Shown: piece by piece, positions 1 through 64,000 of the stretch | Layout: each line of letters starts with the position of its first letter | Position numbering within the stretch: the first letter of the stretch is position 1 | Source of the DNA: Taibaiella sp. | Lineage (GTDB): Bacteria; Bacteroidota; Bacteroidia; Chitinophagales; Chitinophagaceae | Length of the DNA stretch: 64,000 bases | Direction of reading: 5' to 3' | NCBI GenBank assembly: GCA_013815385.1 | Contig: JACDGL010000011.1 | Span: forward strand, 1 to 64,000 | Notes under the pieces: model-generated | What the model was told of the DNA's origin: nothing | Databases searched by the model: none | The model's input: the letters and a program-made list of their open reading frames with translations, nothing else | Made by a program: the position numbers and the translations under genes

Positions 1-2
1 GC

Positions 3-71
3 AGAGTGAGACCTAAACCGCCTGACCTGCAAAAAGATATTTTCTGGCAAAACTCAACTCTGTTCCCGTAA
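3..71 (+). CDS. Possible C-terminal end of an upstream gene (partial)
   Basis: Frame 3 is open from the window edge to a TAA at 69-71 and reads 22 codons ending in DIFWQNSTLFP. The other two plus-strand frames stop within the first 17 bases. This could be the tail of a gene lying to the left, but so short an open stretch can occur by chance, so the call is weak and no function is proposed. Confidence 0.2.
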   Translation, partial: RVRPKPPDLQKDIFWQNSTLFP

Positions 72-135
72 AATCAGGCTTTTACAAGGAAATTTTGCGG
101 TTTAAAAAAGTTCCGAATGTTTATGGTAAGTTTTT

Positions 136-297
136 GATTAGCTGATTTGCTAATTAGCTTATTAGCTGATTATGTGTTAGTGATTTAATGATTTCAAAGA
201 GCTTTGGGTTTATGCAATATACTATTGCGGACATAGGGAAACCAAATAAACATATCCACATTAATTAGCTGATTTGCTAATTAGCTGATTAGCTGAT
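136..297. repeat. Two copies of a TTAGCTGATT-based repeat
   Basis: Positions 136-172 and 264-297 share a run built from the unit TTAGCTGATT with the common core TTAGCTGATTTGCTAATTAG. The units partly mirror each other, so the stretch can fold. A shorter echo occurs at 3348-3360, across the stop codon of the surface-protein gene. The rest of 72-601 contains no convincing gene; apart from these copies and the palindrome at 462-495 I see nothing in it. Confidence 0.7.
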
Positions 298-461
298 GAG
301 TTTGTTACTACATATGTGGTAAGGTGTAAGGTATTAGGCAAAAAGAGGGTGGCATTGGCTGCACGCAGGAAGAGATAGTTTATTAAGTTTGTATGGCAGC
401 AATAACGTGCAGTTTGTATAGCAATTTGCTTATCGTGTTATTACGGTAGTACTATAACCAA

Positions 462-495
462 CGCGAGCTTGTTGGTGAGGACGCCAACAAGGGCG
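462..495 (+). repeat. 34-bp palindromic dispersed repeat, copy 1
   Basis: This element contains the hairpin arms CTTGTTGG (468-475) and CCAACAAG (484-491) around an 8-base loop. The reverse complement of 52936-52969 matches it at 32 of 34 positions, so it is a dispersed element rather than a chance hairpin. It lies about 105 bp upstream of the frameshifted surface-protein gene. It resembles REP-type elements in size and symmetry, but I cannot assign it to a named family. Confidence 0.75.
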
Positions 496-601
496 AAAAA
501 ATTAGCAGACTAACCCGCATGTCCGTCACTCAAAATTGCAAAAAAATGAAGAATATTTTTTATATTTATACTTCGTAATTCCTCTTAATACCCTATCAAG
601 T

Positions 602-1111
602 ATGAAGACTTTCTACAGAGCTATCACCATAGCTATCCTTTATTTATTTATTGCTGATACCTCCACTTACGCCTTGCATTCTCCTACTTGGGGAGCAGAA
701 ATAACTTACAAATGGCTAAGGGATTCTACTTACCGGATCTATTACCATCATTATCATGACTGCTCTGGCGTGCCGCATCCTGACAGTATACGCATGTGCT
801 ATACTAACACCTGCAGTGCAATACCCGCTACCTTGTACCTGCATGAGGCCACCACAGCCACCTTGCCAGCCGGTGTTATAAACGGGGCAGAACTGGTTAT
901 CGCATGCCCCTCTTTCCCCACTAACTGCGCCGGTGGCGTTGTTCCCGGTGAGCAGGAATGGTGGTATACTAAAGACATAACCCTATCAGGCAAATGCGAC
1001 CACTGGATATTTTCTGTATGCCTGGATAGTAGCCGTCTTGGCATGAGAAACGTTATCACTTGTTTCCCCCCCCACCTGGATGTACCAGCCGTTATGTGGA
1101 AGCTACATTAA
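602..1111 (+). CDS. T9SS-exported surface protein, N-terminal part before a frameshift
   Basis: The ATG at 602 opens a signal peptide of about 24 residues (MKTFYRAITIAILYLFIADT, then STYA). The mature part reads GAEITYKW and then YYHHYHDCSGVPHPDSIRMC, the usual start of large Bacteroidota gliding-associated surface proteins. This frame runs through the C8 tract at 1066-1073 and ends shortly after in a meaningless tail (HLDVPAVMWKLH). The expected continuation (CTSRYVEATLNN) is in the next frame, so this is the 5' part of the gene described at 1060-3354. The longer reading back to 536 needs a TTG start and would bury the signal peptide. A C9 or C6 run would restore one frame. The break may be real decay, phase variation or a sequencing error. 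Confidence 0.7.
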   Translation: MKTFYRAITIAILYLFIADTSTYALHSPTWGAEITYKWLRDSTYRIYYHHYHDCSGVPHPDSIRMCYTNTCSAIPATLYLHEATTATLPAGVINGAELVIACPSFPTNCAGGVVPGEQEWWYTKDITLSGKCDHWIFSVCLDSSRLGMRNVITCFPPHLDVPAVMWKLH

Positions 1112-3354
1112 ATAATATGGATGCCCCTGGTAATTCTTCTGTTCTCTTTACAAGGAAGCCACCATTACTTCAATGCCATGGCAGCTTTTACTATAATAAC
1201 GGTGCTATTGATCCGGATAACGATTCTATTAATTATGAATTTATTACACCGGAAGAAGGAACGGACTGCAGCCCTGCAAACCTGCTATATAAACCCGGGT
1301 ACTCGCTGGCAAACCCGATAGACAGCATAGGCAGCTTTATTTTTAATACTATAACGGGTGACGAAAGCTTTACCGCTGATTCTATTGGGCCATACGCATT
1401 TGCCATACGCGTAAATGAATACAGAAAATACCAAACCCCGGCAGGGCATGTATGGAAAAAGATCGGGTCTGTAATGAGAGATCATGATATTTTAATTGCA
1501 GGATGTGTAGCAAGCCCGCCGGTATTTAAATTAGACACCACTACTATAGTTAATGCAAGCTATGCAGGTAGTATACTATCAGGATGCACCGTTACCCCCA
1601 TCAGCTTTTGTTTTGATATAAAGGTGCCTCCAGTATTTAGCAGTCTTTCCATTAGCGATAACCATGCTTCTTTTCCGGTGAGTATAATGCCAAATGTCAC
1701 TTATACTAATAACTACACAGACTCGGTAAGAGGATGCTTTAGCTGGACGCCCGGGCCAAACGATACCGGCTTATTTACCCTGAACATAACTGCATACGAT
1801 ACTACATTGTGCTATCTTTTTCATGCAGCAAATACCCGCCAGTATTACTACTACACCATACCTATTTATATACATGCCACCACCCACATTTTTAAAAACA
1901 CCATCATATGCCCTGGCGATACCGTACACCTGCTTGCGGTAGGTGGCGGTGGTTTTATATGGAGCGTGCTGCCCGGGGGAAGCGGCATCTCCAGCCTTAG
2001 CTGCACCAACTGCACCAACCCCATTGCGGCGCCCGGCACCACTACTGACTATGCAGTATTTGCGGCAAACAATTTTAATTGCTCCAAAAGGGATACGGTT
2101 ACTATATCTGTAGTACCGCCCAGAAGTAATAGGAGAATAGACACATCCTTATGTACCGGACAATCAATAACGCTTGCCCTGCCAATAACTACACCTACTG
2201 CGGGCATCATTACTGCAGTAAGATGGTCGCCCTTCACCTATCTCAGCAGCCCAACTGCCCGCAACCCGATATGCACACCTACTAGCAGTACCAGATACTT
2301 TGCGACCATTACCTATAGCGGGAAGACCGCATGCCAAAGCGTAGATACCATAAATGTAAAAGTGCTTGATTATATAAAGCTTACAATAAAAGATACTACA
2401 GTATGCAAGGGCAGCACTGTACACATAAATGCTATAGGCGATCCTTCATTTACCTATACATGGGTACCCGTTACTGGTGTTTCTAACCCGAACATCCTTA
2501 CCCCTGATATTGCCGCCGACACCACACTTACCTACACCGTACATACCAGCCATGCAGCCTGCCGCGACACTACCGCATCATTTACGCTTACGGTATTACC
2601 AGCGCCACAGGTATTTGCCGGCAATGATACGAGCATATGCGCCGGCAGCCATATTATGATGAAGGCAACAACAAACCCGCCTCTTACTTATACTTATGAC
2701 TGGCAACCTGCCAGTGCGGTACAATACCCTGCCGTGCTGCAAACCGTATTTATAGCAGACAGTACTACGCAACTCATTATCAGGGCAACAACAAATATTG
2801 GTTGCAGCAGTACAGATACGGTGTGGGTGTATGTGAAACCTGCACCCGTTTTTGACCTTGGTAAGGATACCCTGGTGTGCCGCCTGCCACAGATACAAAT
2901 AAACGCACCGGGACAGGATGTACAATACCTATGGAATAACGGGGATACTACCTGCTGCATAACCGCCGGCGCTAATGGAAGCTACATACTGACGGAAACC
3001 AATTCTTACGCATGCAGCTATACCGATACCATGCAGGTGCACTTTTCCAGTTGTATTAATTGCATTGCTGTACCCAATGCATTTTCACCTAACGGCGATG
3101 GGATAGACGATGTCTTTAAACCCATTTTGCTTTGCCCGCTCAAAGAATATCACCTAAAAATATTCAACCGCTGGGGACAGGAAATATTCCATTCAGATAA
3201 TGTAACGCAAGGATGGGACGGGAACTATAAAGGGCAGCTATCAGCAGGCAAGGTGGGCAACAATGTATTTGTGTATTATATAGAATTGACTGAGGATAAG
3301 CCCGGCGCACAAAAAACACTACTGAAAGGGAACATTACAGTGGTGGCAAATTAG
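1060..3354 (+). CDS. Gliding-associated surface protein with T9SS type B sorting domain, C-terminal part
   Basis: This frame has no credible start of its own (it opens with TTG inside the C8 region) and continues the protein that begins at 602. It carries Ig-like/PKD-type repeats, recognisable as W-x-P or WNNGD cores each followed by TDTV- or TDTM-type strands: around residues 300-350, 455-510, 540-595 and 615-660. The last 90 or so residues (VPNAFSPNGDGIDDVFKP, then FNRWGQEIFHSDN and WDGNYKG) are the gliding motility-associated C-terminal domain that sends proteins through the type IX system to the cell surface. The whole protein would be about 915 residues, an adhesin or surface-layer protein. 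The codon usage and repeats look healthy after the shift, which argues against old decay. Confidence 0.75.
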   Translation: MFPPPPGCTSRYVEATLNNMDAPGNSSVLFTRKPPLLQCHGSFYYNNGAIDPDNDSINYEFITPEEGTDCSPANLLYKPGYSLANPIDSIGSFIFNTITGDESFTADSIGPYAFAIRVNEYRKYQTPAGHVWKKIGSVMRDHDILIAGCVASPPVFKLDTTTIVNASYAGSILSGCTVTPISFCFDIKVPPVFSSLSISDNHASFPVSIMPNVTYTNNYTDSVRGCFSWTPGPNDTGLFTLNITAYDTTLCYLFHAANTRQYYYYTIPIYIHATTHIFKNTIICPGDTVHLLAVGGGGFIWSVLPGGSGISSLSCTNCTNPIAAPGTTTDYAVFAANNFNCSKRDTVTISVVPPRSNRRIDTSLCTGQSITLALPITTPTAGIITAVRWSPFTYLSSPTARNPICTPTSSTRYFATITYSGKTACQSVDTINVKVLDYIKLTIKDTTVCKGSTVHINAIGDPSFTYTWVPVTGVSNPNILTPDIAADTTLTYTVHTSHAACRDTTASFTLTVLPAPQVFAGNDTSICAGSHIMMKATTNPPLTYTYDWQPASAVQYPAVLQTVFIADSTTQLIIRATTNIGCSSTDTVWVYVKPAPVFDLGKDTLVCRLPQIQINAPGQDVQYLWNNGDTTCCITAGANGSYILTETNSYACSYTDTMQVHFSSCINCIAVPNAFSPNGDGIDDVFKPILLCPLKEYHLKIFNRWGQEIFHSDNVTQGWDGNYKGQLSAGKVGNNVFVYYIELTEDKPGAQKTLLKGNITVVAN

Positions 3355-3448
3355 CTGATGTCCGGGGTCTCAAAGAGCTATGATAATAAAGCATAAGTTG
3401 TAAGCAGCTGATGGCGGTAATAAAATATCTGATAATAGTAGAATAGAG

Positions 3449-5773
3449 TTACCTAACCACCGGTAAAATAATATGGAATATGGCGCCGTGGCCGGGGGAT
3501 GATGTGGCGAAAATGGTGCCGCCGTGATTGTCCACTATCTTCCTGCAAAGGGCAAGGCCAATGCCGGTGCCGGTGTACCCATCATTATTGAGCCGCTGGA
3601 ATATGGTAAATATCTGGTCGGCATAGCTTTGCTCAAAGCCAATACCATTGTCCTGTACCGTGATGATATTATATTCGCTGCCGTTATCGAGATCAGGATA
3701 AGACGATAGCTGCGCGACAGTAAGTGGCGCTGAAGAGATATTAATAAATGGATGCTCTTTAGAGAACTTGAGCGCATTGCTGATAAGATTGGCAAACAAC
3801 TGGCTAAGCTGGTGGGGTATGCCATACAATACGGGCAATAAACCGACCTCTATCCTGGCCTGCTTTTCCTGAATGAGCAATTCAAAATCGACCTGAATAT
3901 TTCTCAACAGTGTATTAAGGTCTACCCGTGTGGCCTGCTGCATAGGCTTTGAGAGCATGGAGTAATTGAGCACATCTTTTATAAGCACCGACATACGAGA
4001 GGCAGAGCTCTGTATCTTCTCCAGATATTTATGCGCATTGACCGGGTCATTAATATACTTCTCCATCATAGAAGAGAAGGTCTGTATCTTACGTAGCGGC
4101 TCCTGCATATCGTGACTGGCAGCGTAGGCAAACTCCTGCAGGCCGGCGTTGGTACGCTCCAGCTCGTGTGTTCTTTCCAATACTTTTTGCTCCAGCACTT
4201 CTGTATGTATTACCTGCTCAGTCACATCGAGCACGGTACCGAGTATCCTTTCCGGTTTCTTATCCGCATTATAAAGTACCCTGCCCCGCAACCTTATCCA
4301 GCGTACAGAACTATCGGGCAATACTATCCGTAACTCATAATCCAGTAAACCGCCCTTCATTGCTTCCGCCATGGCCTGCTGGCGCTTAGGTTTGTCCTCC
4401 TCATGAAAACGGGCCACAAGGTCTTTCCACTCAGGGCGCGCATCGCGCGAGAAACCAAATATCTCCTGAAGGCGCAGGGAATAAGTTATCTTATCGGCTA
4501 CCAGATCAGCATCGAACGTGCCCAGGTCGGTAGCCTCTACTGCTACACGCAGCTTCTCCTCCGCATCAAATACCTGCTTACGTGCCAGTACCTGCTCGGT
4601 AACATCGTGAGCTACCAGTATAATATGGTCTATGATACCATCTTCATTTTTTACCGGCTGATACACCAGATTGAAATAACCACTGCGCTCCTCGCCATAT
4701 CGCTTATACTTTACGAATTGCTCGTTTGCCATATACGGCAAGCCGGTAGCATACACCTGCGCATGTATGACACGCTGACCGGCAGCATCGGGGAAGATGC
4801 TAAATAACGACCTGCCTTTTACCTCTTCAAACGTCTTCCCCCATATGTGCAGTGTTTTTTCATTGGCCAGTTCAATGACCGAATCGGGCGCACGATAAAC
4901 TGCCATTGCCACAGGGGACTGCAATATGAGGTTTCTGAACCTGCCCTCGCTATTTGTTATCTTCTTATTAGCCAGCGCCTGGGGAGTAACCTCGTAGGCA
5001 ACAATGGTAACACCTGTTATTTCGCCTGATACCTCGCGATAAGCCTGGTACGAAAATGTAAAATATACATCTTCCCAAACACCATTTCTTTTAAGGCGCA
5101 CCTTAGACTCGTATGCATGGTGGGAGGTGCCTGTAGTAAAAACATTATTGAGCAACGCACCAAATCCCTGCTCTACCACTTCGGGCATTATAGATAACAG
5201 GGGCTTGCCTACTACATCATTGCCCTTGCCCCACATTTCCAGTATAGCCGCGTTAGCAATGGTAATGACCATACCGGGCCCCTTAAGAATGGCTATGGCA
5301 GCAGGTGACTGTGAGATGAGATTCTGGAATTGCTGTTCACTATCCTCTGCCTTTATACGGGCCTGGACCATTGGTGTCACCTCGACCCCTATGCCCATGA
5401 TGCTTGTAATATCACCATTAGGGTCTCTGATAGGCTCGTACACAAAGTTGATATACGCATCCCCGAGCACGCCATTGCGGCGCAACTTAACGGGGGTTTC
5501 GTTTGAAACAAATTTCTCGCCGGTGGTGTATACAGCGCGGAGGATATCTTCAAAACCCTGGTCGACCAATTCGGGAAATACCTCTACAAGACTTTTACCA
5601 ATTACACCGGCAGGCCTGTCCCATAACTGCAATGCCTTTTCGTTTGCCAGGTCTATTACTAATTGGGGCACACTGAGCATGCAGATAGCCACAGGCGACT
5701 GCATAAAAATATTCTGTAGCGACTGGTAATAACCGGCAGTATCTTTTAATGGTGCGACTTCGGACTGGAGCAT
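3449..5773 (-). CDS. Cytoplasmic four-PAS sensor histidine kinase
   Basis: The 774 residues hold four PAS domains (roughly 15-135, 145-265, 275-395 and 405-525). The first three repeat the same pattern: SPVA or SPAA near the start and a yNPxy-like VYEP, SYQA or VYQP strand. The fourth is a PAS_3-type fold with PEWKDLVARFHEEDKP. A HisKA helix follows with the phosphoacceptor His near residue 554 (AASHDMQEPLRK), then an HATPase domain with N box NLISNALKFSK, G1 box QDNGIGF and G2 box GTGIGLALCRK. There is no signal peptide, membrane segment or receiver domain, and no response regulator next to it, so it is an orphan soluble kinase probably sensing a small ligand, redox state or light. The ligand cannot be told from sequence. 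Confidence 0.93.
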   Translation of the reverse strand: MLQSEVAPLKDTAGYYQSLQNIFMQSPVAICMLSVPQLVIDLANEKALQLWDRPAGVIGKSLVEVFPELVDQGFEDILRAVYTTGEKFVSNETPVKLRRNGVLGDAYINFVYEPIRDPNGDITSIMGIGVEVTPMVQARIKAEDSEQQFQNLISQSPAAIAILKGPGMVITIANAAILEMWGKGNDVVGKPLLSIMPEVVEQGFGALLNNVFTTGTSHHAYESKVRLKRNGVWEDVYFTFSYQAYREVSGEITGVTIVAYEVTPQALANKKITNSEGRFRNLILQSPVAMAVYRAPDSVIELANEKTLHIWGKTFEEVKGRSLFSIFPDAAGQRVIHAQVYATGLPYMANEQFVKYKRYGEERSGYFNLVYQPVKNEDGIIDHIILVAHDVTEQVLARKQVFDAEEKLRVAVEATDLGTFDADLVADKITYSLRLQEIFGFSRDARPEWKDLVARFHEEDKPKRQQAMAEAMKGGLLDYELRIVLPDSSVRWIRLRGRVLYNADKKPERILGTVLDVTEQVIHTEVLEQKVLERTHELERTNAGLQEFAYAASHDMQEPLRKIQTFSSMMEKYINDPVNAHKYLEKIQSSASRMSVLIKDVLNYSMLSKPMQQATRVDLNTLLRNIQVDFELLIQEKQARIEVGLLPVLYGIPHQLSQLFANLISNALKFSKEHPFINISSAPLTVAQLSSYPDLDNGSEYNIITVQDNGIGFEQSYADQIFTIFQRLNNDGYTGTGIGLALCRKIVDNHGGTIFATSSPGHGAIFHIILPVVR

Positions 5774-5933
5774 ATAATTGGCATCTCAAGGTATTATAAA
5801 CACATCCCAAATACTGATGTACCTATAAGTATGCTAATTTAAAGAGAAAAATGCTTAGCGCAATGATATGTGCAACCTAATCATTTCCTGTTTAATTATG
5901 TAGTCTTACAATTATCTGATCATCAAACAATTA

Positions 5934-6110
5934 CTAGCCCGCAAGGCCAGATAATTTTTCCTTAGCCTCATCAACCGCTTTTCCAGCCTTCTTTTTCAGC
6001 TTGCCGGCCGTATCGGATATATCCTTTCTAACAGTCAGTGCTTTATTTTCTATCAGAAGGCCTGCTATAATGCCTGCGACTGCGTAACCTAATAATCTGG
6101 ATGTTTTCAT
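5934..6110 (-). CDS. YtxH-like small protein
   Basis: A clean 58-codon frame runs from the ATG at 6110 to a TAG at 5934. The first 20 residues are a glycine-rich hydrophobic segment (LLGYAVAGIIAGLLI), probably one membrane helix. The rest is a charged amphipathic helix rich in Lys, Ala and Asp/Glu (DTAGKLKKKAGKAVDEAKEK). This is the layout of YtxH/gas-vesicle-type small stress proteins. It sits 28 bp after the L,D-transpeptidase gene and before the histidine kinase on the same strand, so it may be cotranscribed with the transpeptidase. A role in envelope stress is an inference from the family. Confidence 0.75.
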   Translation of the reverse strand: MKTSRLLGYAVAGIIAGLLIENKALTVRKDISDTAGKLKKKAGKAVDEAKEKLSGLAG

Positions 6111-6138
6111 AATTAGATATTTATTGGTTTTGATCTTA

Positions 6139-7044
6139 TTATTTTTTGGTGGTGGTATCTTTTATAGCTACCCGCCGGGCCTGCTGTGCTAATATTTCAT
6201 TGAGATGAGGCGCTACCAGGCTTTGCAGCATTTCAGCACTTATATCAAGCGCATGGGCGTTTTGGGCTAACTGCATCCAGGGTTTTGCGCTTCCAAAGGG
6301 ATAGGCGCCAAATACTACTACGGGTGTGCCATTAGCCCTTATATTATCTGTACCACGTATTATCCATTCATCGGCCCAGGTATAAAGGTATTTAGCATCG
6401 CCCTCTGTAAGGCGCAGGCAGGAGTGTGAAGCCGGATAGCCGGGGAGTGTATATTGGTGAAAGCCTATGCCTTCCTTATTCTGGATATTGAAATTCCATT
6501 TCAGATCCCACTCATCATTAAAAGTGCTTTTGGTTTCCTCTGCCTTCCAGTTGGTGTAAAAAAGCCCTGTAGGGGTCTGGTCTTTTTCGCGCCCCATATT
6601 GGTTTGCCCTGCACGTACCAGCTGCCCGTTCTCATAAGCGCCAAATACCTGGGCCGGATAGGAGAAGAATATTATTTTATGGATATCCTTAAGATATGGT
6701 ACGCTTTGAGGATATGGGGAGTATTGCTGCACAGTGCCTGTAAGGCTGGCAGGCACTACCAAACTATCGAGCAGCGCAAGATGGGCAGAATCGACCCGGT
6801 TTGTAAACATTAACACTTCTTTCTGTGGTTCGCCGTACTGCGCCAGGGCTTTCTTTACGTTATCCTTACCCCGAACAATGGTGTAGGTGGTACTAACAGG
6901 GGTAACCGGCGCAACAGCAACTACCGGTTTATTAGTAGCAACAGTATTATTAGTGGTGGAGCTTTGAGTTGAAGACTGCTGCTGGCCGCATGAGGACAGC
7001 AGAACAATGGCGATAAAAGACAATAAGCTATATGTATTACGCAT
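6139..7044 (-). CDS. L,D-transpeptidase (YkuD) lipoprotein
   Basis: The N-terminus is a lipoprotein signal with lipobox LLSSC (Cys19), followed by a Ser/Thr/Gln linker to about residue 50. The catalytic YkuD domain spans about 125-260: an FGAYENGQLVRAG strand, the TPTGLF turn, His196 (GFHQYTLPG) and the catalytic Cys209 in ASHSCLRL, the local form of the S/T-H-G-C-h-N signature. Such enzymes make or exchange L,D-crosslinks in peptidoglycan, or attach proteins to it, in the periplasm. SHSC in place of SHGC is a common variant. The region after the domain is of unknown function. The gene precedes a YtxH-like small protein on the same strand. Confidence 0.9.
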   Translation of the reverse strand: MRNTYSLLSFIAIVLLSSCGQQQSSTQSSTTNNTVATNKPVVAVAPVTPVSTTYTIVRGKDNVKKALAQYGEPQKEVLMFTNRVDSAHLALLDSLVVPASLTGTVQQYSPYPQSVPYLKDIHKIIFFSYPAQVFGAYENGQLVRAGQTNMGREKDQTPTGLFYTNWKAEETKSTFNDEWDLKWNFNIQNKEGIGFHQYTLPGYPASHSCLRLTEGDAKYLYTWADEWIIRGTDNIRANGTPVVVFGAYPFGSAKPWMQLAQNAHALDISAEMLQSLVAPHLNEILAQQARRVAIKDTTTKK

Positions 7045-7123
7045 TGAAAATTTGTAGGTTTTTTATAAGTAGAAGAAAATTCGTGCCAGTTGGCCAAAGA
7101 ATTAAACTCCCTAACTTTATAAG

Positions 7124-7390
7124 ATGAAGGAACCTCTTGAACTGAACCTGGAATCTACCGATGGCATAGTGGATTGCGAACTTGAGTATGTGGAGGATAA
7201 TAATTCCTATAACGCCACTATCCTATACCCGCATACCAGCGAAGGGATGACCTTATCGAAAGTATATACACATACATTACAGCTAAACAGGGAAACCGGG
7301 ACGTATGTCTTCGCGGAAGACTATATACACCCTAAAGTAAAAGCGCTGGAAGAACAGATAGCAATGGCTATAGCCAAAGAAGGCTACTGA
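7124..7390 (+). CDS. Conserved hypothetical protein, 88 aa
   Basis: This small acidic protein has no signal peptide or membrane segment. It reads as a few beta strands (DGIVDCELEYVED, YNATILYP, HTLQLNRETGTYVF) followed by a C-terminal helix (VKALEEQIAMAIA). I do not recognise a family. A TAACTTTA box, one base from the TAnnTTTG promoter consensus, lies just upstream (7111-7118). The 3' end overlaps the stop of the converging DUF983 gene by 7 bp. Confidence 0.7.
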   Translation: MKEPLELNLESTDGIVDCELEYVEDNNSYNATILYPHTSEGMTLSKVYTHTLQLNRETGTYVFAEDYIHPKVKALEEQIAMAIAKEGY

Positions 7391-7776
7391 AACCGCGGCC
7401 CTTTCTGGTAGGCTATATATATATACAGATAGATGACCTTACTCCACCGCATGAGCCAGGGCTGAATAAGAATGATAACCGCTATGCTGGTAAAGAGGTA
7501 ATAGATGATGCTGTTGTCTTTGTAGGAGATGCCGAAGATGGGCCAGTACCAGAGTATATTCAGGAAGAAAATAATCACATTGAGCGCATAGTTAATTCCG
7601 CCCCCATTATTGCGTTCGTAAAGCATCCGCTGGCCGCATACCTCGCAATTATCTTCCATCTTGAGGCATTTGGATAAGGGCAGTACGCTTTTGTTGACGA
7701 ATATCTGTCCCTTGCGGCAGTTAGGGCATTTCATCTTAATGATACCACCTATTAACGAAGACGCACTATCTGACAT
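7384..7776 (-). CDS. DUF983 family membrane protein
   Basis: The 130 residues start with a zinc-ribbon-like part, CPNCRKGQIF near residue 17 and then CEVCGQRM near residue 45. Two hydrophobic segments follow (YALNVIIFFLNILWYW and IIYYLFTSIAVIILIQPWLM). This is the standard layout of DUF983, a small inner-membrane family of unknown function found widely in Bacteroidota and Proteobacteria. The gene begins 14 bp after the ALDH gene on the same strand and is probably cotranscribed with it. Confidence 0.88.
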   Translation of the reverse strand: MSDSASSLIGGIIKMKCPNCRKGQIFVNKSVLPLSKCLKMEDNCEVCGQRMLYERNNGGGINYALNVIIFFLNILWYWPIFGISYKDNSIIYYLFTSIAVIILIQPWLMRWSKVIYLYIYIAYQKGPRFQ

Positions 7777-7790
7777 AAAAATCGTTTTAA

Positions 7791-9323
7791 CTACACATGA
7801 AATTTAATACCCTGCGCCAGTGGTAACTGGTCGCTCCAGTTGATGGTATTTGTTTGCCTGCGCATGTAGGCCTTCCAGCTATCGGAGCCGCTCTCCCGAC
7901 CACCGCCGGTTTCTTTTTCACCGCCAAATGCCCCGCCTATCTCGGCACCGCTGGTACCTATGTTCACATTGGCTATGCCGCAATCGCTTCCCATATGTGA
8001 AAGGTATTGCTCTGCCTCGCGCATGTTCAATGTCATGATGGAGGATGATAGCCCCTGGGGTACACTATTCTGCATGGCTATTGCTTCATCAAGGGCACTG
8101 TATTTCATCAGGTATAGTATGGGTGCAAAGGTTTCGTGCATTACAATAGGCCACTCATTCCTGGCTTCGAATACACATGGGCGAACATAGCAGCCGCTTT
8201 CATACCCTTTACCTTCCAGCACACCCCCTGCTATAATTTCCCTGCCGCCTGCTTTTTTCACTTCTTCTATAGAGTGCAGGTAACTCTTTACCGCATCGGT
8301 ATCTATAAGAGGGCCTACATGATTTTCTTCGTTCAGCGGGTCGCCTATTTTCAGCTGGTTGTATGCCGCTTTCAGCTTATCCGCAAATGTATCGTACACT
8401 TTTTCATGTATAATTAGCCTGCGGGTAGTAGTGCATCGCTGACCGGCAGTACCCACCGCCCCAAAAATGCTTGCCCGCAGGGCTATATTCAGGTCTGCAT
8501 GCTCTGATATAATGATCGCGTTATTACCTCCCAGCTCCAGCAGCGACCGGCCCAGCCTGCCAGCCACAGCAGCTGCCAGCGCCTTGCCCATGCGGGTAGA
8601 GCCCGTAGCTGATACCAGAGGTATACGTGTATCTGCGCTCATCCATTCACCAGTTTCGCGGCCACCTATTACCAGTCCACATACGCCATCGGGTACATTA
8701 TTGGCTTTAAATACTTCGGCTATAATATGCTGGCAGGCAATGGCTGTGAGCGGTGCCTTTTCAGATGGCTTCCAGACACATGTATTACCGCATATCCATG
8801 CCACCATGCTGTTCCAGCTCCATACCGCAACGGGGAAATTGAATGCACTGATAATACCTACCACACCTAGCGGATGCCACTGCTCATACATACGGTGCAA
8901 TGGGCGCTCGCTATGCATGGTATAGCCGTATAACTGGCGGCTCATGCCTACAGCCAGGTCGCATATATCTATCATTTCCTGTACCTCACCGTAGCCTTCC
9001 TGCAGGCTCTTGCCCATTTCGTACGATACCAGTTTGCCAAGCGGCTCCTTATATTTTCTTAATGCTTCCCCTGCCTGCCGCACTACCTCACCACGACGTG
9101 GAGCAGGCCACATACGCCATTCGGGAAATGCTTGCTGCGCCTGTGCTACTACATGGTCATAATCAGCGCGGGTAGCTGCACTTACAGAAGCTATCAGCTT
9201 ACCATCGACCGGAGAATTGCATTCTATAGCACTTCCTTTCGTATCCAGCCATTGGGAACCGCAGGCTGCGCCTTTATTTATATTATGTATAGCAAGCTCT
9301 TTAAGGATATTGGTCATGTCCAT
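7791..9323 (-). CDS. Aldehyde dehydrogenase, ALDH7 type (probable 2-aminoadipate 6-semialdehyde dehydrogenase)
   Basis: The 510-residue protein is a full-length NAD(P)+-dependent aldehyde dehydrogenase. The cofactor site includes SAFNFPVAVWSWN (159-171) and WKPSEKAPL, the general base is Glu263 (LLELGGNNA) and the catalytic nucleophile is Cys297 (GTAGQRCTTTRRL). GGNNA and GQRCTTTRRL are typical of the ALDH7/antiquitin group, which oxidises 2-aminoadipate semialdehyde in lysine breakdown and also handles betaine and lipid aldehydes. No other lysine-degradation gene lies next to it, so the substrate is inferred from the family only. It follows the CDP-sugar cassette on the same strand with a 74-bp gap. 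The start MDMTN has two closely spaced Met; the first is used here. Confidence 0.93.
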   Translation of the reverse strand: MDMTNILKELAIHNINKGAACGSQWLDTKGSAIECNSPVDGKLIASVSAATRADYDHVVAQAQQAFPEWRMWPAPRRGEVVRQAGEALRKYKEPLGKLVSYEMGKSLQEGYGEVQEMIDICDLAVGMSRQLYGYTMHSERPLHRMYEQWHPLGVVGIISAFNFPVAVWSWNSMVAWICGNTCVWKPSEKAPLTAIACQHIIAEVFKANNVPDGVCGLVIGGRETGEWMSADTRIPLVSATGSTRMGKALAAAVAGRLGRSLLELGGNNAIIISEHADLNIALRASIFGAVGTAGQRCTTTRRLIIHEKVYDTFADKLKAAYNQLKIGDPLNEENHVGPLIDTDAVKSYLHSIEEVKKAGGREIIAGGVLEGKGYESGCYVRPCVFEARNEWPIVMHETFAPILYLMKYSALDEAIAMQNSVPQGLSSSIMTLNMREAEQYLSHMGSDCGIANVNIGTSGAEIGGAFGGEKETGGGRESGSDSWKAYMRRQTNTINWSDQLPLAQGIKFHV

Positions 9324-9397
9324 ACAAGGAATGTTGGATTAAGTATTATGCAAAGGAACGTAAAGAAATTTTAAGGGGCTGAGGTGTATGTATACTA

Positions 9398-9937
9398 TCA
9401 GAATAAGAACGGGCTATCAAAGTCACTAAGAGGACTGAAAGATAGGTCTCTTGGTGAGATAACAGGGTGGGTTACCTGCCAATCGTAGCCTACACTATCG
9501 TAGCGGATACCCGTATCGTGCGGCTGACTATATTCAGAGGATACAAGGTAGTAGGTAATAGCATTATCAGTCAACGTCCGGAAGCCATGAGCAAAGCCTT
9601 CCGGTATATAGTAAGCGAGGTTATTAGTGGCAGAAAGCTCCTGCGCGTAACACCGGCCAAATGTAGGCGAGCCTTTGCGCAGATCTACTATTACATCCAT
9701 GATAGCACCCTGCGGGCAAAAAACGATCTTAGAATGATGATGCGGCGGCAACTGAAAATGCATACCGCGTATCACATCTTTATGAGATAATGAAAAGTAA
9801 CTCTCCTTCAGCGTGAAATGAATACCCATCTCCTGGAAAGAAGTATCGTGGAATGTTTTAACGAACGTACCCCTATTGTCTGCAAAAGCAGGCAATTGAA
9901 GAATAAGGGCTCCGTTCAATATATTGGTCACTTCCAT
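9398..9937 (-). CDS. dTDP-4-dehydrorhamnose 3,5-epimerase-like sugar epimerase
   Basis: This 179-residue single-domain cupin belongs to the RmlC family. It shows the expected DNRGTFVKTF strand, the catalytic-His region VIRGMHFQLPP, KIVFCPQGAIMDVIVDLR, and the YIPEGFAHGFRTL motif. RmlC enzymes epimerise C3 and/or C5 of nucleotide-linked 4-keto-6-deoxy sugars. The gene begins 3 bp after the stop of rfbG, which makes CDP-4-keto-6-deoxyglucose, so the likely substrate is a CDP-sugar rather than dTDP. That would parallel the CDP-sugar 5-epimerase of ascarylose synthesis. The assignment to CDP-sugar is inferred from context. Confidence 0.85.
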   Translation of the reverse strand: MEVTNILNGALILQLPAFADNRGTFVKTFHDTSFQEMGIHFTLKESYFSLSHKDVIRGMHFQLPPHHHSKIVFCPQGAIMDVIVDLRKGSPTFGRCYAQELSATNNLAYYIPEGFAHGFRTLTDNAITYYLVSSEYSQPHDTGIRYDSVGYDWQVTHPVISPRDLSFSPLSDFDSPFLF

Positions 9938-9940
9938 TTA

Positions 9941-11023
9941 TCAGAAATACTTTTCTATCTGCTGCATGCATTTGTCATGTGCAGGTGTAGCTGTATCCGC
10001 ATACCAGTCGGCTGTCCATTTAATAGCTTCCGCAGCATCAAGCCTAGGCTCCCAGCCCAGCAAGTTCTTTGCCTTGCTGCTATCCAGCACCAGTAGTTTT
10101 GCCTCGTGCAAAGGTTTTTCCTGTGGGATGTTCTTATATCCACCTTTGCCAAAGCTTTGCAGGAATATCTTAGTTAGTTCTTCTACCGTCAGCAGATCAT
10201 GAGGATGCGGGCCAAAATTGAACGCGCTACTGTATCGCACAGGGTCTTCACTCATTTTTGCCGCGAGGTACAGGTAAGCGCCAAGCGGCTCCAGCACATG
10301 CTGCCACGGGCGTATAGAATCAGGGTTGCGGAGGCCTACCACCTCATCAAATTCTAACGAGCGAACTATATCAGGTACGATGCGGTCATCAGAATAATCA
10401 CCGCCACCTATCACATTGCCGGCACGCACGGATGCTACCGCTTTTTCGTGGTTGCTATAATCATCCGGGTGAAAAAAAGAACGCCTGTATGACTCTATCA
10501 CTATCTCCGCAGCTGCCTTGCTTGCTGAATAAGGGTCGTAGCCACCCAGTTTATCCTCTTCCTTAAATGCTCTACCACGCTCCGGGTTTTCATATACCTT
10601 ATCCGTAGTTATCATTAGGGCTACAACCGGCGGAGCCATCATGCGTATGGCTTCCAGCATATGAACAGTGCCCTGCGTATTTACCATAAAGGTATCGGCA
10701 GGTTTATCATAGCTTCTTCTTACAAGCGATTGCGCAGCGAGGTGAAATATAAAATGGGGTTCAAAACTTACGAGCTCCTTATGCAGGTTCTCCAGGTCGT
10801 TCAGGTTGGCTATCACTGATTCAAAGCATAGCTTATCGCCCTCTATTGTATTATACAAGTCGTTATCCTTTTCGGGCGCCAGCGAGTAGCCTTTTACATC
10901 TGCTCCCAGGCCTTCCAGTATCTGCAGCATCCACGCACCTTTAAAACCTGTATGCCCGGTAAGGAATACACGCTTGCCTTTATATACCGATGCGAGGTAG
11001 TCGGTTGTTACCACTTTTTCCAT
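9941..11023 (-). CDS. rfbG: CDP-glucose 4,6-dehydratase
   Basis: This extended short-chain dehydrogenase of 360 residues has the NAD-binding glycine motif GHTGFKGAWM (23-32), the dehydratase TTDKVYE strand (139-145) and the catalytic Tyr165-x3-Lys169 (YSASK). It converts CDP-D-glucose to CDP-4-keto-6-deoxyglucose, the branch point for 3,6-dideoxyhexoses and other CDP-sugars of surface polysaccharides. Its start overlaps the 3' end of rfbF by 16 bp and the epimerase gene follows within 3 bp, so the three form one transcript. No rfbH-type dehydrase (3-deoxygenation) is present in the window. Confidence 0.93.
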   Translation of the reverse strand: MEKVVTTDYLASVYKGKRVFLTGHTGFKGAWMLQILEGLGADVKGYSLAPEKDNDLYNTIEGDKLCFESVIANLNDLENLHKELVSFEPHFIFHLAAQSLVRRSYDKPADTFMVNTQGTVHMLEAIRMMAPPVVALMITTDKVYENPERGRAFKEEDKLGGYDPYSASKAAAEIVIESYRRSFFHPDDYSNHEKAVASVRAGNVIGGGDYSDDRIVPDIVRSLEFDEVVGLRNPDSIRPWQHVLEPLGAYLYLAAKMSEDPVRYSSAFNFGPHPHDLLTVEELTKIFLQSFGKGGYKNIPQEKPLHEAKLLVLDSSKAKNLLGWEPRLDAAEAIKWTADWYADTATPAHDKCMQQIEKYF

Positions 11024-11781
11024 AACGGGTCGGTTTGCCAGAGGTATTCTAATTCTTCTTTATCACGCAGGGTATCCATACACTTCCAGAAGTTATGATG
11101 ACGGTAAGCAGTTATCTGCCTGTCACTTGCCAGGTTATCCATTGGCTGGCGCTCCCACATTATATCATCTGAGTCATCAGGAAGGTAATCAGCTATTTCC
11201 GGCTGTAGTATAAAGAACCCGCCATTGATCCATGTACCTGAGTCTTCGGGCTTTTCTTCAAAGCTATCTATGACACCGCGCTCATCCATCTTAATAACGC
11301 CAAATCGGCTGGTAGCCTGTATGGCGGTCATGGTGCATATCTTACCGCTTTCTTTATGATGCTGCAGCAGGGCATTGAGATCCACATCGCATACACCATC
11401 ACCATAGGTAAGCATAAAGGGTTCATTGCCTATATAAGGCAATACCCGCTTCAACCGCCCGGCTGTCATTGTGTCCAGTCCGGTATCTATCAGTGATACT
11501 TTAAAAGGCTCAGCGAAATTATTGTGCACCTGTATGGAATTAGAAGAGAGGTCTACGGTGATATCTGCATTGTGAATAAAGTAGTTAGCAAAATATTCCT
11601 TTATCATCCAGGACCTGTAGCCGAGGCATATAATGAACTCTGTATGCCCGTAAGCAGCATAGATCTTCATGATGTGCCATAGTATAGGCTTACCGCCTAT
11701 CTCTATCATAGGCTTGGGCCGCAGCGACGACTCCTCGGAAATACGCGTGCCCCGCCCGCCCGCAAAAATGACTACTTTCAT
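11008..11781 (-). CDS. rfbF: Glucose-1-phosphate cytidylyltransferase
   Basis: The 257-residue nucleotidyltransferase starts with the signature VIFAGGRGTRISEES and KPMIEIGGKPILWHIM. It has the TYGDGVCDVD metal-binding segment near residue 130 and the FWKCMDTLRDKEELE end that is typical of RfbF. It transfers CMP from CTP to glucose-1-phosphate, giving CDP-glucose. It is the first gene of the cassette rfbF-rfbG-epimerase. A TATTTTTG promoter box lies at 11811-11818, 29 bp before the start. Confidence 0.95.
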   Translation of the reverse strand: MKVVIFAGGRGTRISEESSLRPKPMIEIGGKPILWHIMKIYAAYGHTEFIICLGYRSWMIKEYFANYFIHNADITVDLSSNSIQVHNNFAEPFKVSLIDTGLDTMTAGRLKRVLPYIGNEPFMLTYGDGVCDVDLNALLQHHKESGKICTMTAIQATSRFGVIKMDERGVIDSFEEKPEDSGTWINGGFFILQPEIADYLPDDSDDIMWERQPMDNLASDRQITAYRHHNFWKCMDTLRDKEELEYLWQTDPLWKKW

Positions 11782-11810
11782 CAGGGTTGTAGTTTAAACA
11801 CAATATGCAA

Positions 11811-11818
11811 CAAAAATA
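11811..11818 (-). promoter_or_regulatory. TAnnTTTG promoter box of the rfb cassette
   Basis: Read on the minus strand this is TATTTTTG, a match to the Bacteroidota -7 element, 29 bp upstream of the rfbF ATG. A clear -33 element is not visible. Confidence 0.45.
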
Positions 11819-11957
11819 AAGAAGTAATAAAGCTAAATGAAGGTTTTATATTATCTCCTTAAAAAGTATATATATTTCCGTTAAACTTGTGTTGTTAAAT
11901 GTGGTCTAACCAATGAAATTGTCAGTAATTAACATCTATTTGTTATACGCACGTAGT

Positions 11958-12866
11958 ATGAAAAATATTCTTTCCGCACTTATACTTTTCCTTTGCACTG
12001 CTACCACTACCGCTATACATGCACAATCCACTCCGGGCAAAGCTAGCACCGACAAAACCATTGCAGCTATTGATGACGCTACAGACAATACCAGTAAGGG
12101 GTCTTATTTTTCTATAGGGATCAATTTCCTGAGCAACAACGTATACCTGGGGCGTAAGGATTCTGTAGTGATCCCCTACATATCGCCATACATAGGCTAT
12201 ACATTCAAAATGGGCATTTATTTCAGGGCAACAATGTCGTACGCCGCGTCTTCAACTGATCCACATATAGACCTTACCACACTGGAGGGCGGATACCAGC
12301 ATACCTTCTGGGATGTATTAACAGTGGGTGGCGCTTTTGATAAATACTTTTATAGCACTACCAGTAAATCTGTACGCGCCAATATAAAAAGCAGCCTTTC
12401 CGCCTTTGCTTTATTCAGCAATGACTATATAGAACCACAGATAACATTTACAGCTAATTTCTTAAAAAATGGAAAAACAGACCCACTCCTAACAGTAGGA
12501 CTTGACCATGTTTTCTTTCTTGCGAATGACAAGCTAACCATCATACCCATGATAGCACTAAACGCAGGGACACAAAATTATTATGACCAATACCTTGTAG
12601 ACCGCACCACGCCTAAAGGCAAAGCCAAGCCAAAGAGAGTACTTGCATCGTCCAGCCAGTTTGAAGTGATGGATTATGAAATAAGTACAGCCATACAATA
12701 TAAGACACATGATTGGGTATTCCTTATCAACCCCACACTGGCGATACCCGAAAACCCATCGACACTGATCCGGAATAACCAGCCGGTAGTATTGGAAAAC
12801 CTCACCAACACCTTTTTCATAGAAGTAGATATATCGCACCGCTTTTACAGCAAGAGCAAAAAATAG
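11958..12866 (+). CDS. Probable outer-membrane beta-barrel protein
   Basis: The start at 11958 gives a normal signal peptide (MKNILSALILFLCTATTTAI, cleavage near HAQS). The longer frame from 11913 would put 15 residues before it. The mature protein of about 280 residues alternates short aromatic-rich strands (SYFSIGINFLSNNVYLG, VIPYISPYIGYTFKMG, FFIEVDISHRFYSKSKK), as in outer-membrane barrels, and ends in an aromatic strand. No catalytic motif is visible. Function unknown. It converges on the DUF4292 gene with a single base between the two stops. Confidence 0.75.
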   Translation: MKNILSALILFLCTATTTAIHAQSTPGKASTDKTIAAIDDATDNTSKGSYFSIGINFLSNNVYLGRKDSVVIPYISPYIGYTFKMGIYFRATMSYAASSTDPHIDLTTLEGGYQHTFWDVLTVGGAFDKYFYSTTSKSVRANIKSSLSAFALFSNDYIEPQITFTANFLKNGKTDPLLTVGLDHVFFLANDKLTIIPMIALNAGTQNYYDQYLVDRTTPKGKAKPKRVLASSSQFEVMDYEISTAIQYKTHDWVFLINPTLAIPENPSTLIRNNQPVVLENLTNTFFIEVDISHRFYSKSKK

Positions 12867-12867
12867 A

Positions 12868-13728
12868 TCACCTGCTTATTGTATAGCCGTGGGGTATGGA
12901 GAAAGGATAATCCTGCGGCTGATTGAAGGTGGCTGATTTAAAACTCATCTCCAGTTCGTACACCTGCCCGGCATTATGGATATTCACTTCCCTGTCAGTT
13001 GAGAATTTGAGCGCATCCGTAGCGGCATAATTGCTGAAAGTAGTAAGACCCTGCAAGCCCGAGCTGCCGGGAGTGCTTACCTGCGCGCTGCGCATAGTGC
13101 TATCTGCCTTATTGTAGGTAATGTGCTGCGTATAATTGCCGGTGGCTACCTGTATTAAAAAAACATCGCTTGTAGTACTTGCGTCTGTTATAGTTCCTTC
13201 CTTTACCAATGCATCGCCCATCAGGAAATTCTGAAGATTGGCAAAGGTAACCGCGATAGGGAGGAATTTTGCTGCCTCCGTTATAGGTATCACTGTTGCC
13301 TCATTCTTTATGAAATTTACCAGTTTAAAAGAATCGGGCGTTACATAAACCCGGGCCACCTGTACTATACCTTCCAGGGCGGTTACCGTTATCCAGATGA
13401 TGTTGTCTTTCTTTATGCGTATGTGCGCGGTGAAATCTACATTTTGCCCCTGCCCTATATAATGCATCTTCACTTTGCCTGAAAATGTATTGAAATCAAT
13501 GGTCTTCTTCCATAGCGGGGTAAGCCCTGCTATCAATGCCTGCCTGGCAGCATCGGGGATAGGCTGGGTGGTTACGGGATGGGTAGTATCCGGCATAGGT
13601 GCGCGCACTACCAACGTGCTATCCGATGCCTTTTTTGGTATCGGCCGCTTAGCGATCTTCATCATTTTGCAGCCCATACTGCCCAGCATTATCATCATCA
13701 GCACAACAGGTGCCACATATCTATTCAT
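12868..13728 (-). CDS. DUF4292 lipoprotein
   Basis: The lipobox LGSMGC places the lipidated Cys at 20. The body is a LolB-like open barrel domain: FSGKVKMHYIG, DFTAHIRIKKDNIIWITV and LEGIVQVARVYVTPDSFKLVN are the diagnostic strands of DUF4292, followed by ending strands YELEMSFKSATFNQPQDYPF. The family is restricted to Bacteroidota and its role is unknown; the resemblance to LolB suggests handling of lipid or lipoprotein. Its start overlaps the TPR gene by 8 bp, making it the last gene of the dut operon. Confidence 0.88.
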   Translation of the reverse strand: MNRYVAPVVLMMIMLGSMGCKMMKIAKRPIPKKASDSTLVVRAPMPDTTHPVTTQPIPDAARQALIAGLTPLWKKTIDFNTFSGKVKMHYIGQGQNVDFTAHIRIKKDNIIWITVTALEGIVQVARVYVTPDSFKLVNFIKNEATVIPITEAAKFLPIAVTFANLQNFLMGDALVKEGTITDASTTSDVFLIQVATGNYTQHITYNKADSTMRSAQVSTPGSSGLQGLTTFSNYAATDALKFSTDREVNIHNAGQVYELEMSFKSATFNQPQDYPFSIPHGYTISR

Positions 13729-15454
13729 ACACTTTCCGGTCTTGTATTTTTTTATCTATTTGTTTATTGTCCGATCCTTTTTCTTTTGCCTTTTTCCAGT
13801 AATCCACTGCCTTGCCGGCATCACCAGCTTTGTAATAAATATCTCCCAGGTGGTCATACAGTGTCGCATCGGCATTTTGAGGGTCAGCAGCAAAGGCTTT
13901 CATTTCATATTCTTTAGCCTGATCGTACTTACCCTCGCGGTATAATATCCACGCATAAGTATCGAGGAATGTAGGCTGGGCAGGTTGCAGCTGTAACGAT
14001 CTTTTGCTCATACGCTCCGCATCAGCAAGCCTTATGCCCCGCTCACTAAGGTAGTAGCTATAGTTATTTAGTAGGGTAGCATCGTCCGGATTTATACGTA
14101 ATGCCTTTTCGAAGCTACTGTCTGACAGCGTGTATTGTTTGGTAGTGTTGTATGCATCACCCAGCGTAGTGTACATCTGCGCGAGAAACTGGCGGTCATC
14201 TTCCGGCTGCAAATCTATAGCACGGTTAAAGGAAGCGATCGCCGCATTGTTATCTCCTTTATTCATCTGCCCTATACCATACAGATAATGTGCCAATGCC
14301 TGGTTAGGAAACAGACGGATGGCCTTAGTACTGTAAAAAACAAGCGAATCCGCTTCCTTCTTATCCGTATAGCTGAATAACAGCTGCTGCCATACAAGGA
14401 ACCTAGAAGGGTCTACCGCTATTGCTTTTTTATACTGCTCCAATGCCTTGCTGTGCTCGCTGTTCATGTTCAGTATATCGCCATATACTGCCAGCACCTG
14501 CGCGTCTTTAGGGTGCTGCGCTACCAATTCTTCTACCAGCACCAGCCCTGCTTTTTTACGTACGGTATCATTGCCCAGGCTTTGCAGGTAGGGCACCAGC
14601 AGGCCTAATTGCGTGCCTGCATCCAGCTTTCTATCTATAATTGTTTTGCGTATGTAAAGATCGTACTGCGCCAGGTTTCCTGTTTTCAGGTAGTGCTGGG
14701 CCATGCCTATCAGCAGATCTGGGTCTTCCGGTATCCTTGCCTGTGCATGCTCGTAGAGGGCCATGGCTTTATCGGGCTGGTGATCGTTATCGTACAGCTC
14801 ACCCAGCAGCACATAATACTTGCCCTGCTTCGGGTCTATATCTATCAGCTTGTTCAGCACTACCGCTGTGCTGTCCAGCATATTCAGCTTTACAAATATC
14901 TGCTCCTTGTGTATCAGGGCTTCTTCATTATCCGCATCGGGCAGCGCCAGCGCCTTATTCAACACCCTAAGCGCATCCGGGTATCGCTGGGCGCGCTGGT
15001 ACAGCAGGGCGGCATTCATCAGGTAATCTTTGTTATCTCTTTCCGTACCGGCCAGCCCGCTCATTACATCTGCCGCCTCGGCCAGCCTGTTACGGCCAGC
15101 AAGCACGTTAGCATAGAACTCTTTGTACCATTTATTGCTGCCATCCAGCTCTATGGCCTTCTTAATATATACTTCTGCCTTATCCAGCTTGTTTTGCTTA
15201 TCGGTAACTATAGATAGCTCGTAATACGCGGCAGACTCTTCCGGCTTCAGCTTCAGGAATTGCAGAAAAAGGTCTTCTGCCAGTTTGTTATTCCCCAGCA
15301 TTTCCGCCTTTACCGCATCGCAGTATATTTCTCCGGGCTCAGCGCCGCCGCTATTTGCACTTAGGGACATACCTAGACTATCCGTCTGCGCTCCTGCGCA
15401 AAGTGCGGTGAAAAGGATGATAGCTATTAATACGCCGGTGCGCAGTTTCCTCAT
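13721..15454 (-). CDS. Periplasmic tetratricopeptide-repeat protein
   Basis: A signal peptide (MRKLRTGVLIAIILFTALCA, cleaved near GAQ) is followed by about 550 residues of TPR helices. Clear units include KLAEDLFLQFLKLKPEESAA, KAEVYIKKAIELDGSNKWYK, KALEQYKKAIAVDPSRFLVW, AAIASFNRAIDLQPEDDRQF and SFEKALRINPDDATLLNNYS. The latter part (ERGIRLADAERMSKRSLQLQ, LDTYAWILYREGKYDQAKEY) resembles TPR proteins of the outer-membrane BamD/NlpI-like scaffold type. It overlaps the nucleotidyltransferase gene by 4 bp upstream and DUF4292 by 8 bp downstream, so its partner is probably the DUF4292 lipoprotein. Confidence 0.9.
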   Translation of the reverse strand: MRKLRTGVLIAIILFTALCAGAQTDSLGMSLSANSGGAEPGEIYCDAVKAEMLGNNKLAEDLFLQFLKLKPEESAAYYELSIVTDKQNKLDKAEVYIKKAIELDGSNKWYKEFYANVLAGRNRLAEAADVMSGLAGTERDNKDYLMNAALLYQRAQRYPDALRVLNKALALPDADNEEALIHKEQIFVKLNMLDSTAVVLNKLIDIDPKQGKYYVLLGELYDNDHQPDKAMALYEHAQARIPEDPDLLIGMAQHYLKTGNLAQYDLYIRKTIIDRKLDAGTQLGLLVPYLQSLGNDTVRKKAGLVLVEELVAQHPKDAQVLAVYGDILNMNSEHSKALEQYKKAIAVDPSRFLVWQQLLFSYTDKKEADSLVFYSTKAIRLFPNQALAHYLYGIGQMNKGDNNAAIASFNRAIDLQPEDDRQFLAQMYTTLGDAYNTTKQYTLSDSSFEKALRINPDDATLLNNYSYYLSERGIRLADAERMSKRSLQLQPAQPTFLDTYAWILYREGKYDQAKEYEMKAFAADPQNADATLYDHLGDIYYKAGDAGKAVDYWKKAKEKGSDNKQIDKKIQDRKVYE

Positions 15455-16458
15455 TGTTGGGTAGAAAAATCGCCCAGGCTTAGTTCCTTAGGCTTCTCCG
15501 TGTAATTTACGCTTTTGCCGATTAATGAGTTTCCCAGCTGTGCATTTTTAACAATACTTGATGTCTGTATTATACTATTGTACACGCGCGAGTCGCTCAC
15601 CTGTACGCCTGCCTCCAGCGATACGTGCGGGCCAATAACCGAATTAGTAATGATAACACCCTCGCCTATATAGCAGGGCGCTATGATGACTGAGTTTGTA
15701 ATTTTAGCACTTTTAGCCACCAGCTGTTCCGTGTCTTTTTTTATCTCCAGTATGCGCTGGTTGGTATAGATGGTGGCATCTTTGTTACCGCAATCGAGCC
15801 ACTCTTCCACCTCGCCGGTGTAGAATTTCACGCCATTCTGCAACATATGGTCCATAGCATCGGTCAGCTGGTATTCGCCTTTCAGCTTTATGTTATTATC
15901 TATCAGGCGCTGCAGTTCTTTTTTCAGGAGCTTGCCATCTTTAAAATAATACACCCCTATTATGGCCAGGTCAGATACAAACTCAGCAGGCTTCTCTACA
16001 AAAGCCTCTATAACCCCATCTGCGTTTTGCTTCACCACGCCAAACTGTGTGGGGTCTTCCACGCGCTGCGTCCATACTATGGCATCCTTTGATGTATCTA
16101 TGCTGAAGGTAGCCTTGAACAGGGTATCAGCGAATGCAATGAATACGTTTCCTTTCAGGCTGTCTGCCGCGCACAGGATGGCGTGCGCCGTGCCCTGCGG
16201 GTTCTCCTGGTAGCATATCTTTCCTTTAGCACCCATGCTTTCTGCTACCGCGCAAAGGTGTTTTTCTACATCGCTGCCAAACGACGGGCCTATTATAAAC
16301 GCTATCTCTTCTACCTTTTCATTGGCCGTAGCTATTATATCCTCTACCAGGCGCTGCACTATCGGCTTGCCCGCTATGGGTATCAGTGGCTTTGCAGTAG
16401 TGAGTGTGTGCGGGCGCATACGCTTACCCATACCGGCCATAGGAATAATGATGTTCAT
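15451..16458 (-). CDS. Sugar-phosphate nucleotidyltransferase with C-terminal beta-helix
   Basis: The N-terminal 235 residues are a GT-A nucleotidyltransferase domain with the signature IIPMAGMGKRMRPHTLTTAK, then PIAGKPIVQRLVE, ENPQGTAHAIL and the FAEKP-like FVEKPAEF. Residues about 245-310 form left-handed beta-helix hexads (AKITNSVIIAPCYIGEGVII). The combination fits glucose-1-phosphate thymidylyltransferase or mannose-1-phosphate guanylyltransferase-like enzymes; the substrate cannot be settled from sequence. It lies in the operon between dut (41 bp away) and the TPR gene (4-bp overlap). Confidence 0.88.
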   Translation of the reverse strand: MNIIIPMAGMGKRMRPHTLTTAKPLIPIAGKPIVQRLVEDIIATANEKVEEIAFIIGPSFGSDVEKHLCAVAESMGAKGKICYQENPQGTAHAILCAADSLKGNVFIAFADTLFKATFSIDTSKDAIVWTQRVEDPTQFGVVKQNADGVIEAFVEKPAEFVSDLAIIGVYYFKDGKLLKKELQRLIDNNIKLKGEYQLTDAMDHMLQNGVKFYTGEVEEWLDCGNKDATIYTNQRILEIKKDTEQLVAKSAKITNSVIIAPCYIGEGVIITNSVIGPHVSLEAGVQVSDSRVYNSIIQTSSIVKNAQLGNSLIGKSVNYTEKPKELSLGDFSTQQ

Positions 16459-16499
16459 ATTTATTTTATCTCTTTAATTGAAATTATACTAAATATTTA

Positions 16500-16943
16500 T
16501 CAATGCGTGCCGGAGTGGCCAAAGCCGCCTGTGCCCCGTACTGTTGTTTCCAATTCTGCTGTCTGCTGCCATTCCACGCGCTCGTGCCGGGCTATTACCA
16601 TCTGGGCTATCCGCTCTCCGTCATTTATTATCTGTTCTTCGCCCGATAGATTTACGATAGCCACCATTACCTCTCCCCTGTAGTCGCTGTCTATAGTGCC
16701 GGGCGTATTGATCATTGTAAGGCCGCGCTTCACGGCAAGCCCGCTGCGGGGGCGCACCTGGGCTTCGTACCCCTGCGGCAATGCAATATACAGGCCCGTT
16801 GGTATCAGCTTGCACTCCATAGGTTGCAGTGTTACCGGTTGCTGCAGCCACGCGCGAATATCCATACCCGCGGAACCTTCCGTTTGGTATTCGGGTAACT
16901 TATGGGGCGATCTATTAACTATCTGTACTTGCAAAGAATTCAT
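16500..16943 (-). CDS. dut: dUTP diphosphatase
   Basis: This 147-residue protein carries the five dUTPase motifs in order: [35 protein letters not shown]-like [25 protein letters not shown], and the C-terminal [12 protein letters not shown] arm. It hydrolyses dUTP to dUMP, preventing uracil incorporation and feeding dTMP synthesis. I start it at the ATG at 16943 rather than the upstream frame because a TACCTTTG promoter box sits 10 bp before that ATG, which the longer reading would overlap. First gene of the operon dut - nucleotidyltransferase - TPR - DUF4292. Confidence 0.95.
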
Positions 16944-16953
16944 AATACGGGCG

Positions 16954-16961
16954 CAAAGGTA
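16954..16961 (-). promoter_or_regulatory. TAnnTTTG promoter box of dut
   Basis: Minus-strand TACCTTTG lies 10 bp before the chosen dut start, leaving room for only a very short leader. This spacing also decides the start codon choice. Confidence 0.5.
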
Positions 16962-17099
16962 CATAAGCATGGGCAAAAGAAAGTACAGGTAGATGTTATA
17001 AAGAAAATTATTTATTGATCTTAAATCAACTTTCCCCGATCAATAAGCGAGAAAGATAAATACCGGAAGAATGTTATTTTTATTTTCAGAATAATAACA

Positions 17100-17633
17100 A
17101 TGAAAACAACATTCAACGAAATAGCAAAACCAATAGCGGGCGAGTACGACCCATATGCCAGGATGTATATAGACCTACTGCCCGATGACAATAAGGTCCT
17201 CTATCACCTACAGCAAAATGGCGCTGCCCTGAAACAACATATTGCTGCCCAGCCTGAAGAAAAACTAAATAAAGGCTACGCACCAGGTAAATGGACGCTG
17301 AAGGAGCTGCTGGTGCATATGATAGATACCGAAAGAATATTTGCGTACCGTGCCCTCTGTATAGCACGCAATGAAAAGGCAATGTTGCCGGGGTTTGAAG
17401 AAGGTGATTATGTGCATTACTCCAATGCAGGCAAAAGAGCTATAGAGGCTATAATGGCTGAATACGATAGTGTACGGCTCGGAACCCTTGCGTTGCTTAA
17501 TAGCTTAGATGAAGAGGCATTACTTCGGACAGGTAATGCCAACAATGCAACTGTGTCTGTACGTGCACTGGCCTATCAGACAGCAGGGCACGAGCTGCAT
17601 CATATTAACGTGATAAAGGAACGATACGTGTGA
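17100..17633 (+). CDS. DinB-family putative metal-dependent protein
   Basis: The 177 residues match the DinB four-helix bundle. The N-terminal helix set ends in GKWTLKELLVHMIDTERIFAYR, whose His is the first metal ligand, and the C-terminal helix GHELHHINVIKERY supplies the other two. The family uses a bound divalent metal; members act as thiol-dependent transferases or are uncharacterised. No partner gene is adjacent. A TATTTTTA near-promoter box lies about 20 bp upstream. Confidence 0.88.
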   Translation: MKTTFNEIAKPIAGEYDPYARMYIDLLPDDNKVLYHLQQNGAALKQHIAAQPEEKLNKGYAPGKWTLKELLVHMIDTERIFAYRALCIARNEKAMLPGFEEGDYVHYSNAGKRAIEAIMAEYDSVRLGTLALLNSLDEEALLRTGNANNATVSVRALAYQTAGHELHHINVIKERYV

Positions 17634-17700
17634 TGAGGAGAAGCGCCATAGGTAAGCTATGCAACCGCCCAATGCAACACTTTGTTTTTCGGTAACCATA

Positions 17701-18642
17701 CTAATGGGTCACAGCGACCTTTTGCTGGATCACGTTATCATTATCTACAATTGTTAGTGTATAGATACCACCGTACAGGCCGGAAACGTCAAGTATCGTA
17801 TTCTGGGTGAAGGGGGCCACAAATACTGTTTCTCCTATCATATTTATCAGCGTGACCTTAGCAGAGGGAGAGGGGTTGTACCCTTTAAGAGATAGGTTTA
17901 CTTTACCATTTGCCGGATTAGGGTATAGCAACAATTCTGTATTCTTATTTTCATATGGCACAGCAGTACCGACAGGGATAAATGTGTAGGTAGTATTGGC
18001 CATAGGGTAGCCTGTAAGATAAGTGTACATCATAGGGATGGTAACCAATGTGGGATTAGATGCATCTCCTCGGAGGTTATAATATGTAGCAAGAGAAGGC
18101 TCGGCTAACGCCACTTGGGGACCAAAGGAATTTCCAAAAATGTCTGCATAGTCCGCTCGGGCTATATTGCTGACACCGTAATGGTATTCTATATTACCCG
18201 TAAGCTCATACAGCCATATCTGGAAAGAAACAGAATCCGTATTGGTGGCATTCATCTCAAAGCCTACGTTCTTGAACTGCACCTTCAATATGCGATTGCC
18301 AATATCACGTACATTATCCATCATATAACTAATGGAAGAATAGCCTATACCCTTGAGGGCACTATAGAAAGGATAAAATCCATAATCAGCAACTGCAAAG
18401 CTGAAGTAAGCGTCTGTAGAAACATAAAACGTACTATAAGAAGTACCCCAGTAATGAAAATTGAAGCCAATAGGAATACTATATACAGTACCATCAAACC
18501 CGGAATTGTTTACAATAACAACAGGCGATGGAAGATCGGCATAAGCATTAATGCCATAGTAAAAATCATATCCGGTCTTAGCACTAATGGTATTGGATAC
18601 TAATAGGATTGATAAGGCTACAAGTAGAGATTTTGCTTTCAT
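17701..18642 (-). CDS. Secreted protein with T9SS type A sorting domain
   Basis: A signal peptide (MKAKSLLVALSILLVSNTIS, cleaved near AKT) is followed by a beta-rich domain with GFDGTVYSIPIGFNFHYWG and FYVSTDAYFSFA, a pattern common in Bacteroidota secreted proteins of unknown function. The last 75 residues (LLYPNPANGKVNLSLKG, VTLINMIGETVF, LYGGIYTLTIVDN) are a Por-secretion C-terminal sorting domain, type A. The protein is therefore exported by the Sec and type IX systems. No enzymatic motif is visible. It is flanked by converging DinB and a divergent AraC regulator. Confidence 0.87.
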   Translation of the reverse strand: MKAKSLLVALSILLVSNTISAKTGYDFYYGINAYADLPSPVVIVNNSGFDGTVYSIPIGFNFHYWGTSYSTFYVSTDAYFSFAVADYGFYPFYSALKGIGYSSISYMMDNVRDIGNRILKVQFKNVGFEMNATNTDSVSFQIWLYELTGNIEYHYGVSNIARADYADIFGNSFGPQVALAEPSLATYYNLRGDASNPTLVTIPMMYTYLTGYPMANTTYTFIPVGTAVPYENKNTELLLYPNPANGKVNLSLKGYNPSPSAKVTLINMIGETVFVAPFTQNTILDVSGLYGGIYTLTIVDNDNVIQQKVAVTH

Positions 18643-18875
18643 ACAGTTAGTTTTTAGAAGTAATGGAAATTGTAAACAAAGCTAGCCTACCCATCTGCCA
18701 CTGAATTGTATAAAAGCGAAATGCAAGGCTATAACTACAAAAATCCCCCATTTAGGGGCAGGTAATATCTCCGCTCTGTTAATAAAAATATATCCAATAC
18801 TGCATGTAACTTTATATGCGGAAATCTGGCCGAAAAATTGCAGGGTATCTATATCCTATAAACCACCACTCAAGT

Positions 18876-19688
18876 ATGATATGCTACAAAGAATTTCCCC
18901 CAAGCCAGGAGTTGGCCGGGCTTATTAAATCTTACTACTCAATTATTCATACTGGCAGCCGCAAGCCTAGCCCTCAAAGAATAACACCAGACGGGTGCAT
19001 AGAACTCAACTTTAATTTGGGCGCCCCTATAAAAAGAACAGATGAAAACACCAGCACCTTGGTGGATAAAGTGTATATAGTTATGCGGGCATCGCTTCCC
19101 TACTTTGCAGAACGTACCGGCAATACCCATATTCTCGGTATCAAATTCTACCCTTGGGGCATCCGTTCGTTTATAGATATTCCCGTGTATGAGTTGAAGG
19201 ACAAATTACTGTATGCCGGGGATATTTGGGGTTCTGCTATCCTTGCACTTCGGGAACGGATAGGGAACATGGACAGCATGCAGGAAATTATACCATTGCT
19301 CGAAGAGTATCTCATTGCTAAGGCCAGACAGAACAATGAGGATAAACTTATAACATACCTGTGCAGCAACATAATGAAAGGTAATGGCAATGCGCAACTG
19401 ACGACAATATTAAAAGATGCCAATATATCAGAAAGGAGATTGCAACAAAGGTTTCATGATGCAATAGGGTATGGCCCCAAATTATTTGTAAGGCTGAACC
19501 GTTACCATAATGCATTGAAGCAGCTAAATAAACACACTACAGCAAGCCTTACAGATATTACTTATGACAACCATTACTTTGATCAGTCACATTTTATAAA
19601 AGATTTTACCTGCTTTAGTGGTATTAGCCCTAAGAGGTACCAGATAGAGCAACACCTGTTGAATGACCTTATGGTAGCCAACCTGTAG
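18876..19688 (+). CDS. AraC-family transcriptional regulator
   Basis: The N-terminal half (FPPSQELAGLIKSYYSI, RITPDGCIELNFNLG, ILGIKFYPWGIRSFI) is the DUF6597-type ligand-sensing domain. The C-terminal half is an AraC helix-turn-helix pair with ISERRLQQRFHDAIGYGPK and DITYDNHYFDQSHFIKDFTCF, then GISPKRYQ. I start at 18876 because a TAACTTTA promoter-like box ends at 18814, directly before the alternative ATG at 18816, which would make that one untranscribed. The gene is divergent from the T9SS type A gene and may regulate it, though nothing in the sequence proves that. Its stop directly abuts the stop of the converging gene at 19689. Confidence 0.87.
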   Translation: MICYKEFPPSQELAGLIKSYYSIIHTGSRKPSPQRITPDGCIELNFNLGAPIKRTDENTSTLVDKVYIVMRASLPYFAERTGNTHILGIKFYPWGIRSFIDIPVYELKDKLLYAGDIWGSAILALRERIGNMDSMQEIIPLLEEYLIAKARQNNEDKLITYLCSNIMKGNGNAQLTTILKDANISERRLQQRFHDAIGYGPKLFVRLNRYHNALKQLNKHTTASLTDITYDNHYFDQSHFIKDFTCFSGISPKRYQIEQHLLNDLMVANL

Positions 19689-20018
19689 CTACTCCAGAAA
19701 ATACCTTACCATACACTCCTTCAGCATATGCTCCTGTTCTTTAATGCCGGTTATGGCAACCCTGTCCACTTCGGTAAAATGTGGCCAGCCCTCCTCATCC
19801 ACCCCATCAAAGACGTAATAGCCTAATTGGCTAAGCAGGGTACAAACGGCTATATGCATCAGGTCCTGCTTCTGCTCCTTTGTATATTTATTGCGGGGAA
19901 AACGGCCCAGCTCGTTGACCCCTATCAGAAACAGGATGCCCTCCATATCTGGCACTTTGCCAAAACGCTCGTGCAGTTTATGCTCTACTTCTATCCACTT
20001 CTGTGCAAAATTTTCCAT
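19689..20018 (-). CDS. Conserved hypothetical protein, 109 aa
   Basis: A soluble, mostly helical protein (ENFAQKWIEVEHKLHERFG, GILFLIGVNELGRFP, EQKQDLMHIAVCTLLSQLGY) without signal peptide or recognised motif. I think it belongs to an uncharacterised Bacteroidota family. Its stop codon abuts that of the AraC gene with no base between them. A TAAATTCG box, one base off the promoter consensus, lies about 35 bp upstream on the minus strand. Confidence 0.7.
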   Translation of the reverse strand: MENFAQKWIEVEHKLHERFGKVPDMEGILFLIGVNELGRFPRNKYTKEQKQDLMHIAVCTLLSQLGYYVFDGVDEEGWPHFTEVDRVAITGIKEQEHMLKECMVRYFLE

Positions 20019-20164
20019 GTATTTATCAGCTATCAGTGCGCGAATTTACATTTTTCTCGGTATGGCAAACGCGAATACCTTAGTATTGCTGATGCCGGAG
20101 GGGGTATTTCTCTATAAAAACGTTAAATGTAACGGCACACGCTAATTATTTTCAGCAGCATTAT

Positions 20165-20172
20165 TATTTTTG
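20165..20172 (+). promoter_or_regulatory. TAnnTTTG promoter box of the MoxR gene
   Basis: TATTTTTG lies 30 bp upstream of the ATG at 20203 and matches the Bacteroidota -7 element. Confidence 0.45.
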
Positions 20173-20202
20173 GACACCTTAATTTTATAAACGTAGGCAT
20201 AT

Positions 20203-21210
20203 ATGGAGATCACTACATCATCACCTGATATACGCGAACTGAACGAACGCATACACCAGCAGAGCGCTTTCATAGACCTGCTGATGATGGAGTTGAATAA
20301 GGCAGTAGTAGGCCAGAAGCATATGGTAGAGCGCTTGCTGGTAGGGCTGCTGGCCAATGGCCACGTACTGCTGGAAGGGGTGCCCGGGCTTGCCAAGACC
20401 CTTGCCATTAAATCGTTGGCAGCGGCCATACACGCCCGTTTTGCCCGCATACAATTCACCCCAGACCTGTTGCCGGCCGATGTGCTGGGTACTATGGTGT
20501 ACAATCCGCAGTCGCACGAATTTGCAGTGCGCAAAGGGCCCATATTCTCCAACTTTATACTGGCCGATGAAATAAACCGCGCTCCCGCCAAGGTACAGAG
20601 CGCCCTACTGGAAGCCATGCAGGAACGCCAGGTAACTATAAGCGACCAAACTTACAAGCTGGAAGAACCCTTCCTGGTACTCGCCACCCAGAACCCCATA
20701 GAGCAGGAAGGCACTTATGAACTACCAGAAGCCCAGGTAGACCGTTTTATGCTGAAGGTCATTATCACCTATCCTAAAAAGGAGGAGGAGCGCAACATCA
20801 TCCGTTATAACCTGAACCCGGAAGGAATGGCTAAAATAAACCCGGTAGTAAGTACTGAAGATATAATAAGGGCACGCCACCTGGTACGCGAGGTGTATAT
20901 GGACGAAAAGATAGAAAAGTATATAATTGACATCGTATTTGCCACCCGTTTCCCCGGCGACTATAAGCTGGCTAAGCTGAAACCGCTTATCAGCTATGGT
21001 GCATCGCCCCGCGCCAGCATCAGCCTGGCGCTGGCAGCCAAGGCCTATGCTTTCATTAAGCGCCGTGGCTATGTGATACCTGAAGATATACGCGCCATAT
21101 GCCATGATGTGATGCGCCACCGCATAGGCCTCACTTATGAGGCCGAAGCAGAGAACGTAACCAGCGAGCAGATACTGAACGAGATACTGAATGTGGTAGA
21201 GGTGCCATAA
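20203..21210 (+). CDS. MoxR-family AAA+ ATPase
   Basis: The 335 residues form an AAA_3 ATPase: Walker A GVPGLAKT (59-66), Walker B with sensor region FILADEINRAPAKVQSALLEAM (starting at 118), sensor 1 LATQNPIEQEGTYELPEAQ and a C-terminal lid domain with ASPRASISLALAAKAYAF. MoxR ATPases are chaperones that activate partner proteins, usually alongside DUF58 and von Willebrand factor A (Bat) genes. Here the next gene is serS, behind a terminator, so the partners are not encoded next door within this window. Confidence 0.93.
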   Translation: MEITTSSPDIRELNERIHQQSAFIDLLMMELNKAVVGQKHMVERLLVGLLANGHVLLEGVPGLAKTLAIKSLAAAIHARFARIQFTPDLLPADVLGTMVYNPQSHEFAVRKGPIFSNFILADEINRAPAKVQSALLEAMQERQVTISDQTYKLEEPFLVLATQNPIEQEGTYELPEAQVDRFMLKVIITYPKKEEERNIIRYNLNPEGMAKINPVVSTEDIIRARHLVREVYMDEKIEKYIIDIVFATRFPGDYKLAKLKPLISYGASPRASISLALAAKAYAFIKRRGYVIPEDIRAICHDVMRHRIGLTYEAEAENVTSEQILNEILNVVEVP

Positions 21211-21241
21211 ACCAGTATTATTATCAATGATCTTCATTTTT

Positions 21242-21285
21242 GAAAGTGTCCTTATCCATAACGATAAAGGGCACTTTCATTTTAT
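21242..21285 (+). terminator. Terminator after the MoxR gene
   Basis: A hairpin with arms GAAAGTG (21242-21248) and CACTTTC (21272-21278), extended by CCTT/AAGG pairing, is followed by ATTTTAT. It lies 31 bp after the MoxR stop and ends just before the serS promoter box. Confidence 0.65.
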
Positions 21286-21286
21286 C

Positions 21287-21294
21287 TATATTTG
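21287..21294 (+). promoter_or_regulatory. TAnnTTTG promoter box of serS
   Basis: TATATTTG lies 20 bp before the serS ATG and directly after the preceding terminator. Confidence 0.5.
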
Positions 21295-21314
21295 CCGCCT
21301 GATAAACGCACACA

Positions 21315-22586
21315 ATGCTACCGATACAACTATTCAGGCAAAACAAAGACCTGGTACTGCAAGGACTGAAGAAAAAGAACTTTAAGGAGCCGGAACTGGT
21401 AGATAAGATAATAGACCTGGATGAGCGCCGCCGCCAGCTACAGGTAGAGAATGATACCATAGCGGCTACCATCAATGCCGCATCTAAAAGCATAGGCCAG
21501 TTGATGGCCAAAGGCAATAAGGAAGAAGCAGCAACACAGAAAACAGCAGTAAGCGCCAATAAAGAAAAAGCAAAGGATATAGCCACCCGGCTGGCTGAGC
21601 TGGAAACAGAGTTGCAGGATGCTATTATAAAACTCCCCAACCTGCCGCACAGCAGCGTACCCGCAGGCAAGACACCGGAAGAGAATGAAGTAGTACGCAC
21701 AGGCGGTACTACGCCCGACCTAGCCGCGCAAAAGCTGCCCCACTGGGAACTGGCCACTAAATACAACCTGATAGATTTTGAGCTGGGAAATAAGATAACA
21801 GGAAGCGGCTTCCCTGTGTATATAGACCAGGGCGCCAGATTGCAACGGGCATTGATCACCTACTTCCTTAACTACAATACAGATGCGGGGTATAAGGAAT
21901 ATTACCCGCCTTACATGGTCAACGAGGCCAGCGCTTATGGCACCGGCCAGCTACCTGATAAGGAAGGGCAGATGTACCATGCAACAGTGGACAACTTTTA
22001 CCTGATACCTACCGCAGAAGTACCTGTAACGAATATATACAGAGATACTATAGTTACAGAACAGGAACTACCGGTAAAAATGACAGCGTATACACCATGC
22101 TTCCGCCGGGAGGCAGGATCTTATGGCAAGGATGTGCGTGGGCTTAACCGCCTACACCAGTTTGATAAGGTAGAGATAGTACAGCTATCCACCCCTGATA
22201 AAAGCTATGACGCGCTGGAAGGGATGGTGCAGCATGTAGAGCAACTGATACAGTCATTGGGATTGCAATACCGGATACTGCGTCTTTGTGGTGGTGATAT
22301 GAGCTTTACATCGGCACTAACATATGACTTTGAAGTGTACAGCGCCGCGCAGGAACGCTGGCTGGAGGTAAGCTCCGTATCGAACTTTGAGAGTTACCAG
22401 GCCAACCGTATGAAGATACGCTACAGGGACGGCAGTGGCAAGACCCAACTGGTGCATACGCTTAATGGCAGCTCGCTGGCGCTGCCCCGCATACTGGCCT
22501 GTATCCTGGAAAATAACCAGACCCCCGATGGCATTAATATCCCCGGGCCATTACAGGCTTATTTTGGTAAGGCCGTGATAAATTAA
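21315..22586 (+). CDS. serS: Seryl-tRNA synthetase
   Basis: The 423-residue class II synthetase has the N-terminal coiled-coil arm (about 30-105, ERRRQLQVENDTIAATINAA onward) that binds the long variable arm of tRNA-Ser. The catalytic core follows, with motif 2 PCFRREAGSYGKDVRGLNR and motif 3 NGSSLALPRILACILENNQ. The protein charges tRNA-Ser in the cytoplasm. The length is normal for the family. The DUF4293 gene follows by 38 bp and may share the transcript. Confidence 0.97.
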   Translation: MLPIQLFRQNKDLVLQGLKKKNFKEPELVDKIIDLDERRRQLQVENDTIAATINAASKSIGQLMAKGNKEEAATQKTAVSANKEKAKDIATRLAELETELQDAIIKLPNLPHSSVPAGKTPEENEVVRTGGTTPDLAAQKLPHWELATKYNLIDFELGNKITGSGFPVYIDQGARLQRALITYFLNYNTDAGYKEYYPPYMVNEASAYGTGQLPDKEGQMYHATVDNFYLIPTAEVPVTNIYRDTIVTEQELPVKMTAYTPCFRREAGSYGKDVRGLNRLHQFDKVEIVQLSTPDKSYDALEGMVQHVEQLIQSLGLQYRILRLCGGDMSFTSALTYDFEVYSAAQERWLEVSSVSNFESYQANRMKIRYRDGSGKTQLVHTLNGSSLALPRILACILENNQTPDGINIPGPLQAYFGKAVIN

Positions 22587-22624
22587 GATAACTATCTTTA
22601 TTACACAATAACTCTCGAACCTAT

Positions 22625-23062
22625 ATGATACAACGCTTACAATCTGTATGGATGCTGCTTGCAGCCCTGCTATGCGCCTGTCTTTTTCTGGTGGATTTTT
22701 ATTCCTTTCATAGCATGGTCAATGGCGTGGATACCGTGAGCCATGTGCGTATCAATGATTTTTATCCCGGGTTGCTTCTGGCACTCGTGGTTATCCTTTT
22801 GCCCCTGGTAGCCATATTCATGTACAGCAACCGGAAAAGGCAAATTACCATGCTGGTAATGAACCTGCTGGTGCTGATAGGCTTTGTATCCCTAATGTTC
22901 ATGCATGTAAATAACATGACCACAACGATGGCTCCCGTTACTAATGGCAACTATGGGGCCGGCGCTATAATACCTGTAGTATGCATCATCCTGATGATAA
23001 TGGCACTGCGCGGCGTGCGTAAGGACGAAAAACTGGTGAGGTCGCAGGACAGGCTGAGATAG
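22625..23062 (+). CDS. DUF4293 membrane protein
   Basis: The 145 residues have four membrane segments: VWMLLAALLCACLFLV, LLLALVVILLPLVAIFMY, MLVMNLLVLIGFVSLMFM and AGAIIPVVCIILMIMAL, ending in a short basic tail. The N-terminus MIQRLQSVWMLLA is typical of DUF4293, a Bacteroidota inner-membrane family of unknown function. It follows serS closely on the same strand and converges on the outer-membrane-protein gene with 4 bases between them. Confidence 0.85.
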   Translation: MIQRLQSVWMLLAALLCACLFLVDFYSFHSMVNGVDTVSHVRINDFYPGLLLALVVILLPLVAIFMYSNRKRQITMLVMNLLVLIGFVSLMFMHVNNMTTTMAPVTNGNYGAGAIIPVVCIILMIMALRGVRKDEKLVRSQDRLR

Positions 23063-23066
23063 TAGC

Positions 23067-23993
23067 TTACTTATCCAGATTAAACTTCACACCAATGCAT
23101 ATCCCAACATTGCTGAAGGGCAGAGAATAAGCATATCTGGAGGTGCCATTACTATTTGTATTCAGTGTATAAGAATAGGTGGATGTGGTTTGATATTGCG
23201 CTGATATTTGGGATGCATAGCTACCCTTACTATTACCTGTAGCACCGTTATATGAAGCAGAAGTCAGCACCTCCTGCTTAGGTACCAATCCTAAGGAAAG
23301 CATATTTACTTCTGTATATACCTCTAACCTTGGTAGTTCTTTACTGATTCCGATCGCTGCGGCATACCCCACTGTGAAATTGAATGTTTTCGTGTAGGTG
23401 TATCCTAATGTTCTAATAGCTCCAGTGCCAGGCTCATTTGTATATTCATGCACTTCTTCCAACTGCGAACGTACGGGAAGTACTATACCCACTTTAGTGT
23501 ATAAGTTTATGTTTTCGCCTCCGGTTTGTATTATCAGTGAAGGAATTAAAAAAACAGGAGTTTTTGCTTTTCGCGTATTTGTTGTTGTACTTGGAATAGC
23601 ATTAACCGTATCATGATAGTATGTTGCAGTATAGGATGTATTGCTCAATCCAATATTAGCAATAAGTTCAACGCCTACATGTTTATTAAACATTCCTCCA
23701 AACCCAATAAATCCTTGAATGCCGGAAGAGAAAGATGCTTTTTTAATATCATAAGAATATTGCCCATTACTTTGTGTAGTTTCTGAACCACTAAAAAATC
23801 CACCACCGCTATATGTCTGTCCTGCCTGTGGAAATGCCTGGCCAATTCCCGAGCGAATAAATATTTTAATCTTATTATCAGTTACATGCTCTTTCTTAGT
23901 ATAGTGCTTATTATCAAAATCTATTCTTGCAGATTGAGCGTTTGATAAGAGCGGTAATAATATAGTTAATAAACTAAGAGTTGTTTTACGCAT
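23067..23993 (-). CDS. Outer-membrane beta-barrel protein, tandem paralogue 2
   Basis: A signal peptide (MRKTTLSLLTILLPLLSNAQ) precedes about 290 residues of alternating barrel strands. It shares an order of motifs with its upstream neighbour at 24007: a GxxxAFPQA strand near the N-terminus, DIKKASFSSGIQGFIGFG, and the ending strand YSLPFSNVGICIGVKFNL. The two are thus tandem paralogues 13 bp apart, transcribed together with this one second. Loops are rich in Ser/Thr/Asn. They look like small outer-membrane barrels of the OmpW/PorT-like size class, but no specific family is recognised. Confidence 0.8.
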   Translation of the reverse strand: MRKTTLSLLTILLPLLSNAQSARIDFDNKHYTKKEHVTDNKIKIFIRSGIGQAFPQAGQTYSGGGFFSGSETTQSNGQYSYDIKKASFSSGIQGFIGFGGMFNKHVGVELIANIGLSNTSYTATYYHDTVNAIPSTTTNTRKAKTPVFLIPSLIIQTGGENINLYTKVGIVLPVRSQLEEVHEYTNEPGTGAIRTLGYTYTKTFNFTVGYAAAIGISKELPRLEVYTEVNMLSLGLVPKQEVLTSASYNGATGNSKGSYASQISAQYQTTSTYSYTLNTNSNGTSRYAYSLPFSNVGICIGVKFNLDK

Positions 23994-24006
23994 TTTGTCT
24001 AAGGGG

Positions 24007-24849
24007 TTATTTTATATAGAAGGTTAAGCCAAGATTGATACCCATATTACTAAATGGTATAGAATAAGATGCCTGCTGGGTGCTATTGTATGTGCCGCTA
24101 AAACCATATTGAATGGCAGTACCAACATTTGGATTGGTAGCTGTAGCCCCATCAAGTGTATGTGCGGTTATCTTTAATTCCTTTGCGAATAATGACAGGG
24201 ATAATACATTGAACTCACCCCACAGCATTACGTTTTTAGATACTTTATAGCTTACTCCCGCAGCGCCTGCAAAACCAACGGAGAACTGTGTAGACACTGT
24301 ACCCTGAATATCTTCGTGCGCTGCAGAGCTGCTCTGATATATGCTTTCCTGCTCCTCATAAATCTTTACATGTACCGGCAGTGCAATACCTATGCGCCCA
24401 TACACATCCAGCTTAGCAAGATTAGTACGGTATGCCAATGATGGAGTAAGCAATACGGGGAACTTTGCATAGCGGGTTAGCTTTTCATTTACCAGGTATG
24501 CACCGTTGAAGCTTTTTATGTTCTGAAGATCACAGGAATATTTAACCGGGGCTATGCCGAAATTACCTTCCAGTTCCAGGGCTATATGACTGTTAAGAGC
24601 ATAGCCAACGGATACGATACCCTTGAACCCCGAAGAGAATGATGCCTTTTTAGCACTGTAAGAGATAATGCTATCATATGCAGTAAAAGTGGAAAAGACC
24701 TCACTGCCACTATAGGGTACATTGTGACGGTCCAGTGTTTGGGCTGCCTGCGGAAAGGCATACCCTACGCCAGCCCGTACATACCATTTCTGTGCAATTG
24801 AATTAAATGCTATCAGCAAAAAAAACACTGCAAATAATAATTTTCTCAT
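24007..24849 (-). CDS. Outer-membrane beta-barrel protein, tandem paralogue 1
   Basis: A signal peptide (MRKLLFAVFFLLIAFNSIAQ) is followed by the strand WYVRAGVGYAFPQAAQ, then AKKASFSSGFKGIVSVGYAL, LTPSLAYRTNLAKLDVYGRI and the aromatic ending strand SIPFSNMGINLGLTFYIK. The motifs match the neighbouring gene at 23067 in the same order, so the pair arose by duplication. It lies 25 bp downstream of the aminopeptidase gene on the same strand. Function unknown; it is probably a surface barrel. Confidence 0.8.
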   Translation of the reverse strand: MRKLLFAVFFLLIAFNSIAQKWYVRAGVGYAFPQAAQTLDRHNVPYSGSEVFSTFTAYDSIISYSAKKASFSSGFKGIVSVGYALNSHIALELEGNFGIAPVKYSCDLQNIKSFNGAYLVNEKLTRYAKFPVLLTPSLAYRTNLAKLDVYGRIGIALPVHVKIYEEQESIYQSSSAAHEDIQGTVSTQFSVGFAGAAGVSYKVSKNVMLWGEFNVLSLSLFAKELKITAHTLDGATATNPNVGTAIQYGFSGTYNSTQQASYSIPFSNMGINLGLTFYIK

Positions 24850-24874
24850 ACCGGATATTTAGTGTTCTTAACTA

Positions 24875-26170
24875 TTATTTACGCTGTTTCATAGCAGCTT
24901 CTATCTCTTCGGCAGTAATTGGTATCCCTTTAAAAAGATCTATGTTGCCGTTTTTGGTGATCCATATATTGTTCTCTATACGGATGCCCATCTGCTCTTC
25001 CTCTATGTAAATGCCGGGCTCTATGGTAAATAGCATCCCTTCTTTTATCTCTTCTGTGCGGGTACCTACATCATGCACATCAAGACCCAGGTGATGCGAA
25101 ACGCCATGATAAAAATATTTACGGTATGCGGGATTAGCAGGATCCTGATTTTTAATATCTGCCTTACTGAGCAATCCTATATTCAGTAATTGCTTCTCCA
25201 TCTCCTCATTTATCTTATTCACATAATCAGGGAAAGTGATACCGGGCTTCAGTATTTTTTTGCCATAGTTGTGTACTGCCAGGCATGCGTTATAACCTTC
25301 TTTCTGGCGCTTGGTAAACTTACCGCTTACTGGGATAGTACGCGTAAGGTCTGCATTATAATTAGCGTATTCAGCGCCAAAATCCATCAGGAGGAGCTCG
25401 CCACTTTTGCACTCTTCACGGTTATCAATATAATGTAGCACACGTGCCCTATCACCCGATGCTATGATACAATCATAAGCATGGCCAGTGGCACGGTTAC
25501 GAAGAAACTCATGGGTTATCTCCGCTTCTATCTCGTACTCCATTACGCCCGGCTTCACAAACCGCAGCACCCTGTCAAAAGCCTTGTGGGTAATATCCAC
25601 CGCATGCTGTACTACTGCTATTTCTTCTTTTGTCTTTACGGCGCGCAGCTCTTTTATGATACGGGCAGCACGCTCATATTTATGCAGCGGGTAGCGCTTC
25701 ATAACATCATGCACAAAGTAAAGATCAGTACGGTACAGTTCTGTATCCAGGCGATCGTTCTCATTCGTATTAAGGTATACGGTATCCGCATTGTGCATCA
25801 TTACCTGCAGCATAGCGTCTATCCCTTCCAGCCATTGTACATTCTTAATGCCCGATATGGCAGTACCTTCATCTTTGCGCAATTTATGGCCCACCCATTT
25901 CTCCAGAAGGTCATTAGGTTGCAGCAAAACCAGCACTTCACGGGCTGTATGGTCAGGATTATCCGGATAGAGGATAACCATTGTCTTTTCCTGTACCACT
26001 CCACTCAGCCATACCACATCAGAGTTTGCCTTGTAAGTATAAGCACCATCACCATTTTTTGGGAATATGGGATTAGCAGGAAATATAGCTATAGAATTTG
26101 GCGCCATTTTTTTTACAAATCGCTGCCTGTTATGGTGGTAGATGGATGAATCCAGTTGATCGTACTTCAT
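24875..26170 (-). CDS. pepP: Xaa-Pro aminopeptidase (M24B)
   Basis: The protein has the N-terminal AMP_N domain (YHHNRQRFVKKMAPNSIAIF) and a C-terminal pita-bread M24 domain with all five dinuclear metal ligands: the two Asp in LLMDFGAEYANYNADLTRT, the His in YHGVSHHLGLDVHD, and two Glu in TIEPGIYIEEEQMGIRIEN. It removes N-terminal residues preceding proline from peptides in the cytoplasm. I use the Met at 26170 (MKYDQLDSSIYHH) because that is where family similarity begins; the frame extends upstream to 26236. The two tandem OMP genes follow on the same strand. Confidence 0.93.
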   Translation of the reverse strand: MKYDQLDSSIYHHNRQRFVKKMAPNSIAIFPANPIFPKNGDGAYTYKANSDVVWLSGVVQEKTMVILYPDNPDHTAREVLVLLQPNDLLEKWVGHKLRKDEGTAISGIKNVQWLEGIDAMLQVMMHNADTVYLNTNENDRLDTELYRTDLYFVHDVMKRYPLHKYERAARIIKELRAVKTKEEIAVVQHAVDITHKAFDRVLRFVKPGVMEYEIEAEITHEFLRNRATGHAYDCIIASGDRARVLHYIDNREECKSGELLLMDFGAEYANYNADLTRTIPVSGKFTKRQKEGYNACLAVHNYGKKILKPGITFPDYVNKINEEMEKQLLNIGLLSKADIKNQDPANPAYRKYFYHGVSHHLGLDVHDVGTRTEEIKEGMLFTIEPGIYIEEEQMGIRIENNIWITKNGNIDLFKGIPITAEEIEAAMKQRK

Positions 26171-26236
26171 ATTCTTGAATAATATAGCGGTGAAGTTAAG
26201 AAAGGTATTAAATAAAACAGGAGTACTACCTGACAA

Positions 26237-26473
26237 CTATTTGCGGCGCGCTTCTATTGCATCACTAACTGCAAGCAGCATATTATAGGGCAATCGCAGA
26301 TCTTCCTTACTTACTACATCATACCTGCCCAGGGGCGACCATGCCATGAAAAACCTTGGGAAGTCTTTTATATTGACTTCATAATACATACCATCTTTTC
26401 TTAATTGGGGTATAACAATCGCTAAAAACGATTTACCATCGAATGAAATATGCGTAGAAAAATTACTTGCCAT
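26237..26473 (-). CDS. Hypothetical protein, 78 aa
   Basis: A small soluble protein with strands FLAIVIPQLRKDGMYYEVNI and a C-terminal helix (LLAVSDAIEARRK). No family is recognised. It precedes the aminopeptidase gene on the same strand and is divergent from the XRE regulator at 26605, so its promoter region overlaps the regulator's. Confidence 0.6.
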   Translation of the reverse strand: MASNFSTHISFDGKSFLAIVIPQLRKDGMYYEVNIKDFPRFFMAWSPLGRYDVVSKEDLRLPYNMLLAVSDAIEARRK

Positions 26474-26541
26474 ACCTTGTAAAATTAACCGATAGAATAA
26501 CTTAACACAAAAATTATTCGCTTTCCGCCAACGTTTAGCGT

Positions 26542-26549
26542 TAAATTTG
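26542..26549 (+). promoter_or_regulatory. TAnnTTTG promoter box of the XRE gene
   Basis: TAAATTTG lies 55 bp before the XRE ATG. The bases just before it (26530-26542) form a small dyad AACG-TTTAG-CGTT, which is a possible operator for the regulator itself. Confidence 0.4.
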
Positions 26550-26604
26550 CGTCTATATAGATAATACCAGAAAACACTCTTATTTCACTTATACCCCACT
26601 TGAA

Positions 26605-26931
26605 ATGAATATTGGATTTTCCATCAAAACCATCAGGCGCCAGCTTGGTGTAACGCAACATGAACTGGCTGAAAAATGCCATTTATCACAGACTTCTCTA
26701 TCACAAATAGAAACCGGCATAAAAAGGCCTACACAAAAGACACTAAAAAAGATCTGCACTGTATTGGGTATCCCGGAATCACTGGTGTATATACTTGCCA
26801 TACAGGATACAGATGTACCCACCAGCAAACGCCGTATATATGATATGCTCTTCCCCTCTATTAAAAGCCTTGCGCTGCAAATAGTTGGTGATGAGAACTT
26901 ATCTATATTGCGCCAGGCACAGGTAGCCTGA
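26605..26931 (+). CDS. XRE-family HTH transcriptional regulator
   Basis: The first 65 residues are a Cro/C1-type helix-turn-helix (IRRQLGVTQHELAEKCHLSQ, TSLSQIETGIKRPTQKTLKK) with all the usual positions. The remaining 40 residues are a short helical tail. It is 108 residues long, a typical stand-alone DNA-binding regulator. It is divergent from the hypothetical gene at 26237 and might repress it and itself. No toxin-like gene is recognisable beside it. Confidence 0.87.
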   Translation: MNIGFSIKTIRRQLGVTQHELAEKCHLSQTSLSQIETGIKRPTQKTLKKICTVLGIPESLVYILAIQDTDVPTSKRRIYDMLFPSIKSLALQIVGDENLSILRQAQVA

Positions 26932-26974
26932 GAATTATTGTCACGACTTTTGGAAAGGATATCGTTAAGGTTTC

Positions 26975-28189
26975 TTACAACACCTCTATCTGGTTGTGCA
27001 GCAGATCGGTCAGCTCATCTCGTTTTCTTATCAACATTGCCTTGCCGTCTTTCAGCAGCACTTCTGCCGGGCGGAAACGGGAATTGAAATTGCTGCACAT
27101 TTCGTAGCCATAAGCGCCTGCATTGTAGAATACCAGCATGTCTCCTTCGCGCACTTCGTGCAGCACCCTATCCCATGCAAAGGTGTCTGTTTCGCAGATG
27201 TTGCCCACTACTGTATATATCCGTTCGGCACCAGAGGGATTTGATATGTTGGCTATGCGATGGTAGGCATCGTAAAACATAGGGCGTATCAAGTGATTGA
27301 ACCCCGAATTGACCCCTACAAATACGGTGGCTGTAGTTTGCTTTATCACATTGGCCTTTACCACAAAATACCCACACTCGCTCACCATGTATTTGCCGGG
27401 CTCGAACCAAACTTCCAGTGTGCGGTTGTATTCTCTTTCAAATTCTTTTACTGCCTCTGTAAGCCTTGCGCCCAGCGAGTCTACATCTGTTTCATGTTCG
27501 TCGTCTTTATAAGGCACTTTAAAGCCACTACCCAGGTCTATAAATTCAATACCCGGAAAGTTGACCGCAATATTGAACATGATCTCCAGGGCCTGCATAA
27601 AGACGTTTACATCCTTTATCTCGCTGCCTGTATGCATATGAAGGCCCTGTACATGCAGGTTCGTCGTCTTTACAATACGCTCTATATGCCGTACCTGGTG
27701 TATGGAAATACCAAACTTGCTATCTATATGACCTGTAGATATTTTGTAATTGCCACCTGCCTCTATATGCGGATTGATGCGGATACAAACAGGATAGCTA
27801 TGGCCAAACTTATTGCCAAACTGCTCCAGGATAGAGATGTTATCTATATTTATATTGACCCCAAGCGCCTGCGCAGCCAATATCTCGTTAAAATCTACAC
27901 AGTTGGGTGTAAATAGTATCCGGCCGGGCTCAAAACCAGCCTTGAGGGCTATCTGCACTTCGTTAATGCTGACACAATCTACAGAGGCGCCCAGGTCTTT
28001 TATGTACCGGAGGATATTAATATTAGTGAGCGCCTTGCACGCATAGAAGAAACGTGTAGGATGCCCGCTGAAAGCATTCTTTAATTTATTGTATTGCTCC
28101 GCTATTTTCTCCGCATGATAAATATATACAGGAGTACCATACTCATGGGCAATAGCAATAAGTTGCTCGCCGGAAACAGATGAATTCAT
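26975..28189 (-). CDS. lysA: Diaminopimelate decarboxylase
   Basis: This fold-type III PLP enzyme of 404 residues has the PLP lysine at Lys52 (FFYACKALTN), the HMHTGSEI strand for substrate binding, EFIDLGSGFKVPY for phosphate binding and the C-terminal CETDTFAWDR and YNAGAYGYEMCSNFNSR segments of the active site. It decarboxylates meso-diaminopimelate to lysine, the last step of lysine biosynthesis. It stands alone; no other lysine gene is in the window. The ACS gene follows upstream on the same strand with a 50-bp gap. Confidence 0.95.
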   Translation of the reverse strand: MNSSVSGEQLIAIAHEYGTPVYIYHAEKIAEQYNKLKNAFSGHPTRFFYACKALTNINILRYIKDLGASVDCVSINEVQIALKAGFEPGRILFTPNCVDFNEILAAQALGVNINIDNISILEQFGNKFGHSYPVCIRINPHIEAGGNYKISTGHIDSKFGISIHQVRHIERIVKTTNLHVQGLHMHTGSEIKDVNVFMQALEIMFNIAVNFPGIEFIDLGSGFKVPYKDDEHETDVDSLGARLTEAVKEFEREYNRTLEVWFEPGKYMVSECGYFVVKANVIKQTTATVFVGVNSGFNHLIRPMFYDAYHRIANISNPSGAERIYTVVGNICETDTFAWDRVLHEVREGDMLVFYNAGAYGYEMCSNFNSRFRPAEVLLKDGKAMLIRKRDELTDLLHNQIEVL

Positions 28190-28239
28190 AGAGGCGCGAA
28201 ATTAAATAAACATCCGCTATCTAAAGCATAAAATATACT

Positions 28240-30159
28240 TTATGGCAATTGGCGCCCTGAAATAATATCATCTACAACTAAAGGGTCAAGCAAAGTAGTA
28301 GTATCGCCCAGGTTTTTTGTTTCACCTTCTGCTATTTTACGAAGTATGCGGCGCATTATTTTTCCGCTGCGTGTTTTTGGCAATCCCTTTACAAATTGTA
28401 TCACATCGGGGCGGGCTATGGGGCCTATTATGCCTGCTACAGTAGCATTTATGTTCTTACAGTTCTCGTCACTGGTGTCTGTATGCGCATCAACTATTAC
28501 ATAGGCGTATATTCCCTGCCCTTTTATATCGTGCGGGTAGCCTACTACTGCACTTTCCAGCACGCCGGTATGACTGTTAATTGCATTCTCTACCTCTGCA
28601 GTACCTATTCTATGGCCACTTACATTCAGCACATCATCTACCCTGCCGGTAATGCGGTAGAAACCTTTTTCATCACGGTAGCAGCCATCGCCCGTGAAAT
28701 ACATATTATCGTAAGCAGCAAAATAGGCCGACCTGCATCGTTCATGGTCACCATACGTGGTACGGATAATAGATGGCCATGGGAAACGGATGCACAGGTT
28801 GCCGCTTACCTCATTACCCTCCTGCACAGTGCCTTTTTCATCAACTATTACCGGCTGCACACCTGGTAGCGGCAGGGTAGCATAGCCGGGTTGCGATGGT
28901 GTAATGCCTGCTATATTGGCTATCATTATGCCGCCGGTCTCGGTTTGCCACCAGGTATCTGTAATAGGGCATCTGCCCATGCCTATATGCTCATCATACC
29001 AATGCCAGGCCTCTTCATTGATCGGCTCGCCCACTGTACCTAATACCTTCAGTGAACTGAGGTCTTTACCCTGCAGCGGAGCTGTTCCATAGGCCATCAG
29101 GCTGCGGATAGCTGTAGGGGCTGTGTAGAGAACGTTGACCTTGTGCTTATCTACAATATCCCACATCCTGCCGGCATCGGGCCAGGTAGGGATACCTTCG
29201 AACATCAATACCGATGCACCGGCACATAAAGTGCCGTAAACGATATAGGTATGCCCTGTTATCCAGCCTATATCGGCAGTGCAAAAGAAAATATCACCCG
29301 GGTTATATTGGAATACATTTACAAACGAATAGGTAGTATAGACCATATAGCCGCCACAGGTATGTACCACCCCCTTGGGCTTACCTGTGGAACCAGATGT
29401 ATAGAGTATGAACAAGGGATCTTCCGCATCCATCTCTTCTGCAGGCACCTTAACTGCTTCGTCCTTATTTATTTCCGAAAGCAGATCGTCCCACCAAACG
29501 TCGCGACCTCCTATCATACTTACAGGTGTATGGGTGCGTTTGCAAACGATCACTTTTTTTACAGAGGGGCAAGTAACCAAAGCCTCATCTACCAGGCTTT
29601 TCAGCGCAATATCTTTAGCCCCCCTAAAAGCACCATCGCAGGTGATCACATATCCAGCCTGTGCATCCTGTACACGGTCTGCTATGCTTCGTGCGCTAAA
29701 GCCACCAAATATTACCGAATGTATGGCCCCTATGCGCGCGCATGCCAGCAAGGCAACCGGCAACTGCGGTATCATGCCCATGTATATACATACCCGGTCG
29801 CCTTTCTTTACACCCATGCCGCGTAGTGCCTGCGCGAAGCAACAGACCTGCTGATGCAACAGCGCATAGCTGATATGCTGAGAAGGCTCAGCGGGGTCAT
29901 TGCTTTCCCATATTATTGCGGTAGTATCACCATTAGCGGAGAGATGCCTGTCAAGGCAATTTTCAGTAATATTCAGCTTACCGTTTATGAACCATTTTAC
30001 ATCAGGTTTTCTAAAGTCCCATTCCAGCACCTTATCCCATTTTTTTCGCCAGGTAAAGGTATCGGCTACTGACTCCCAGAACCCTTCCGGATCGGCAACA
30101 CTTTTTTGCCATGCTTTCCGGTAATCATCATAATTATTTATTCGAAATGAGGAGGTCAT
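28240..30159 (-). CDS. acs: Acetyl-CoA synthetase (AMP-forming)
   Basis: The 639 residues are full length for Acs. The ANL-family motifs are present: YTSGSTGKPKGVVHTCGGY (P-loop-like A3), TDTWWQTETGG (A5), YFTGDGCYRDEKGFYRITGRVDDVLNVSGHRIGTAEVE (A7-A8) and the C-terminal PKTRSGKIMRRILRKIAEG, whose Lys is the regulatory acetylation site in the family. It activates acetate to acetyl-CoA with ATP, allowing growth on acetate or its recovery. lysA lies immediately downstream on the same strand. Confidence 0.96.
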   Translation of the reverse strand: MTSSFRINNYDDYRKAWQKSVADPEGFWESVADTFTWRKKWDKVLEWDFRKPDVKWFINGKLNITENCLDRHLSANGDTTAIIWESNDPAEPSQHISYALLHQQVCCFAQALRGMGVKKGDRVCIYMGMIPQLPVALLACARIGAIHSVIFGGFSARSIADRVQDAQAGYVITCDGAFRGAKDIALKSLVDEALVTCPSVKKVIVCKRTHTPVSMIGGRDVWWDDLLSEINKDEAVKVPAEEMDAEDPLFILYTSGSTGKPKGVVHTCGGYMVYTTYSFVNVFQYNPGDIFFCTADIGWITGHTYIVYGTLCAGASVLMFEGIPTWPDAGRMWDIVDKHKVNVLYTAPTAIRSLMAYGTAPLQGKDLSSLKVLGTVGEPINEEAWHWYDEHIGMGRCPITDTWWQTETGGIMIANIAGITPSQPGYATLPLPGVQPVIVDEKGTVQEGNEVSGNLCIRFPWPSIIRTTYGDHERCRSAYFAAYDNMYFTGDGCYRDEKGFYRITGRVDDVLNVSGHRIGTAEVENAINSHTGVLESAVVGYPHDIKGQGIYAYVIVDAHTDTSDENCKNINATVAGIIGPIARPDVIQFVKGLPKTRSGKIMRRILRKIAEGETKNLGDTTTLLDPLVVDDIISGRQLP

Positions 30160-30258
30160 TAGTTAATATATTGAGTGTCACCTACATACAGCAAACATAG
30201 GATATGTGTTAAATAATGGCTAATTTAGTATATTACTTTTACACCCCTATACCCACCT

Positions 30259-33200
30259 ATGTGTAAATTATACACCCCCATCATTTTCTTTTTATTGGCA
30301 CTAGCCCTGCCTGCAAGGGCGCAGCTCACAGCAAATTTTACTACCGACCCCAGCCCCGCAACAGGATGTGCTCCACTAATAGTACAATTTAATGATGCCT
30401 CTACCGGCACTAGCAGCCATACTACCTACTCATGGGACCTATCTGTTGCTACATCCACAGCGCAGAATCCATCTACTACTTTCAGCACACCGGGTACTTA
30501 CACTATAAAACTGACCATAACTGATGGCACTACCTCCAGTTCTAAAACAATAACTTCTTGTGTAACGGTATATGCCCCGCCAACAGTAAATTTTACTGCA
30601 TCGCCGCGTACCGGCTGCCCCTGCCTTAATGTGAATTTCTCTGATGCATCTACCCCTAACTCACCGGGTACCGCTACCTACAGGTGGGATTTTAATGACG
30701 GAACATCATCTACCAGCCAGAACCCAACCAAATGCTTCCCAACCGGCTATCATAAAATAGGCTTACAGGTAACTAATGGCAATGGTTGCGTAGCATCAGC
30801 TGTTAAGGACTCGTTCATCTATGTATTTGGCAAACCAACAGCAGTGTTCAGCGCGAGCAATACTCATTTTTGCCGCCCTACTGCAACTGCCAGTTTTCTG
30901 AACAGTTCAAGTGGTGGCATTGGCACTTTGCATTATAACTGGAATTTCGGCGACCTGGGCACATCTACCGGTACCACCCCTACACATGATTATTTAACCA
31001 CAGGCACGTTTACGGTAAGCCTTGTGGCTACAGACAGCAATGGGTGTAAAGATACCGCGGTAAAAAATGCCTATATAAATGTACACAAGCCCACAGCAAG
31101 CTTTACCGGGCCTACCAGCGGATGCGCAAAGGATAGCATCACCTTCACCAATACGTCCACCGGGGGTTTCTCCTCCAGCACATGGTATTTTGGAGCAGCA
31201 GGTACCGCCAGTAGTACTGACGGAACATTTGCGTTCCCATCATCAGGTACCTACCAGGTGAAACTTGTAGTATTTGATGGGTATTGCTACGATACGGCTA
31301 CGAAGAACATCACGATCACTGCATTACCGACAGCACATTCCGCACATACACCCCTATATCCGTGTGACAGTCCTCAAACTATAAACTTTACAGGCACCGG
31401 CGGCACCACCTATACCTGGGACTATGGAGACGGATACAGCGGTACCGGCAGTACACCCTCGCATACCTATGGTACATACGGCATATTTTATCCGGTTGTA
31501 ACTGCAACAAGCAGTGCCGGATGCAAGGGTAGCTATATGGATACTGTGGCTATATACGACATAAACCAGATAATAATAAGAACAACGCCACGGGATAAGG
31601 GTTGTGCGCCACTCACAATAACTTTCTCAGCTAACGTTGTTACTAGCATCCCATTCTTTGGCATATATCCCTATTATTATAGTTTTTCCTGGGATTTTGG
31701 CGATACTCATTCTGGCTCCGGTTTTACTATAGCACATACATTTGTTGATACCGGCGTATTCACAGTAACGCTTACCGTCACTACTATAGGAGGTTGTGTG
31801 AAGACACAAACTATCCCTATATATGTAGGTGACCATCCTACTGCAGGCTTTACTGCACTTGATACTTCCTGTGCCGACAGGTTAATAAACTTTGTGAATA
31901 CATCTACCCACGCCGAAAACTATGTGTGGGACTTCAAAGACAATAGTGTGCCCTATTATTCCAAAAATGTTTTACATGGCTTTTCAGATTCCGGCACCTA
32001 TAATGTAACCCTTGTTGCCTATTACCATGGCTGCCCTGATACCTTTAGAAAAAAAGTAAATATTTTATTGCCTCATACCTTTTTCTTAGATTCAACTTTA
32101 TGTCCTCCTAATTCCAGGCTAACAATCTATTTTAATGATACAGGTTCTGTAGGATTGGACCACTTTACATGGTACTTTGGCGATGGCGACAGTGCGGTAA
32201 ATATATCCAAGGTGCCACATACTTATGCGGGCTATGGCATTTACTATACTAAATTGGTAGGCATTAATTATGCTACCGGATGCTGGGATACTTCCGTATT
32301 AACATTAAACGTGGTAAACCCCAAATTAACGATTAAGGCATTGACCGATACTAATATATGTGTCAATACACCTATTACATTTACCTCGTTACTTATAGAT
32401 AGTGCAACCGGAAATATTCTTACCCCAATAGGATGGGGATGGAGTATTCAGGATACTGCATTAAAAGGAATAGGTACTAACAGTCCCACAATCACAGATA
32501 CATTTAGAAAGAGAGGGTGCTATACAATACTTTTATCTGTAGAAGATCAGGATAGGTGTGGAGATACAGTTTCAAGGCAACACTATGTAACAGTGGGCAA
32601 ACCTACCGCAGGATTTAAGGCTACACCTCTTACGGGTTGCACACCACTTAATGTAACCTTTACCGACACCAGCAAAGATGTACCCTGTGCTAACATTGCA
32701 AAACGGATGTGGGACTTTGGTACGGGCGATACCGCTATTACCGGTAATGCCACCAAAAGCTATACCTATAAATACAGGGGCCGAGACTCTGTAAGCCTGA
32801 TAGTGGTGGATAATATAGGGTGTAAGGACACCGTGAAAAAGCTAAAATACATCGTCCCACTTAAGCCTATTGCCAATTTTACTGTAAGCAATCCACACCC
32901 CTGTAAATGGGAAAGGATCTATTTCAGTAATGGCAGCACAGTAGATACAGCGTACGATACGCTTTCCACTTACTACTGGACGTTTGGCGATGGCGATACC
33001 TCCACGCTATTTGAACCCAACCACGCTTATAAGGATACGGGCAAATACAATGTGACCCTGATAGTAAAGGATGTACATGGCTGCCGGGATACTATAAAGA
33101 AGACCGGCTATATTACTATTACCGGCCCGCGGGCCTCGTTTACTATCGATGATTCTGTAAAAATATGTACCCCTCTTTTTGTGCAGTTTACTAGTACCTC

Positions 33201-34854
33201 TACCGGTGCCAGCAGCTATACATGGGATGTAGGCGATGGCACAACTCCCCTGTATATTGCCGCCCCCAGTCACTTATACGGCACTACCGGTTATTTTACC
33301 GTAAAGCTGGTTGTTGCTGATGTGATAGGCTGTAAGGATACGGCCATCGGGCATGTGAATATCTATGGCTATTCAGGCGGCCTCAGTTATTTCCCAGATT
33401 CAGGCTGTGCGCCGCTGTTTGTAAATTTTGCGGCAAGTGTCAGCAATGCGCCTATTATCATCTGGGATTTTAATGATGGTTATACACAAAGCCTGATAGG
33501 TACTACCAGTACTACCCATACTTATAAAACACCCGGTGCGTATGTGCCTAAACTGATACTAAGCGATGGCAAGGGTTGTAAAGGATCGAACTCAGGGCTG
33601 GATACTATAAAAGTGGATGGCATAATAGCTGGGTTCAAAACATCACCGCCATGCATCGGCAGTACCGTCACATTCTACGATACATCGCATAGCCTGTTCT
33701 CTAAAGAGACTGCATGGAGCTGGAACTTTTATGACAGCGGTATCACCAGCACGCTACAGAACCCTTCTAAATATTATGATTCTGCCGGCACCTTCCAGGT
33801 AAGCCTTATAGTTACTAACGCACATGGCTGTAAGGACACCCTGCAGGATAGCGTTGTTATCTACAACTTACCTGTAATTGATGCAGGAAATGATACCGTG
33901 ATCTGCCTGAACGATGCGGCCACGCTTATGCCCGCAGGAGGGGTATCTTATAGCTGGTCTCCCGCTACTGACCTTAGCTGTACCAGCTGTACACATCCCC
34001 AGGCAAATCCAAAAAAACCATTTACCTATACCGTAACCGGTACTGATGTACATGGCTGTAAGAATACAGATACTGTGCATATAGGTATTAAAACAAAAGC
34101 AACAGGTATGGTGGATAGTGCAGGCGACCTCTGCCAGCAACTGGGTGAATACCTGCGTGCATACGGCGCACATGATTACACATGGATACCGTCTACCGGC
34201 CTCAGCAATCCGGATACATCTAATCCTTATGCATCTCCTAACACAACCACAGATTACATTGTTATTGGCCGTGAAGGAAGTTGTATACCAGACACCAGTT
34301 ACGTAACAGTTGTAGTACATCCCAAACCTAAGGTACATGCCAGTGGGGCGCAGACGATAATAGAGGGCAGCAAGGCACAGTTACAGGCTACGGGCACTTA
34401 TGTAACCAGTTATGAATGGTCGCCTGCCGCTTCGCTTACGTGTAGTACTTGCTCCAATCCACTGGCTTCACCAGTTACCAGTACTACCTACACGGTGGTG
34501 GGCATATCAGATTTCGGCTGCAAGGATACGGATGCCGTGACGGTGAAAATAATATGCGATAAGAGCCAGGTATTCATTCCCAACTCCTTTACCCCAAATG
34601 GCGATGGGCAGAATGATGTATTCTATCCACGCGGCGTAGGCATTACAAAAGTGATCTCGTTCCGTATATACAACCGGTGGGGCGAAATGATATTTGAAAA
34701 AGATAATGTGGATATAAATGATGCATCATCAGGATGGGGCGGCGACTATAAAGGCGCGCAGCAGGGGCCGGGCGTATATGTATATACGATGGACGCGCTT
34801 TGTGAAAACGGACAGCAGATAAGCTGGAAAGGGGATGTAACCATCATCAGGTAA
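30259..34854 (+). CDS. Giant PKD-domain adhesin with T9SS type B sorting domain
   Basis: The 1531-residue protein has a signal peptide (MCKLYTPIIFFLLALALPAR, then AQL) and about fourteen tandem PKD-like domains, each 80-100 residues, marked by cores such as YRWDFNDG, YNWNFGDL, YTWDYGDG, FSWDFGDT, FTWYFGDG, YYWTFGDG, YTWDVGDG and IIWDFNDG. Three Ig-like repeats follow (YSWSPATDL, YTWIPSTGL, YEWSPAASL). It ends in a gliding-associated C-terminal domain (NSFTPNGDGQNDVF, YNRWGEMIFEKDN, GGDYKGAQQG). It resembles SprB-type adhesins in layout, though smaller. The PorP/SprF-type gene follows by 12 bp, as in sprB-sprF type pairs. A TACTTTTA near-promoter box lies about 25 bp before the start. Confidence 0.92.
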   Translation: MCKLYTPIIFFLLALALPARAQLTANFTTDPSPATGCAPLIVQFNDASTGTSSHTTYSWDLSVATSTAQNPSTTFSTPGTYTIKLTITDGTTSSSKTITSCVTVYAPPTVNFTASPRTGCPCLNVNFSDASTPNSPGTATYRWDFNDGTSSTSQNPTKCFPTGYHKIGLQVTNGNGCVASAVKDSFIYVFGKPTAVFSASNTHFCRPTATASFLNSSSGGIGTLHYNWNFGDLGTSTGTTPTHDYLTTGTFTVSLVATDSNGCKDTAVKNAYINVHKPTASFTGPTSGCAKDSITFTNTSTGGFSSSTWYFGAAGTASSTDGTFAFPSSGTYQVKLVVFDGYCYDTATKNITITALPTAHSAHTPLYPCDSPQTINFTGTGGTTYTWDYGDGYSGTGSTPSHTYGTYGIFYPVVTATSSAGCKGSYMDTVAIYDINQIIIRTTPRDKGCAPLTITFSANVVTSIPFFGIYPYYYSFSWDFGDTHSGSGFTIAHTFVDTGVFTVTLTVTTIGGCVKTQTIPIYVGDHPTAGFTALDTSCADRLINFVNTSTHAENYVWDFKDNSVPYYSKNVLHGFSDSGTYNVTLVAYYHGCPDTFRKKVNILLPHTFFLDSTLCPPNSRLTIYFNDTGSVGLDHFTWYFGDGDSAVNISKVPHTYAGYGIYYTKLVGINYATGCWDTSVLTLNVVNPKLTIKALTDTNICVNTPITFTSLLIDSATGNILTPIGWGWSIQDTALKGIGTNSPTITDTFRKRGCYTILLSVEDQDRCGDTVSRQHYVTVGKPTAGFKATPLTGCTPLNVTFTDTSKDVPCANIAKRMWDFGTGDTAITGNATKSYTYKYRGRDSVSLIVVDNIGCKDTVKKLKYIVPLKPIANFTVSNPHPCKWERIYFSNGSTVDTAYDTLSTYYWTFGDGDTSTLFEPNHAYKDTGKYNVTLIVKDVHGCRDTIKKTGYITITGPRASFTIDDSVKICTPLFVQFTSTSTGASSYTWDVGDGTTPLYIAAPSHLYGTTGYFTVKLVVADVIGCKDTAIGHVNIYGYSGGLSYFPDSGCAPLFVNFAASVSNAPIIIWDFNDGYTQSLIGTTSTTHTYKTPGAYVPKLILSDGKGCKGSNSGLDTIKVDGIIAGFKTSPPCIGSTVTFYDTSHSLFSKETAWSWNFYDSGITSTLQNPSKYYDSAGTFQVSLIVTNAHGCKDTLQDSVVIYNLPVIDAGNDTVICLNDAATLMPAGGVSYSWSPATDLSCTSCTHPQANPKKPFTYTVTGTDVHGCKNTDTVHIGIKTKATGMVDSAGDLCQQLGEYLRAYGAHDYTWIPSTGLSNPDTSNPYASPNTTTDYIVIGREGSCIPDTSYVTVVVHPKPKVHASGAQTIIEGSKAQLQATGTYVTSYEWSPAASLTCSTCSNPLASPVTSTTYTVVGISDFGCKDTDAVTVKIICDKSQVFIPNSFTPNGDGQNDVFYPRGVGITKVISFRIYNRWGEMIFEKDNVDINDASSGWGGDYKGAQQGPGVYVYTMDALCENGQQISWKGDVTIIR

Positions 34855-34865
34855 AATCTAAAACG

Positions 34866-35906
34866 ATGAAAAATTTTTATTATCAATTTATACTATCCGG
34901 ACTGCTGCTGATGTCATTACAATGCAGCGCCCAGGACTTGCACTTTTCACAGTTCTATGAAACAGCCATATTGCGCAATCCTGCGCTTACAGGAGTGTTC
35001 ACAGGAGATTATAAGGTAGGGGTTATGTACCGCAACCAGTGGAGCAGCATCAGCAACCCTTACCAGACAGGATTAGTGAGTGCAGAAGCCAGGAACAATG
35101 TTGGAAATGCAAATGACTTTGTGAGCTATGGCATGGTAGCTTACTTTGACAGGGCAGGAAGCATAGACCTGCAAACACTTGCAGTGTACCCAGCTATCAG
35201 CTATAACAAGTCTATTAACGATAACCATAGTTCATTTATCTCTGTAGGTTTTACGGGCGCTTATATGCAAAACAGCTTTGCAGCCAATAAGGCAACTTTT
35301 AATAACCAATACCAGAATAACTCTTACAACCCGGCCAATGCAACCGGTGAAACGCTGCCTACCCCTCACATTTATAACTGGGATATGGGTGCCGGTGTGG
35401 CATTCAATACGAGTGCGGGGTCTAACAATGAATTTACCTATATAATCGGCGCATCCGGTTATCACTTCTCTACACCTCAAAACTCATTCTATAAGAATGC
35501 GGCGATAACACTGCAGATGCGCTGGAATGTAAATGGCGGACTGAGTTGGCAGATAAATGAGACATATAGCCTGCTGTTGCAGGCCAACTATCTGCAGCAG
35601 GGGCAGTACAAAGAAATAATGGCTGGCGGTTTGCTTAGCTGGACGCAACGCGAGCAAGGATCGGAAGCAGTAGCCTTTGGCCTGGCAGGAGGATTCTTTT
35701 ACCGATATGATGACGCTATAGTGCCAGTGGTAAAGATCAAGTATAAGGACTATTCATTCGGGGTGAGTTACGATGTAAATATTTCTACGCTAAAAGCTGC
35801 CAGTGTAATGCGTGGCGGCTACGAAATATCTGTGTTCAAAACAGGAATATTCAGTAATGCCTCCCAGGACAGAGGGAAAACTATATGTCCCACTAATTTC
35901 TTTTAG
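34866..35906 (+). CDS. PorP/SprF-family type IX secretion membrane protein
   Basis: The 346 residues start with a signal peptide (MKNFYYQFILSGLLLMSLQC, then SAQ) and then the family motif DLHFSQFYETAILRNPALTG, followed by barrel strands DYKVGVMYRNQWSSI and YDVNISTLKAASVMRGGYEI. SprF/PorP proteins are outer-membrane partners that let specific T9SS substrates with type B domains attach to the surface. The gene follows the PKD adhesin by 12 bp, so the adhesin is the likely client. Confidence 0.92.
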   Translation: MKNFYYQFILSGLLLMSLQCSAQDLHFSQFYETAILRNPALTGVFTGDYKVGVMYRNQWSSISNPYQTGLVSAEARNNVGNANDFVSYGMVAYFDRAGSIDLQTLAVYPAISYNKSINDNHSSFISVGFTGAYMQNSFAANKATFNNQYQNNSYNPANATGETLPTPHIYNWDMGAGVAFNTSAGSNNEFTYIIGASGYHFSTPQNSFYKNAAITLQMRWNVNGGLSWQINETYSLLLQANYLQQGQYKEIMAGGLLSWTQREQGSEAVAFGLAGGFFYRYDDAIVPVVKIKYKDYSFGVSYDVNISTLKAASVMRGGYEISVFKTGIFSNASQDRGKTICPTNFF

Positions 35907-35916
35907 TTAAATAGTA

Positions 35917-36459
35917 ATGGAGCAACTTATAGAAACTGAAAGGTTGATAATAAGGCATCTCATGCCCACTGATGAAAAAGGCATGTTCCTGATGGATACC
36001 AATGCAGCAGTGCATAAATACCTCGGTAATCATCCTTTGAAAACCCTTGAAGAGGTGAGGAAGGTGATACAGTTTGTGAGGCAGCAATATACAGATCTGG
36101 GTATAGGCCGCTGGGCAGTGCTTGAAAAAGAAACTAATGAGTTTGTTGGCTGGACAGGTTTTAAATATATGCAAGACATGGTCAACAAGCACGTTGACCA
36201 CTATGATTTCGGGTACAGGCTCCGGCAGGAATTCTGGGGTAAAGGGTATGCTACCGAATCTGCACTTGCAGCATTAAAGTATGGCATAACTACATTGCGG
36301 CTAAAAGACATCTATGCAATGACCGATATAGATAATCTTGCATCGCGGCATGTGCTAGAAAAAATAGGATTCACTCTGGTGGAGATATTTAAATACGATG
36401 CCGAACCCACCTGGAGAGAACCGGATGCACCTACAACATGGTACGAGTATAAACAGTGA
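35917..36459 (+). CDS. GNAT-family N-acetyltransferase
   Basis: The 180 residues follow the RimJ/RimL-type acetyltransferase fold: TERLIIRHLMPTDEKGMF at the start, the acetyl-CoA pyrophosphate loop RLRQEFWGKGYATESALAAL, and the closing DNLASRHVLEKIGFTLVE. Substrates in this group are ribosomal N-termini, amino groups of antibiotics or polyamines; nothing here selects one. It begins 10 bp after the PorP/SprF stop and may simply be read from the same transcript. Confidence 0.9.
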   Translation: MEQLIETERLIIRHLMPTDEKGMFLMDTNAAVHKYLGNHPLKTLEEVRKVIQFVRQQYTDLGIGRWAVLEKETNEFVGWTGFKYMQDMVNKHVDHYDFGYRLRQEFWGKGYATESALAALKYGITTLRLKDIYAMTDIDNLASRHVLEKIGFTLVEIFKYDAEPTWREPDAPTTWYEYKQ

Positions 36460-36527
36460 TAATGATAAGGATAGCAGACCAGTGGAGATTTCATTACCAT
36501 TGATTGATACAGAAATTATTCAAAAAA

Positions 36528-36552
36528 AGAGACCCGCACAAGGCGGGTCTCT
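36528..36552 (-). terminator. Terminator of groEL
   Basis: A perfect 10-bp stem (AGAGACCCGC at 36528-36537 with GCGGGTCTCT at 36543-36552) with a 5-base loop. On the minus strand it is followed by a run of T (complement of 36522-36528), so it terminates the groES-groEL transcript. The opposite strand lacks an equally good T run. Confidence 0.85.
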
Positions 36553-36573
36553 TCAATATTGGGAAGTTGATGA

Positions 36574-38226
<1,653 letters not shown>

Positions 38227-38284
38227 CTACCCTGCTCAGGCAGGAAGATTATTAAAGTTTTAAGATCAGTTTATCTGGGATATA

Positions 38285-38566
38285 TTAAATAACAGCCAGG
38301 ATATCACTTTCGCGCATAATGAGGAAATCATCGCCTTCCAGTGATATTTCTGTACCGGCATATTTGCCATATAATACAGTATCACCTGTTTTTACAGTCA
38401 TTGGTTCATCCTTTTTACCAGGGCCTGCTGCTATAACAGTGCCACGTTGTGGTTTTTCTTTTGCAGTATCAGGGATAATGATACCACCTGCGGTTTTTTC
38501 TTCAGCGGCGGCGGCCTTAACGATCACCCTGTCATGTAGTGGGGTAATGTTTACATTCTGTGCCAT
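38285..38566 (-). CDS. groES: Co-chaperonin GroES (10 kDa)
   Basis: The 93 residues contain the standard start [20 protein letters not shown], the mobile-loop region [16 protein letters not shown], and [13 protein letters not shown]. It caps the GroEL ring. First gene of the groES-groEL pair. No CIRCE inverted repeat (TTAGCACTC-N9-GAGTGCTAA) is seen upstream, so HrcA control is not supported here. Confidence 0.97.
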
Positions 38567-38754
38567 AGACTATATTGTTTTATTTGTTTTTAAAGATTTA
38601 GAACCTACTAAGGTGCCAGCATCTTTTGTGCCGGGCTGCAAAGGTCGGTCATTTTTGCAGAACAGGGGCAAAGGGATGCATAATTACATAGTACGTCCGG
38701 ACAATTTTGCATAATACTAATTTATATATATTATGTTTTGGCAGGAGGAAATTG

Positions 38755-38762
38755 TAAATTTG
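38755..38762 (+). promoter_or_regulatory. TAnnTTTG promoter box of the T9SS type A gene
   Basis: TAAATTTG lies 24 bp before the ATG at 38787, inside the upstream part of the longer open frame. It favours the 38787 start over the one at 38733. Confidence 0.5.
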
Positions 38763-38786
38763 ACACTACTACAACCTCCATTATTT

Positions 38787-39734
38787 ATGAAAAAAATATA
38801 CACTTTGTTTTCCTTACTGGTCATCAGCCTGGCTTCAAATGCACAGATAGCCAACACCGGCTTTGAAGTATGGCATACACAAACAGTGAGTGGACACACT
38901 ATAACAGAGCCCAATAATTGGTTCAGCCTTGATTCTCTTATCTATGCAATGGGGCCAACTTTATATCCTAGCGCACACTTCAGCAGCCAGATGTTTCAAT
39001 CTACCGATGCGCACAGCGGAACTTATTCAGCTAAGCTCATCAGCCGCCAGCAGGATAGCATTGGTATTGCGCCGGGTATACTAAGCAATGCGCAGGCACA
39101 GGTAAATATTGCCGTGCTGCTTTCTAATCCGTCCAATCCATTAGCTGCTGTGTATTTTTCAGGGGGTACCAACGTTACACAAAGAATTGCCACATTAAAG
39201 ACGTGGATAAAATACCTACCCAAAGGCAGTGATATGGGGGAAATAAGAGTAACTGCTTTGGTAGCCGGCACAAGTGGGGATTCTACCATCGGCGTAGGCG
39301 ATACAACTATAGGTGCAATTAGCAGCTATACGCAAGTAACCGTGAATATTAATTATGCTACCCCTACAATAGTGCCCCAAAAACTACTCATACAATACTT
39401 CAGCAGTGCAGCAGCAGGCAGTACACCTACAGATAGCAGTACAATGTATACAGATGAAGCTGCCACTGCATTAGGAATTGAAAACGTACCAGGTGGAGAT
39501 ATAGTAGTATGCTATCCTAACCCTACTAATGGGATGGTACACCTAAACTATAGCGGCAATGAAAAACTGACCTGGCAGATAATGAGCATTAACGGCAGTA
39601 TTATAAACCAGAAAGAGATAAACGGGAATAGCAGCATAGACCTGACAGGTATGCCGGATGGGCTGTACTTCTATAATATTGCAGACGGGAATAACGCTAT
39701 AATGCAGAGAGGTAAAATTACCCTGACGAAATAA
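38787..39734 (+). CDS. Secreted protein with T9SS type A sorting domain
   Basis: From the ATG at 38787 a clean signal peptide appears (MKKIYTLFSLLVISLASNAQ). The mature part opens with IANTGFEVWHTQTVSGHTIT, the start of a carbohydrate-binding-like jelly-roll seen in many Bacteroidota exported proteins (PCMD-like domain). The last 75 residues (VVCYPNPTNGMVHLNYSGN, WQIMSINGSIINQKEI, MPDGLYFYNI) are a type A sorting domain. No catalytic motif. The gene is divergent from groES and ends at a terminator hairpin shared with the converging ppx gene. Confidence 0.87.
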   Translation: MKKIYTLFSLLVISLASNAQIANTGFEVWHTQTVSGHTITEPNNWFSLDSLIYAMGPTLYPSAHFSSQMFQSTDAHSGTYSAKLISRQQDSIGIAPGILSNAQAQVNIAVLLSNPSNPLAAVYFSGGTNVTQRIATLKTWIKYLPKGSDMGEIRVTALVAGTSGDSTIGVGDTTIGAISSYTQVTVNINYATPTIVPQKLLIQYFSSAAAGSTPTDSSTMYTDEAATALGIENVPGGDIVVCYPNPTNGMVHLNYSGNEKLTWQIMSINGSIINQKEINGNSSIDLTGMPDGLYFYNIADGNNAIMQRGKITLTK

Positions 39735-39754
39735 CAAAGTAACTTAAGTAATAG

Positions 39755-39802
39755 ATGGGTGGGCCTAAGGGAATTTTCTTAAAGCCTACCCATTTATTTT
39801 TT
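39755..39802 (+). terminator. Terminator after the T9SS type A gene
   Basis: Arms ATGGGTGGGC (39755-39764) and GCCTACCCAT (39784-39793) pair over 10 bp with one G-T wobble, followed by a T-rich run. The right arm overlaps the stop codon of the converging ppx gene, so the two genes share the structure. Confidence 0.7.
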
Positions 39803-40679
39803 CTATACGCTCTCTGTAAAGCATTTTTATCAGGCCATCGGCAAGGCCTATTTTAGGCACATATATTTCTTCCGAATTGGCCCATCGCATTATGGCTATG
39901 AATATCTGCAATGCGGGTACTATAACATCTGCGCGGTCATCTCGGAACTGGTACAGATGTTTACGGTCTTCCACAGTAGTATAGCTGATCTCTTTAAAAT
40001 AATCTTTCAGCAGATCGAACGATAATGATTTACCCTCTTTACGTTTAGAGATAGAAAATATTTTATTGATGTTACCGCCCGTACCTATAGCTTCAACAGG
40101 TTCATAATCCCGTACATGTGTTTTTATGTACCACTTCATCTGCTCCCATTGCTCGTCGGTCACTTTATTATGCAGTAAGCGTATGGTGCCTATATTAAAG
40201 GACTCCTTGAAAATGATATGGTTATTGGCATATAATGTTACCTCTGTGCTACCGCCGCCTACATCTATGTACAGGTAAGACTTATTCAAGATCAGGTTTT
40301 CGGCAATGTGGGTTTCATAAATGATATTGGCCTCTTCCTGCCCGGTTATCACTTCTATGTTGATGCCGGTTACTCGCAGCACTTCTTCCAGTATCTTTTT
40401 AGCATTTGTAGCATCGCGCATGGCCGATGTGGCACAGGCACGCCACGCTTCTACATTGTATATATTCATCAGGTGCCGGTATGCCTTCAGGGTTTCTATC
40501 AGCTTGTTTTTCTTTTCATCACTGATATATCCCTTATCAAACACATCGAACCCCAGGCGAAGGGGAATACGTAGCAGGTTTAGCTTAGTATAGTCAACCG
40601 AACCATCTTTGTAAACAGATGTTTCGCTAATTAACAATCTTGCCGCATTAGACCCAATATCAATAGCCGCCAGTATCAA
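39786..40679 (-). CDS. ppx: Exopolyphosphatase / guanosine pentaphosphatase (Ppx/GppA)
   Basis: The 297 residues are the ASKHA-fold catalytic core with phosphate loop 1 LAAIDIGSNAARLLI, loop 2 YLYIDVGGGSTEVTL and EAIGTGGNINKIFSI. It removes terminal phosphates from polyphosphate or pppGpp. This is the short form of about 300 residues, lacking the C-terminal HD-type domain of the E. coli enzyme. The start is a TTG that overlaps the TGA of ppk1 (TTGA), giving a 4-bp overlap and translational coupling. Together they can make and break polyphosphate. Confidence 0.93.
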   Translation of the reverse strand: MILAAIDIGSNAARLLISETSVYKDGSVDYTKLNLLRIPLRLGFDVFDKGYISDEKKNKLIETLKAYRHLMNIYNVEAWRACATSAMRDATNAKKILEEVLRVTGINIEVITGQEEANIIYETHIAENLILNKSYLYIDVGGGSTEVTLYANNHIIFKESFNIGTIRLLHNKVTDEQWEQMKWYIKTHVRDYEPVEAIGTGGNINKIFSISKRKEGKSLSFDLLKDYFKEISYTTVEDRKHLYQFRDDRADVIVPALQIFIAIMRWANSEEIYVPKIGLADGLIKMLYRERIEKING

Positions 40680-42748
40680 TGCTTATATTTTTTATTCCGC
40701 AGGTACTCATATATTGCCAGTTGCGAGCGGCGTTCAGGTTCCCCCTCTCCGCGTGGTATATAATCATTCTGCTGTTCATCATCTAATTTACGCCCTTTCA
40801 CGTTTTCCGCAAGCTGTATATCCAGTATATCTATCAATTCTTTCTTTATTTCCGGATCATTTATCGGGCAGGCAGCTTCTATACGGTGGTCCAGGTTACG
40901 CACCATCCAGTCAGCCGATGATATATAGACCAGCGGCTTGCCCTGGTTGTGAAAAACTAATACACGTGCATGCTCCAGGTATTCATCCACAATACTTATG
41001 GCTTGTATATTGTCCTTAAACGATTTCCTTTCTGTATAGGCACAGCATATACCCCTTATTATCATTTTCACTTTTACACCTGCATTGGCAGCTTCATATA
41101 TCTTTCTAACCAAAACAGTATCTACAAGGCTGTTCAGCTTTAGGGTAATGGCAGCAGGCTTTTTTCTTTTAGCTGTTCGTATCTCCTTATTTATCAATGT
41201 TATAAAATGCTTTCGCATATTTACCGGGGCTATAGGCAATGTCTTACCGGCCTTCATCATTTCGATCTTTTGGTTTTGTGCCTCCAGAAAATCGAATACC
41301 TTGTTTACATCTGTCACAATATTACGCTGGGTGGTAAGCAGGCAATGATCGCCATAATAGCGCGCTGTGTTCTCATTCAGGTTGCCGGTAGATATAAATG
41401 CATATTGCTTGGTCCGATTGAACTCGCGCTTCTTTATAACACAAAGTTTCGCATGTACTTTAAAAGCAGGCAACCCGAAAATTACCTTTACCCCTTCTTC
41501 CTCCAGGCGTTCTTTCCATATCATATTCGCCTGTTCATCAAATCGCGCCCTCAGCTCCAGCACTACAGTTACGGTTTTACCATTACGTACCGCATTGATA
41601 AGCGCGTTCACGATCTTCGAATTTTTAGCCAGCCTGTAGCAGGTTATTCTTATACTCTGTACAAAAGGGTCTATCGCCGCCTCACGCAGCAGGTCTATAA
41701 TACTATCAAAAGAGTGGTAAGGGAAGTGAAGCATTACGTCGCGCTTCTCTATCACGCTCATTATACGTACAGGTTGCTTCAGTAATGGATGTACAAAGGG
41801 CTTATTCCTTACCTCCAGATCAGCAAATACATTGGAAGGGAAATTGATAAAATCCTTAAAATTGTGGATGCGCCCGCCAGGTATCAGGTTATCTTTTTTC
41901 GATAAGTTAAGGCGCTGTATCAGGTAATTAAGAAGCGAAGGGTCTATATGACGATCAAAGACAAACCGCGTGGCGCGTCCTGTCCTGCGTTTACGCAATC
42001 CCTTTTCTATTTCATCTATCAGGTTGGCATTTACATCATTATCCATTTCCAGCTCCGCATCCCGGGTCACTTTTATAATAAAGCCCATAAATCGGTCGAA
42101 CCCAAAGGGTGCAAATAAATGGTTCAGGTTGTGCCTTATAATATCCTCCAGTAAAATAATATCGGTCTTAGCCTTAACCGAAGGCAGTATCACAAACCTC
42201 GGCAATACCTTGGTAGGTATTTCTATCAATGCATAGCGGTGGAAGGACGGTGTCTTCTTATTGCCCAGCACACAAGCAAGGTATATAGCCTTATCGCGCA
42301 GCAAAGGTATGTGCGGAATGGTTTCTATCATTAGCGGCACTATCTCGGTCCGCACTTTTTCATCAAAATATTTTCTTACAAATTCCTGTTGCTCCGCATT
42401 TAGCTGCTTCTCGTTCTTTATGAAGATGTTATCAGTAGCCAGCTCTTTAATAATATCAGAATATACCTGATCGAATGCAGTCTGCTGTGCAACCACTGTT
42501 TGCTGTATCTTTCTTAATATTCTATCTGGGTTCTCTTCCAGGTGCATCTTGGCCGCCTTGCCAAGCAGTATCATCTTACTTAGCGCAGCTACCCTTACCC
42601 GGAAGAACTCATCCAGGTTATTTGAAAATATACCAAGGAAACGGAGACGGTCATGAATATGATTTTGCGGATCGCGGGCTTCCTGAAGCACTCGCTCGTT
42701 AAAGGCAAGCCAGCTGAGATCGCGGATAATCGTTTTACTTGATTTCAC
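40676..42748 (-). CDS. ppk1: Polyphosphate kinase 1
   Basis: The 690-residue membrane-associated enzyme has the four PPK1 domains: N-terminal IRDLSWLAFNERVLQEARD, head domain DEFFRVRVAALSKM, and two phospholipase-D-like C domains with the phosphohistidine site FKVHAKLCVIKKRE and the second motif VLVFHNQGKPLVYISSADWM. It reversibly polymerises ATP gamma-phosphate into polyphosphate. The start codon is GTG at 42748. A TATTTTTG promoter box lies at 42771-42778. ppx follows with a 4-bp overlap. Confidence 0.96.
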   Translation of the reverse strand: MKSSKTIIRDLSWLAFNERVLQEARDPQNHIHDRLRFLGIFSNNLDEFFRVRVAALSKMILLGKAAKMHLEENPDRILRKIQQTVVAQQTAFDQVYSDIIKELATDNIFIKNEKQLNAEQQEFVRKYFDEKVRTEIVPLMIETIPHIPLLRDKAIYLACVLGNKKTPSFHRYALIEIPTKVLPRFVILPSVKAKTDIILLEDIIRHNLNHLFAPFGFDRFMGFIIKVTRDAELEMDNDVNANLIDEIEKGLRKRRTGRATRFVFDRHIDPSLLNYLIQRLNLSKKDNLIPGGRIHNFKDFINFPSNVFADLEVRNKPFVHPLLKQPVRIMSVIEKRDVMLHFPYHSFDSIIDLLREAAIDPFVQSIRITCYRLAKNSKIVNALINAVRNGKTVTVVLELRARFDEQANMIWKERLEEEGVKVIFGLPAFKVHAKLCVIKKREFNRTKQYAFISTGNLNENTARYYGDHCLLTTQRNIVTDVNKVFDFLEAQNQKIEMMKAGKTLPIAPVNMRKHFITLINKEIRTAKRKKPAAITLKLNSLVDTVLVRKIYEAANAGVKVKMIIRGICCAYTERKSFKDNIQAISIVDEYLEHARVLVFHNQGKPLVYISSADWMVRNLDHRIEAACPINDPEIKKELIDILDIQLAENVKGRKLDDEQQNDYIPRGEGEPERRSQLAIYEYLRNKKYKH

Positions 42749-42770
42749 TCAGTAAATAGTTGATGCTGGA

Positions 42771-42778
42771 CAAAAATA
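42771..42778 (-). promoter_or_regulatory. TAnnTTTG promoter box of ppk1
   Basis: Minus-strand TATTTTTG lies 22 bp before the GTG start of ppk1. Confidence 0.45.
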
Positions 42779-42826
42779 ACTTTTAGGCGTTATGGATACG
42801 GTAATATAATAGCAGGAAGATAAAGT

Positions 42827-43318
42827 TTACAATTCCTTAATACGGGATATGAGCCCGGTAGTGGAATAACCATTAACGAAAGGAATGATCTCCACCTTCC
42901 CCCCGTGTTGCAGCACGAATTCTGCGCCCACTATTTTATCAATAGAATAGTCACCTCCTTTTACCAGGATATCCGGTTTTACTATTTTGATCAGTTCTTC
43001 CGGGGTGTCTTCATCAAAAAAACATACAGCGTCAGTAACCAGTAGTGCAGCAAGCTGTAAAGCCCTGTCTTGCTCGTGAGTTATAGGCCTTTCGGGGCCT
43101 TTCAGTCTGTGTATGGAATTATCTGTATTAAGCCCTATCACCAGCACATTGCCCAGGCTGGCTGCACGTGCCAGCAGGTCTATATGGCCGTGGTGCAGTA
43201 TATCGAAGCATCCGTTGGTAAAAACAATTTTTTTGCCTGCACTGCGCCAGGTATTACAATGGCGTACCAGAGACTCTGTGGTCAATATCTTTGCCTGTAT
43301 CCAATCCAGTTTTTGCAT
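42827..43318 (-). CDS. rfaE2: D-glycero-beta-D-manno-heptose 1-phosphate adenylyltransferase
   Basis: This single-domain cytidylyltransferase-fold enzyme of 163 residues has the nucleotide motif FTNGCFDILHHGHIDLL (HxGH) and the ISSRIKEL-like end LISRIKEL. It adds AMP to D-glycero-beta-manno-heptose 1-phosphate in ADP-heptose synthesis for lipopolysaccharide. In E. coli this is the C-terminal half of HldE; here it is a separate gene, as is usual in Bacteroidota. Its first 65 bp overlap the 3' end of the preceding membrane-protein gene in another frame. The N-terminal helix (QAKILTTESLVRHCNTWR) matches the family start, so the overlap appears real. Confidence 0.92.
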   Translation of the reverse strand: MQKLDWIQAKILTTESLVRHCNTWRSAGKKIVFTNGCFDILHHGHIDLLARAASLGNVLVIGLNTDNSIHRLKGPERPITHEQDRALQLAALLVTDAVCFFDEDTPEELIKIVKPDILVKGGDYSIDKIVGAEFVLQHGGKVEIIPFVNGYSTTGLISRIKEL

Positions 43319-44297
43319 CCCTGCTGTGGTTATATATTGGTAGTATGATGAGCGATAAAATACCCAGAATGAAAATATACCCGGTCTGAATAGCCCACGC
43401 TATCCACCCGAATGCCTGCGCATGCACATCATCTATTGCATAGTATGTAAGCATCTGTGCTACAAGTAATGTATAGGCGCCAATGCCCCCCGGTGTTATT
43501 ATCAACCCTAAGCTGCCATATACCAGTACAAGTAATGCCACAAATATTGATAAGTGATTAGTAGCAGGAAAAGCCTTGAAACCTATATATATCTGCGATA
43601 AATAGCATATCCACATAAGTACTGTGTAGAGAGTAAACCAGCCTCTTTTCTTCATGTGTATGATAGACGTTACTCCATGGCTCATTTCTTTCATAAACCG
43701 GCCAATGCGATTATCCCTGTGGTGACGGTAAAACTGGACAAGGAATATGATAAGCGCAATCAATACGGCCAGGATGATCAGTAAGGTAGTAGTATGCCTG
43801 TGTATAGCAGCTCCGATATGCGCCATAAAGTTAGCAGCAACATGCCCTATCACATGCGCTTCCATAAGCACCGCAAAAATAGAAATAACGATAAGGCAGC
43901 AGATATCAAATGCACGTTCAGCCACAATGGTACCTACCATCTTATGGGCCGGCAATTTTTCGTAACGGGCCAATACGGTACACTTGGCTATCTCACCCGC
44001 ACGCGGCAGGGCGAGATTGGCAATATAGCCTACCAGTACAGCAAAAGTGGTATTAGGTATAGAGGGCTTAACGCCTATTGTTTCCAGAAGCAATCGCCAC
44101 CTTAATGCCCGGAAAAAATGGGAGAAGAAACAGGCTACGAAAATGGGAAGCAGATACCAGACATGGACACTTTTTATGGCACTTACCAGCGATTCGCGCT
44201 GACCCGCAGTTAGCTGGTGCAGCATGTGGTAAATGATCCATATTCCTAACCCCAGAAAAACTACGTATTGTATTACAGTAACCAGGGTTTTCTTCAT
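43254..44297 (-). CDS. Lysylphosphatidylglycerol-synthase-type flippase domain protein (UPF0104)
   Basis: The 347 residues have about eight membrane segments and the LPG_synthase_TM/AglD-type pattern: SHFFRALRWRLLLETIG, TFAVLVGYIANLALPRAGEIAK, VGTIVAERAFD and GLIITPGGIGAYTLL. These proteins are inner-membrane flippases or glycolipid-related proteins of unknown substrate. The gene lies between panD (20 bp) and rfaE2 (65-bp overlap), on one transcript. No soluble LPG-synthase catalytic domain is attached. Confidence 0.88.
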   Translation of the reverse strand: MKKTLVTVIQYVVFLGLGIWIIYHMLHQLTAGQRESLVSAIKSVHVWYLLPIFVACFFSHFFRALRWRLLLETIGVKPSIPNTTFAVLVGYIANLALPRAGEIAKCTVLARYEKLPAHKMVGTIVAERAFDICCLIVISIFAVLMEAHVIGHVAANFMAHIGAAIHRHTTTLLIILAVLIALIIFLVQFYRHHRDNRIGRFMKEMSHGVTSIIHMKKRGWFTLYTVLMWICYLSQIYIGFKAFPATNHLSIFVALLVLVYGSLGLIITPGGIGAYTLLVAQMLTYYAIDDVHAQAFGWIAWAIQTGYIFILGILSLIILPIYNHSRDAKTGLDTGKDIDHRVSGTPL

Positions 44298-44317
44298 AGC
44301 CTCATAAAGTTACGACA

Positions 44318-44662
44318 TTACAGACTATTGTCTTCCTTGGGGAATATGATGACGGGCTTGTATAGCTTAGCTTCCTCAGGGGTCATAATAGCATAAGAGA
44401 TGATGATTACTGTATCACCTACCGATATCCTGCGGGCGGCGGGCCCGTTCATGCAGATCATACCGGAGCCACGGGTACCTTTTATTACATATGTTTCCAG
44501 GCGTTCTCCGTTGTCAAGATTCAGCACATGCACTTTCTCATTCTCCATAAGATGAGCAGCATCCATAAGCCTTTCATCAATAGTAATGCTGCCTATATAG
44601 TTAAGATTTGCCTCGGTTATTTTTACCCGGTGTATCTTCGATTTTAATAATTCTATCTGCAT
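44318..44662 (-). CDS. panD: Aspartate 1-decarboxylase (pyruvoyl enzyme)
   Basis: The 114-residue proenzyme starts at [20 protein letters not shown], with the self-cleavage site Gly24-Ser25 (YIGSITID) that creates the pyruvoyl group. The rest shows NVxNG-like [27 protein letters not shown] and [13 protein letters not shown]. It makes beta-alanine for pantothenate. I start at the ATG at 44662: a TACCTTTG promoter box lies 7 bp before it and the upstream extension lacks similarity. First gene of the series panD - flippase-like - rfaE2. Confidence 0.96.
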
Positions 44663-44669
44663 AGCGCCG

Positions 44670-44677
44670 CAAAGGTA
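44670..44677 (-). promoter_or_regulatory. TAnnTTTG promoter box of panD
   Basis: Minus-strand TACCTTTG lies only 7 bp before the panD ATG, so transcription would begin at or almost at the start codon (near-leaderless message). Confidence 0.5.
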
Positions 44678-44790
44678 CAAAACCTGCATAATGTGAAATA
44701 ATCATTATCTGGTGATAAAAAACGTAAAACGGATGTAGCTTTTATAACATAGAATTCTCTTTAAATTGTGAAAAACTTAACACCTCCTAT

Positions 44791-45192
44791 ATGAACGCGT
44801 ATCTCAATTTCAACGGCAATTCTGAAGAGGCGATGAATTTCTATAAAAATGCCACCGAAGGCACTATCGAAACCATTCAGCACTTCGGCGACTCACCTAT
44901 GGAGGTAGCTGAAGATATGAAAAGCAGAGTGCTCCATGGTATTATGAAGATTCAGGGCAGCACCCTCATGTTCAGCGACACTATGAGCAACGACCCTGTT
45001 ACCTTCGGCAACAATTTCTCGCTTGCACTTGATTTTAAGGATGATGGCGATATTAACCGCACATTCAATGCACTTAGTACAGGTGGGAAGGTTACCATGC
45101 CCCTACAGGATACCTTCTGGGGAGCTAAGTTTGGCATGTGCACCGATAAGTTCGGCGTGAACTGGATGTTCAATATGGATAAGCCAAAATGA
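44791..45192 (+). CDS. VOC-family (PhnB-like glyoxalase fold) protein
   Basis: The 133 residues follow the PhnB/YjdN pattern: NAYLNFNGNSEEAMNFYKNA, the metal-pocket strand VLHGIMKIQGSTLMFSDTMS, then the second half ALDFKDDGDINRTFNAL and FWGAKFGMCTDKFGVNWMFN. Such proteins are small metal-binding oxygen-chelate fold proteins of unclear function; some relate to the 3-demethylubiquinone methyltransferase-like fold. It stands 39 bp before the transketolase gene, which has its own promoter box. Confidence 0.9.
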   Translation: MNAYLNFNGNSEEAMNFYKNATEGTIETIQHFGDSPMEVAEDMKSRVLHGIMKIQGSTLMFSDTMSNDPVTFGNNFSLALDFKDDGDINRTFNALSTGGKVTMPLQDTFWGAKFGMCTDKFGVNWMFNMDKPK

Positions 45193-45202
45193 AAAAAAAA
45201 CC

Positions 45203-45210
45203 TACTTTTG
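45203..45210 (+). promoter_or_regulatory. TAnnTTTG promoter box of the transketolase gene
   Basis: TACTTTTG lies 21 bp before the ATG at 45232 and just after an A9 run. Confidence 0.5.
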
Positions 45211-45231
45211 CGGCACAATTCCCAGTAAAAG

Positions 45232-46071
45232 ATGGACGTAAAAGGCCTTAAAGAGATAGCTGCGCAGGTGCGCCGCGATATAGTACGCATGGTACATGGG
45301 GTGCAGAGCGGGCATCCCGGCGGGTCTCTGGGCTGTACAGATTATATGGTGGCCTTGTACTTCGATATTATGAAGTATGACACCAACTTTAAGATGGATG
45401 GCAAAGGGGAAGACATCTTCTTTTTATCTAACGGCCACATATCGCCCGTATTTTACAGTGTACTTGCCCGTGCGGGATATTTTCCTATAAGCGAGCTGGC
45501 TACATTCCGCAAGCTCAATTCGCGCCTGCAGGGACATCCTACCACACATGAACATCTGCCCGGTGTGCGTATTGCCAGCGGCTCACTTGGCCAGGGTTTA
45601 AGTGTAGCATCAGGCGCTGCACTTGCCAAAAAATTAAATAATGATGACCGCACCGTTTACTCTTTGCACGGCGATGGCGAATTGCAGGAAGGACAGAACT
45701 GGGAAGCGATCATGTTTGCAGCCCACCACAAAATCGATAATCTTATAGCCACAATAGATGTAAATGGTCAGCAGATAGATGGCCCCACCAACAAGGTAAT
45801 GGGGCTTGGCTCTCTGGAAGAGAAATTCAAGGCTTTCGGATGGCATGTACTAAGCATAGATGGCAACGATATGGAAGATGTGGTGAAGGGGCTAAATGCT
45901 GCTAAAGCTGCGTCTGGAAAGGGTAAGCCTGTATGTATACTGATGCATACTATAATGGGTAAGGGAGTTAAGTTCATGGAAGGCACACATGAGTGGCATG
46001 GCATAGCGCCAAACGATAAACAACTGGAAGAAGCTATGACCCTGCTGCCTTCAACTTTAGGAGATTATTAA
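45232..46071 (+). CDS. Transketolase, N-terminal (thiamine-diphosphate) subunit
   Basis: The 279 residues correspond to the N-terminal half of transketolase only: HGVQSGHPGGSLGCTDYMVAL, LSNGHISPVFYSVLA, HPTTHEHLPGVRIASGSLGQ, and the ThDP/Mg motif GDGELQEGQNWEAIMFAAHH followed by GHDMEDV-like GNDMEDV. The C-terminal pyrimidine-binding half is a separate protein in this split type; no gene for it lies within the window, so the enzyme needs a partner encoded elsewhere. Together they transfer two-carbon units in the pentose phosphate pathway. Confidence 0.94.
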   Translation: MDVKGLKEIAAQVRRDIVRMVHGVQSGHPGGSLGCTDYMVALYFDIMKYDTNFKMDGKGEDIFFLSNGHISPVFYSVLARAGYFPISELATFRKLNSRLQGHPTTHEHLPGVRIASGSLGQGLSVASGAALAKKLNNDDRTVYSLHGDGELQEGQNWEAIMFAAHHKIDNLIATIDVNGQQIDGPTNKVMGLGSLEEKFKAFGWHVLSIDGNDMEDVVKGLNAAKAASGKGKPVCILMHTIMGKGVKFMEGTHEWHGIAPNDKQLEEAMTLLPSTLGDY

Positions 46072-46110
46072 TACTGGTTCATTGGTATTTATCGGTAACT
46101 TTAGATAGCA

Positions 46111-46545
46111 ATGCGTATAGTACCTATATATCTCCTTCTCTTTACCACTATAGCTACGCTTTGTTTCCTCTCCTGTACTAAAACGGAAAAGACACCTACG
46201 CCCTATGATGTGTTGAATGGCAGGTGGAGGCTATACCAGACCGGCACCGACGATAATAACAACAAGATACTTGATGACCAGGAGCTGCGTACTCCAGATC
46301 CAAATATTATCAATACCCTCACCTTTCATTATGGCGATTCGGGGAAGGAGGAAATAAGCTATTATAAAACGATTACTGATTATTATTTTACCTGGAAGCT
46401 CCCCAACAGCAGCCAGACCCTTCTACGCTATATGGAAGGCCACGATACGCTGGTAGAAGGGATAATAACCTTCTCTCCCGCCAAGCTGATGCTGCTCGAT
46501 AGCACTACACCCGCGTATAGCTGGTACATCTATCGTAAATTGTAA
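46111..46545 (+). CDS. Lipocalin-like lipoprotein
   Basis: The lipobox ATLCFLSC puts the lipidated Cys at 22. The mature part of about 120 residues has strands (VLNGRWRLYQTGTDDNN, NTLTFHYGDSGKEEISYY, FTWKLPNSSQTLLRYM, VEGIITFSPAKLMLLD), as in Bacteroidota lipocalin-like lipoproteins. No catalytic site; the ligand is unknown. It converges on the SanA-like gene with 5 bases between the stops. A TAACTTTA near-promoter box is about 12 bp upstream. Confidence 0.75.
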   Translation: MRIVPIYLLLFTTIATLCFLSCTKTEKTPTPYDVLNGRWRLYQTGTDDNNNKILDDQELRTPDPNIINTLTFHYGDSGKEEISYYKTITDYYFTWKLPNSSQTLLRYMEGHDTLVEGIITFSPAKLMLLDSTTPAYSWYIYRKL

Positions 46546-46550
46546 AGGTC

Positions 46551-47186
46551 TTAAATGATAATTATTCTCGGCCCGTAATATTTGGGCTGTGTATTCAGAA
46601 ATAGGTCTATCAGCATTTTTATCCTCGCCAGTTTTTCTCTTACCGCTACCTTCAGGCCGTTTTCACCCGTTACATCCTGTGCGTTAAAACCTATTGCGGA
46701 TATTCCATTACGGTTGGCGATAAACAATGCCCGCTCATTATGAAAGGGCTGCGATATAACGGTTACACGATCTTCATCAAAAACCAGCTTACATCGCAGA
46801 ATACTATCCAGTGTGCGGAAACCTGCATAGTCGGTAAATATTCTTTCGGGGGGTATGCCCCTTGCTATCAGGTCCTTTTTCATTTGTTCCGGTTCGTTAT
46901 AGTGTTCGGTAGCATTGTCACCACTTACCAGAATGTATAATATTTTCCTCGATTTGTATAAAAGCACAGCCGCATCAATACGGTATTGGTAATATGGATT
47001 TAGTTTCCCCCTGCCAAGGTATTTAGAAGTGCCTAGCAGCAGGCCCACCTTATTTACAGGAATAGTAGCGGTATCTGAATATAGCTGAGATTGCGTAGAG
47101 CGCGTCACCCATCTGTCCGTCAGGAATATCCCTCCAGCTATCAGTACGACAATAACAATGATCAATAAAGGATATCGCGCAGCCAT
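46551..47186 (-). CDS. SanA-like DUF218 membrane protein
   Basis: An N-terminal membrane anchor (LLIIVIVVLIAGGIFLTDR) precedes a DUF218/YdcF-like domain: VGLLLGTSKYLGRGKLNPYY, ILYILVSGDNATEHYNEPEQM, DYAGFRTLDSILRCKLVF and VISQPFHNERALFIANRNG. This order, with NPYYQYRID and FHNERA, is that of SanA (vancomycin high-temperature exclusion protein), which helps the envelope act as a barrier in enteric bacteria. Mechanism unknown in the family. Confidence 0.9.
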   Translation of the reverse strand: MAARYPLLIIVIVVLIAGGIFLTDRWVTRSTQSQLYSDTATIPVNKVGLLLGTSKYLGRGKLNPYYQYRIDAAVLLYKSRKILYILVSGDNATEHYNEPEQMKKDLIARGIPPERIFTDYAGFRTLDSILRCKLVFDEDRVTVISQPFHNERALFIANRNGISAIGFNAQDVTGENGLKVAVREKLARIKMLIDLFLNTQPKYYGPRIIII

Positions 47187-47248
47187 TTGTCATTAAATAT
47201 AGCCAATACTATATTAACGTAAATGGGACTTGTTTTCTTATCTGCGTG

Positions 47249-48040
47249 TTAGATGTTTAGCGAAGCAGTCTTTGCTTTCAGAGTAGTAGAGGAAGAAGAA
47301 TTGATGATCTCCTGTTGTTCTTTGCTTACTTCGCGTGGTTTCATCCTTTTTTCCAGAAACCATAAGATACCAAAGCTGAGAACGAATAGGGCAGCTACAG
47401 ATATTTTGCGCCACATGGGCTGTATTTTACGAGAAGAAGGCTTACTGGATGGAAAGGAAGGTGCCATTGAGTTTAAGTGTACAGGCATTGTCTGCACCAT
47501 AAAATGTTCTACCAGGAAACTGTTATTCAGTGTGGCAACGGCATTACCGGCCATGGCACCCTGTGCATGAATGCTTTTTACTGCCTGTGCACAAAAAGCG
47601 CAGGACGAAAGATGCTTATCTATTGCAGCCTTTTCTTCGCTATACATATGATCAGTTGCATACTCTTTCAATTGCCTGGGCGATACACAAACGGTAATTT
47701 CATCCAATGCAACCGTATCTGCCGCCACCACACTATCTATACTCCTGCCACTTTTATTAGCGCAGTATTCATTAGCGGTAACCAAAAGCCACGTCCGGAA
47801 TCCCTCCCCATCAAATTTCTTCAGGGTTTTAGTTAGCTCCATGAATATATCTTTCGTGTATTCTATACCGGTTACTACGTCGTCAGTGTATCCCATACAT
47901 ATACCATATACCAGGTAGCCGTAACGGGTAAAGAGGAAGTTAAATGCACCGTGATCTTTCAGGCGCAGATATCTGTATACAAGTTCCTCGTCGGTCAGCC
48001 TCTTATATTCGGCTTTTATTTGTGGCGTCTTCGTTTTCAT
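47249..48040 (-). CDS. Sigma-factor region-2-like protein fused to an anti-sigma-type zinc finger and a membrane helix
   Basis: Residues 13-97 (LTDEELVYRYLRLKDHGAFN, LVYGICMGYTDDVVTGIEYT, FRTWLLVTANEYCANK) follow the N-terminal sigma-70 region 2 of Bacteroidota ECF sigma factors. No region 4 follows. Residues about 122-160 instead carry His143-x3-Cys147-x2-Cys150 (DKHLSSCAFC), the zinc-binding anti-sigma (ZAS) motif. A membrane helix lies at 212-229 (KISVAALFVLSFGILWFL), followed by a Ser/Thr-rich tail on the far side. The protein thus resembles a sigma core-binding domain tied to an anti-sigma anchor. It is transcribed away from hppA, start codons 131 bp apart. I start it at 48040; the frame reaches 48067. 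The function is inferred from the domain match only. Confidence 0.75.
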   Translation of the reverse strand: MKTKTPQIKAEYKRLTDEELVYRYLRLKDHGAFNFLFTRYGYLVYGICMGYTDDVVTGIEYTKDIFMELTKTLKKFDGEGFRTWLLVTANEYCANKSGRSIDSVVAADTVALDEITVCVSPRQLKEYATDHMYSEEKAAIDKHLSSCAFCAQAVKSIHAQGAMAGNAVATLNNSFLVEHFMVQTMPVHLNSMAPSFPSSKPSSRKIQPMWRKISVAALFVLSFGILWFLEKRMKPREVSKEQQEIINSSSSTTLKAKTASLNI

Positions 48041-48139
48041 GCTCTTCAGTGAAACACATTGTTTCATTTATAGCTATTTAAAAAATCATTCCACCCCATT
48101 TACCACCACGTTAATAATAGGTTTTTGGCTTCAATCTAT

Positions 48140-48147
48140 TATATTTG
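48140..48147 (+). promoter_or_regulatory. TAnnTTTG promoter box of hppA
   Basis: TATATTTG lies 23 bp before the ATG at 48171, inside the upstream part of the longer open frame that reaches 48039. It supports the 48171 start. Confidence 0.5.
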
Positions 48148-48170
48148 CGCACTTAACTATTAAGCAGAAT

Positions 48171-50372
48171 ATGAATATCCTTTACCTCGTGCCAGCGTTT
48201 GGCGTAGTTGCGTTGATCTATACATTTATAAAAGGTTCATGGGTTAGCAAACAAGACCCCGGTACCGACCGGATGCAGGAAATAGCCCGCTACATTTCTG
48301 AAGGGGCAATGGCTTTTTTGAAAGCAGAATATAAGATCCTTACCTATTTCGTTATTATAGCTGGCCTGCTGCTGGCCTTTATGGGCTACAGCAATCCTAA
48401 AAGCAGCTGGATGATAGCCATAGCGTTTATTATAGGTGCCTTCTTCAGCGCACTGGCCGGCTTTATAGGTATGCGCATAGCCACTAAGGCCAATGTACGC
48501 ACGGCGAATGCAGCCCGCACCAGCCTCAGCAAGGCGCTGGCTGTATCTTTTGGCGGTGGCTCTGTTATGGGTCTGGGTGTTGCCGGTTTGGCAGTACTGG
48601 GCCTGGGAGGGCTTTTTATTATCCTCAAAATGGTACTTGCGCCCAATGCTGCGGTAAACTCTGCTGAAATGGAGCGTACCATAGAAGTGCTTACAGGCTT
48701 TTCTCTTGGCGCAGAAAGCATAGCGCTCTTTGCGCGCGTGGGCGGCGGTATCTATACCAAAGCTGCCGACGTTGGTGCCGATCTTGTAGGCAAGGTAGAG
48801 GCCGGTATACCGGAAGATGATCCCCGTAACCCCGCAACCATTGCCGATAATGTAGGCGATAACGTAGGTGATGTGGCTGGTATGGGTGCCGATCTTTTTG
48901 GCTCTTATGTAGCCACTGTGCTCGCAACAATGGTACTAGGCAGGGAAACTACTGCAATAGATAATTTTGGTGGTATGTCCCCTATCCTGCTCCCTATGCT
49001 TATAGCGGGTATGGGTATTATATTCTCCATGATCGGTACATTGTTCGTTCGCATTTCCGATAAGTCGGGTGTCAGCACCTCGGCAGTACAGCGCGTGCTG
49101 AATATGGGTAACTGGGGTTCTATAGTCCTTACGGCAATAGCTTGCTATTTCCTGGTTAACTACCTGATGCCTGATAAGATGAACCTGCGTGGTTATGAAT
49201 TTACTAAAATGGGCATTTTCGGGGCAATCATGGTGGGGCTGGTTGTGGGTACCCTTATGAGCATCATTACTGAGTTTTATACGGCTATGGGCAAGCGCCC
49301 GGTTATGAGCATAGTAAGGCAGTCATCTACAGGCCATGCTACTAATATTATAGGCGGCCTTGCGGTAGGTATGGAAAGCACTTTCCTGCCTATATTGGTT
49401 CTGGCCAGTGGTATATATGGTTCTTACTATTGTGCGGGCCTTTACGGTGTGGCTATTGCCGCCGCGGGTATGATGGCTACTACAGCCATGCAGCTAGCTA
49501 TCGATGCTTTTGGCCCTATAGCAGATAATGCAGGCGGTATCGCCGAAATGAGCGAGTTGCCTAAAGAAGTACGTGAAAAAACAGATACGCTCGATGCTGT
49601 GGGCAATACTACCGCGGCTACAGGTAAGGGGTTTGCAATAGCATCTGCTGCGCTTACCTCCCTTGCGCTCTTCGCAGCTTATGTAGGCGTGGTAAAATCA
49701 AATGGGTACGACCTGCACGATGCAATCAATATTTATAAAGCCGATGTACTGGCTGGTCTTTTTGTAGGCGGCATGATACCGTTCATCTTCTCATCACTCG
49801 CTATACGCGCGGTTGGTGAGGCAGCTATGAGCATGGTAGAAGAGGTTCGCCGCCAGTTCCGTACCATACCCGGTATAATGGAAGGTACCGGCAAGCCGGA
49901 GTATGATAAGTGTGTTGCTATTTCTACCAAGGCATCTATCCGCAAAATGATGCTGCCCGGTGCTATTACCATTATCTCCCCTATCCTTATCGGTTTCATC
50001 TTCGGCCCCGAGGTACTGGGTGGCTTCCTGGCAGGCGCTACTGTATGTGGCGTGCTCATGGGTATGTTCCAGAACAATGCTGGTGGTGCATGGGATAATG
50101 CAAAAAAATCTTTCGAAAAAGGTGTAGAGATCAATGGCCAGATATACTACAAGAAATCAGAACCGCACAAGGCATCGGTAACAGGAGATACAGTAGGCGA
50201 CCCTTTTAAAGATACCTCAGGGCCATCCATGAACATCCTTATAAAATTAATGTCGATAGTTGCATTGGTAATTGCCCCAACTATCGCTACCTTGCATTCT
50301 AATAAGCAACCAACGGCAAAAATTCCCGTAAAACAGGAAGTGAAAATATCCGCTACCATAGTAGCAAAGTAA
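48171..50372 (+). CDS. hppA: Membrane ion-translocating pyrophosphatase
   Basis: The 733-residue protein has about 16 membrane segments. Pyrophosphate-binding motifs are intact: [20 protein letters not shown], then [19 protein letters not shown]. The [10 protein letters not shown] motif has Ala where potassium-independent enzymes have Lys, and Gly where they have Thr, the pattern of the K+-dependent group. It pumps H+ or Na+ using the energy of PPi. Sequence alone does not settle which ion; a Na+ pump is possible in this group. The start at 48171 ([11 protein letters not shown]) is chosen because a promoter box lies 23 bp before it and family similarity begins there. Confidence 0.97.
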
Positions 50373-50396
50373 TTCACCTGCCATCATGAAAAATGC

Positions 50397-50422
50397 ATCC
50401 CGCTCTACGAGCGGGATTTTTT
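50397..50422 (+). terminator. Terminator of hppA
   Basis: Perfect 9-bp stem ATCCCGCTC (50397-50405) and GAGCGGGAT (50409-50417), 3-base loop, followed by six T. It lies 25 bp after the hppA stop. Confidence 0.9.
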
Positions 50423-50465
50423 ATATTGCAATAGCAAATACATACAATTATATTATCGGTAAATT

Positions 50466-51353
50466 TCACCTACCTATTGTTATAATTCTAGGAGGTAACG
50501 ATTGAAGATTAAATTCTTTTGCCATCTTCAAAACCCATTCAGCTAATATTTCAAATTTCTTTTTTGTTCCGACTTGTGAAATTGGAATTTTCCAAAAATA
50601 GCCGTGGCGTGCAAAGTAAATCGCTATATGATTAACTTTATGTTGATTACCATTTATTATTGACAATATATAATAGCCTAATAACTGATTATAATATTCT
50701 CTAGTCAATTTTAAATTTTTAGTGACTTTAATATCAATTAAGGTCCTGTCAATTATAATATCTGCATCAGCACCTCCAACCATGTTTGAAGCTTTACCGA
50801 AAGTCGGATTTAAATATGCAATTTTTTTAGCCGTAAAGATTTTTTTTGGAACATGTGAAATAAGCTTTTTTAAATCATTGATGTTTTTTGAAAATTCTGA
50901 ATTTTCATGGAGAAAACTATCTATAAACACAAAATTTCTGTATACATAAATGAAATCTCTTCCTGTTCGAATGTATAGATCCAAAACAGCAAGAAAAAGT
51001 GAACTTTTTACTAAATCGTCAGTATAAATCCCATTGCATTTAAAAAGATTATAATTGTGGATTGCTTTAGCATATTCTTCTGTAATTAGTAATAAATATT
51101 CTTGATTTCTGGAATAAACTTTTTTTAGTCTATTAAATGCTACAGTAGCAACCCACTCCCTATTTTCCCCAATATTTTTATTGATATATTCTACATAAAA
51201 ACGGCATAAATAGTCAAAAGCAGTGCCAACTATTCCGTAATCCTTAGTTTGGGGTTCTATTTTTATATTTTCAGTCAAACTAATTTTAGGGCACGGAAAC
51301 TCCTTCATCTTCTGTTTAACCTCATAGTCATCTAAAAAAGATAGTAAACTCAT
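50466..51353 (-). CDS. RecB/Cas4-like PD-(D/E)XK nuclease domain protein
   Basis: The 295-residue protein has no signal peptide. Its C-terminal half carries the RecB-family nuclease signature in order: Asp198 in GGADADIIIDRTLIDIKVTK (starting at 193), Asp207-x-Lys209 in that stretch, and Gln223-x3-Tyr227 in EYYNQLLGYYIL. An upstream VGTAFDYLCRF (42-52) sits where RecB/Cas4 nucleases have their G-x-x-x-H first motif, with Asp in place of His. The rest is helical. The gene is distinctly AT-rich compared with its neighbours, as a recently acquired gene would be, and stands alone between the hppA terminator and a hairpin. A role in DNA degradation or defence is an inference. No cas genes lie nearby. 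Confidence 0.7.
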   Translation of the reverse strand: MSLLSFLDDYEVKQKMKEFPCPKISLTENIKIEPQTKDYGIVGTAFDYLCRFYVEYINKNIGENREWVATVAFNRLKKVYSRNQEYLLLITEEYAKAIHNYNLFKCNGIYTDDLVKSSLFLAVLDLYIRTGRDFIYVYRNFVFIDSFLHENSEFSKNINDLKKLISHVPKKIFTAKKIAYLNPTFGKASNMVGGADADIIIDRTLIDIKVTKNLKLTREYYNQLLGYYILSIINGNQHKVNHIAIYFARHGYFWKIPISQVGTKKKFEILAEWVLKMAKEFNLQSLPPRIITIGR

Positions 51354-51434
51354 AGCTGGTTAAAATTTTTGGCCATTGAAAAAATCAAAAAAATTACGTC
51401 CCATCCGAGTTTCTGTTTTAGGGCTCTCCCTCGT

Positions 51435-51452
51435 CCTCGAATATTTTCGAGG
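51435..51452. repeat. Hairpin between the nuclease and OMP genes
   Basis: CCTCGAA-TATT-TTCGAGG is a perfect 7-bp stem with a 4-base loop, within a GC-rich block in an otherwise AT-rich gap. There is no T run on either side, so it is not a typical terminator. It lies between two minus-strand genes. Confidence 0.55.
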
Positions 51453-51491
51453 ATGCTACGGCTCAGCGTTTGCAACGCTATTCAGCAAATT

Positions 51492-52046
51492 TTAAAACCT
51501 AAATCCCGCAGATATTACAAGTGTAGCGTCGCCCCATCCTGCTGTACCTTGCTTGCTGGTGGTAAGGTCCCGTGAGTCGGCCTTATAGCTGTTAGATATC
51601 AGCTTTAATGACCCATATGGCCCCCAGCTACGTTTGGGCAGGCGGCGAAAATAGCCGATGCCCAAACCACCGTAAGTACCATTATTACTATGAACCTTAT
51701 ACACAAAGTTTCTATCTTGCCATAGATCATCGTTATGCGTATAGAGGTTTGCACCAATATCCATGAACGCGAAAAATTGGTTATCCTTTCGCGGGCGTAT
51801 ATTTAACCGTAGTTCGCCATACACTGCAGGAACATATTGGAAATTGGTCATGGTAGCATGGAAATCATACGCCTGGAATCCTATACCAAAACCTAAAAAT
51901 CGCAACACGTTATAATTAAAAGTAACAGATGCTCCCGGCTTAAAACGTGCCAGCGAAATACCGGCATCCCCATAAATATAGCTCCCTTGTGCCGATGCCA
52001 AACAGGAGTAGAACATCATAATAACGACGATAAGGCTGCGTTTCAT
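51492..52046 (-). CDS. Outer-membrane beta-barrel protein, 184 aa
   Basis: A signal peptide (MKRSLIVVIMMFYSCLASAQ) is followed by about 165 residues of barrel strands: GSYIYGDAGISLARFKPGASV, FLGFGIGFQAYDFHATM, PAVYGELRLNIRPRKDNQFF and the ending strand DATLVISAGFRF with the C-terminal aromatic typical of outer-membrane proteins. Function unknown. It is flanked by repeat-rich intergenic DNA on both sides. Confidence 0.8.
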   Translation of the reverse strand: MKRSLIVVIMMFYSCLASAQGSYIYGDAGISLARFKPGASVTFNYNVLRFLGFGIGFQAYDFHATMTNFQYVPAVYGELRLNIRPRKDNQFFAFMDIGANLYTHNDDLWQDRNFVYKVHSNNGTYGGLGIGYFRRLPKRSWGPYGSLKLISNSYKADSRDLTTSKQGTAGWGDATLVISAGFRF

Positions 52047-52201
52047 AGTTGCTGTTTACGTTAAGCGAAAGATTGAATCAGGTGATAAGATAAATAAATA
52101 ACACATCTTTCCATGATATTTTATTTGCAGATATCCGTATAATATCTATGCTGGCGAGTACATCCTTAGCTAGGCCGTCTCCGCCTTCGTCCTACCCGGC
52201 A

Positions 52202-52219
52202 GCAAATCTCCTGATTTGC
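52202..52219. repeat. Hairpin upstream of the reductase gene
   Basis: GCAAAT-CTCCTG-ATTTGC is a 6-bp stem within a GC-rich block at 52165-52220 that looks like a dispersed-repeat remnant. Further on, GTCGCT and AGCGAC arms at about 52276-52309 bracket the region before the promoter box. Otherwise 52047-52311 holds nothing I can name. Confidence 0.4.
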
Positions 52220-52311
52220 GTCAATACTACAGTAAGTACTTTGGCCAGAGCAAGATGCAATTGCCCCCTTAGAATGTCGCTTTAGCCCCTTTCATTTCGA
52301 AGACAGCGACT

Positions 52312-52319
52312 TAATTTTG
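52312..52319 (+). promoter_or_regulatory. TAnnTTTG promoter box of the dihydrofolate-reductase-like gene
   Basis: TAATTTTG lies 18 bp before the ATG at 52338. Confidence 0.45.
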
Positions 52320-52337
52320 GGCGACAATAATTGAACT

Positions 52338-52919
52338 ATGCGCAAGCTAATAATGAAGATGTCAATCTCAGTCGACGGTTTTGTCGGCGGGGCCAAAGGA
52401 GAGGTCGAAAGTTGGATCTTCAAGTCGTCGGATGAATCTTCGAGAGCTTGGGGCGTTGGGTTAAGTTGGGAGGCAGGGGTCATCATCATGGGCAGGAAGT
52501 CATTTGAGGCTATGGCCCCATACTGGCCGACTGCGACCGGGCCTTTTGCCGCCCCGATGAACCAGATCCCCAAGGCAGTCTTTACCCAAAAAGGATTCAA
52601 AAATATTTTACCCAATGCGGAGCAGTCGCCCGCCGCGGCTTCCTGGGCAGAGGCACGGGTTTTCGACGGTGATCTTGCAGAAGAGATAAGCAAACTCAAA
52701 TCTGAGCCTGGAAAGCCGATCATGGCTATTGGGGGTGCCGGATTTATGCGGAGTCTTATAGCAACTGGGCTTATAGACGAATACCATTTGGCTACCCATC
52801 CTGTGGTTTTGGGCGAGGGGCTGCAGATCTTCAATGGTATTGCACGCCCGCTGGACCTGAAATTGATTGATGTCAAGGCTTTCCCGGGAGGCATTATAGC
52901 TCGCACTTACAGCATATAA
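52338..52919 (+). CDS. Dihydrofolate-reductase-family (RibD C-terminal) protein
   Basis: The 193 residues match the RibD_C/YwjB-type reductase fold: KMSISVDGFVGGAKGEVESW, GVIIMGRKSFEAMAPYWP, KAVFTQKG and the NADPH-binding MAIGGAGFMRSLIATGLID with EYHLATHPVVLGEG. Such stand-alone members are NADPH reductases of unknown substrate, unlike true folate FolA enzymes. It is flanked by repeats on both sides and its codon choice (more GC-ending codons such as GCC, GGG) differs from most neighbours, which may point to transfer. Confidence 0.88.
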   Translation: MRKLIMKMSISVDGFVGGAKGEVESWIFKSSDESSRAWGVGLSWEAGVIIMGRKSFEAMAPYWPTATGPFAAPMNQIPKAVFTQKGFKNILPNAEQSPAAASWAEARVFDGDLAEEISKLKSEPGKPIMAIGGAGFMRSLIATGLIDEYHLATHPVVLGEGLQIFNGIARPLDLKLIDVKAFPGGIIARTYSI

Positions 52920-52935
52920 GATTTTTCGCCCTTTT

Positions 52936-52969
52936 CGCCCTTGTTGGTGTCCCCACCAACAAGCTCGCG
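52936..52969 (-). repeat. 34-bp palindromic dispersed repeat, copy 2
   Basis: The stem CTTGTTGGTG (52940-52949) and CACCAACAAG (52954-52963) is perfect over 10 bp with a TCCC loop. The whole 34-bp element is the reverse complement of 462-495 with two differences. The rest of 52920-53288 holds no gene; besides this copy it contains the structures at 53058-53127. Confidence 0.75.
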
Positions 52970-53057
52970 CCCTTAGCTACACACCCTCCTCCTCTTGGGG
53001 TCTGTTGTCCTTCCCAGCCAGGCACTACAGTAGCCCTGCAGTCCAATCAAGGCACCC

Positions 53058-53098
53058 GGCAGGCAGCAAGCGGTAATCGCTGGCCTGCTGCCTTTTTT
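53058..53098 (+). terminator. Terminator-like imperfect hairpin
   Basis: GGCAG (53058-53062) pairs with CTGCC (53088-53092), with further inner AGCG/CGCT pairing, and six T follow. It may end the reductase transcript, although it lies about 140 bp after the stop. Confidence 0.45.
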
Positions 53099-53099
53099 G

Positions 53100-53127
53100 C
53101 TTACTTTTTGGGCAAGCAAAAAGTAAG
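53100..53127. repeat. Perfect 11-bp inverted repeat
   Basis: CTTACTTTTTG (53100-53110) and CAAAAAGTAAG (53117-53127) surround a 6-base GGCAAG spacer. It follows the terminator-like hairpin directly and lies 200 bp before the frameshifted HTH gene. Confidence 0.75.
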
Positions 53128-53288
53128 AGACAACATCGGTCACGCAACAGAAAACCCTTGCAAATTACATTTCCCCCCAAACACAATTAAACCCGCTCCC
53201 CATAAGCCTCCCTTAATCTATCATACTACTATAACTGCTGTAGCATATCCCACTGGTTGCTATAGCATGTACTGCTTATTTTACTATA

Positions 53289-54053
53289 ATGGATAAGAGC
53301 CCCAGCTTTGCATCCAAATTAGTATCCCTATGGCACCCAATACTACAGCACACCAGCAGGCACGCGAACTCTTCATACAGGCCGATCTTTCAGGCCGAGA
53401 TAGCACGCCAGCTAGGCATCAACCGCAAAACACTCTATACCTGGATAAAGCAGGGTGCATGGCACCAGATGAAGCAATCGGCCACATATATGCCGCAGAT
53501 GATCATCGACATGTTGTACCAGCATCTTTATAGAATGAATAAAAAGATCCTCGCCAGTGACTACACACCTTACGAAGAAACGGCAAATATTATGCGCAAG
53601 CTCACGTTGTGCATAGCTACCCTCAAAGGGCGGCAATCAGCATCCGAGCAACTGAATACATTCACAGAGCTCCTCGATAGGGTCGAGGATAAAGACCCTG
53701 TCTTTGCGCAACGCCTGCAGGGTTATATGAACGATTACCTGTCCGAAATTGCAGGCCGCACCGTGCAGCTTCCCCCATCCGTCACTAAAGAGTTAGATGA
53801 AGACGAGAAAACTTTTTCTAATGAAGAACTATCCGGCGCTTCTGATAATGAAACAGAACAGGAGCAGTCCGTTACAGCACCAGCCATTGCCCCACCCATC
53901 ACCCTGCATGAGGCCATAGTAGGGTCATCATGGGATAATAAGGAGGTCAGGAAGTCCATACCCGAAATAACGGAAAGCCTATCTGATAAAGGAACAGACC
54001 CAGCAGATGACCCCTTTTCTTACGAAAAATACCTCATGGCCTGCAAACTATAA
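53289..54053 (+). CDS. HTH protein, terminase-small-subunit-like, probably frameshifted near the N-terminus
   Basis: The frame of 254 residues carries a helix-turn-helix (AEIARQLGINRKTLYTWIKQ, about residues 36-56) as in small terminase subunits and DUF1804-like phage proteins, then a helical region and an acidic tail (DEDEKTFSNEELSGASDNET). The residues before it (ILQHTSRHANSSYRPIFQ) look unlike any protein start. A second frame from the ATG at 53330 reads MAPNTTAHQQARELFIQADL before stopping making sense at about 53400; joined to the HTH it gives a natural DLS-AEIARQLGI start. A one-base insertion near 53395-53402 would explain this. So the true gene is probably 53330-54053 with a broken frame. 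A phage origin is inferred from the HTH type only. Confidence 0.6.
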   Translation: MDKSPSFASKLVSLWHPILQHTSRHANSSYRPIFQAEIARQLGINRKTLYTWIKQGAWHQMKQSATYMPQMIIDMLYQHLYRMNKKILASDYTPYEETANIMRKLTLCIATLKGRQSASEQLNTFTELLDRVEDKDPVFAQRLQGYMNDYLSEIAGRTVQLPPSVTKELDEDEKTFSNEELSGASDNETEQEQSVTAPAIAPPITLHEAIVGSSWDNKEVRKSIPEITESLSDKGTDPADDPFSYEKYLMACKL

Positions 54054-54087
54054 AAAATGAAATCTGGAACTCTGGGGGCTTATTAAA

Positions 54088-54837
54088 TTATGCAGAGCGC
54101 TTATACAGTTTACTTTTTATCATGCCCCATTTATGCAGTCGGTGGGTAAGCGATACCCGCAGCACCCCGCGTCCATACTTCATACTACGGCTGAAGTTGA
54201 TGCTCGATGCCTCTTCAAAATACTTGGTAGGGCATGTTATCTCTGCAATACCATAGCCATTCATAAATATCTGCGACAGCATCTCATTATCAAACACAAA
54301 ATCATCACTGTTATGCGTAAAATCTATTGAGCGTATTACATCAGCGCTGAAGGCCCGGTACCCTGTATGGTATTCACTTAGCTTCTCTCCAAGCAATATG
54401 TTCTCAAATAAGGTAAGGAAACGATTGAAGATATACTTATACATAGGCATCCCCCCTTTTAGGGCGCCATTACCCAGTATGCGCGAAGCCAGCACCACAG
54501 GATATACATCGTTAGCTATTATAGAAGACATAGCCAGCAATAGTTTTGGGGTGTACTGGTAGTCAGGGTGCAGCATTATTACTATATCAGCGCCTATCTC
54601 CAGGGCCTTTTTATAGCAGCTCTTCTGGTTGCCGCCGTAGCCCTTGTTCACTTCATGCTTTATCAGGTGTTTTATGCCCAGGGCCCTCCCTACTTCCAGT
54701 GTATCATCGCGGCTGTTATCATCTACCAGCACTACATCATCTACTATATCAAAAGGTATCTCCTTGTAGGTGCGTTCCAAAGTAAGCGCCGCATTATATG
54801 CAGGGAGCACCACCACTATTTTCTTTCCGTTTAGCAT
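54088..54837 (-). CDS. Family 2 glycosyltransferase
   Basis: The 249 residues form a GT-A domain: VVLPAYNAALTLERTYKEIP, the nucleotide-binding VLVDDNSRDDT, HEVNKGYGGNQKSCYKKALE and the DxD-like MLHPDYQYTPKLL. It resembles dolichyl-phosphate mannosyl/glucosyl transferases but lacks the C-terminal membrane segments of the longer members. It transfers a sugar from a nucleotide donor to an unknown acceptor, perhaps a lipid carrier. It follows the thioesterase gene by 55 bp on the same strand. Confidence 0.9.
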   Translation of the reverse strand: MLNGKKIVVVLPAYNAALTLERTYKEIPFDIVDDVVLVDDNSRDDTLEVGRALGIKHLIKHEVNKGYGGNQKSCYKKALEIGADIVIMLHPDYQYTPKLLLAMSSIIANDVYPVVLASRILGNGALKGGMPMYKYIFNRFLTLFENILLGEKLSEYHTGYRAFSADVIRSIDFTHNSDDFVFDNEMLSQIFMNGYGIAEITCPTKYFEEASSINFSRSMKYGRGVLRVSLTHRLHKWGMIKSKLYKRSA

Positions 54838-54892
54838 GCAGTCTGTAAAAGTAAAAAGTCAAATCTAATAAATGAAATCTCAATACTGGATA

Positions 54893-55366
54893 TTAGTAGT
54901 CCGCAGGCTGCAATGCCATACCGGTAGTTATCAGGTTGCTGCTCGCCCTTGCCAGCAATACCATGGTATTATAATTATATACACTGCATTCTGCATGTAC
55001 TATTTTCTTACCATGCCTTATCACATTTGCCTCCGCCCTCAGCACATCACCCTCTTTTATCGCATACAAGAAATCCACGTTCAGGTTCATAGAGGTATAG
55101 TGGGTTTCCGCATCCAGGCTTATTACAGCCCACCCTATTGCTTCATCTATCACCAGCGCCATCATACCACCGTGTATATTCCCAAATGGGTTAGTCATTT
55201 CTCGCTTTACGGTCAGCGATATGGCCGCCTTTCCCTTTTCAATTTCCAGCAGTGTCAGCTCCAGCCAGTTACCTGCCGCGGAACGTGAATTGGTGACCAC
55301 CTTACCCAGAAAGTTGTCTTTAAGGTATTGAAGCACACTTCCGGTACCTGTTTGCTCGTTATCCAT
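54893..55366 (-). CDS. PaaI-family hotdog thioesterase
   Basis: The 157 residues have the hotdog-fold order of the PaaI group: LELTLLEIEKGKAAISLTVK, the signature NPFGNIHGGMMALVIDEAIG with the GNIHGGMM loop, TSMNLNVDFLYAIKEGDVLR and the C-terminal VLLARASSNLI. It hydrolyses acyl-CoA thioesters, probably aromatic or medium-chain ones. The ATG at 55366 is used (MDNEQTGTG); the frame reaches 55384. A TATCTTTG promoter box sits 15 bp upstream. Confidence 0.88.
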   Translation of the reverse strand: MDNEQTGTGSVLQYLKDNFLGKVVTNSRSAAGNWLELTLLEIEKGKAAISLTVKREMTNPFGNIHGGMMALVIDEAIGWAVISLDAETHYTSMNLNVDFLYAIKEGDVLRAEANVIRHGKKIVHAECSVYNYNTMVLLARASSNLITTGMALQPADY

Positions 55367-55381
55367 AATTTCAAGAAAATG

Positions 55382-55389
55382 CAAAGATA
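55382..55389 (-). promoter_or_regulatory. TAnnTTTG promoter box of the thioesterase gene
   Basis: Minus-strand TATCTTTG, 15 bp before the ATG at 55366. Confidence 0.5.
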
Positions 55390-55414
55390 AGGATACAGTC
55401 CCCTTAAAAATAAA

Positions 55415-55443
55415 AATGCCGGAGATCTGTGATCTCCGGCATT
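55415..55443 (-). terminator. Terminator of the large T9SS type A gene
   Basis: Perfect 13-bp stem AATGCCGGAGATC (55415-55427) with GATCTCCGGCATT (55431-55443) and a 3-base loop, followed on the minus strand by a T-rich run. It lies 20 bp beyond the stop of the gene ending at 55464. Confidence 0.9.
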
Positions 55444-55463
55444 GAACAAATCAAATTAAATTT

Positions 55464-58232
55464 TTAATGCAATACTTCAAATAGCTTATTAACTATACCT
55501 AAAGAAGTAGTAGCTCTTAATATATAGCTTCCAGATGGGAATGAGCTAACATCTATAACACCTGTTTTGCTATTTACAGATCCCTTATAAACAGTAGCTC
55601 CTACACTATTCACCACTATTACATCTTTAATTTCTATACTCTTGTCACCTGATATAGTAATAGTGCTGCTGGCAGGGTTAGGATACATTGATATTGTATT
55701 ATCCTTACCGGTATTATAGATGCCTGTAGGTAATGCCCATGTCAGGGTATCATTTCCGCAGGTATTCATTAATATTACCGTCACACTTGTAGCAGGCGTT
55801 TTAAATGTATGTATTGGATTAGCTTGTGTAGAAGTATCGCCATCGCTGAATTTCCAGAAATAGCTGGTTGTATTAGCTACACCTGCTACTGTAAAGCCAT
55901 AAGTATTGCCAGCGCGTACGTAATCGATACCACTACCCTGTGGTAGAGGATTAATTATAAGGTTAATAGTATCTGCCGCACTGCAATATTTATAAACATT
56001 CACAGAATAAGTACCGGTAGTCTTCACATGTATTGCTTCTGTTGTGTCACCGGTATTCCATTGGTAGGTTGCATTAGCCACACCTGCATGTAAAAGATAC
56101 GTAGGGTTTTCACACATAGTAGCATCTGGTCCCAGGTTTACTGCAGGTGGGTTACGTACAGCTATTGCTATTGGCAACCTGCTGCCCTCACAACCTGTAG
56201 TACTATCTGTAGAAGTTACATAGAAGACAGTATCATGCGTAGGATTAGTTTGTGAAAAGGAAGTTGTACCATTAAACACAGGAGTTCCACCAGTAGGTGC
56301 ACTATACCACTTGTATTTATTAGTACCTGACGGTGTAATGCTGATGGTAGCGCTATAACCGGGGCATACAGTATCAGAATTTACAATTGGCCTATTGGGT
56401 AATGGATTTAATTTGAAAGAGCTGGTTACTGTGTCATCAAGATTAGTTGAATCTGTAGATAGTATTGTATATACTCTCAGGTTATACGCCCCCCCAGTAG
56501 GTGGAGTAATTGTACCTATATATACAACAGCAGATGCTAATGGTGCCAATGTACCTGTATATACAGTGTTAATAGAGCCGGAGGAAGGTCCGCTATAATC
56601 TGCTATTATCTTGAAATTGCTTTCGCTGTTTCGTCCAAAGTTAAGGACGCGTGCGGTAATAGTATCTACTGCACCCGCGCAGAACGTAGCACCGGCAGCA
56701 GGAGCAATGACTACAGTTGCGCCGAGATCATGGCCGGGCTGCGGAGCTATATTAATAATATAATCTTCAGTTTCGCCGGCACCATATCCTGTGCCCATAT
56801 TGTAGCAGGAATAAGAAGAAGACGCGCCCGAAGAGTTGGAGTTGCGTATACGAAGACCCGTTTTGCCGAGACGTGCGGTACTCGGTACCGTAAATGCTAT
56901 AGATCCTGCACTTAATAGACCCGTATTTACAGCGAGATATTCTGAAGTGCTATCGTTAAATGACTGGCTGTGATTATAATCTATCCACGCCATACCATAG
57001 CTGGTAGCGCCTGCATACTTCACATATAGTGTATAAGTACCACCAACTGTAAGCGTAGGCACGGTAGCGCCGGTATCTGGGAATTGTATATAATTACCTG
57101 GTAATGCAGTATGTGTAGCATTATGCAATGTGGTGCTGCTTATTGATACACTATCGATAGTAGGAGGTGTAGAACCACCTATAACAGTGTTGGTAGTTGG
57201 CAACGCACAATAACATTTGTAGAAAGTATCAGTTGTTACAGTAAATGAATTGCTGGTATCTGTTTGGCTACTGGCCAGACAGGTAGCATATACCCGGAAA
57301 TCTGTTGATGTACTGATGCTGGTAACAAGGGGGTTAACGCTGCCACCTATATTACTCCATATAGTTGTGCCTGTATTTCGCTTTTGCCACTGGAAAGAAA
57401 AACCCACATATTTCGCAAGCGCGGTATCTGTTATAGAAAAAGTAGTACCAGCACAAATATGGGTAGGGCCTTTTAAACTGCCCGCTGTAGGCATGCCAGC
57501 ACATTGGTAGTAATGATTAAGAGCTACATCATCTAAGTTTACGTCAGCACCTTCCAGGTAATAGGTAGGGCTGGCTTTAAAAATAATATTTACGTTAGTC
57601 CCATTATAGCTTGTAGGCAAAGTATCTACATACTGATACCAGCCAGATACGATTGAAGAAGAAGAATCGATTTTAACCCTGCGTAAAAAAGTACCCCCTT
57701 TTACACGAGGAGCGTTATTAACATATACAGAAACAGAATCACCCTGGTAAGATGATCCATAACCATAATATCCACCATATAATCCTTCATCCAGGTATAT
57801 CCAGTATGATACTGTACTTTGACCTGTTGAAGGAAGCGAAACAGCAGGAGAGCTTAATTCCGCGATATCCCTACCAGATGAGTATGCCGATCCATAAGTA
57901 TAAAAAGAGTTAAATGAAGCTAAGCCACTTCCGGAATGCGTAAGGGGCGCTGGTACATAATAAGATGATATACCACCGGGGCCTGCAGCATAGCTTGGAA
58001 ATGTAGTATGACTTCCCGGCGCTGAGGAATATGAGCCAAATTCCCAATTTGCCTGTGTACTACTGCAGCAATAATATCCATACGAGCTATCTGCCCATCC
58101 GGAAACTGTAGTACCATATGATAACGAAACGCTGGTATCAAAGCTATAGCTGTATAATAGCTGGGCATTGACCCGTGATGTGCCACATAGCAACAATAAT
58201 AATAGGGCTGAAAAAGTAAAAGTTTGCTTCAT
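55464..58232 (-). CDS. Large secreted GEVED/CARDB/PKD protein with T9SS type A sorting domain
   Basis: The 922 residues begin with a signal peptide (MKQTFTFSALLLLLLCGTSR, then VNAQ). A jelly-roll-like domain spans about 30-245 and an Ig-like segment follows (CAGTTFSITDTALAKYVGFS). A GEVED domain lies near 395-495 (MAWIDYNHSQSFNDSTSEYL, ending YGAGETEDYIINI). A CARDB-like domain, Ig-like repeats and a PKD domain (FWKFSDGDTSTQANPIHTFK) lead to the type A sorting domain (MYPNPASSTITISGDKS, SFPSGSYILRATTS). It is exported and anchored by the T9SS; no catalytic motif is seen. It ends at a strong terminator. Confidence 0.9.
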   Translation of the reverse strand: MKQTFTFSALLLLLLCGTSRVNAQLLYSYSFDTSVSLSYGTTVSGWADSSYGYYCCSSTQANWEFGSYSSAPGSHTTFPSYAAGPGGISSYYVPAPLTHSGSGLASFNSFYTYGSAYSSGRDIAELSSPAVSLPSTGQSTVSYWIYLDEGLYGGYYGYGSSYQGDSVSVYVNNAPRVKGGTFLRRVKIDSSSSIVSGWYQYVDTLPTSYNGTNVNIIFKASPTYYLEGADVNLDDVALNHYYQCAGMPTAGSLKGPTHICAGTTFSITDTALAKYVGFSFQWQKRNTGTTIWSNIGGSVNPLVTSISTSTDFRVYATCLASSQTDTSNSFTVTTDTFYKCYCALPTTNTVIGGSTPPTIDSVSISSTTLHNATHTALPGNYIQFPDTGATVPTLTVGGTYTLYVKYAGATSYGMAWIDYNHSQSFNDSTSEYLAVNTGLLSAGSIAFTVPSTARLGKTGLRIRNSNSSGASSSYSCYNMGTGYGAGETEDYIINIAPQPGHDLGATVVIAPAAGATFCAGAVDTITARVLNFGRNSESNFKIIADYSGPSSGSINTVYTGTLAPLASAVVYIGTITPPTGGAYNLRVYTILSTDSTNLDDTVTSSFKLNPLPNRPIVNSDTVCPGYSATISITPSGTNKYKWYSAPTGGTPVFNGTTSFSQTNPTHDTVFYVTSTDSTTGCEGSRLPIAIAVRNPPAVNLGPDATMCENPTYLLHAGVANATYQWNTGDTTEAIHVKTTGTYSVNVYKYCSAADTINLIINPLPQGSGIDYVRAGNTYGFTVAGVANTTSYFWKFSDGDTSTQANPIHTFKTPATSVTVILMNTCGNDTLTWALPTGIYNTGKDNTISMYPNPASSTITISGDKSIEIKDVIVVNSVGATVYKGSVNSKTGVIDVSSFPSGSYILRATTSLGIVNKLFEVLH

Positions 58233-58518
58233 AACTGTTTAATTAGCAATAACGTTAAAACGATCGGTATCTGTTAAATAAAACCAAAAATCTATGGCTG
58301 TAAGTTATTTTAATTTTGCTTATTAACCAAACCTTGCCTTAAGAATTTTAATTTCCTATATTATAGACTTATAATTAATAATATTGGTTGGCTTTTTAAA
58401 AAAAATCTTAAAAAAAATTTCTAAAATAATTAAATATAATATATATAATTTAGGTTGTTTAAATATATATTTTTTTAAAGATTAGTGTTTTGTTTTTTTT
58501 ATTTACGTTTGTTTCCTC
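58233..58518. other. AT-rich intergenic region before oxyR
   Basis: The 286 bp between the divergent secreted-protein gene and oxyR are very AT-rich, with long A and T runs at 58390-58420 and 58465-58500. No further gene is seen. Curved DNA of this kind would suit binding of OxyR or other regulators to the shared promoter region, but no specific operator can be named. Confidence 0.5.
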
Positions 58519-59475
58519 ATGACGATCACTCAATTGGAATATGTAGTAGCTGTAGCTACTTATAAAAGTTTTGTAGCCGCGGCAGAAAAATGTTTTGTCA
58601 CGCAGCCAACGCTTAGCATGCAGATACAGAAACTGGAAGATGAACTGAATATCAAACTTTTCGACCGCAATAAACATCCCATCGCTATTACAGCTATGGG
58701 AGTAGCTATAGTAGAGCAAGCCAAAATAGCCCTCGCAGAGTGCGAAAAGATCCAGGATCTGATACAAAGCAGTCAAAATAATCTGGCAGGTACTTTTAAA
58801 CTGGCTATAATACCCACCATAGCGCCTTATATCCTGCCCGGCTTATTGAAATCTTATGTAAAGGCCTTTCCTGATGTAAAGCTTCAGATAAAGGAAATGG
58901 AAACTGACCAGATCATCGTTGCACTACGCAATAATGAACTGGATGCGGCATTACTCAGCACCCCTCTTGAGGAATCTAACATAAAAGAATATCCTTTATT
59001 TTACGAGACATTTATTGCTTACTTCGGCACTGATGAGCCCGCTCTTAAAAAACGGCTTATAGTACCTGATGACATAGAACTGGAGCGTATATGGCTGCTT
59101 AATGAAGGGCATTGTATGCGTAACCAGATCATAAATCTATGCAGCGATCAGATAAAGCGATTGCAAGCAGACAAGCCTTACAGATATGAATCCAGCAACG
59201 TAGATACTTTACGTAAGCTGGTAGATAATAATGGAGGCCTCACGGTGCTGCCGGAGTTAGCAACCATAGATTTTAATGAAGATCAGATGGACAGGATACG
59301 GTATTTTCAGGATCCGGAACCTGTACGGGAGATAAGCCTGGTAACAAACGGCCATTTTGTTAGGTTAACATTATTGCAAAGCCTTGCAGATGAGATATCG
59401 AAATTAGTGCCCGAAAAAATGCGTGTGCAGAAAAAAAATCGTAAAGTTTTGCGTATTCAATCTGCAAAACTTTAG
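58519..59475 (+). CDS. oxyR: OxyR-type LysR-family peroxide regulator
   Basis: The 318-residue LysR regulator has the N-terminal winged HTH (QLEYVVAVATYKSFVAAAEK, FVTQPTLSMQIQKLEDELNI) and a substrate domain with the OxyR redox pair: Cys199 in LLNEGHCMRN and Cys208 in QIINLCSD, the same numbers and spacing as in E. coli OxyR. These form a disulfide on contact with hydrogen peroxide and switch on catalase and peroxidase genes in E. coli. It is divergent from the large T9SS type A gene. Its stop and that of the converging spermidine-synthase-like gene are 5 bp apart. Confidence 0.93.
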   Translation: MTITQLEYVVAVATYKSFVAAAEKCFVTQPTLSMQIQKLEDELNIKLFDRNKHPIAITAMGVAIVEQAKIALAECEKIQDLIQSSQNNLAGTFKLAIIPTIAPYILPGLLKSYVKAFPDVKLQIKEMETDQIIVALRNNELDAALLSTPLEESNIKEYPLFYETFIAYFGTDEPALKKRLIVPDDIELERIWLLNEGHCMRNQIINLCSDQIKRLQADKPYRYESSNVDTLRKLVDNNGGLTVLPELATIDFNEDQMDRIRYFQDPEPVREISLVTNGHFVRLTLLQSLADEISKLVPEKMRVQKKNRKVLRIQSAKL

Positions 59476-59480
59476 GCAAG

Positions 59481-60143
59481 TTAAGCTGGTAATTTCTGTG
59501 AAATAACTATCCTGTTAATCCCTGATTTTATAATCTTACAGCCAGGAAATACTCCCTGTATTTTCTGGAGTTGCACCTGCCATTCCCTATCATCTGCTAC
59601 TATATAATTGATTATAGAGATGCCGCCTTGATTGGTAGTATTTCTTATTTGCTTCAGAAAATCTATTTCCATTACAAACGCCGGTACCATCCTCCCTTTA
59701 AAGATATCCACTACTACCAGATCATACTTTAATACAGCATTCTTGATGTATTCCTCTGCATTGGCACACACAGGAATAGTAAGTGCTAACCTGGCCGGGG
59801 GCATTATTTCAAGCGCCATTTCAAGCACTGCTTCGTCAATTTCTACTAATGTATATTCTGGTGTATGTCCCAGTTTATCCAATATAGCAGCTCCGCTGCC
59901 AATGCCGGTACCAAGGAACAGTACATCTTTTACTGCAGATAAACTATCTATAATCTCTCTAAAAGCAATAACTAATGGCCGGTACCTTGTGCCGTCAGAA
60001 TAAAGTGCATCTTCGGTCGCCAACTGCCATTGGTTACAATAAAGGCAAAGGGATAAGGAAGGATTAAATTGTGTGGAAATATGCCTAATGGTAACCGGAT
60101 AAATATAGCTTAGTAATCGCCTGTAAAAAGGTACCTGGAGCAA
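59481..60143 (-). CDS. Spermidine-synthase-like methyltransferase-fold protein
   Basis: The 220 residues show a Rossmann fold with the SAM/dcSAM loop VLFLGTGIGSGAAIL, the acidic strand end YTLVEIDEAVLEMAL and the aspartate strand KYDLVVVDIFKGRM, as in spermidine-synthase-type proteins. It lacks clear putrescine-binding residues and the N-terminal extension, so it may be a related protein of unknown substrate. The only plausible start is a TTG at 60143, 2 bp after the plsY stop, suggesting coupling. Last gene of prmA - plsY - this. Confidence 0.8.
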   Translation of the reverse strand: MLQVPFYRRLLSYIYPVTIRHISTQFNPSLSLCLYCNQWQLATEDALYSDGTRYRPLVIAFREIIDSLSAVKDVLFLGTGIGSGAAILDKLGHTPEYTLVEIDEAVLEMALEIMPPARLALTIPVCANAEEYIKNAVLKYDLVVVDIFKGRMVPAFVMEIDFLKQIRNTTNQGGISIINYIVADDREWQVQLQKIQGVFPGCKIIKSGINRIVISQKLPA

Positions 60144-60145
60144 GG

Positions 60146-60787
60146 CTACATGTCATTTCTGCGCATCCTGCGCTTACGAAATAAGGGTACCTTGCTTTCG
60201 TTGCCATTTATCAGCCTGTTAATATTCTTGTAGTGTGTAAGTACTACCAGAAAAGCTGTAGCAATAGCAAACAGACGGTAGCTCAGCTCAGGCTCATTGA
60301 AGATAAAAAGGATAAGTAATGGGAAAGCTATACTGGCACTTATAGAACTTAGAGAAACATATCTTGTAAAGAACAGCATTAATATAAACACCACTACCAG
60401 GCTGATTGCCACCAAAGGCTGAATAGACAAGATCATCCCAAATAAAGTAGCAATGCCTTTACCACCTCTAAAGTCGGCCCATACCGGGAAAATATGTCCT
60501 ATAACAGCTGCAAGGCCAAGAAATATCTGAAGATTTACAAAAGGCTCGCTATTCCAGGCAAATGGAGAAAGCAGACATAATTTCACGGCTACAAAGCCTT
60601 TCAGCATATCTACCAGCATTACCAGAGATCCTGCTTTGGATCCTAATATCCTGAATGTATTGGTAGCACCGGCATTACCGCTGCCATGTTCCCTTATATC
60701 GATGCCATAAACTTTTTTACTAACCAAAACAGCAGTAGGAATAGACCCTATAAGATATGCCAGTACTATAAGAATTGCTATGATCAT
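60146..60787 (-). CDS. plsY: Glycerol-3-phosphate acyltransferase PlsY
   Basis: The 213-residue membrane protein has five or six membrane segments and the PlsY motifs: GSGNAGATNTFRILGSKAG (motif 1), ADFRGGKGIATLFGM (motif 2) and HYKNINRLINGNE at the end. It transfers an acyl group from acyl phosphate to glycerol-3-phosphate in phospholipid synthesis. I start it at the ATG at 60787 (MIIAILIVLAYLIGSIPTA); the frame extends to 60823 but that adds residues not typical of the family. It sits between prmA and the spermidine-synthase-like gene, transcribed together. Confidence 0.95.
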   Translation of the reverse strand: MIIAILIVLAYLIGSIPTAVLVSKKVYGIDIREHGSGNAGATNTFRILGSKAGSLVMLVDMLKGFVAVKLCLLSPFAWNSEPFVNLQIFLGLAAVIGHIFPVWADFRGGKGIATLFGMILSIQPLVAISLVVVFILMLFFTRYVSLSSISASIAFPLLILFIFNEPELSYRLFAIATAFLVVLTHYKNINRLINGNESKVPLFRKRRMRRNDM

Positions 60788-60897
60788 TATTATCCCCAAA
60801 AAGTAAGGAAACAAATATAACAAGTCCCTATCGCAAATCCTAATTTAGGTATAGACCGAACCTATATAACATATTGATACGCAATAACTGAGCCATA

Positions 60898-61716
60898 CTA
60901 TTTTTTAGCTGTAATAGCGAGCCATCCGTTCATTTCAGATACCTCTAAAATCGTAAATTCCTGCTGTTTACAAGCTGTTATCATCAACTCTTCATCAGTT
61001 TTTAATATGCCGCTTATTATCAGTGTACCAACATCCACTAGCATGGCGCGCATAATAGCAAGGTATTGTAATAATATATGACGATTAATATTAGCTATAA
61101 TAAGGTCGTATTTCTGAACAGGAATATCGTCAAGGGTACAAAGTTTCACCGCTATCACATGGCAATTATTTTTCGAAACATTCTCAATCGCATTCTCATA
61201 AGACCAATTATCATTGTCTATTGCCAATACATTTGCAGCTCCCATCTTTTCAGCTAAAATGGCTAGTATCCCGGTTCCAGTTCCAAAATCGAGTACATGC
61301 CTGCCTGAAATATCTAATTTTTGCATTTGCATTATTACCAGTTGGGTAGTAGCATGATGGCCGGTGCCAAACGACATTTTGGGAGTAATTATAATTTCGT
61401 GAGCAATATCAGTGTATGCCTTATGAAAATCTGCTCTAACAGCACAAAAACCATCAATAACAATAGGATCAAAGTTCTTTTCCCAACTCTCATTCCAGTT
61501 TTGTTCAACAAGTTCATCTACAGTGTACCCGAGGTTATGTGTACCTAATAGACTTGCCAGGGTATCAGCATTATAGTTATCTGCTGATACATAGGCACGC
61601 AGAGAACCTTCCCTCTCTTCAAACCCTTCGTACCCCTGCTCTGCCAGCAAGGCAATGAGCATCTCTCCCTGCACTGTATCATCTACCTTGATATCTACTT
61701 CTTTATAGTTGTTCAT
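60898..61716 (-). CDS. prmA: Ribosomal protein L11 methyltransferase
   Basis: The 272 residues have the N-terminal substrate-recognition domain and the class I methyltransferase core: SAM loop HVLDFGTGTGILAILAEKMG, acidic strand NVLAIDNDNWSYENAIEN, and the NI-N-x motif LIIANINRHILLQYLAIM. MSFGTGHHATTQLV precedes the SAM loop as in PrmA. It trimethylates L11. It is followed by plsY on the same strand (gap 110 bp). Confidence 0.94.
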   Translation of the reverse strand: MNNYKEVDIKVDDTVQGEMLIALLAEQGYEGFEEREGSLRAYVSADNYNADTLASLLGTHNLGYTVDELVEQNWNESWEKNFDPIVIDGFCAVRADFHKAYTDIAHEIIITPKMSFGTGHHATTQLVIMQMQKLDISGRHVLDFGTGTGILAILAEKMGAANVLAIDNDNWSYENAIENVSKNNCHVIAVKLCTLDDIPVQKYDLIIANINRHILLQYLAIMRAMLVDVGTLIISGILKTDEELMITACKQQEFTILEVSEMNGWLAITAKK

Positions 61717-61752
61717 CGCTGATCTTATTAGTCTGATTTGTGCAAAACAGAA

Positions 61753-61775
61753 AAGGTTGCAACAAGTGCAACCTT
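61753..61775 (-). terminator. Terminator of the OmpA-family gene
   Basis: AAGGTTGCA (61753-61761) and TGCAACCTT (61767-61775) form a 9-bp stem with a 5-base loop. On the minus strand it is followed by TTCTGTTTTG. It lies 22 bp past the OmpA gene stop and ahead of prmA. Confidence 0.75.
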
Positions 61776-61797
61776 CTGTAATGTATAAAAGTTGAAT

Positions 61798-63981
61798 TTA
61801 TTTTTTGTTTACGCGACTGCCAGGCTTTCCTTTTTCTGATTCAGCATCATTTTCGGTAGGCTCGTCATTCATGTTTTCATTGATCTTTAGATTTTTGTCC
61901 TGTTGATCCATAGTACCAGGCTTGGCGCTATTGTATATGATACGGCGTGTAGGTACATCGCTAACTATACGGAACTCAGTACGCCTGTTAAGCTGGCGAC
62001 CTTCCGGATTATCTTTATTACCTACAGTATTAGGAGCCGCAGGCATTTTATCACCAAAGCCCTTTGCTACCATACGGTTCTTGTCCACACCACTTTTTTC
62101 AAGGTAGTTCAATACAGCTTCCGCACGACGAATAGAAAGTGCAGCGTTGTATTTATCAGTACCCTTCGAATCCGTGAATGAGTATATCTCAACACTTAAA
62201 GATGGATTATCTTTCATGAAGTTAACTACAGAATCAAGTGAAGCCACTGACTCAGGACGCAGAATAGCTTTGTCAAAGTCATAGTAAACATTACTTACCT
62301 CAAAGCTGTGTACTATGCTATCCATGTATAGGGTAACTGTAACCGTATCATCAGGATCAGAACGTTTTACATCCATAGTGCTAACAGAAGCGCGTGTAGA
62401 TGAGAATCCCTGCTTATCGCCTGTTAGAACATAGGCCTTAGCACGGCTCATACTAAATGCAAAATTACCATCAGATGAATTAAAGGTCTTCATGTCTCCC
62501 TGCTGGTCTATCATCTTCACTACTACTTCATTTACCAGTTGTTGTGATTTACGGTTAATTACCTTACCTATAACTACAAGTCTAGGCTCAAACTGAACAC
62601 GCCAGATATCATCGCAGCAGGTAGGGTTTTTCAACGCAATAGAACCTATACGATTAGATACCAGATAAGCATCAGGTTTACCCAATGGGTCTTTAATAAA
62701 GTACAATTCATCCGCAGATGTATTGATAGGATAACCCATGTTCTTAAGGTTGTGGTAGCGCGATGGGCCACCCACTGCTGAGAACACATCAAATCCACCC
62801 ATTGTTACCCATCCGTTAGATGAGAAATACAGTGTGTTGACACGGCTATCATAATAAGGAGTGATCTCGTCATGTTCTGTATTTACCTGTTTGCCGGCAT
62901 TTTGCGGACGACGGTAGCTACCATTACGGGGATCAATGATGGAATACCATATATCATATCCACCACGGCTTTGCAGCTTACGGTTTGAAGAGAAGAACAG
63001 TACTTCCTTTTTGCCTACGTTAGCAACGAATGGCTGAGTGTTGGAGCCATCATCATTAATGCCGCCTTCCACCTCTTCAGGTTCGCTCCATTTTTCTACA
63101 TCAAAGTGAGAGACAAATATTTTACAGGTTACTTTCAGAGAATCCTCTTCAGAGCATCTTGTAAAATAAAAACGTTCGCCACCGGGGCTAAAGCTACCAT
63201 TACCTACATGCACATTACTCTTATTGAATCTACCATCCATAAACCGTATAGGCCATTGGAATGAGTCTACCTGAGCAACATGTTCCTGCTTGCGGGACAC
63301 CATAAAGCGGGACATATATTCGTCACGTTTTCTTTTATCTATTTCCACAACACTATTCTGGCGCATTGTAGAGAACAATAAAGCGGTATCGCCAAGGGGA
63401 TAAGGAGAAAGTTCAGTATATGCGCTGTTTACATTAGGTCCAGCGTTAATAACGTTTACAGGCTGCGGATCCTTTACAGAATTCATACCCATGGTACAAC
63501 CATCGATCTGTATCTGCGCAAACTTTTTCAGTTTTTTATATGTCTTTGGATTATCAGACATAAACTTCCTGAAAGTAATTATTGCAGTTTCGTACTCTCC
63601 CTGCATTTTCAGCATCATTGCCTCCTTAAAGATAGCTTCAGGATACAATTTTGGAGCAAGGGAGTATGCCTCTGCATAATAATGCGAAGCATTAACATAA
63701 TCTCTTGAATACCAATAACACTCAGCCAGCTGATACGTCAGATACGGATTACGTTCCTGTTCCTGCTTTAACTGTTGGTAATAATCAATAGCATTAAAGT
63801 AGCTACCTGCGCTAAAAAGGTTATCTGCCCAACGAAGCTTTTTATAATACGGAAGCTTTGCTACCGGATCGTTTGCCTTGTTTCTGAATTTGGCCTTCTG
63901 TGCTTGTGCTTGTGCTATTGCATTATTTTGACTAGTAACGAGTAACGTTGCTAAAATAAGGAGCAGCCAATTTTTTCTCAT
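61798..63981 (-). CDS. OmpA-family protein with TPR and PD40 domains (PorE-like)
   Basis: The 727 residues have a signal peptide (MRKNWLLLILATLLVTSQNN, then AIAQ), TPR helices (about 45-165: DNLFSAGSYFNAIDYYQQLK, ASHYYAEAYSLAPKLYPEAI), a PD40 beta-propeller (about 185-445, blades such as FSPGGERFYFTRCSEE and VLFFSSNRKLQSRGGYDIWY), a carboxypeptidase-regulatory-like domain (about 465-560) and an OmpA peptidoglycan-binding domain (SFTDSKGTDKYNAALSIRRA, ending NRRTEFRI). This is the PorE layout, which tethers part of the type IX machinery to peptidoglycan. The link to T9SS is inferred from the layout and from the many T9SS substrates in the window. Confidence 0.9.
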   Translation of the reverse strand: MRKNWLLLILATLLVTSQNNAIAQAQAQKAKFRNKANDPVAKLPYYKKLRWADNLFSAGSYFNAIDYYQQLKQEQERNPYLTYQLAECYWYSRDYVNASHYYAEAYSLAPKLYPEAIFKEAMMLKMQGEYETAIITFRKFMSDNPKTYKKLKKFAQIQIDGCTMGMNSVKDPQPVNVINAGPNVNSAYTELSPYPLGDTALLFSTMRQNSVVEIDKRKRDEYMSRFMVSRKQEHVAQVDSFQWPIRFMDGRFNKSNVHVGNGSFSPGGERFYFTRCSEEDSLKVTCKIFVSHFDVEKWSEPEEVEGGINDDGSNTQPFVANVGKKEVLFFSSNRKLQSRGGYDIWYSIIDPRNGSYRRPQNAGKQVNTEHDEITPYYDSRVNTLYFSSNGWVTMGGFDVFSAVGGPSRYHNLKNMGYPINTSADELYFIKDPLGKPDAYLVSNRIGSIALKNPTCCDDIWRVQFEPRLVVIGKVINRKSQQLVNEVVVKMIDQQGDMKTFNSSDGNFAFSMSRAKAYVLTGDKQGFSSTRASVSTMDVKRSDPDDTVTVTLYMDSIVHSFEVSNVYYDFDKAILRPESVASLDSVVNFMKDNPSLSVEIYSFTDSKGTDKYNAALSIRRAEAVLNYLEKSGVDKNRMVAKGFGDKMPAAPNTVGNKDNPEGRQLNRRTEFRIVSDVPTRRIIYNSAKPGTMDQQDKNLKINENMNDEPTENDAESEKGKPGSRVNKK

Positions 63982-64000
63982 GTGCGTGAGCGTTGTTAAT

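What the first reader, a model, noticed from the sequence alone, without database searches (positions are those of the whole stretch)
47249..48040. Sigma region 2 fused to a ZAS anti-sigma finger and a membrane helix
The N-terminal 85 residues look like the core-binding region 2 of an ECF sigma factor, but region 4 is replaced by a His-x3-Cys-x2-Cys zinc finger and a transmembrane segment with a Ser/Thr-rich outer tail. Such a protein could tie RNA polymerase binding to the membrane, act as a decoy, or release region 2 by proteolysis. I know of no described system with this order.
Basis: partly seen in the sequence, partly recalled or inferred. Interest (0 to 1): 0.7.

Follow-up and report, generated by a model that had tools for sequence, protein, structure and literature searches.

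The report
Sigma/anti-sigma operon collapsed into one gene
A deletion appears to have merged a gene-regulator gene and the gene for its inhibitor into one hybrid that keeps half of the regulator and most of the inhibitor; it probably no longer works as a normal regulator and is either a fading leftover or a reused membrane protein.

Summary
In detail: the 263-aa protein at 47249-48040 (-) has an ECF sigma region 2, a C...HX3CX2C anti-sigma (ZAS) segment and one membrane helix, with no region 4.

The explanation is historical. In relatives the same place, beside hppA, holds two genes: a full ECF sigma factor and a membrane ZAS anti-sigma factor, overlapping by 4 nt in 21 of 24 pairs examined. 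In the window's lineage about 90 codons (region 4 plus the first 7-11 anti-sigma residues) are missing and the rest is joined in frame. The anti-sigma tail is short too, as in relative G062. Among the listed matches from family, order and phylum samples and 80 named loci, no other frame spans both modules.

Region 2 evolves fast in this lineage and in two relatives, and three related genomes lack the pair at this locus. I think it is a remnant of a sigma/anti-sigma switch that no longer directs promoter-specific transcription. Whether it is decaying or kept as a tethered decoy or anti-sigma protein is open: the open frame and conserved motifs argue against long neutral decay, but a recent deletion would explain them. 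Fused sigma-ZAS-membrane proteins are known; the missing region 4 is the new part.

The parts
47249..48040 (-). hybrid gene, 263 aa: sigma region 2 - ZAS - membrane helix - short tail
47741..48004 (-). sigma-70 region 2, about residues 13-100
   Evidence: Pfam; model and VIA-align; alignment with 24 sigma factors
47693..47728 (-). deletion junction, about residues 105-116 (approximate: the linker cannot be aligned exactly)
   Evidence: alignments with two-gene relatives
47576..47689 (-). ZAS segment, residues 118-155, C118...H143-x3-C147-x2-C150
   Evidence: alignment; NCBIfam below cut-off
47495..47533 (-). helix after the ZAS segment, residues 170-182 (LNNSFLVEHF), like the relatives' LNTDFLKEHF; possible region 2 contact
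   Evidence: alignment; model; role inferred from PMC7406223 passages
47345..47416 (-). membrane helix, residues 209-232
   Evidence: model; aligns with the relatives' membrane segment
47249..47344 (-). Ser/Thr-containing tail; the long tail of most relatives is absent
48056..48097 (-). upstream element resembling one found before some of the relatives' sigma genes
   Evidence: 18 of 2000 shuffles reach its score; model from 5 sequences, pattern chosen after viewing
48171..50372 (+). hppA, membrane pyrophosphatase (divergent neighbour, marks the locus)
46551..47186 (-). DUF218 gene downstream; also found near 7 of 24 pairs
   Evidence: Pfam

Best explanation
An ECF sigma gene and the adjacent gene for its membrane ZAS anti-sigma factor were merged by loss of about 90 codons: region 4, the gene junction and the first 7-11 residues of the anti-sigma factor. 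Shown: the two-gene layout at the same locus in relatives, and which parts are missing or kept. Inferred: that one contiguous in-frame deletion did it; that the hybrid sits in the membrane with region 2 held in cis by the helix after the ZAS segment; that without region 4 it cannot direct ECF-type promoter-specific transcription. Most likely it is a late stage in the loss of this switch, a remnant with at most residual binding.
For: Residues 1-114 and 112-245 match two neighbouring genes in relatives. Of 24 pairs, 21 overlap by 4 nt and 22 lie by hppA, as the window gene does. Region 4 scores in relatives L182 and L108 (over cut-off) but not here. Region 2 branch 1.73 against 0.10 for HppA; G266 and G062 are also fast. 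The pair is absent beside hppA in G020, G116 and G110, and G020 and G116 share a genus with G266 and G354, which have it. A near-invariant Gln in the region 2.2 stretch is Lys here.
Against: No stop in 263 codons, where neutral drift of 0.096 substitutions per site would leave a 5% chance (indels ignored). Region 2 is still 49% identical to G062, with pN 0.34 against 0.72 for shuffled codons. Its Pfam region 2 score (26.2) exceeds those of the two fast two-gene relatives, 19.9 and 22.0. Zinc-motif residues and an upstream element persist. A recent deletion would reconcile these with decay, but the age is unknown.
Confidence: 0.6

Rival explanations
1. Retained hybrid with a new job: a membrane-tethered region 2 that occupies core RNA polymerase, or an anti-sigma protein for another ECF sigma factor with region 2 as built-in competitor, perhaps switched by proteolysis.
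For: Open frame, conserved motifs, region 2 score and upstream element; confidently folded modules in the model; regulated proteolysis of a sigma/anti-sigma fusion is described for IutY (PMC8999054, passages).
Against: Seen in one genome; fast evolution and changed region 2.2 residues; the pair is absent at the locus in some relatives. No binding data.
Confidence: 0.3
2. Assembly or consensus error: the real genome has both genes intact.
For: One assembly only; no reads could be checked.
Against: The gene lies well inside a 138,669-base contig of a genome rated 100% complete and 0.01% contaminated; the join is in frame, and the anti-sigma tail is short as well.
Confidence: 0.05
3. Half of a two-subunit sigma factor like SigO-RsoA: region 4 is supplied by another protein.
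For: Such a split is described (PMC8103513, passages).
Against: Of 16 region 4 (PF08281) hits in the genome, 13 lie at region 2 loci; the other three are a LuxR-type HTH in a prophage-like stretch and two sub-threshold hits in long frames. A very diverged partner would be missed.
Confidence: 0.02

Closest known systems
Two-gene ECF sigma / ZAS anti-sigma operon beside hppA in relatives (e.g. Taibaiella soli L111, Flavipsychrobacter L182)
   Same: Same locus, homologous region 2, ZAS segment and membrane helix
   Different: There two genes with region 4 and, in most, a long anti-sigma tail; here one gene without region 4
ECF48/ECF52/ECF53 sigma factors fused to ZAS and membrane helices, e.g. 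SCO4117 (PMC8999054 passages; PMC5826349 listing)
   Same: Sigma part followed by zinc finger and membrane helix in one protein
   Different: Those are sigma factors with the usual sigma domain; here region 4 is absent. Reported from Actinobacteria
IutY, ECF243 (PMC8999054, passages)
   Same: Sigma factor fused to its membrane anti-sigma factor
   Different: Active sigma factor released by proteolysis; iron-starvation system; no region 4 loss reported in the passages seen
SigO-RsoA (PMC8103513, passages)
   Same: A protein with region 2 but not region 4
   Different: Works with SigO, which carries region 4; no such partner found here
PhyR sigma-like domain (PMC8103513, passages)
   Same: Sigma-like domain used for binding rather than transcription
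   Different: Part of a response regulator; no such domain listed here

Membership tests
ECF sigma factor | region 2 | tested here: met
   Pfam over cut-off; model and alignment
ECF sigma factor | region 4 | tested here: not met
   No region 4 model up to E 10; missing in the alignment with 24 sigma factors
ECF sigma factor | promoter-specific transcription with core RNA polymerase | not testable with these tools
   needs in vitro or reporter assay
Class I / ZAS anti-sigma factor | HX3CX2C motif | tested here: met
   H143, C147, C150, aligned with relatives
Class I / ZAS anti-sigma factor | profile match | tested here: inconclusive
   NCBIfam antisigma E 6.2e-8 but 32.9 of 100 bits; zf-HC2 no hit
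Class I / ZAS anti-sigma factor | complete helix 1 (region 4 contact) | tested here: inconclusive
   first 7-11 residues of the relatives' protein are missing; helix limits not known
Class I / ZAS anti-sigma factor | binds and inhibits a sigma factor | not testable with these tools
   needs binding assay
ECF48/52/53-type fused sigma-ZAS-membrane factor | region 2 and region 4 followed by ZAS and membrane helix | tested here: not met
   region 4 absent
[quoted passage not shown]
   none found with PF08281 in the own genome; a diverged partner could be missed

The most novel reading that the evidence does not exclude
A selectively kept membrane protein carrying a sigma region 2 and a ZAS inhibitor but no region 4: a self-inhibited, membrane-tethered RNA polymerase decoy or anti-sigma protein born by the collapse of a sigma/anti-sigma operon.
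Probability: 0.25. Interest if true: 0.65.

Novelty: new variant of a known kind. Interest (0 to 1): 0.33.

Why it matters
It may show a sigma/anti-sigma switch caught at an unusual stage, the two genes merged and the promoter-reading half gone, among relatives with an ordinary pair, a fast-evolving pair, or no pair at this locus. If the hybrid proves functional, it would show that region 2 with its inhibitor domain can persist as a regulator without region 4.

Tried and rejected
A widespread architecture: rejected on the samples at hand. Limits: says that more matches are not listed; only the best few candidates per genome were scored (6 or 8); the three samples overlap; a diverged fusion could be missed. 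In one search both modules of G011 carry one frame length (553), but a TAG stop separates them, so I did not count it.

Other long sigma frames: G187, G051, G045, G239, G002, G083 and G355 had a region 2 hit but no anti-sigma hit in the stretch fetched. Further long frames (such as G242, G516, G825, G750) were not followed up.

Hidden region 4 in residues 98-142: none. VIA-align listed no region 4 match, which excludes nothing.

Window as the only sigma of its genome without region 4: not claimed. Of 17 region 2 loci, 4 lack a PF08281 hit: two primary-like sigma factors (their region 4 was not scanned), L074 (only a weak HTH_28) and the window.

First genome-contig scan with the window protein confirmed no relative.

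Dating the fusion by dN/dS: synonymous sites are saturated.

Sister relation with G062: unsettled. The HppA tree joins G062 with L085 (95), region 2 joins it with the window (77), and the ASD tree puts the window with L086 and L087 (66).

Rows dropped: the set of 'ordinary' pairs leaves out the window, L033, L086, L036 and L099. The HppA trees use 20 sequences, 19 of the 24 pairs plus the window. Alignments A1 and A3/A4 leave out some loci.

An earlier count said 20 of 24 pairs overlap by 4 nt; one search gives 21 of 24.

Full report
Observation. The gene at 47249-48040 (-) encodes 263 aa. Pfam gives sigma-70 region 2 (E 7e-6, just over its cut-off) and nothing else up to E 10. The AlphaFold2 model (window protein with 40 rows from related loci) has pLDDT 92-97 over residues 11-100, and VIA-align places 15-100 on E. 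coli sigmaE region 2 (4lup_A, Z 11.4, rmsd 2.1, 84 aligned). The tool warns that Z under about 13 can be a common arrangement for helical folds, and Foldseek had no match at E <= 0.001 (best 0.05); the sequence match decides. Residues 118-155 align with the relatives' ZAS segment, with C118, H143, C147 and C150 kept. Profiles support this less well: NCBIfam antisigma is below its cut-off and zf-HC2 is absent. The model has a helix at 209-232, the membrane segment. No region 4 was found.

Origin. In a search of 196 genomes, 178 had a match at 1e-3, many to region 2 alone. The best relatives showed two neighbouring genes, one matching residues 1-114 and the other 112-245. In six loci these are a sigma factor of 188-203 aa and an anti-sigma factor of 164-384 aa. 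In 24 pairs, 21 overlap by 4 nt, 22 have hppA in the stretch fetched and 7 have the DUF218 gene, as in the window. Compared with them the window gene lacks region 4 and the first 7-11 anti-sigma residues, about 90 codons. The anti-sigma tail, long and partly TPR-like in relatives such as L108 and L183, is short here and in G062 (164 aa).

Uniqueness. Of 394 family genomes, 51 matched at 1e-10 and only the window's own row covers both modules. With alignment A4, 325 of 396 order genomes and 87 of 395 phylum genomes matched at 1e-12; among the listed rows only the window's spans both modules. In 80 named loci no sigma frame contains an HX3CX2C motif; 78 have a separate next frame, and two have none by my criterion (L167; L186, cut by the contig end). 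In many of the more distant pairs the next frame lacks HX3CX2C in its first 90 residues.

Tempo. On the HppA tree of 20 sequences the window's region 2 branch is 1.73 against 0.10 for HppA, a ratio of 17. G266 (36) and G062 (6.5) are fast too. The other 17 have ratios of 0.6-6.2, except L084, whose HppA branch is almost zero. For the ASD the window's ratio (12) is not extreme, since five others exceed it, though its branch is the longest. In ordinary pairs with HppA identity of 80-87% (58 comparisons) region 2 identity is 51-74%; the window's is 35-49%, best with G062. Of well-conserved columns the window departs at 7 of 25 in region 2, like G062 (7 of 29) and less than G266 (10 of 29), and at 7 of 21 in the ASD, more than any relative; two or three of these lie at the junction. 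The speed-up may therefore predate the fusion. Beside hppA the pair is absent in all six further stretches looked at (G020, G116, G110, G157, G135, G046); for G020, G116 and G110 congeners with the pair exist. Elsewhere in those genomes it is not excluded.

Decay or function. For decay: the speed, the near-invariant Gln of the region 2.2 stretch changed to Lys (its role in core contact is recalled), absence of the pair at this locus in relatives, and one genome only. Against long neutral decay: no stop in 263 codons, pN 0.34 to G062 against 0.72 for shuffled codons with HppA dS about 1.8, a Pfam region 2 score above those of L182 and L183, and an upstream element that 18 of 2000 shuffles match. 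That element was defined after looking at all sequences, window included; it occurred in 7 of 24 relatives, and the scoring model rests on 5. A recent deletion fits all this as well.

Mechanism. In class I anti-sigma factors helix 1 contacts region 4 and helix 4 contacts region 2 (PMC7406223, passages). The loss took region 4 and the anti-sigma start, and left region 2 and the helix after the ZAS segment. A contact between these two within one chain is plausible but not shown; I did not inspect coordinates. Without region 4 I expect no ECF promoter selection (established knowledge).

Literature. Sigma factors fused to anti-sigma domains, ECF48/52/53 and IutY, are described (PMC8999054, passages), and SigO-RsoA separates region 2 from region 4 (PMC8103513, passages). 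The seven searches listed no paper that I recognised as describing region 2-ZAS-membrane without region 4; one search returned no paper at all, and the library holds open-licence papers only.

Noticed in passing
L032/L125 near 1490-1503 (G011; Bacteroidetes bacterium SZAS-40): Sigma and anti-sigma genes lie in the same frame, separated only by a TAG stop and one codon before the next ATG.
   Followed up: partly
L086/L183 (G266): A shortened, fast-evolving sigma gene (175 aa; region 4 below cut-off) beside an anti-sigma gene of 332 aa.
   Followed up: partly
L218, L226, L227 (G020, G116, G110): hppA present but no sigma/anti-sigma pair beside it, although congeners have the pair.
   Followed up: partly
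window 45232-46071 (+): Transketolase N-terminal part only (Pfam); the next gene downstream has no Pfam hit and is not a C-terminal part.
   Followed up: no
window 50466-51353 (-): 295-aa protein without a Pfam hit at 0.001.
   Followed up: no
L077 (own genome, contig C13, 1-4000): Prophage-like stretch with a LuxR-type HTH protein of 83 aa and a large-terminase-like gene, judged by eye.
   Followed up: partly
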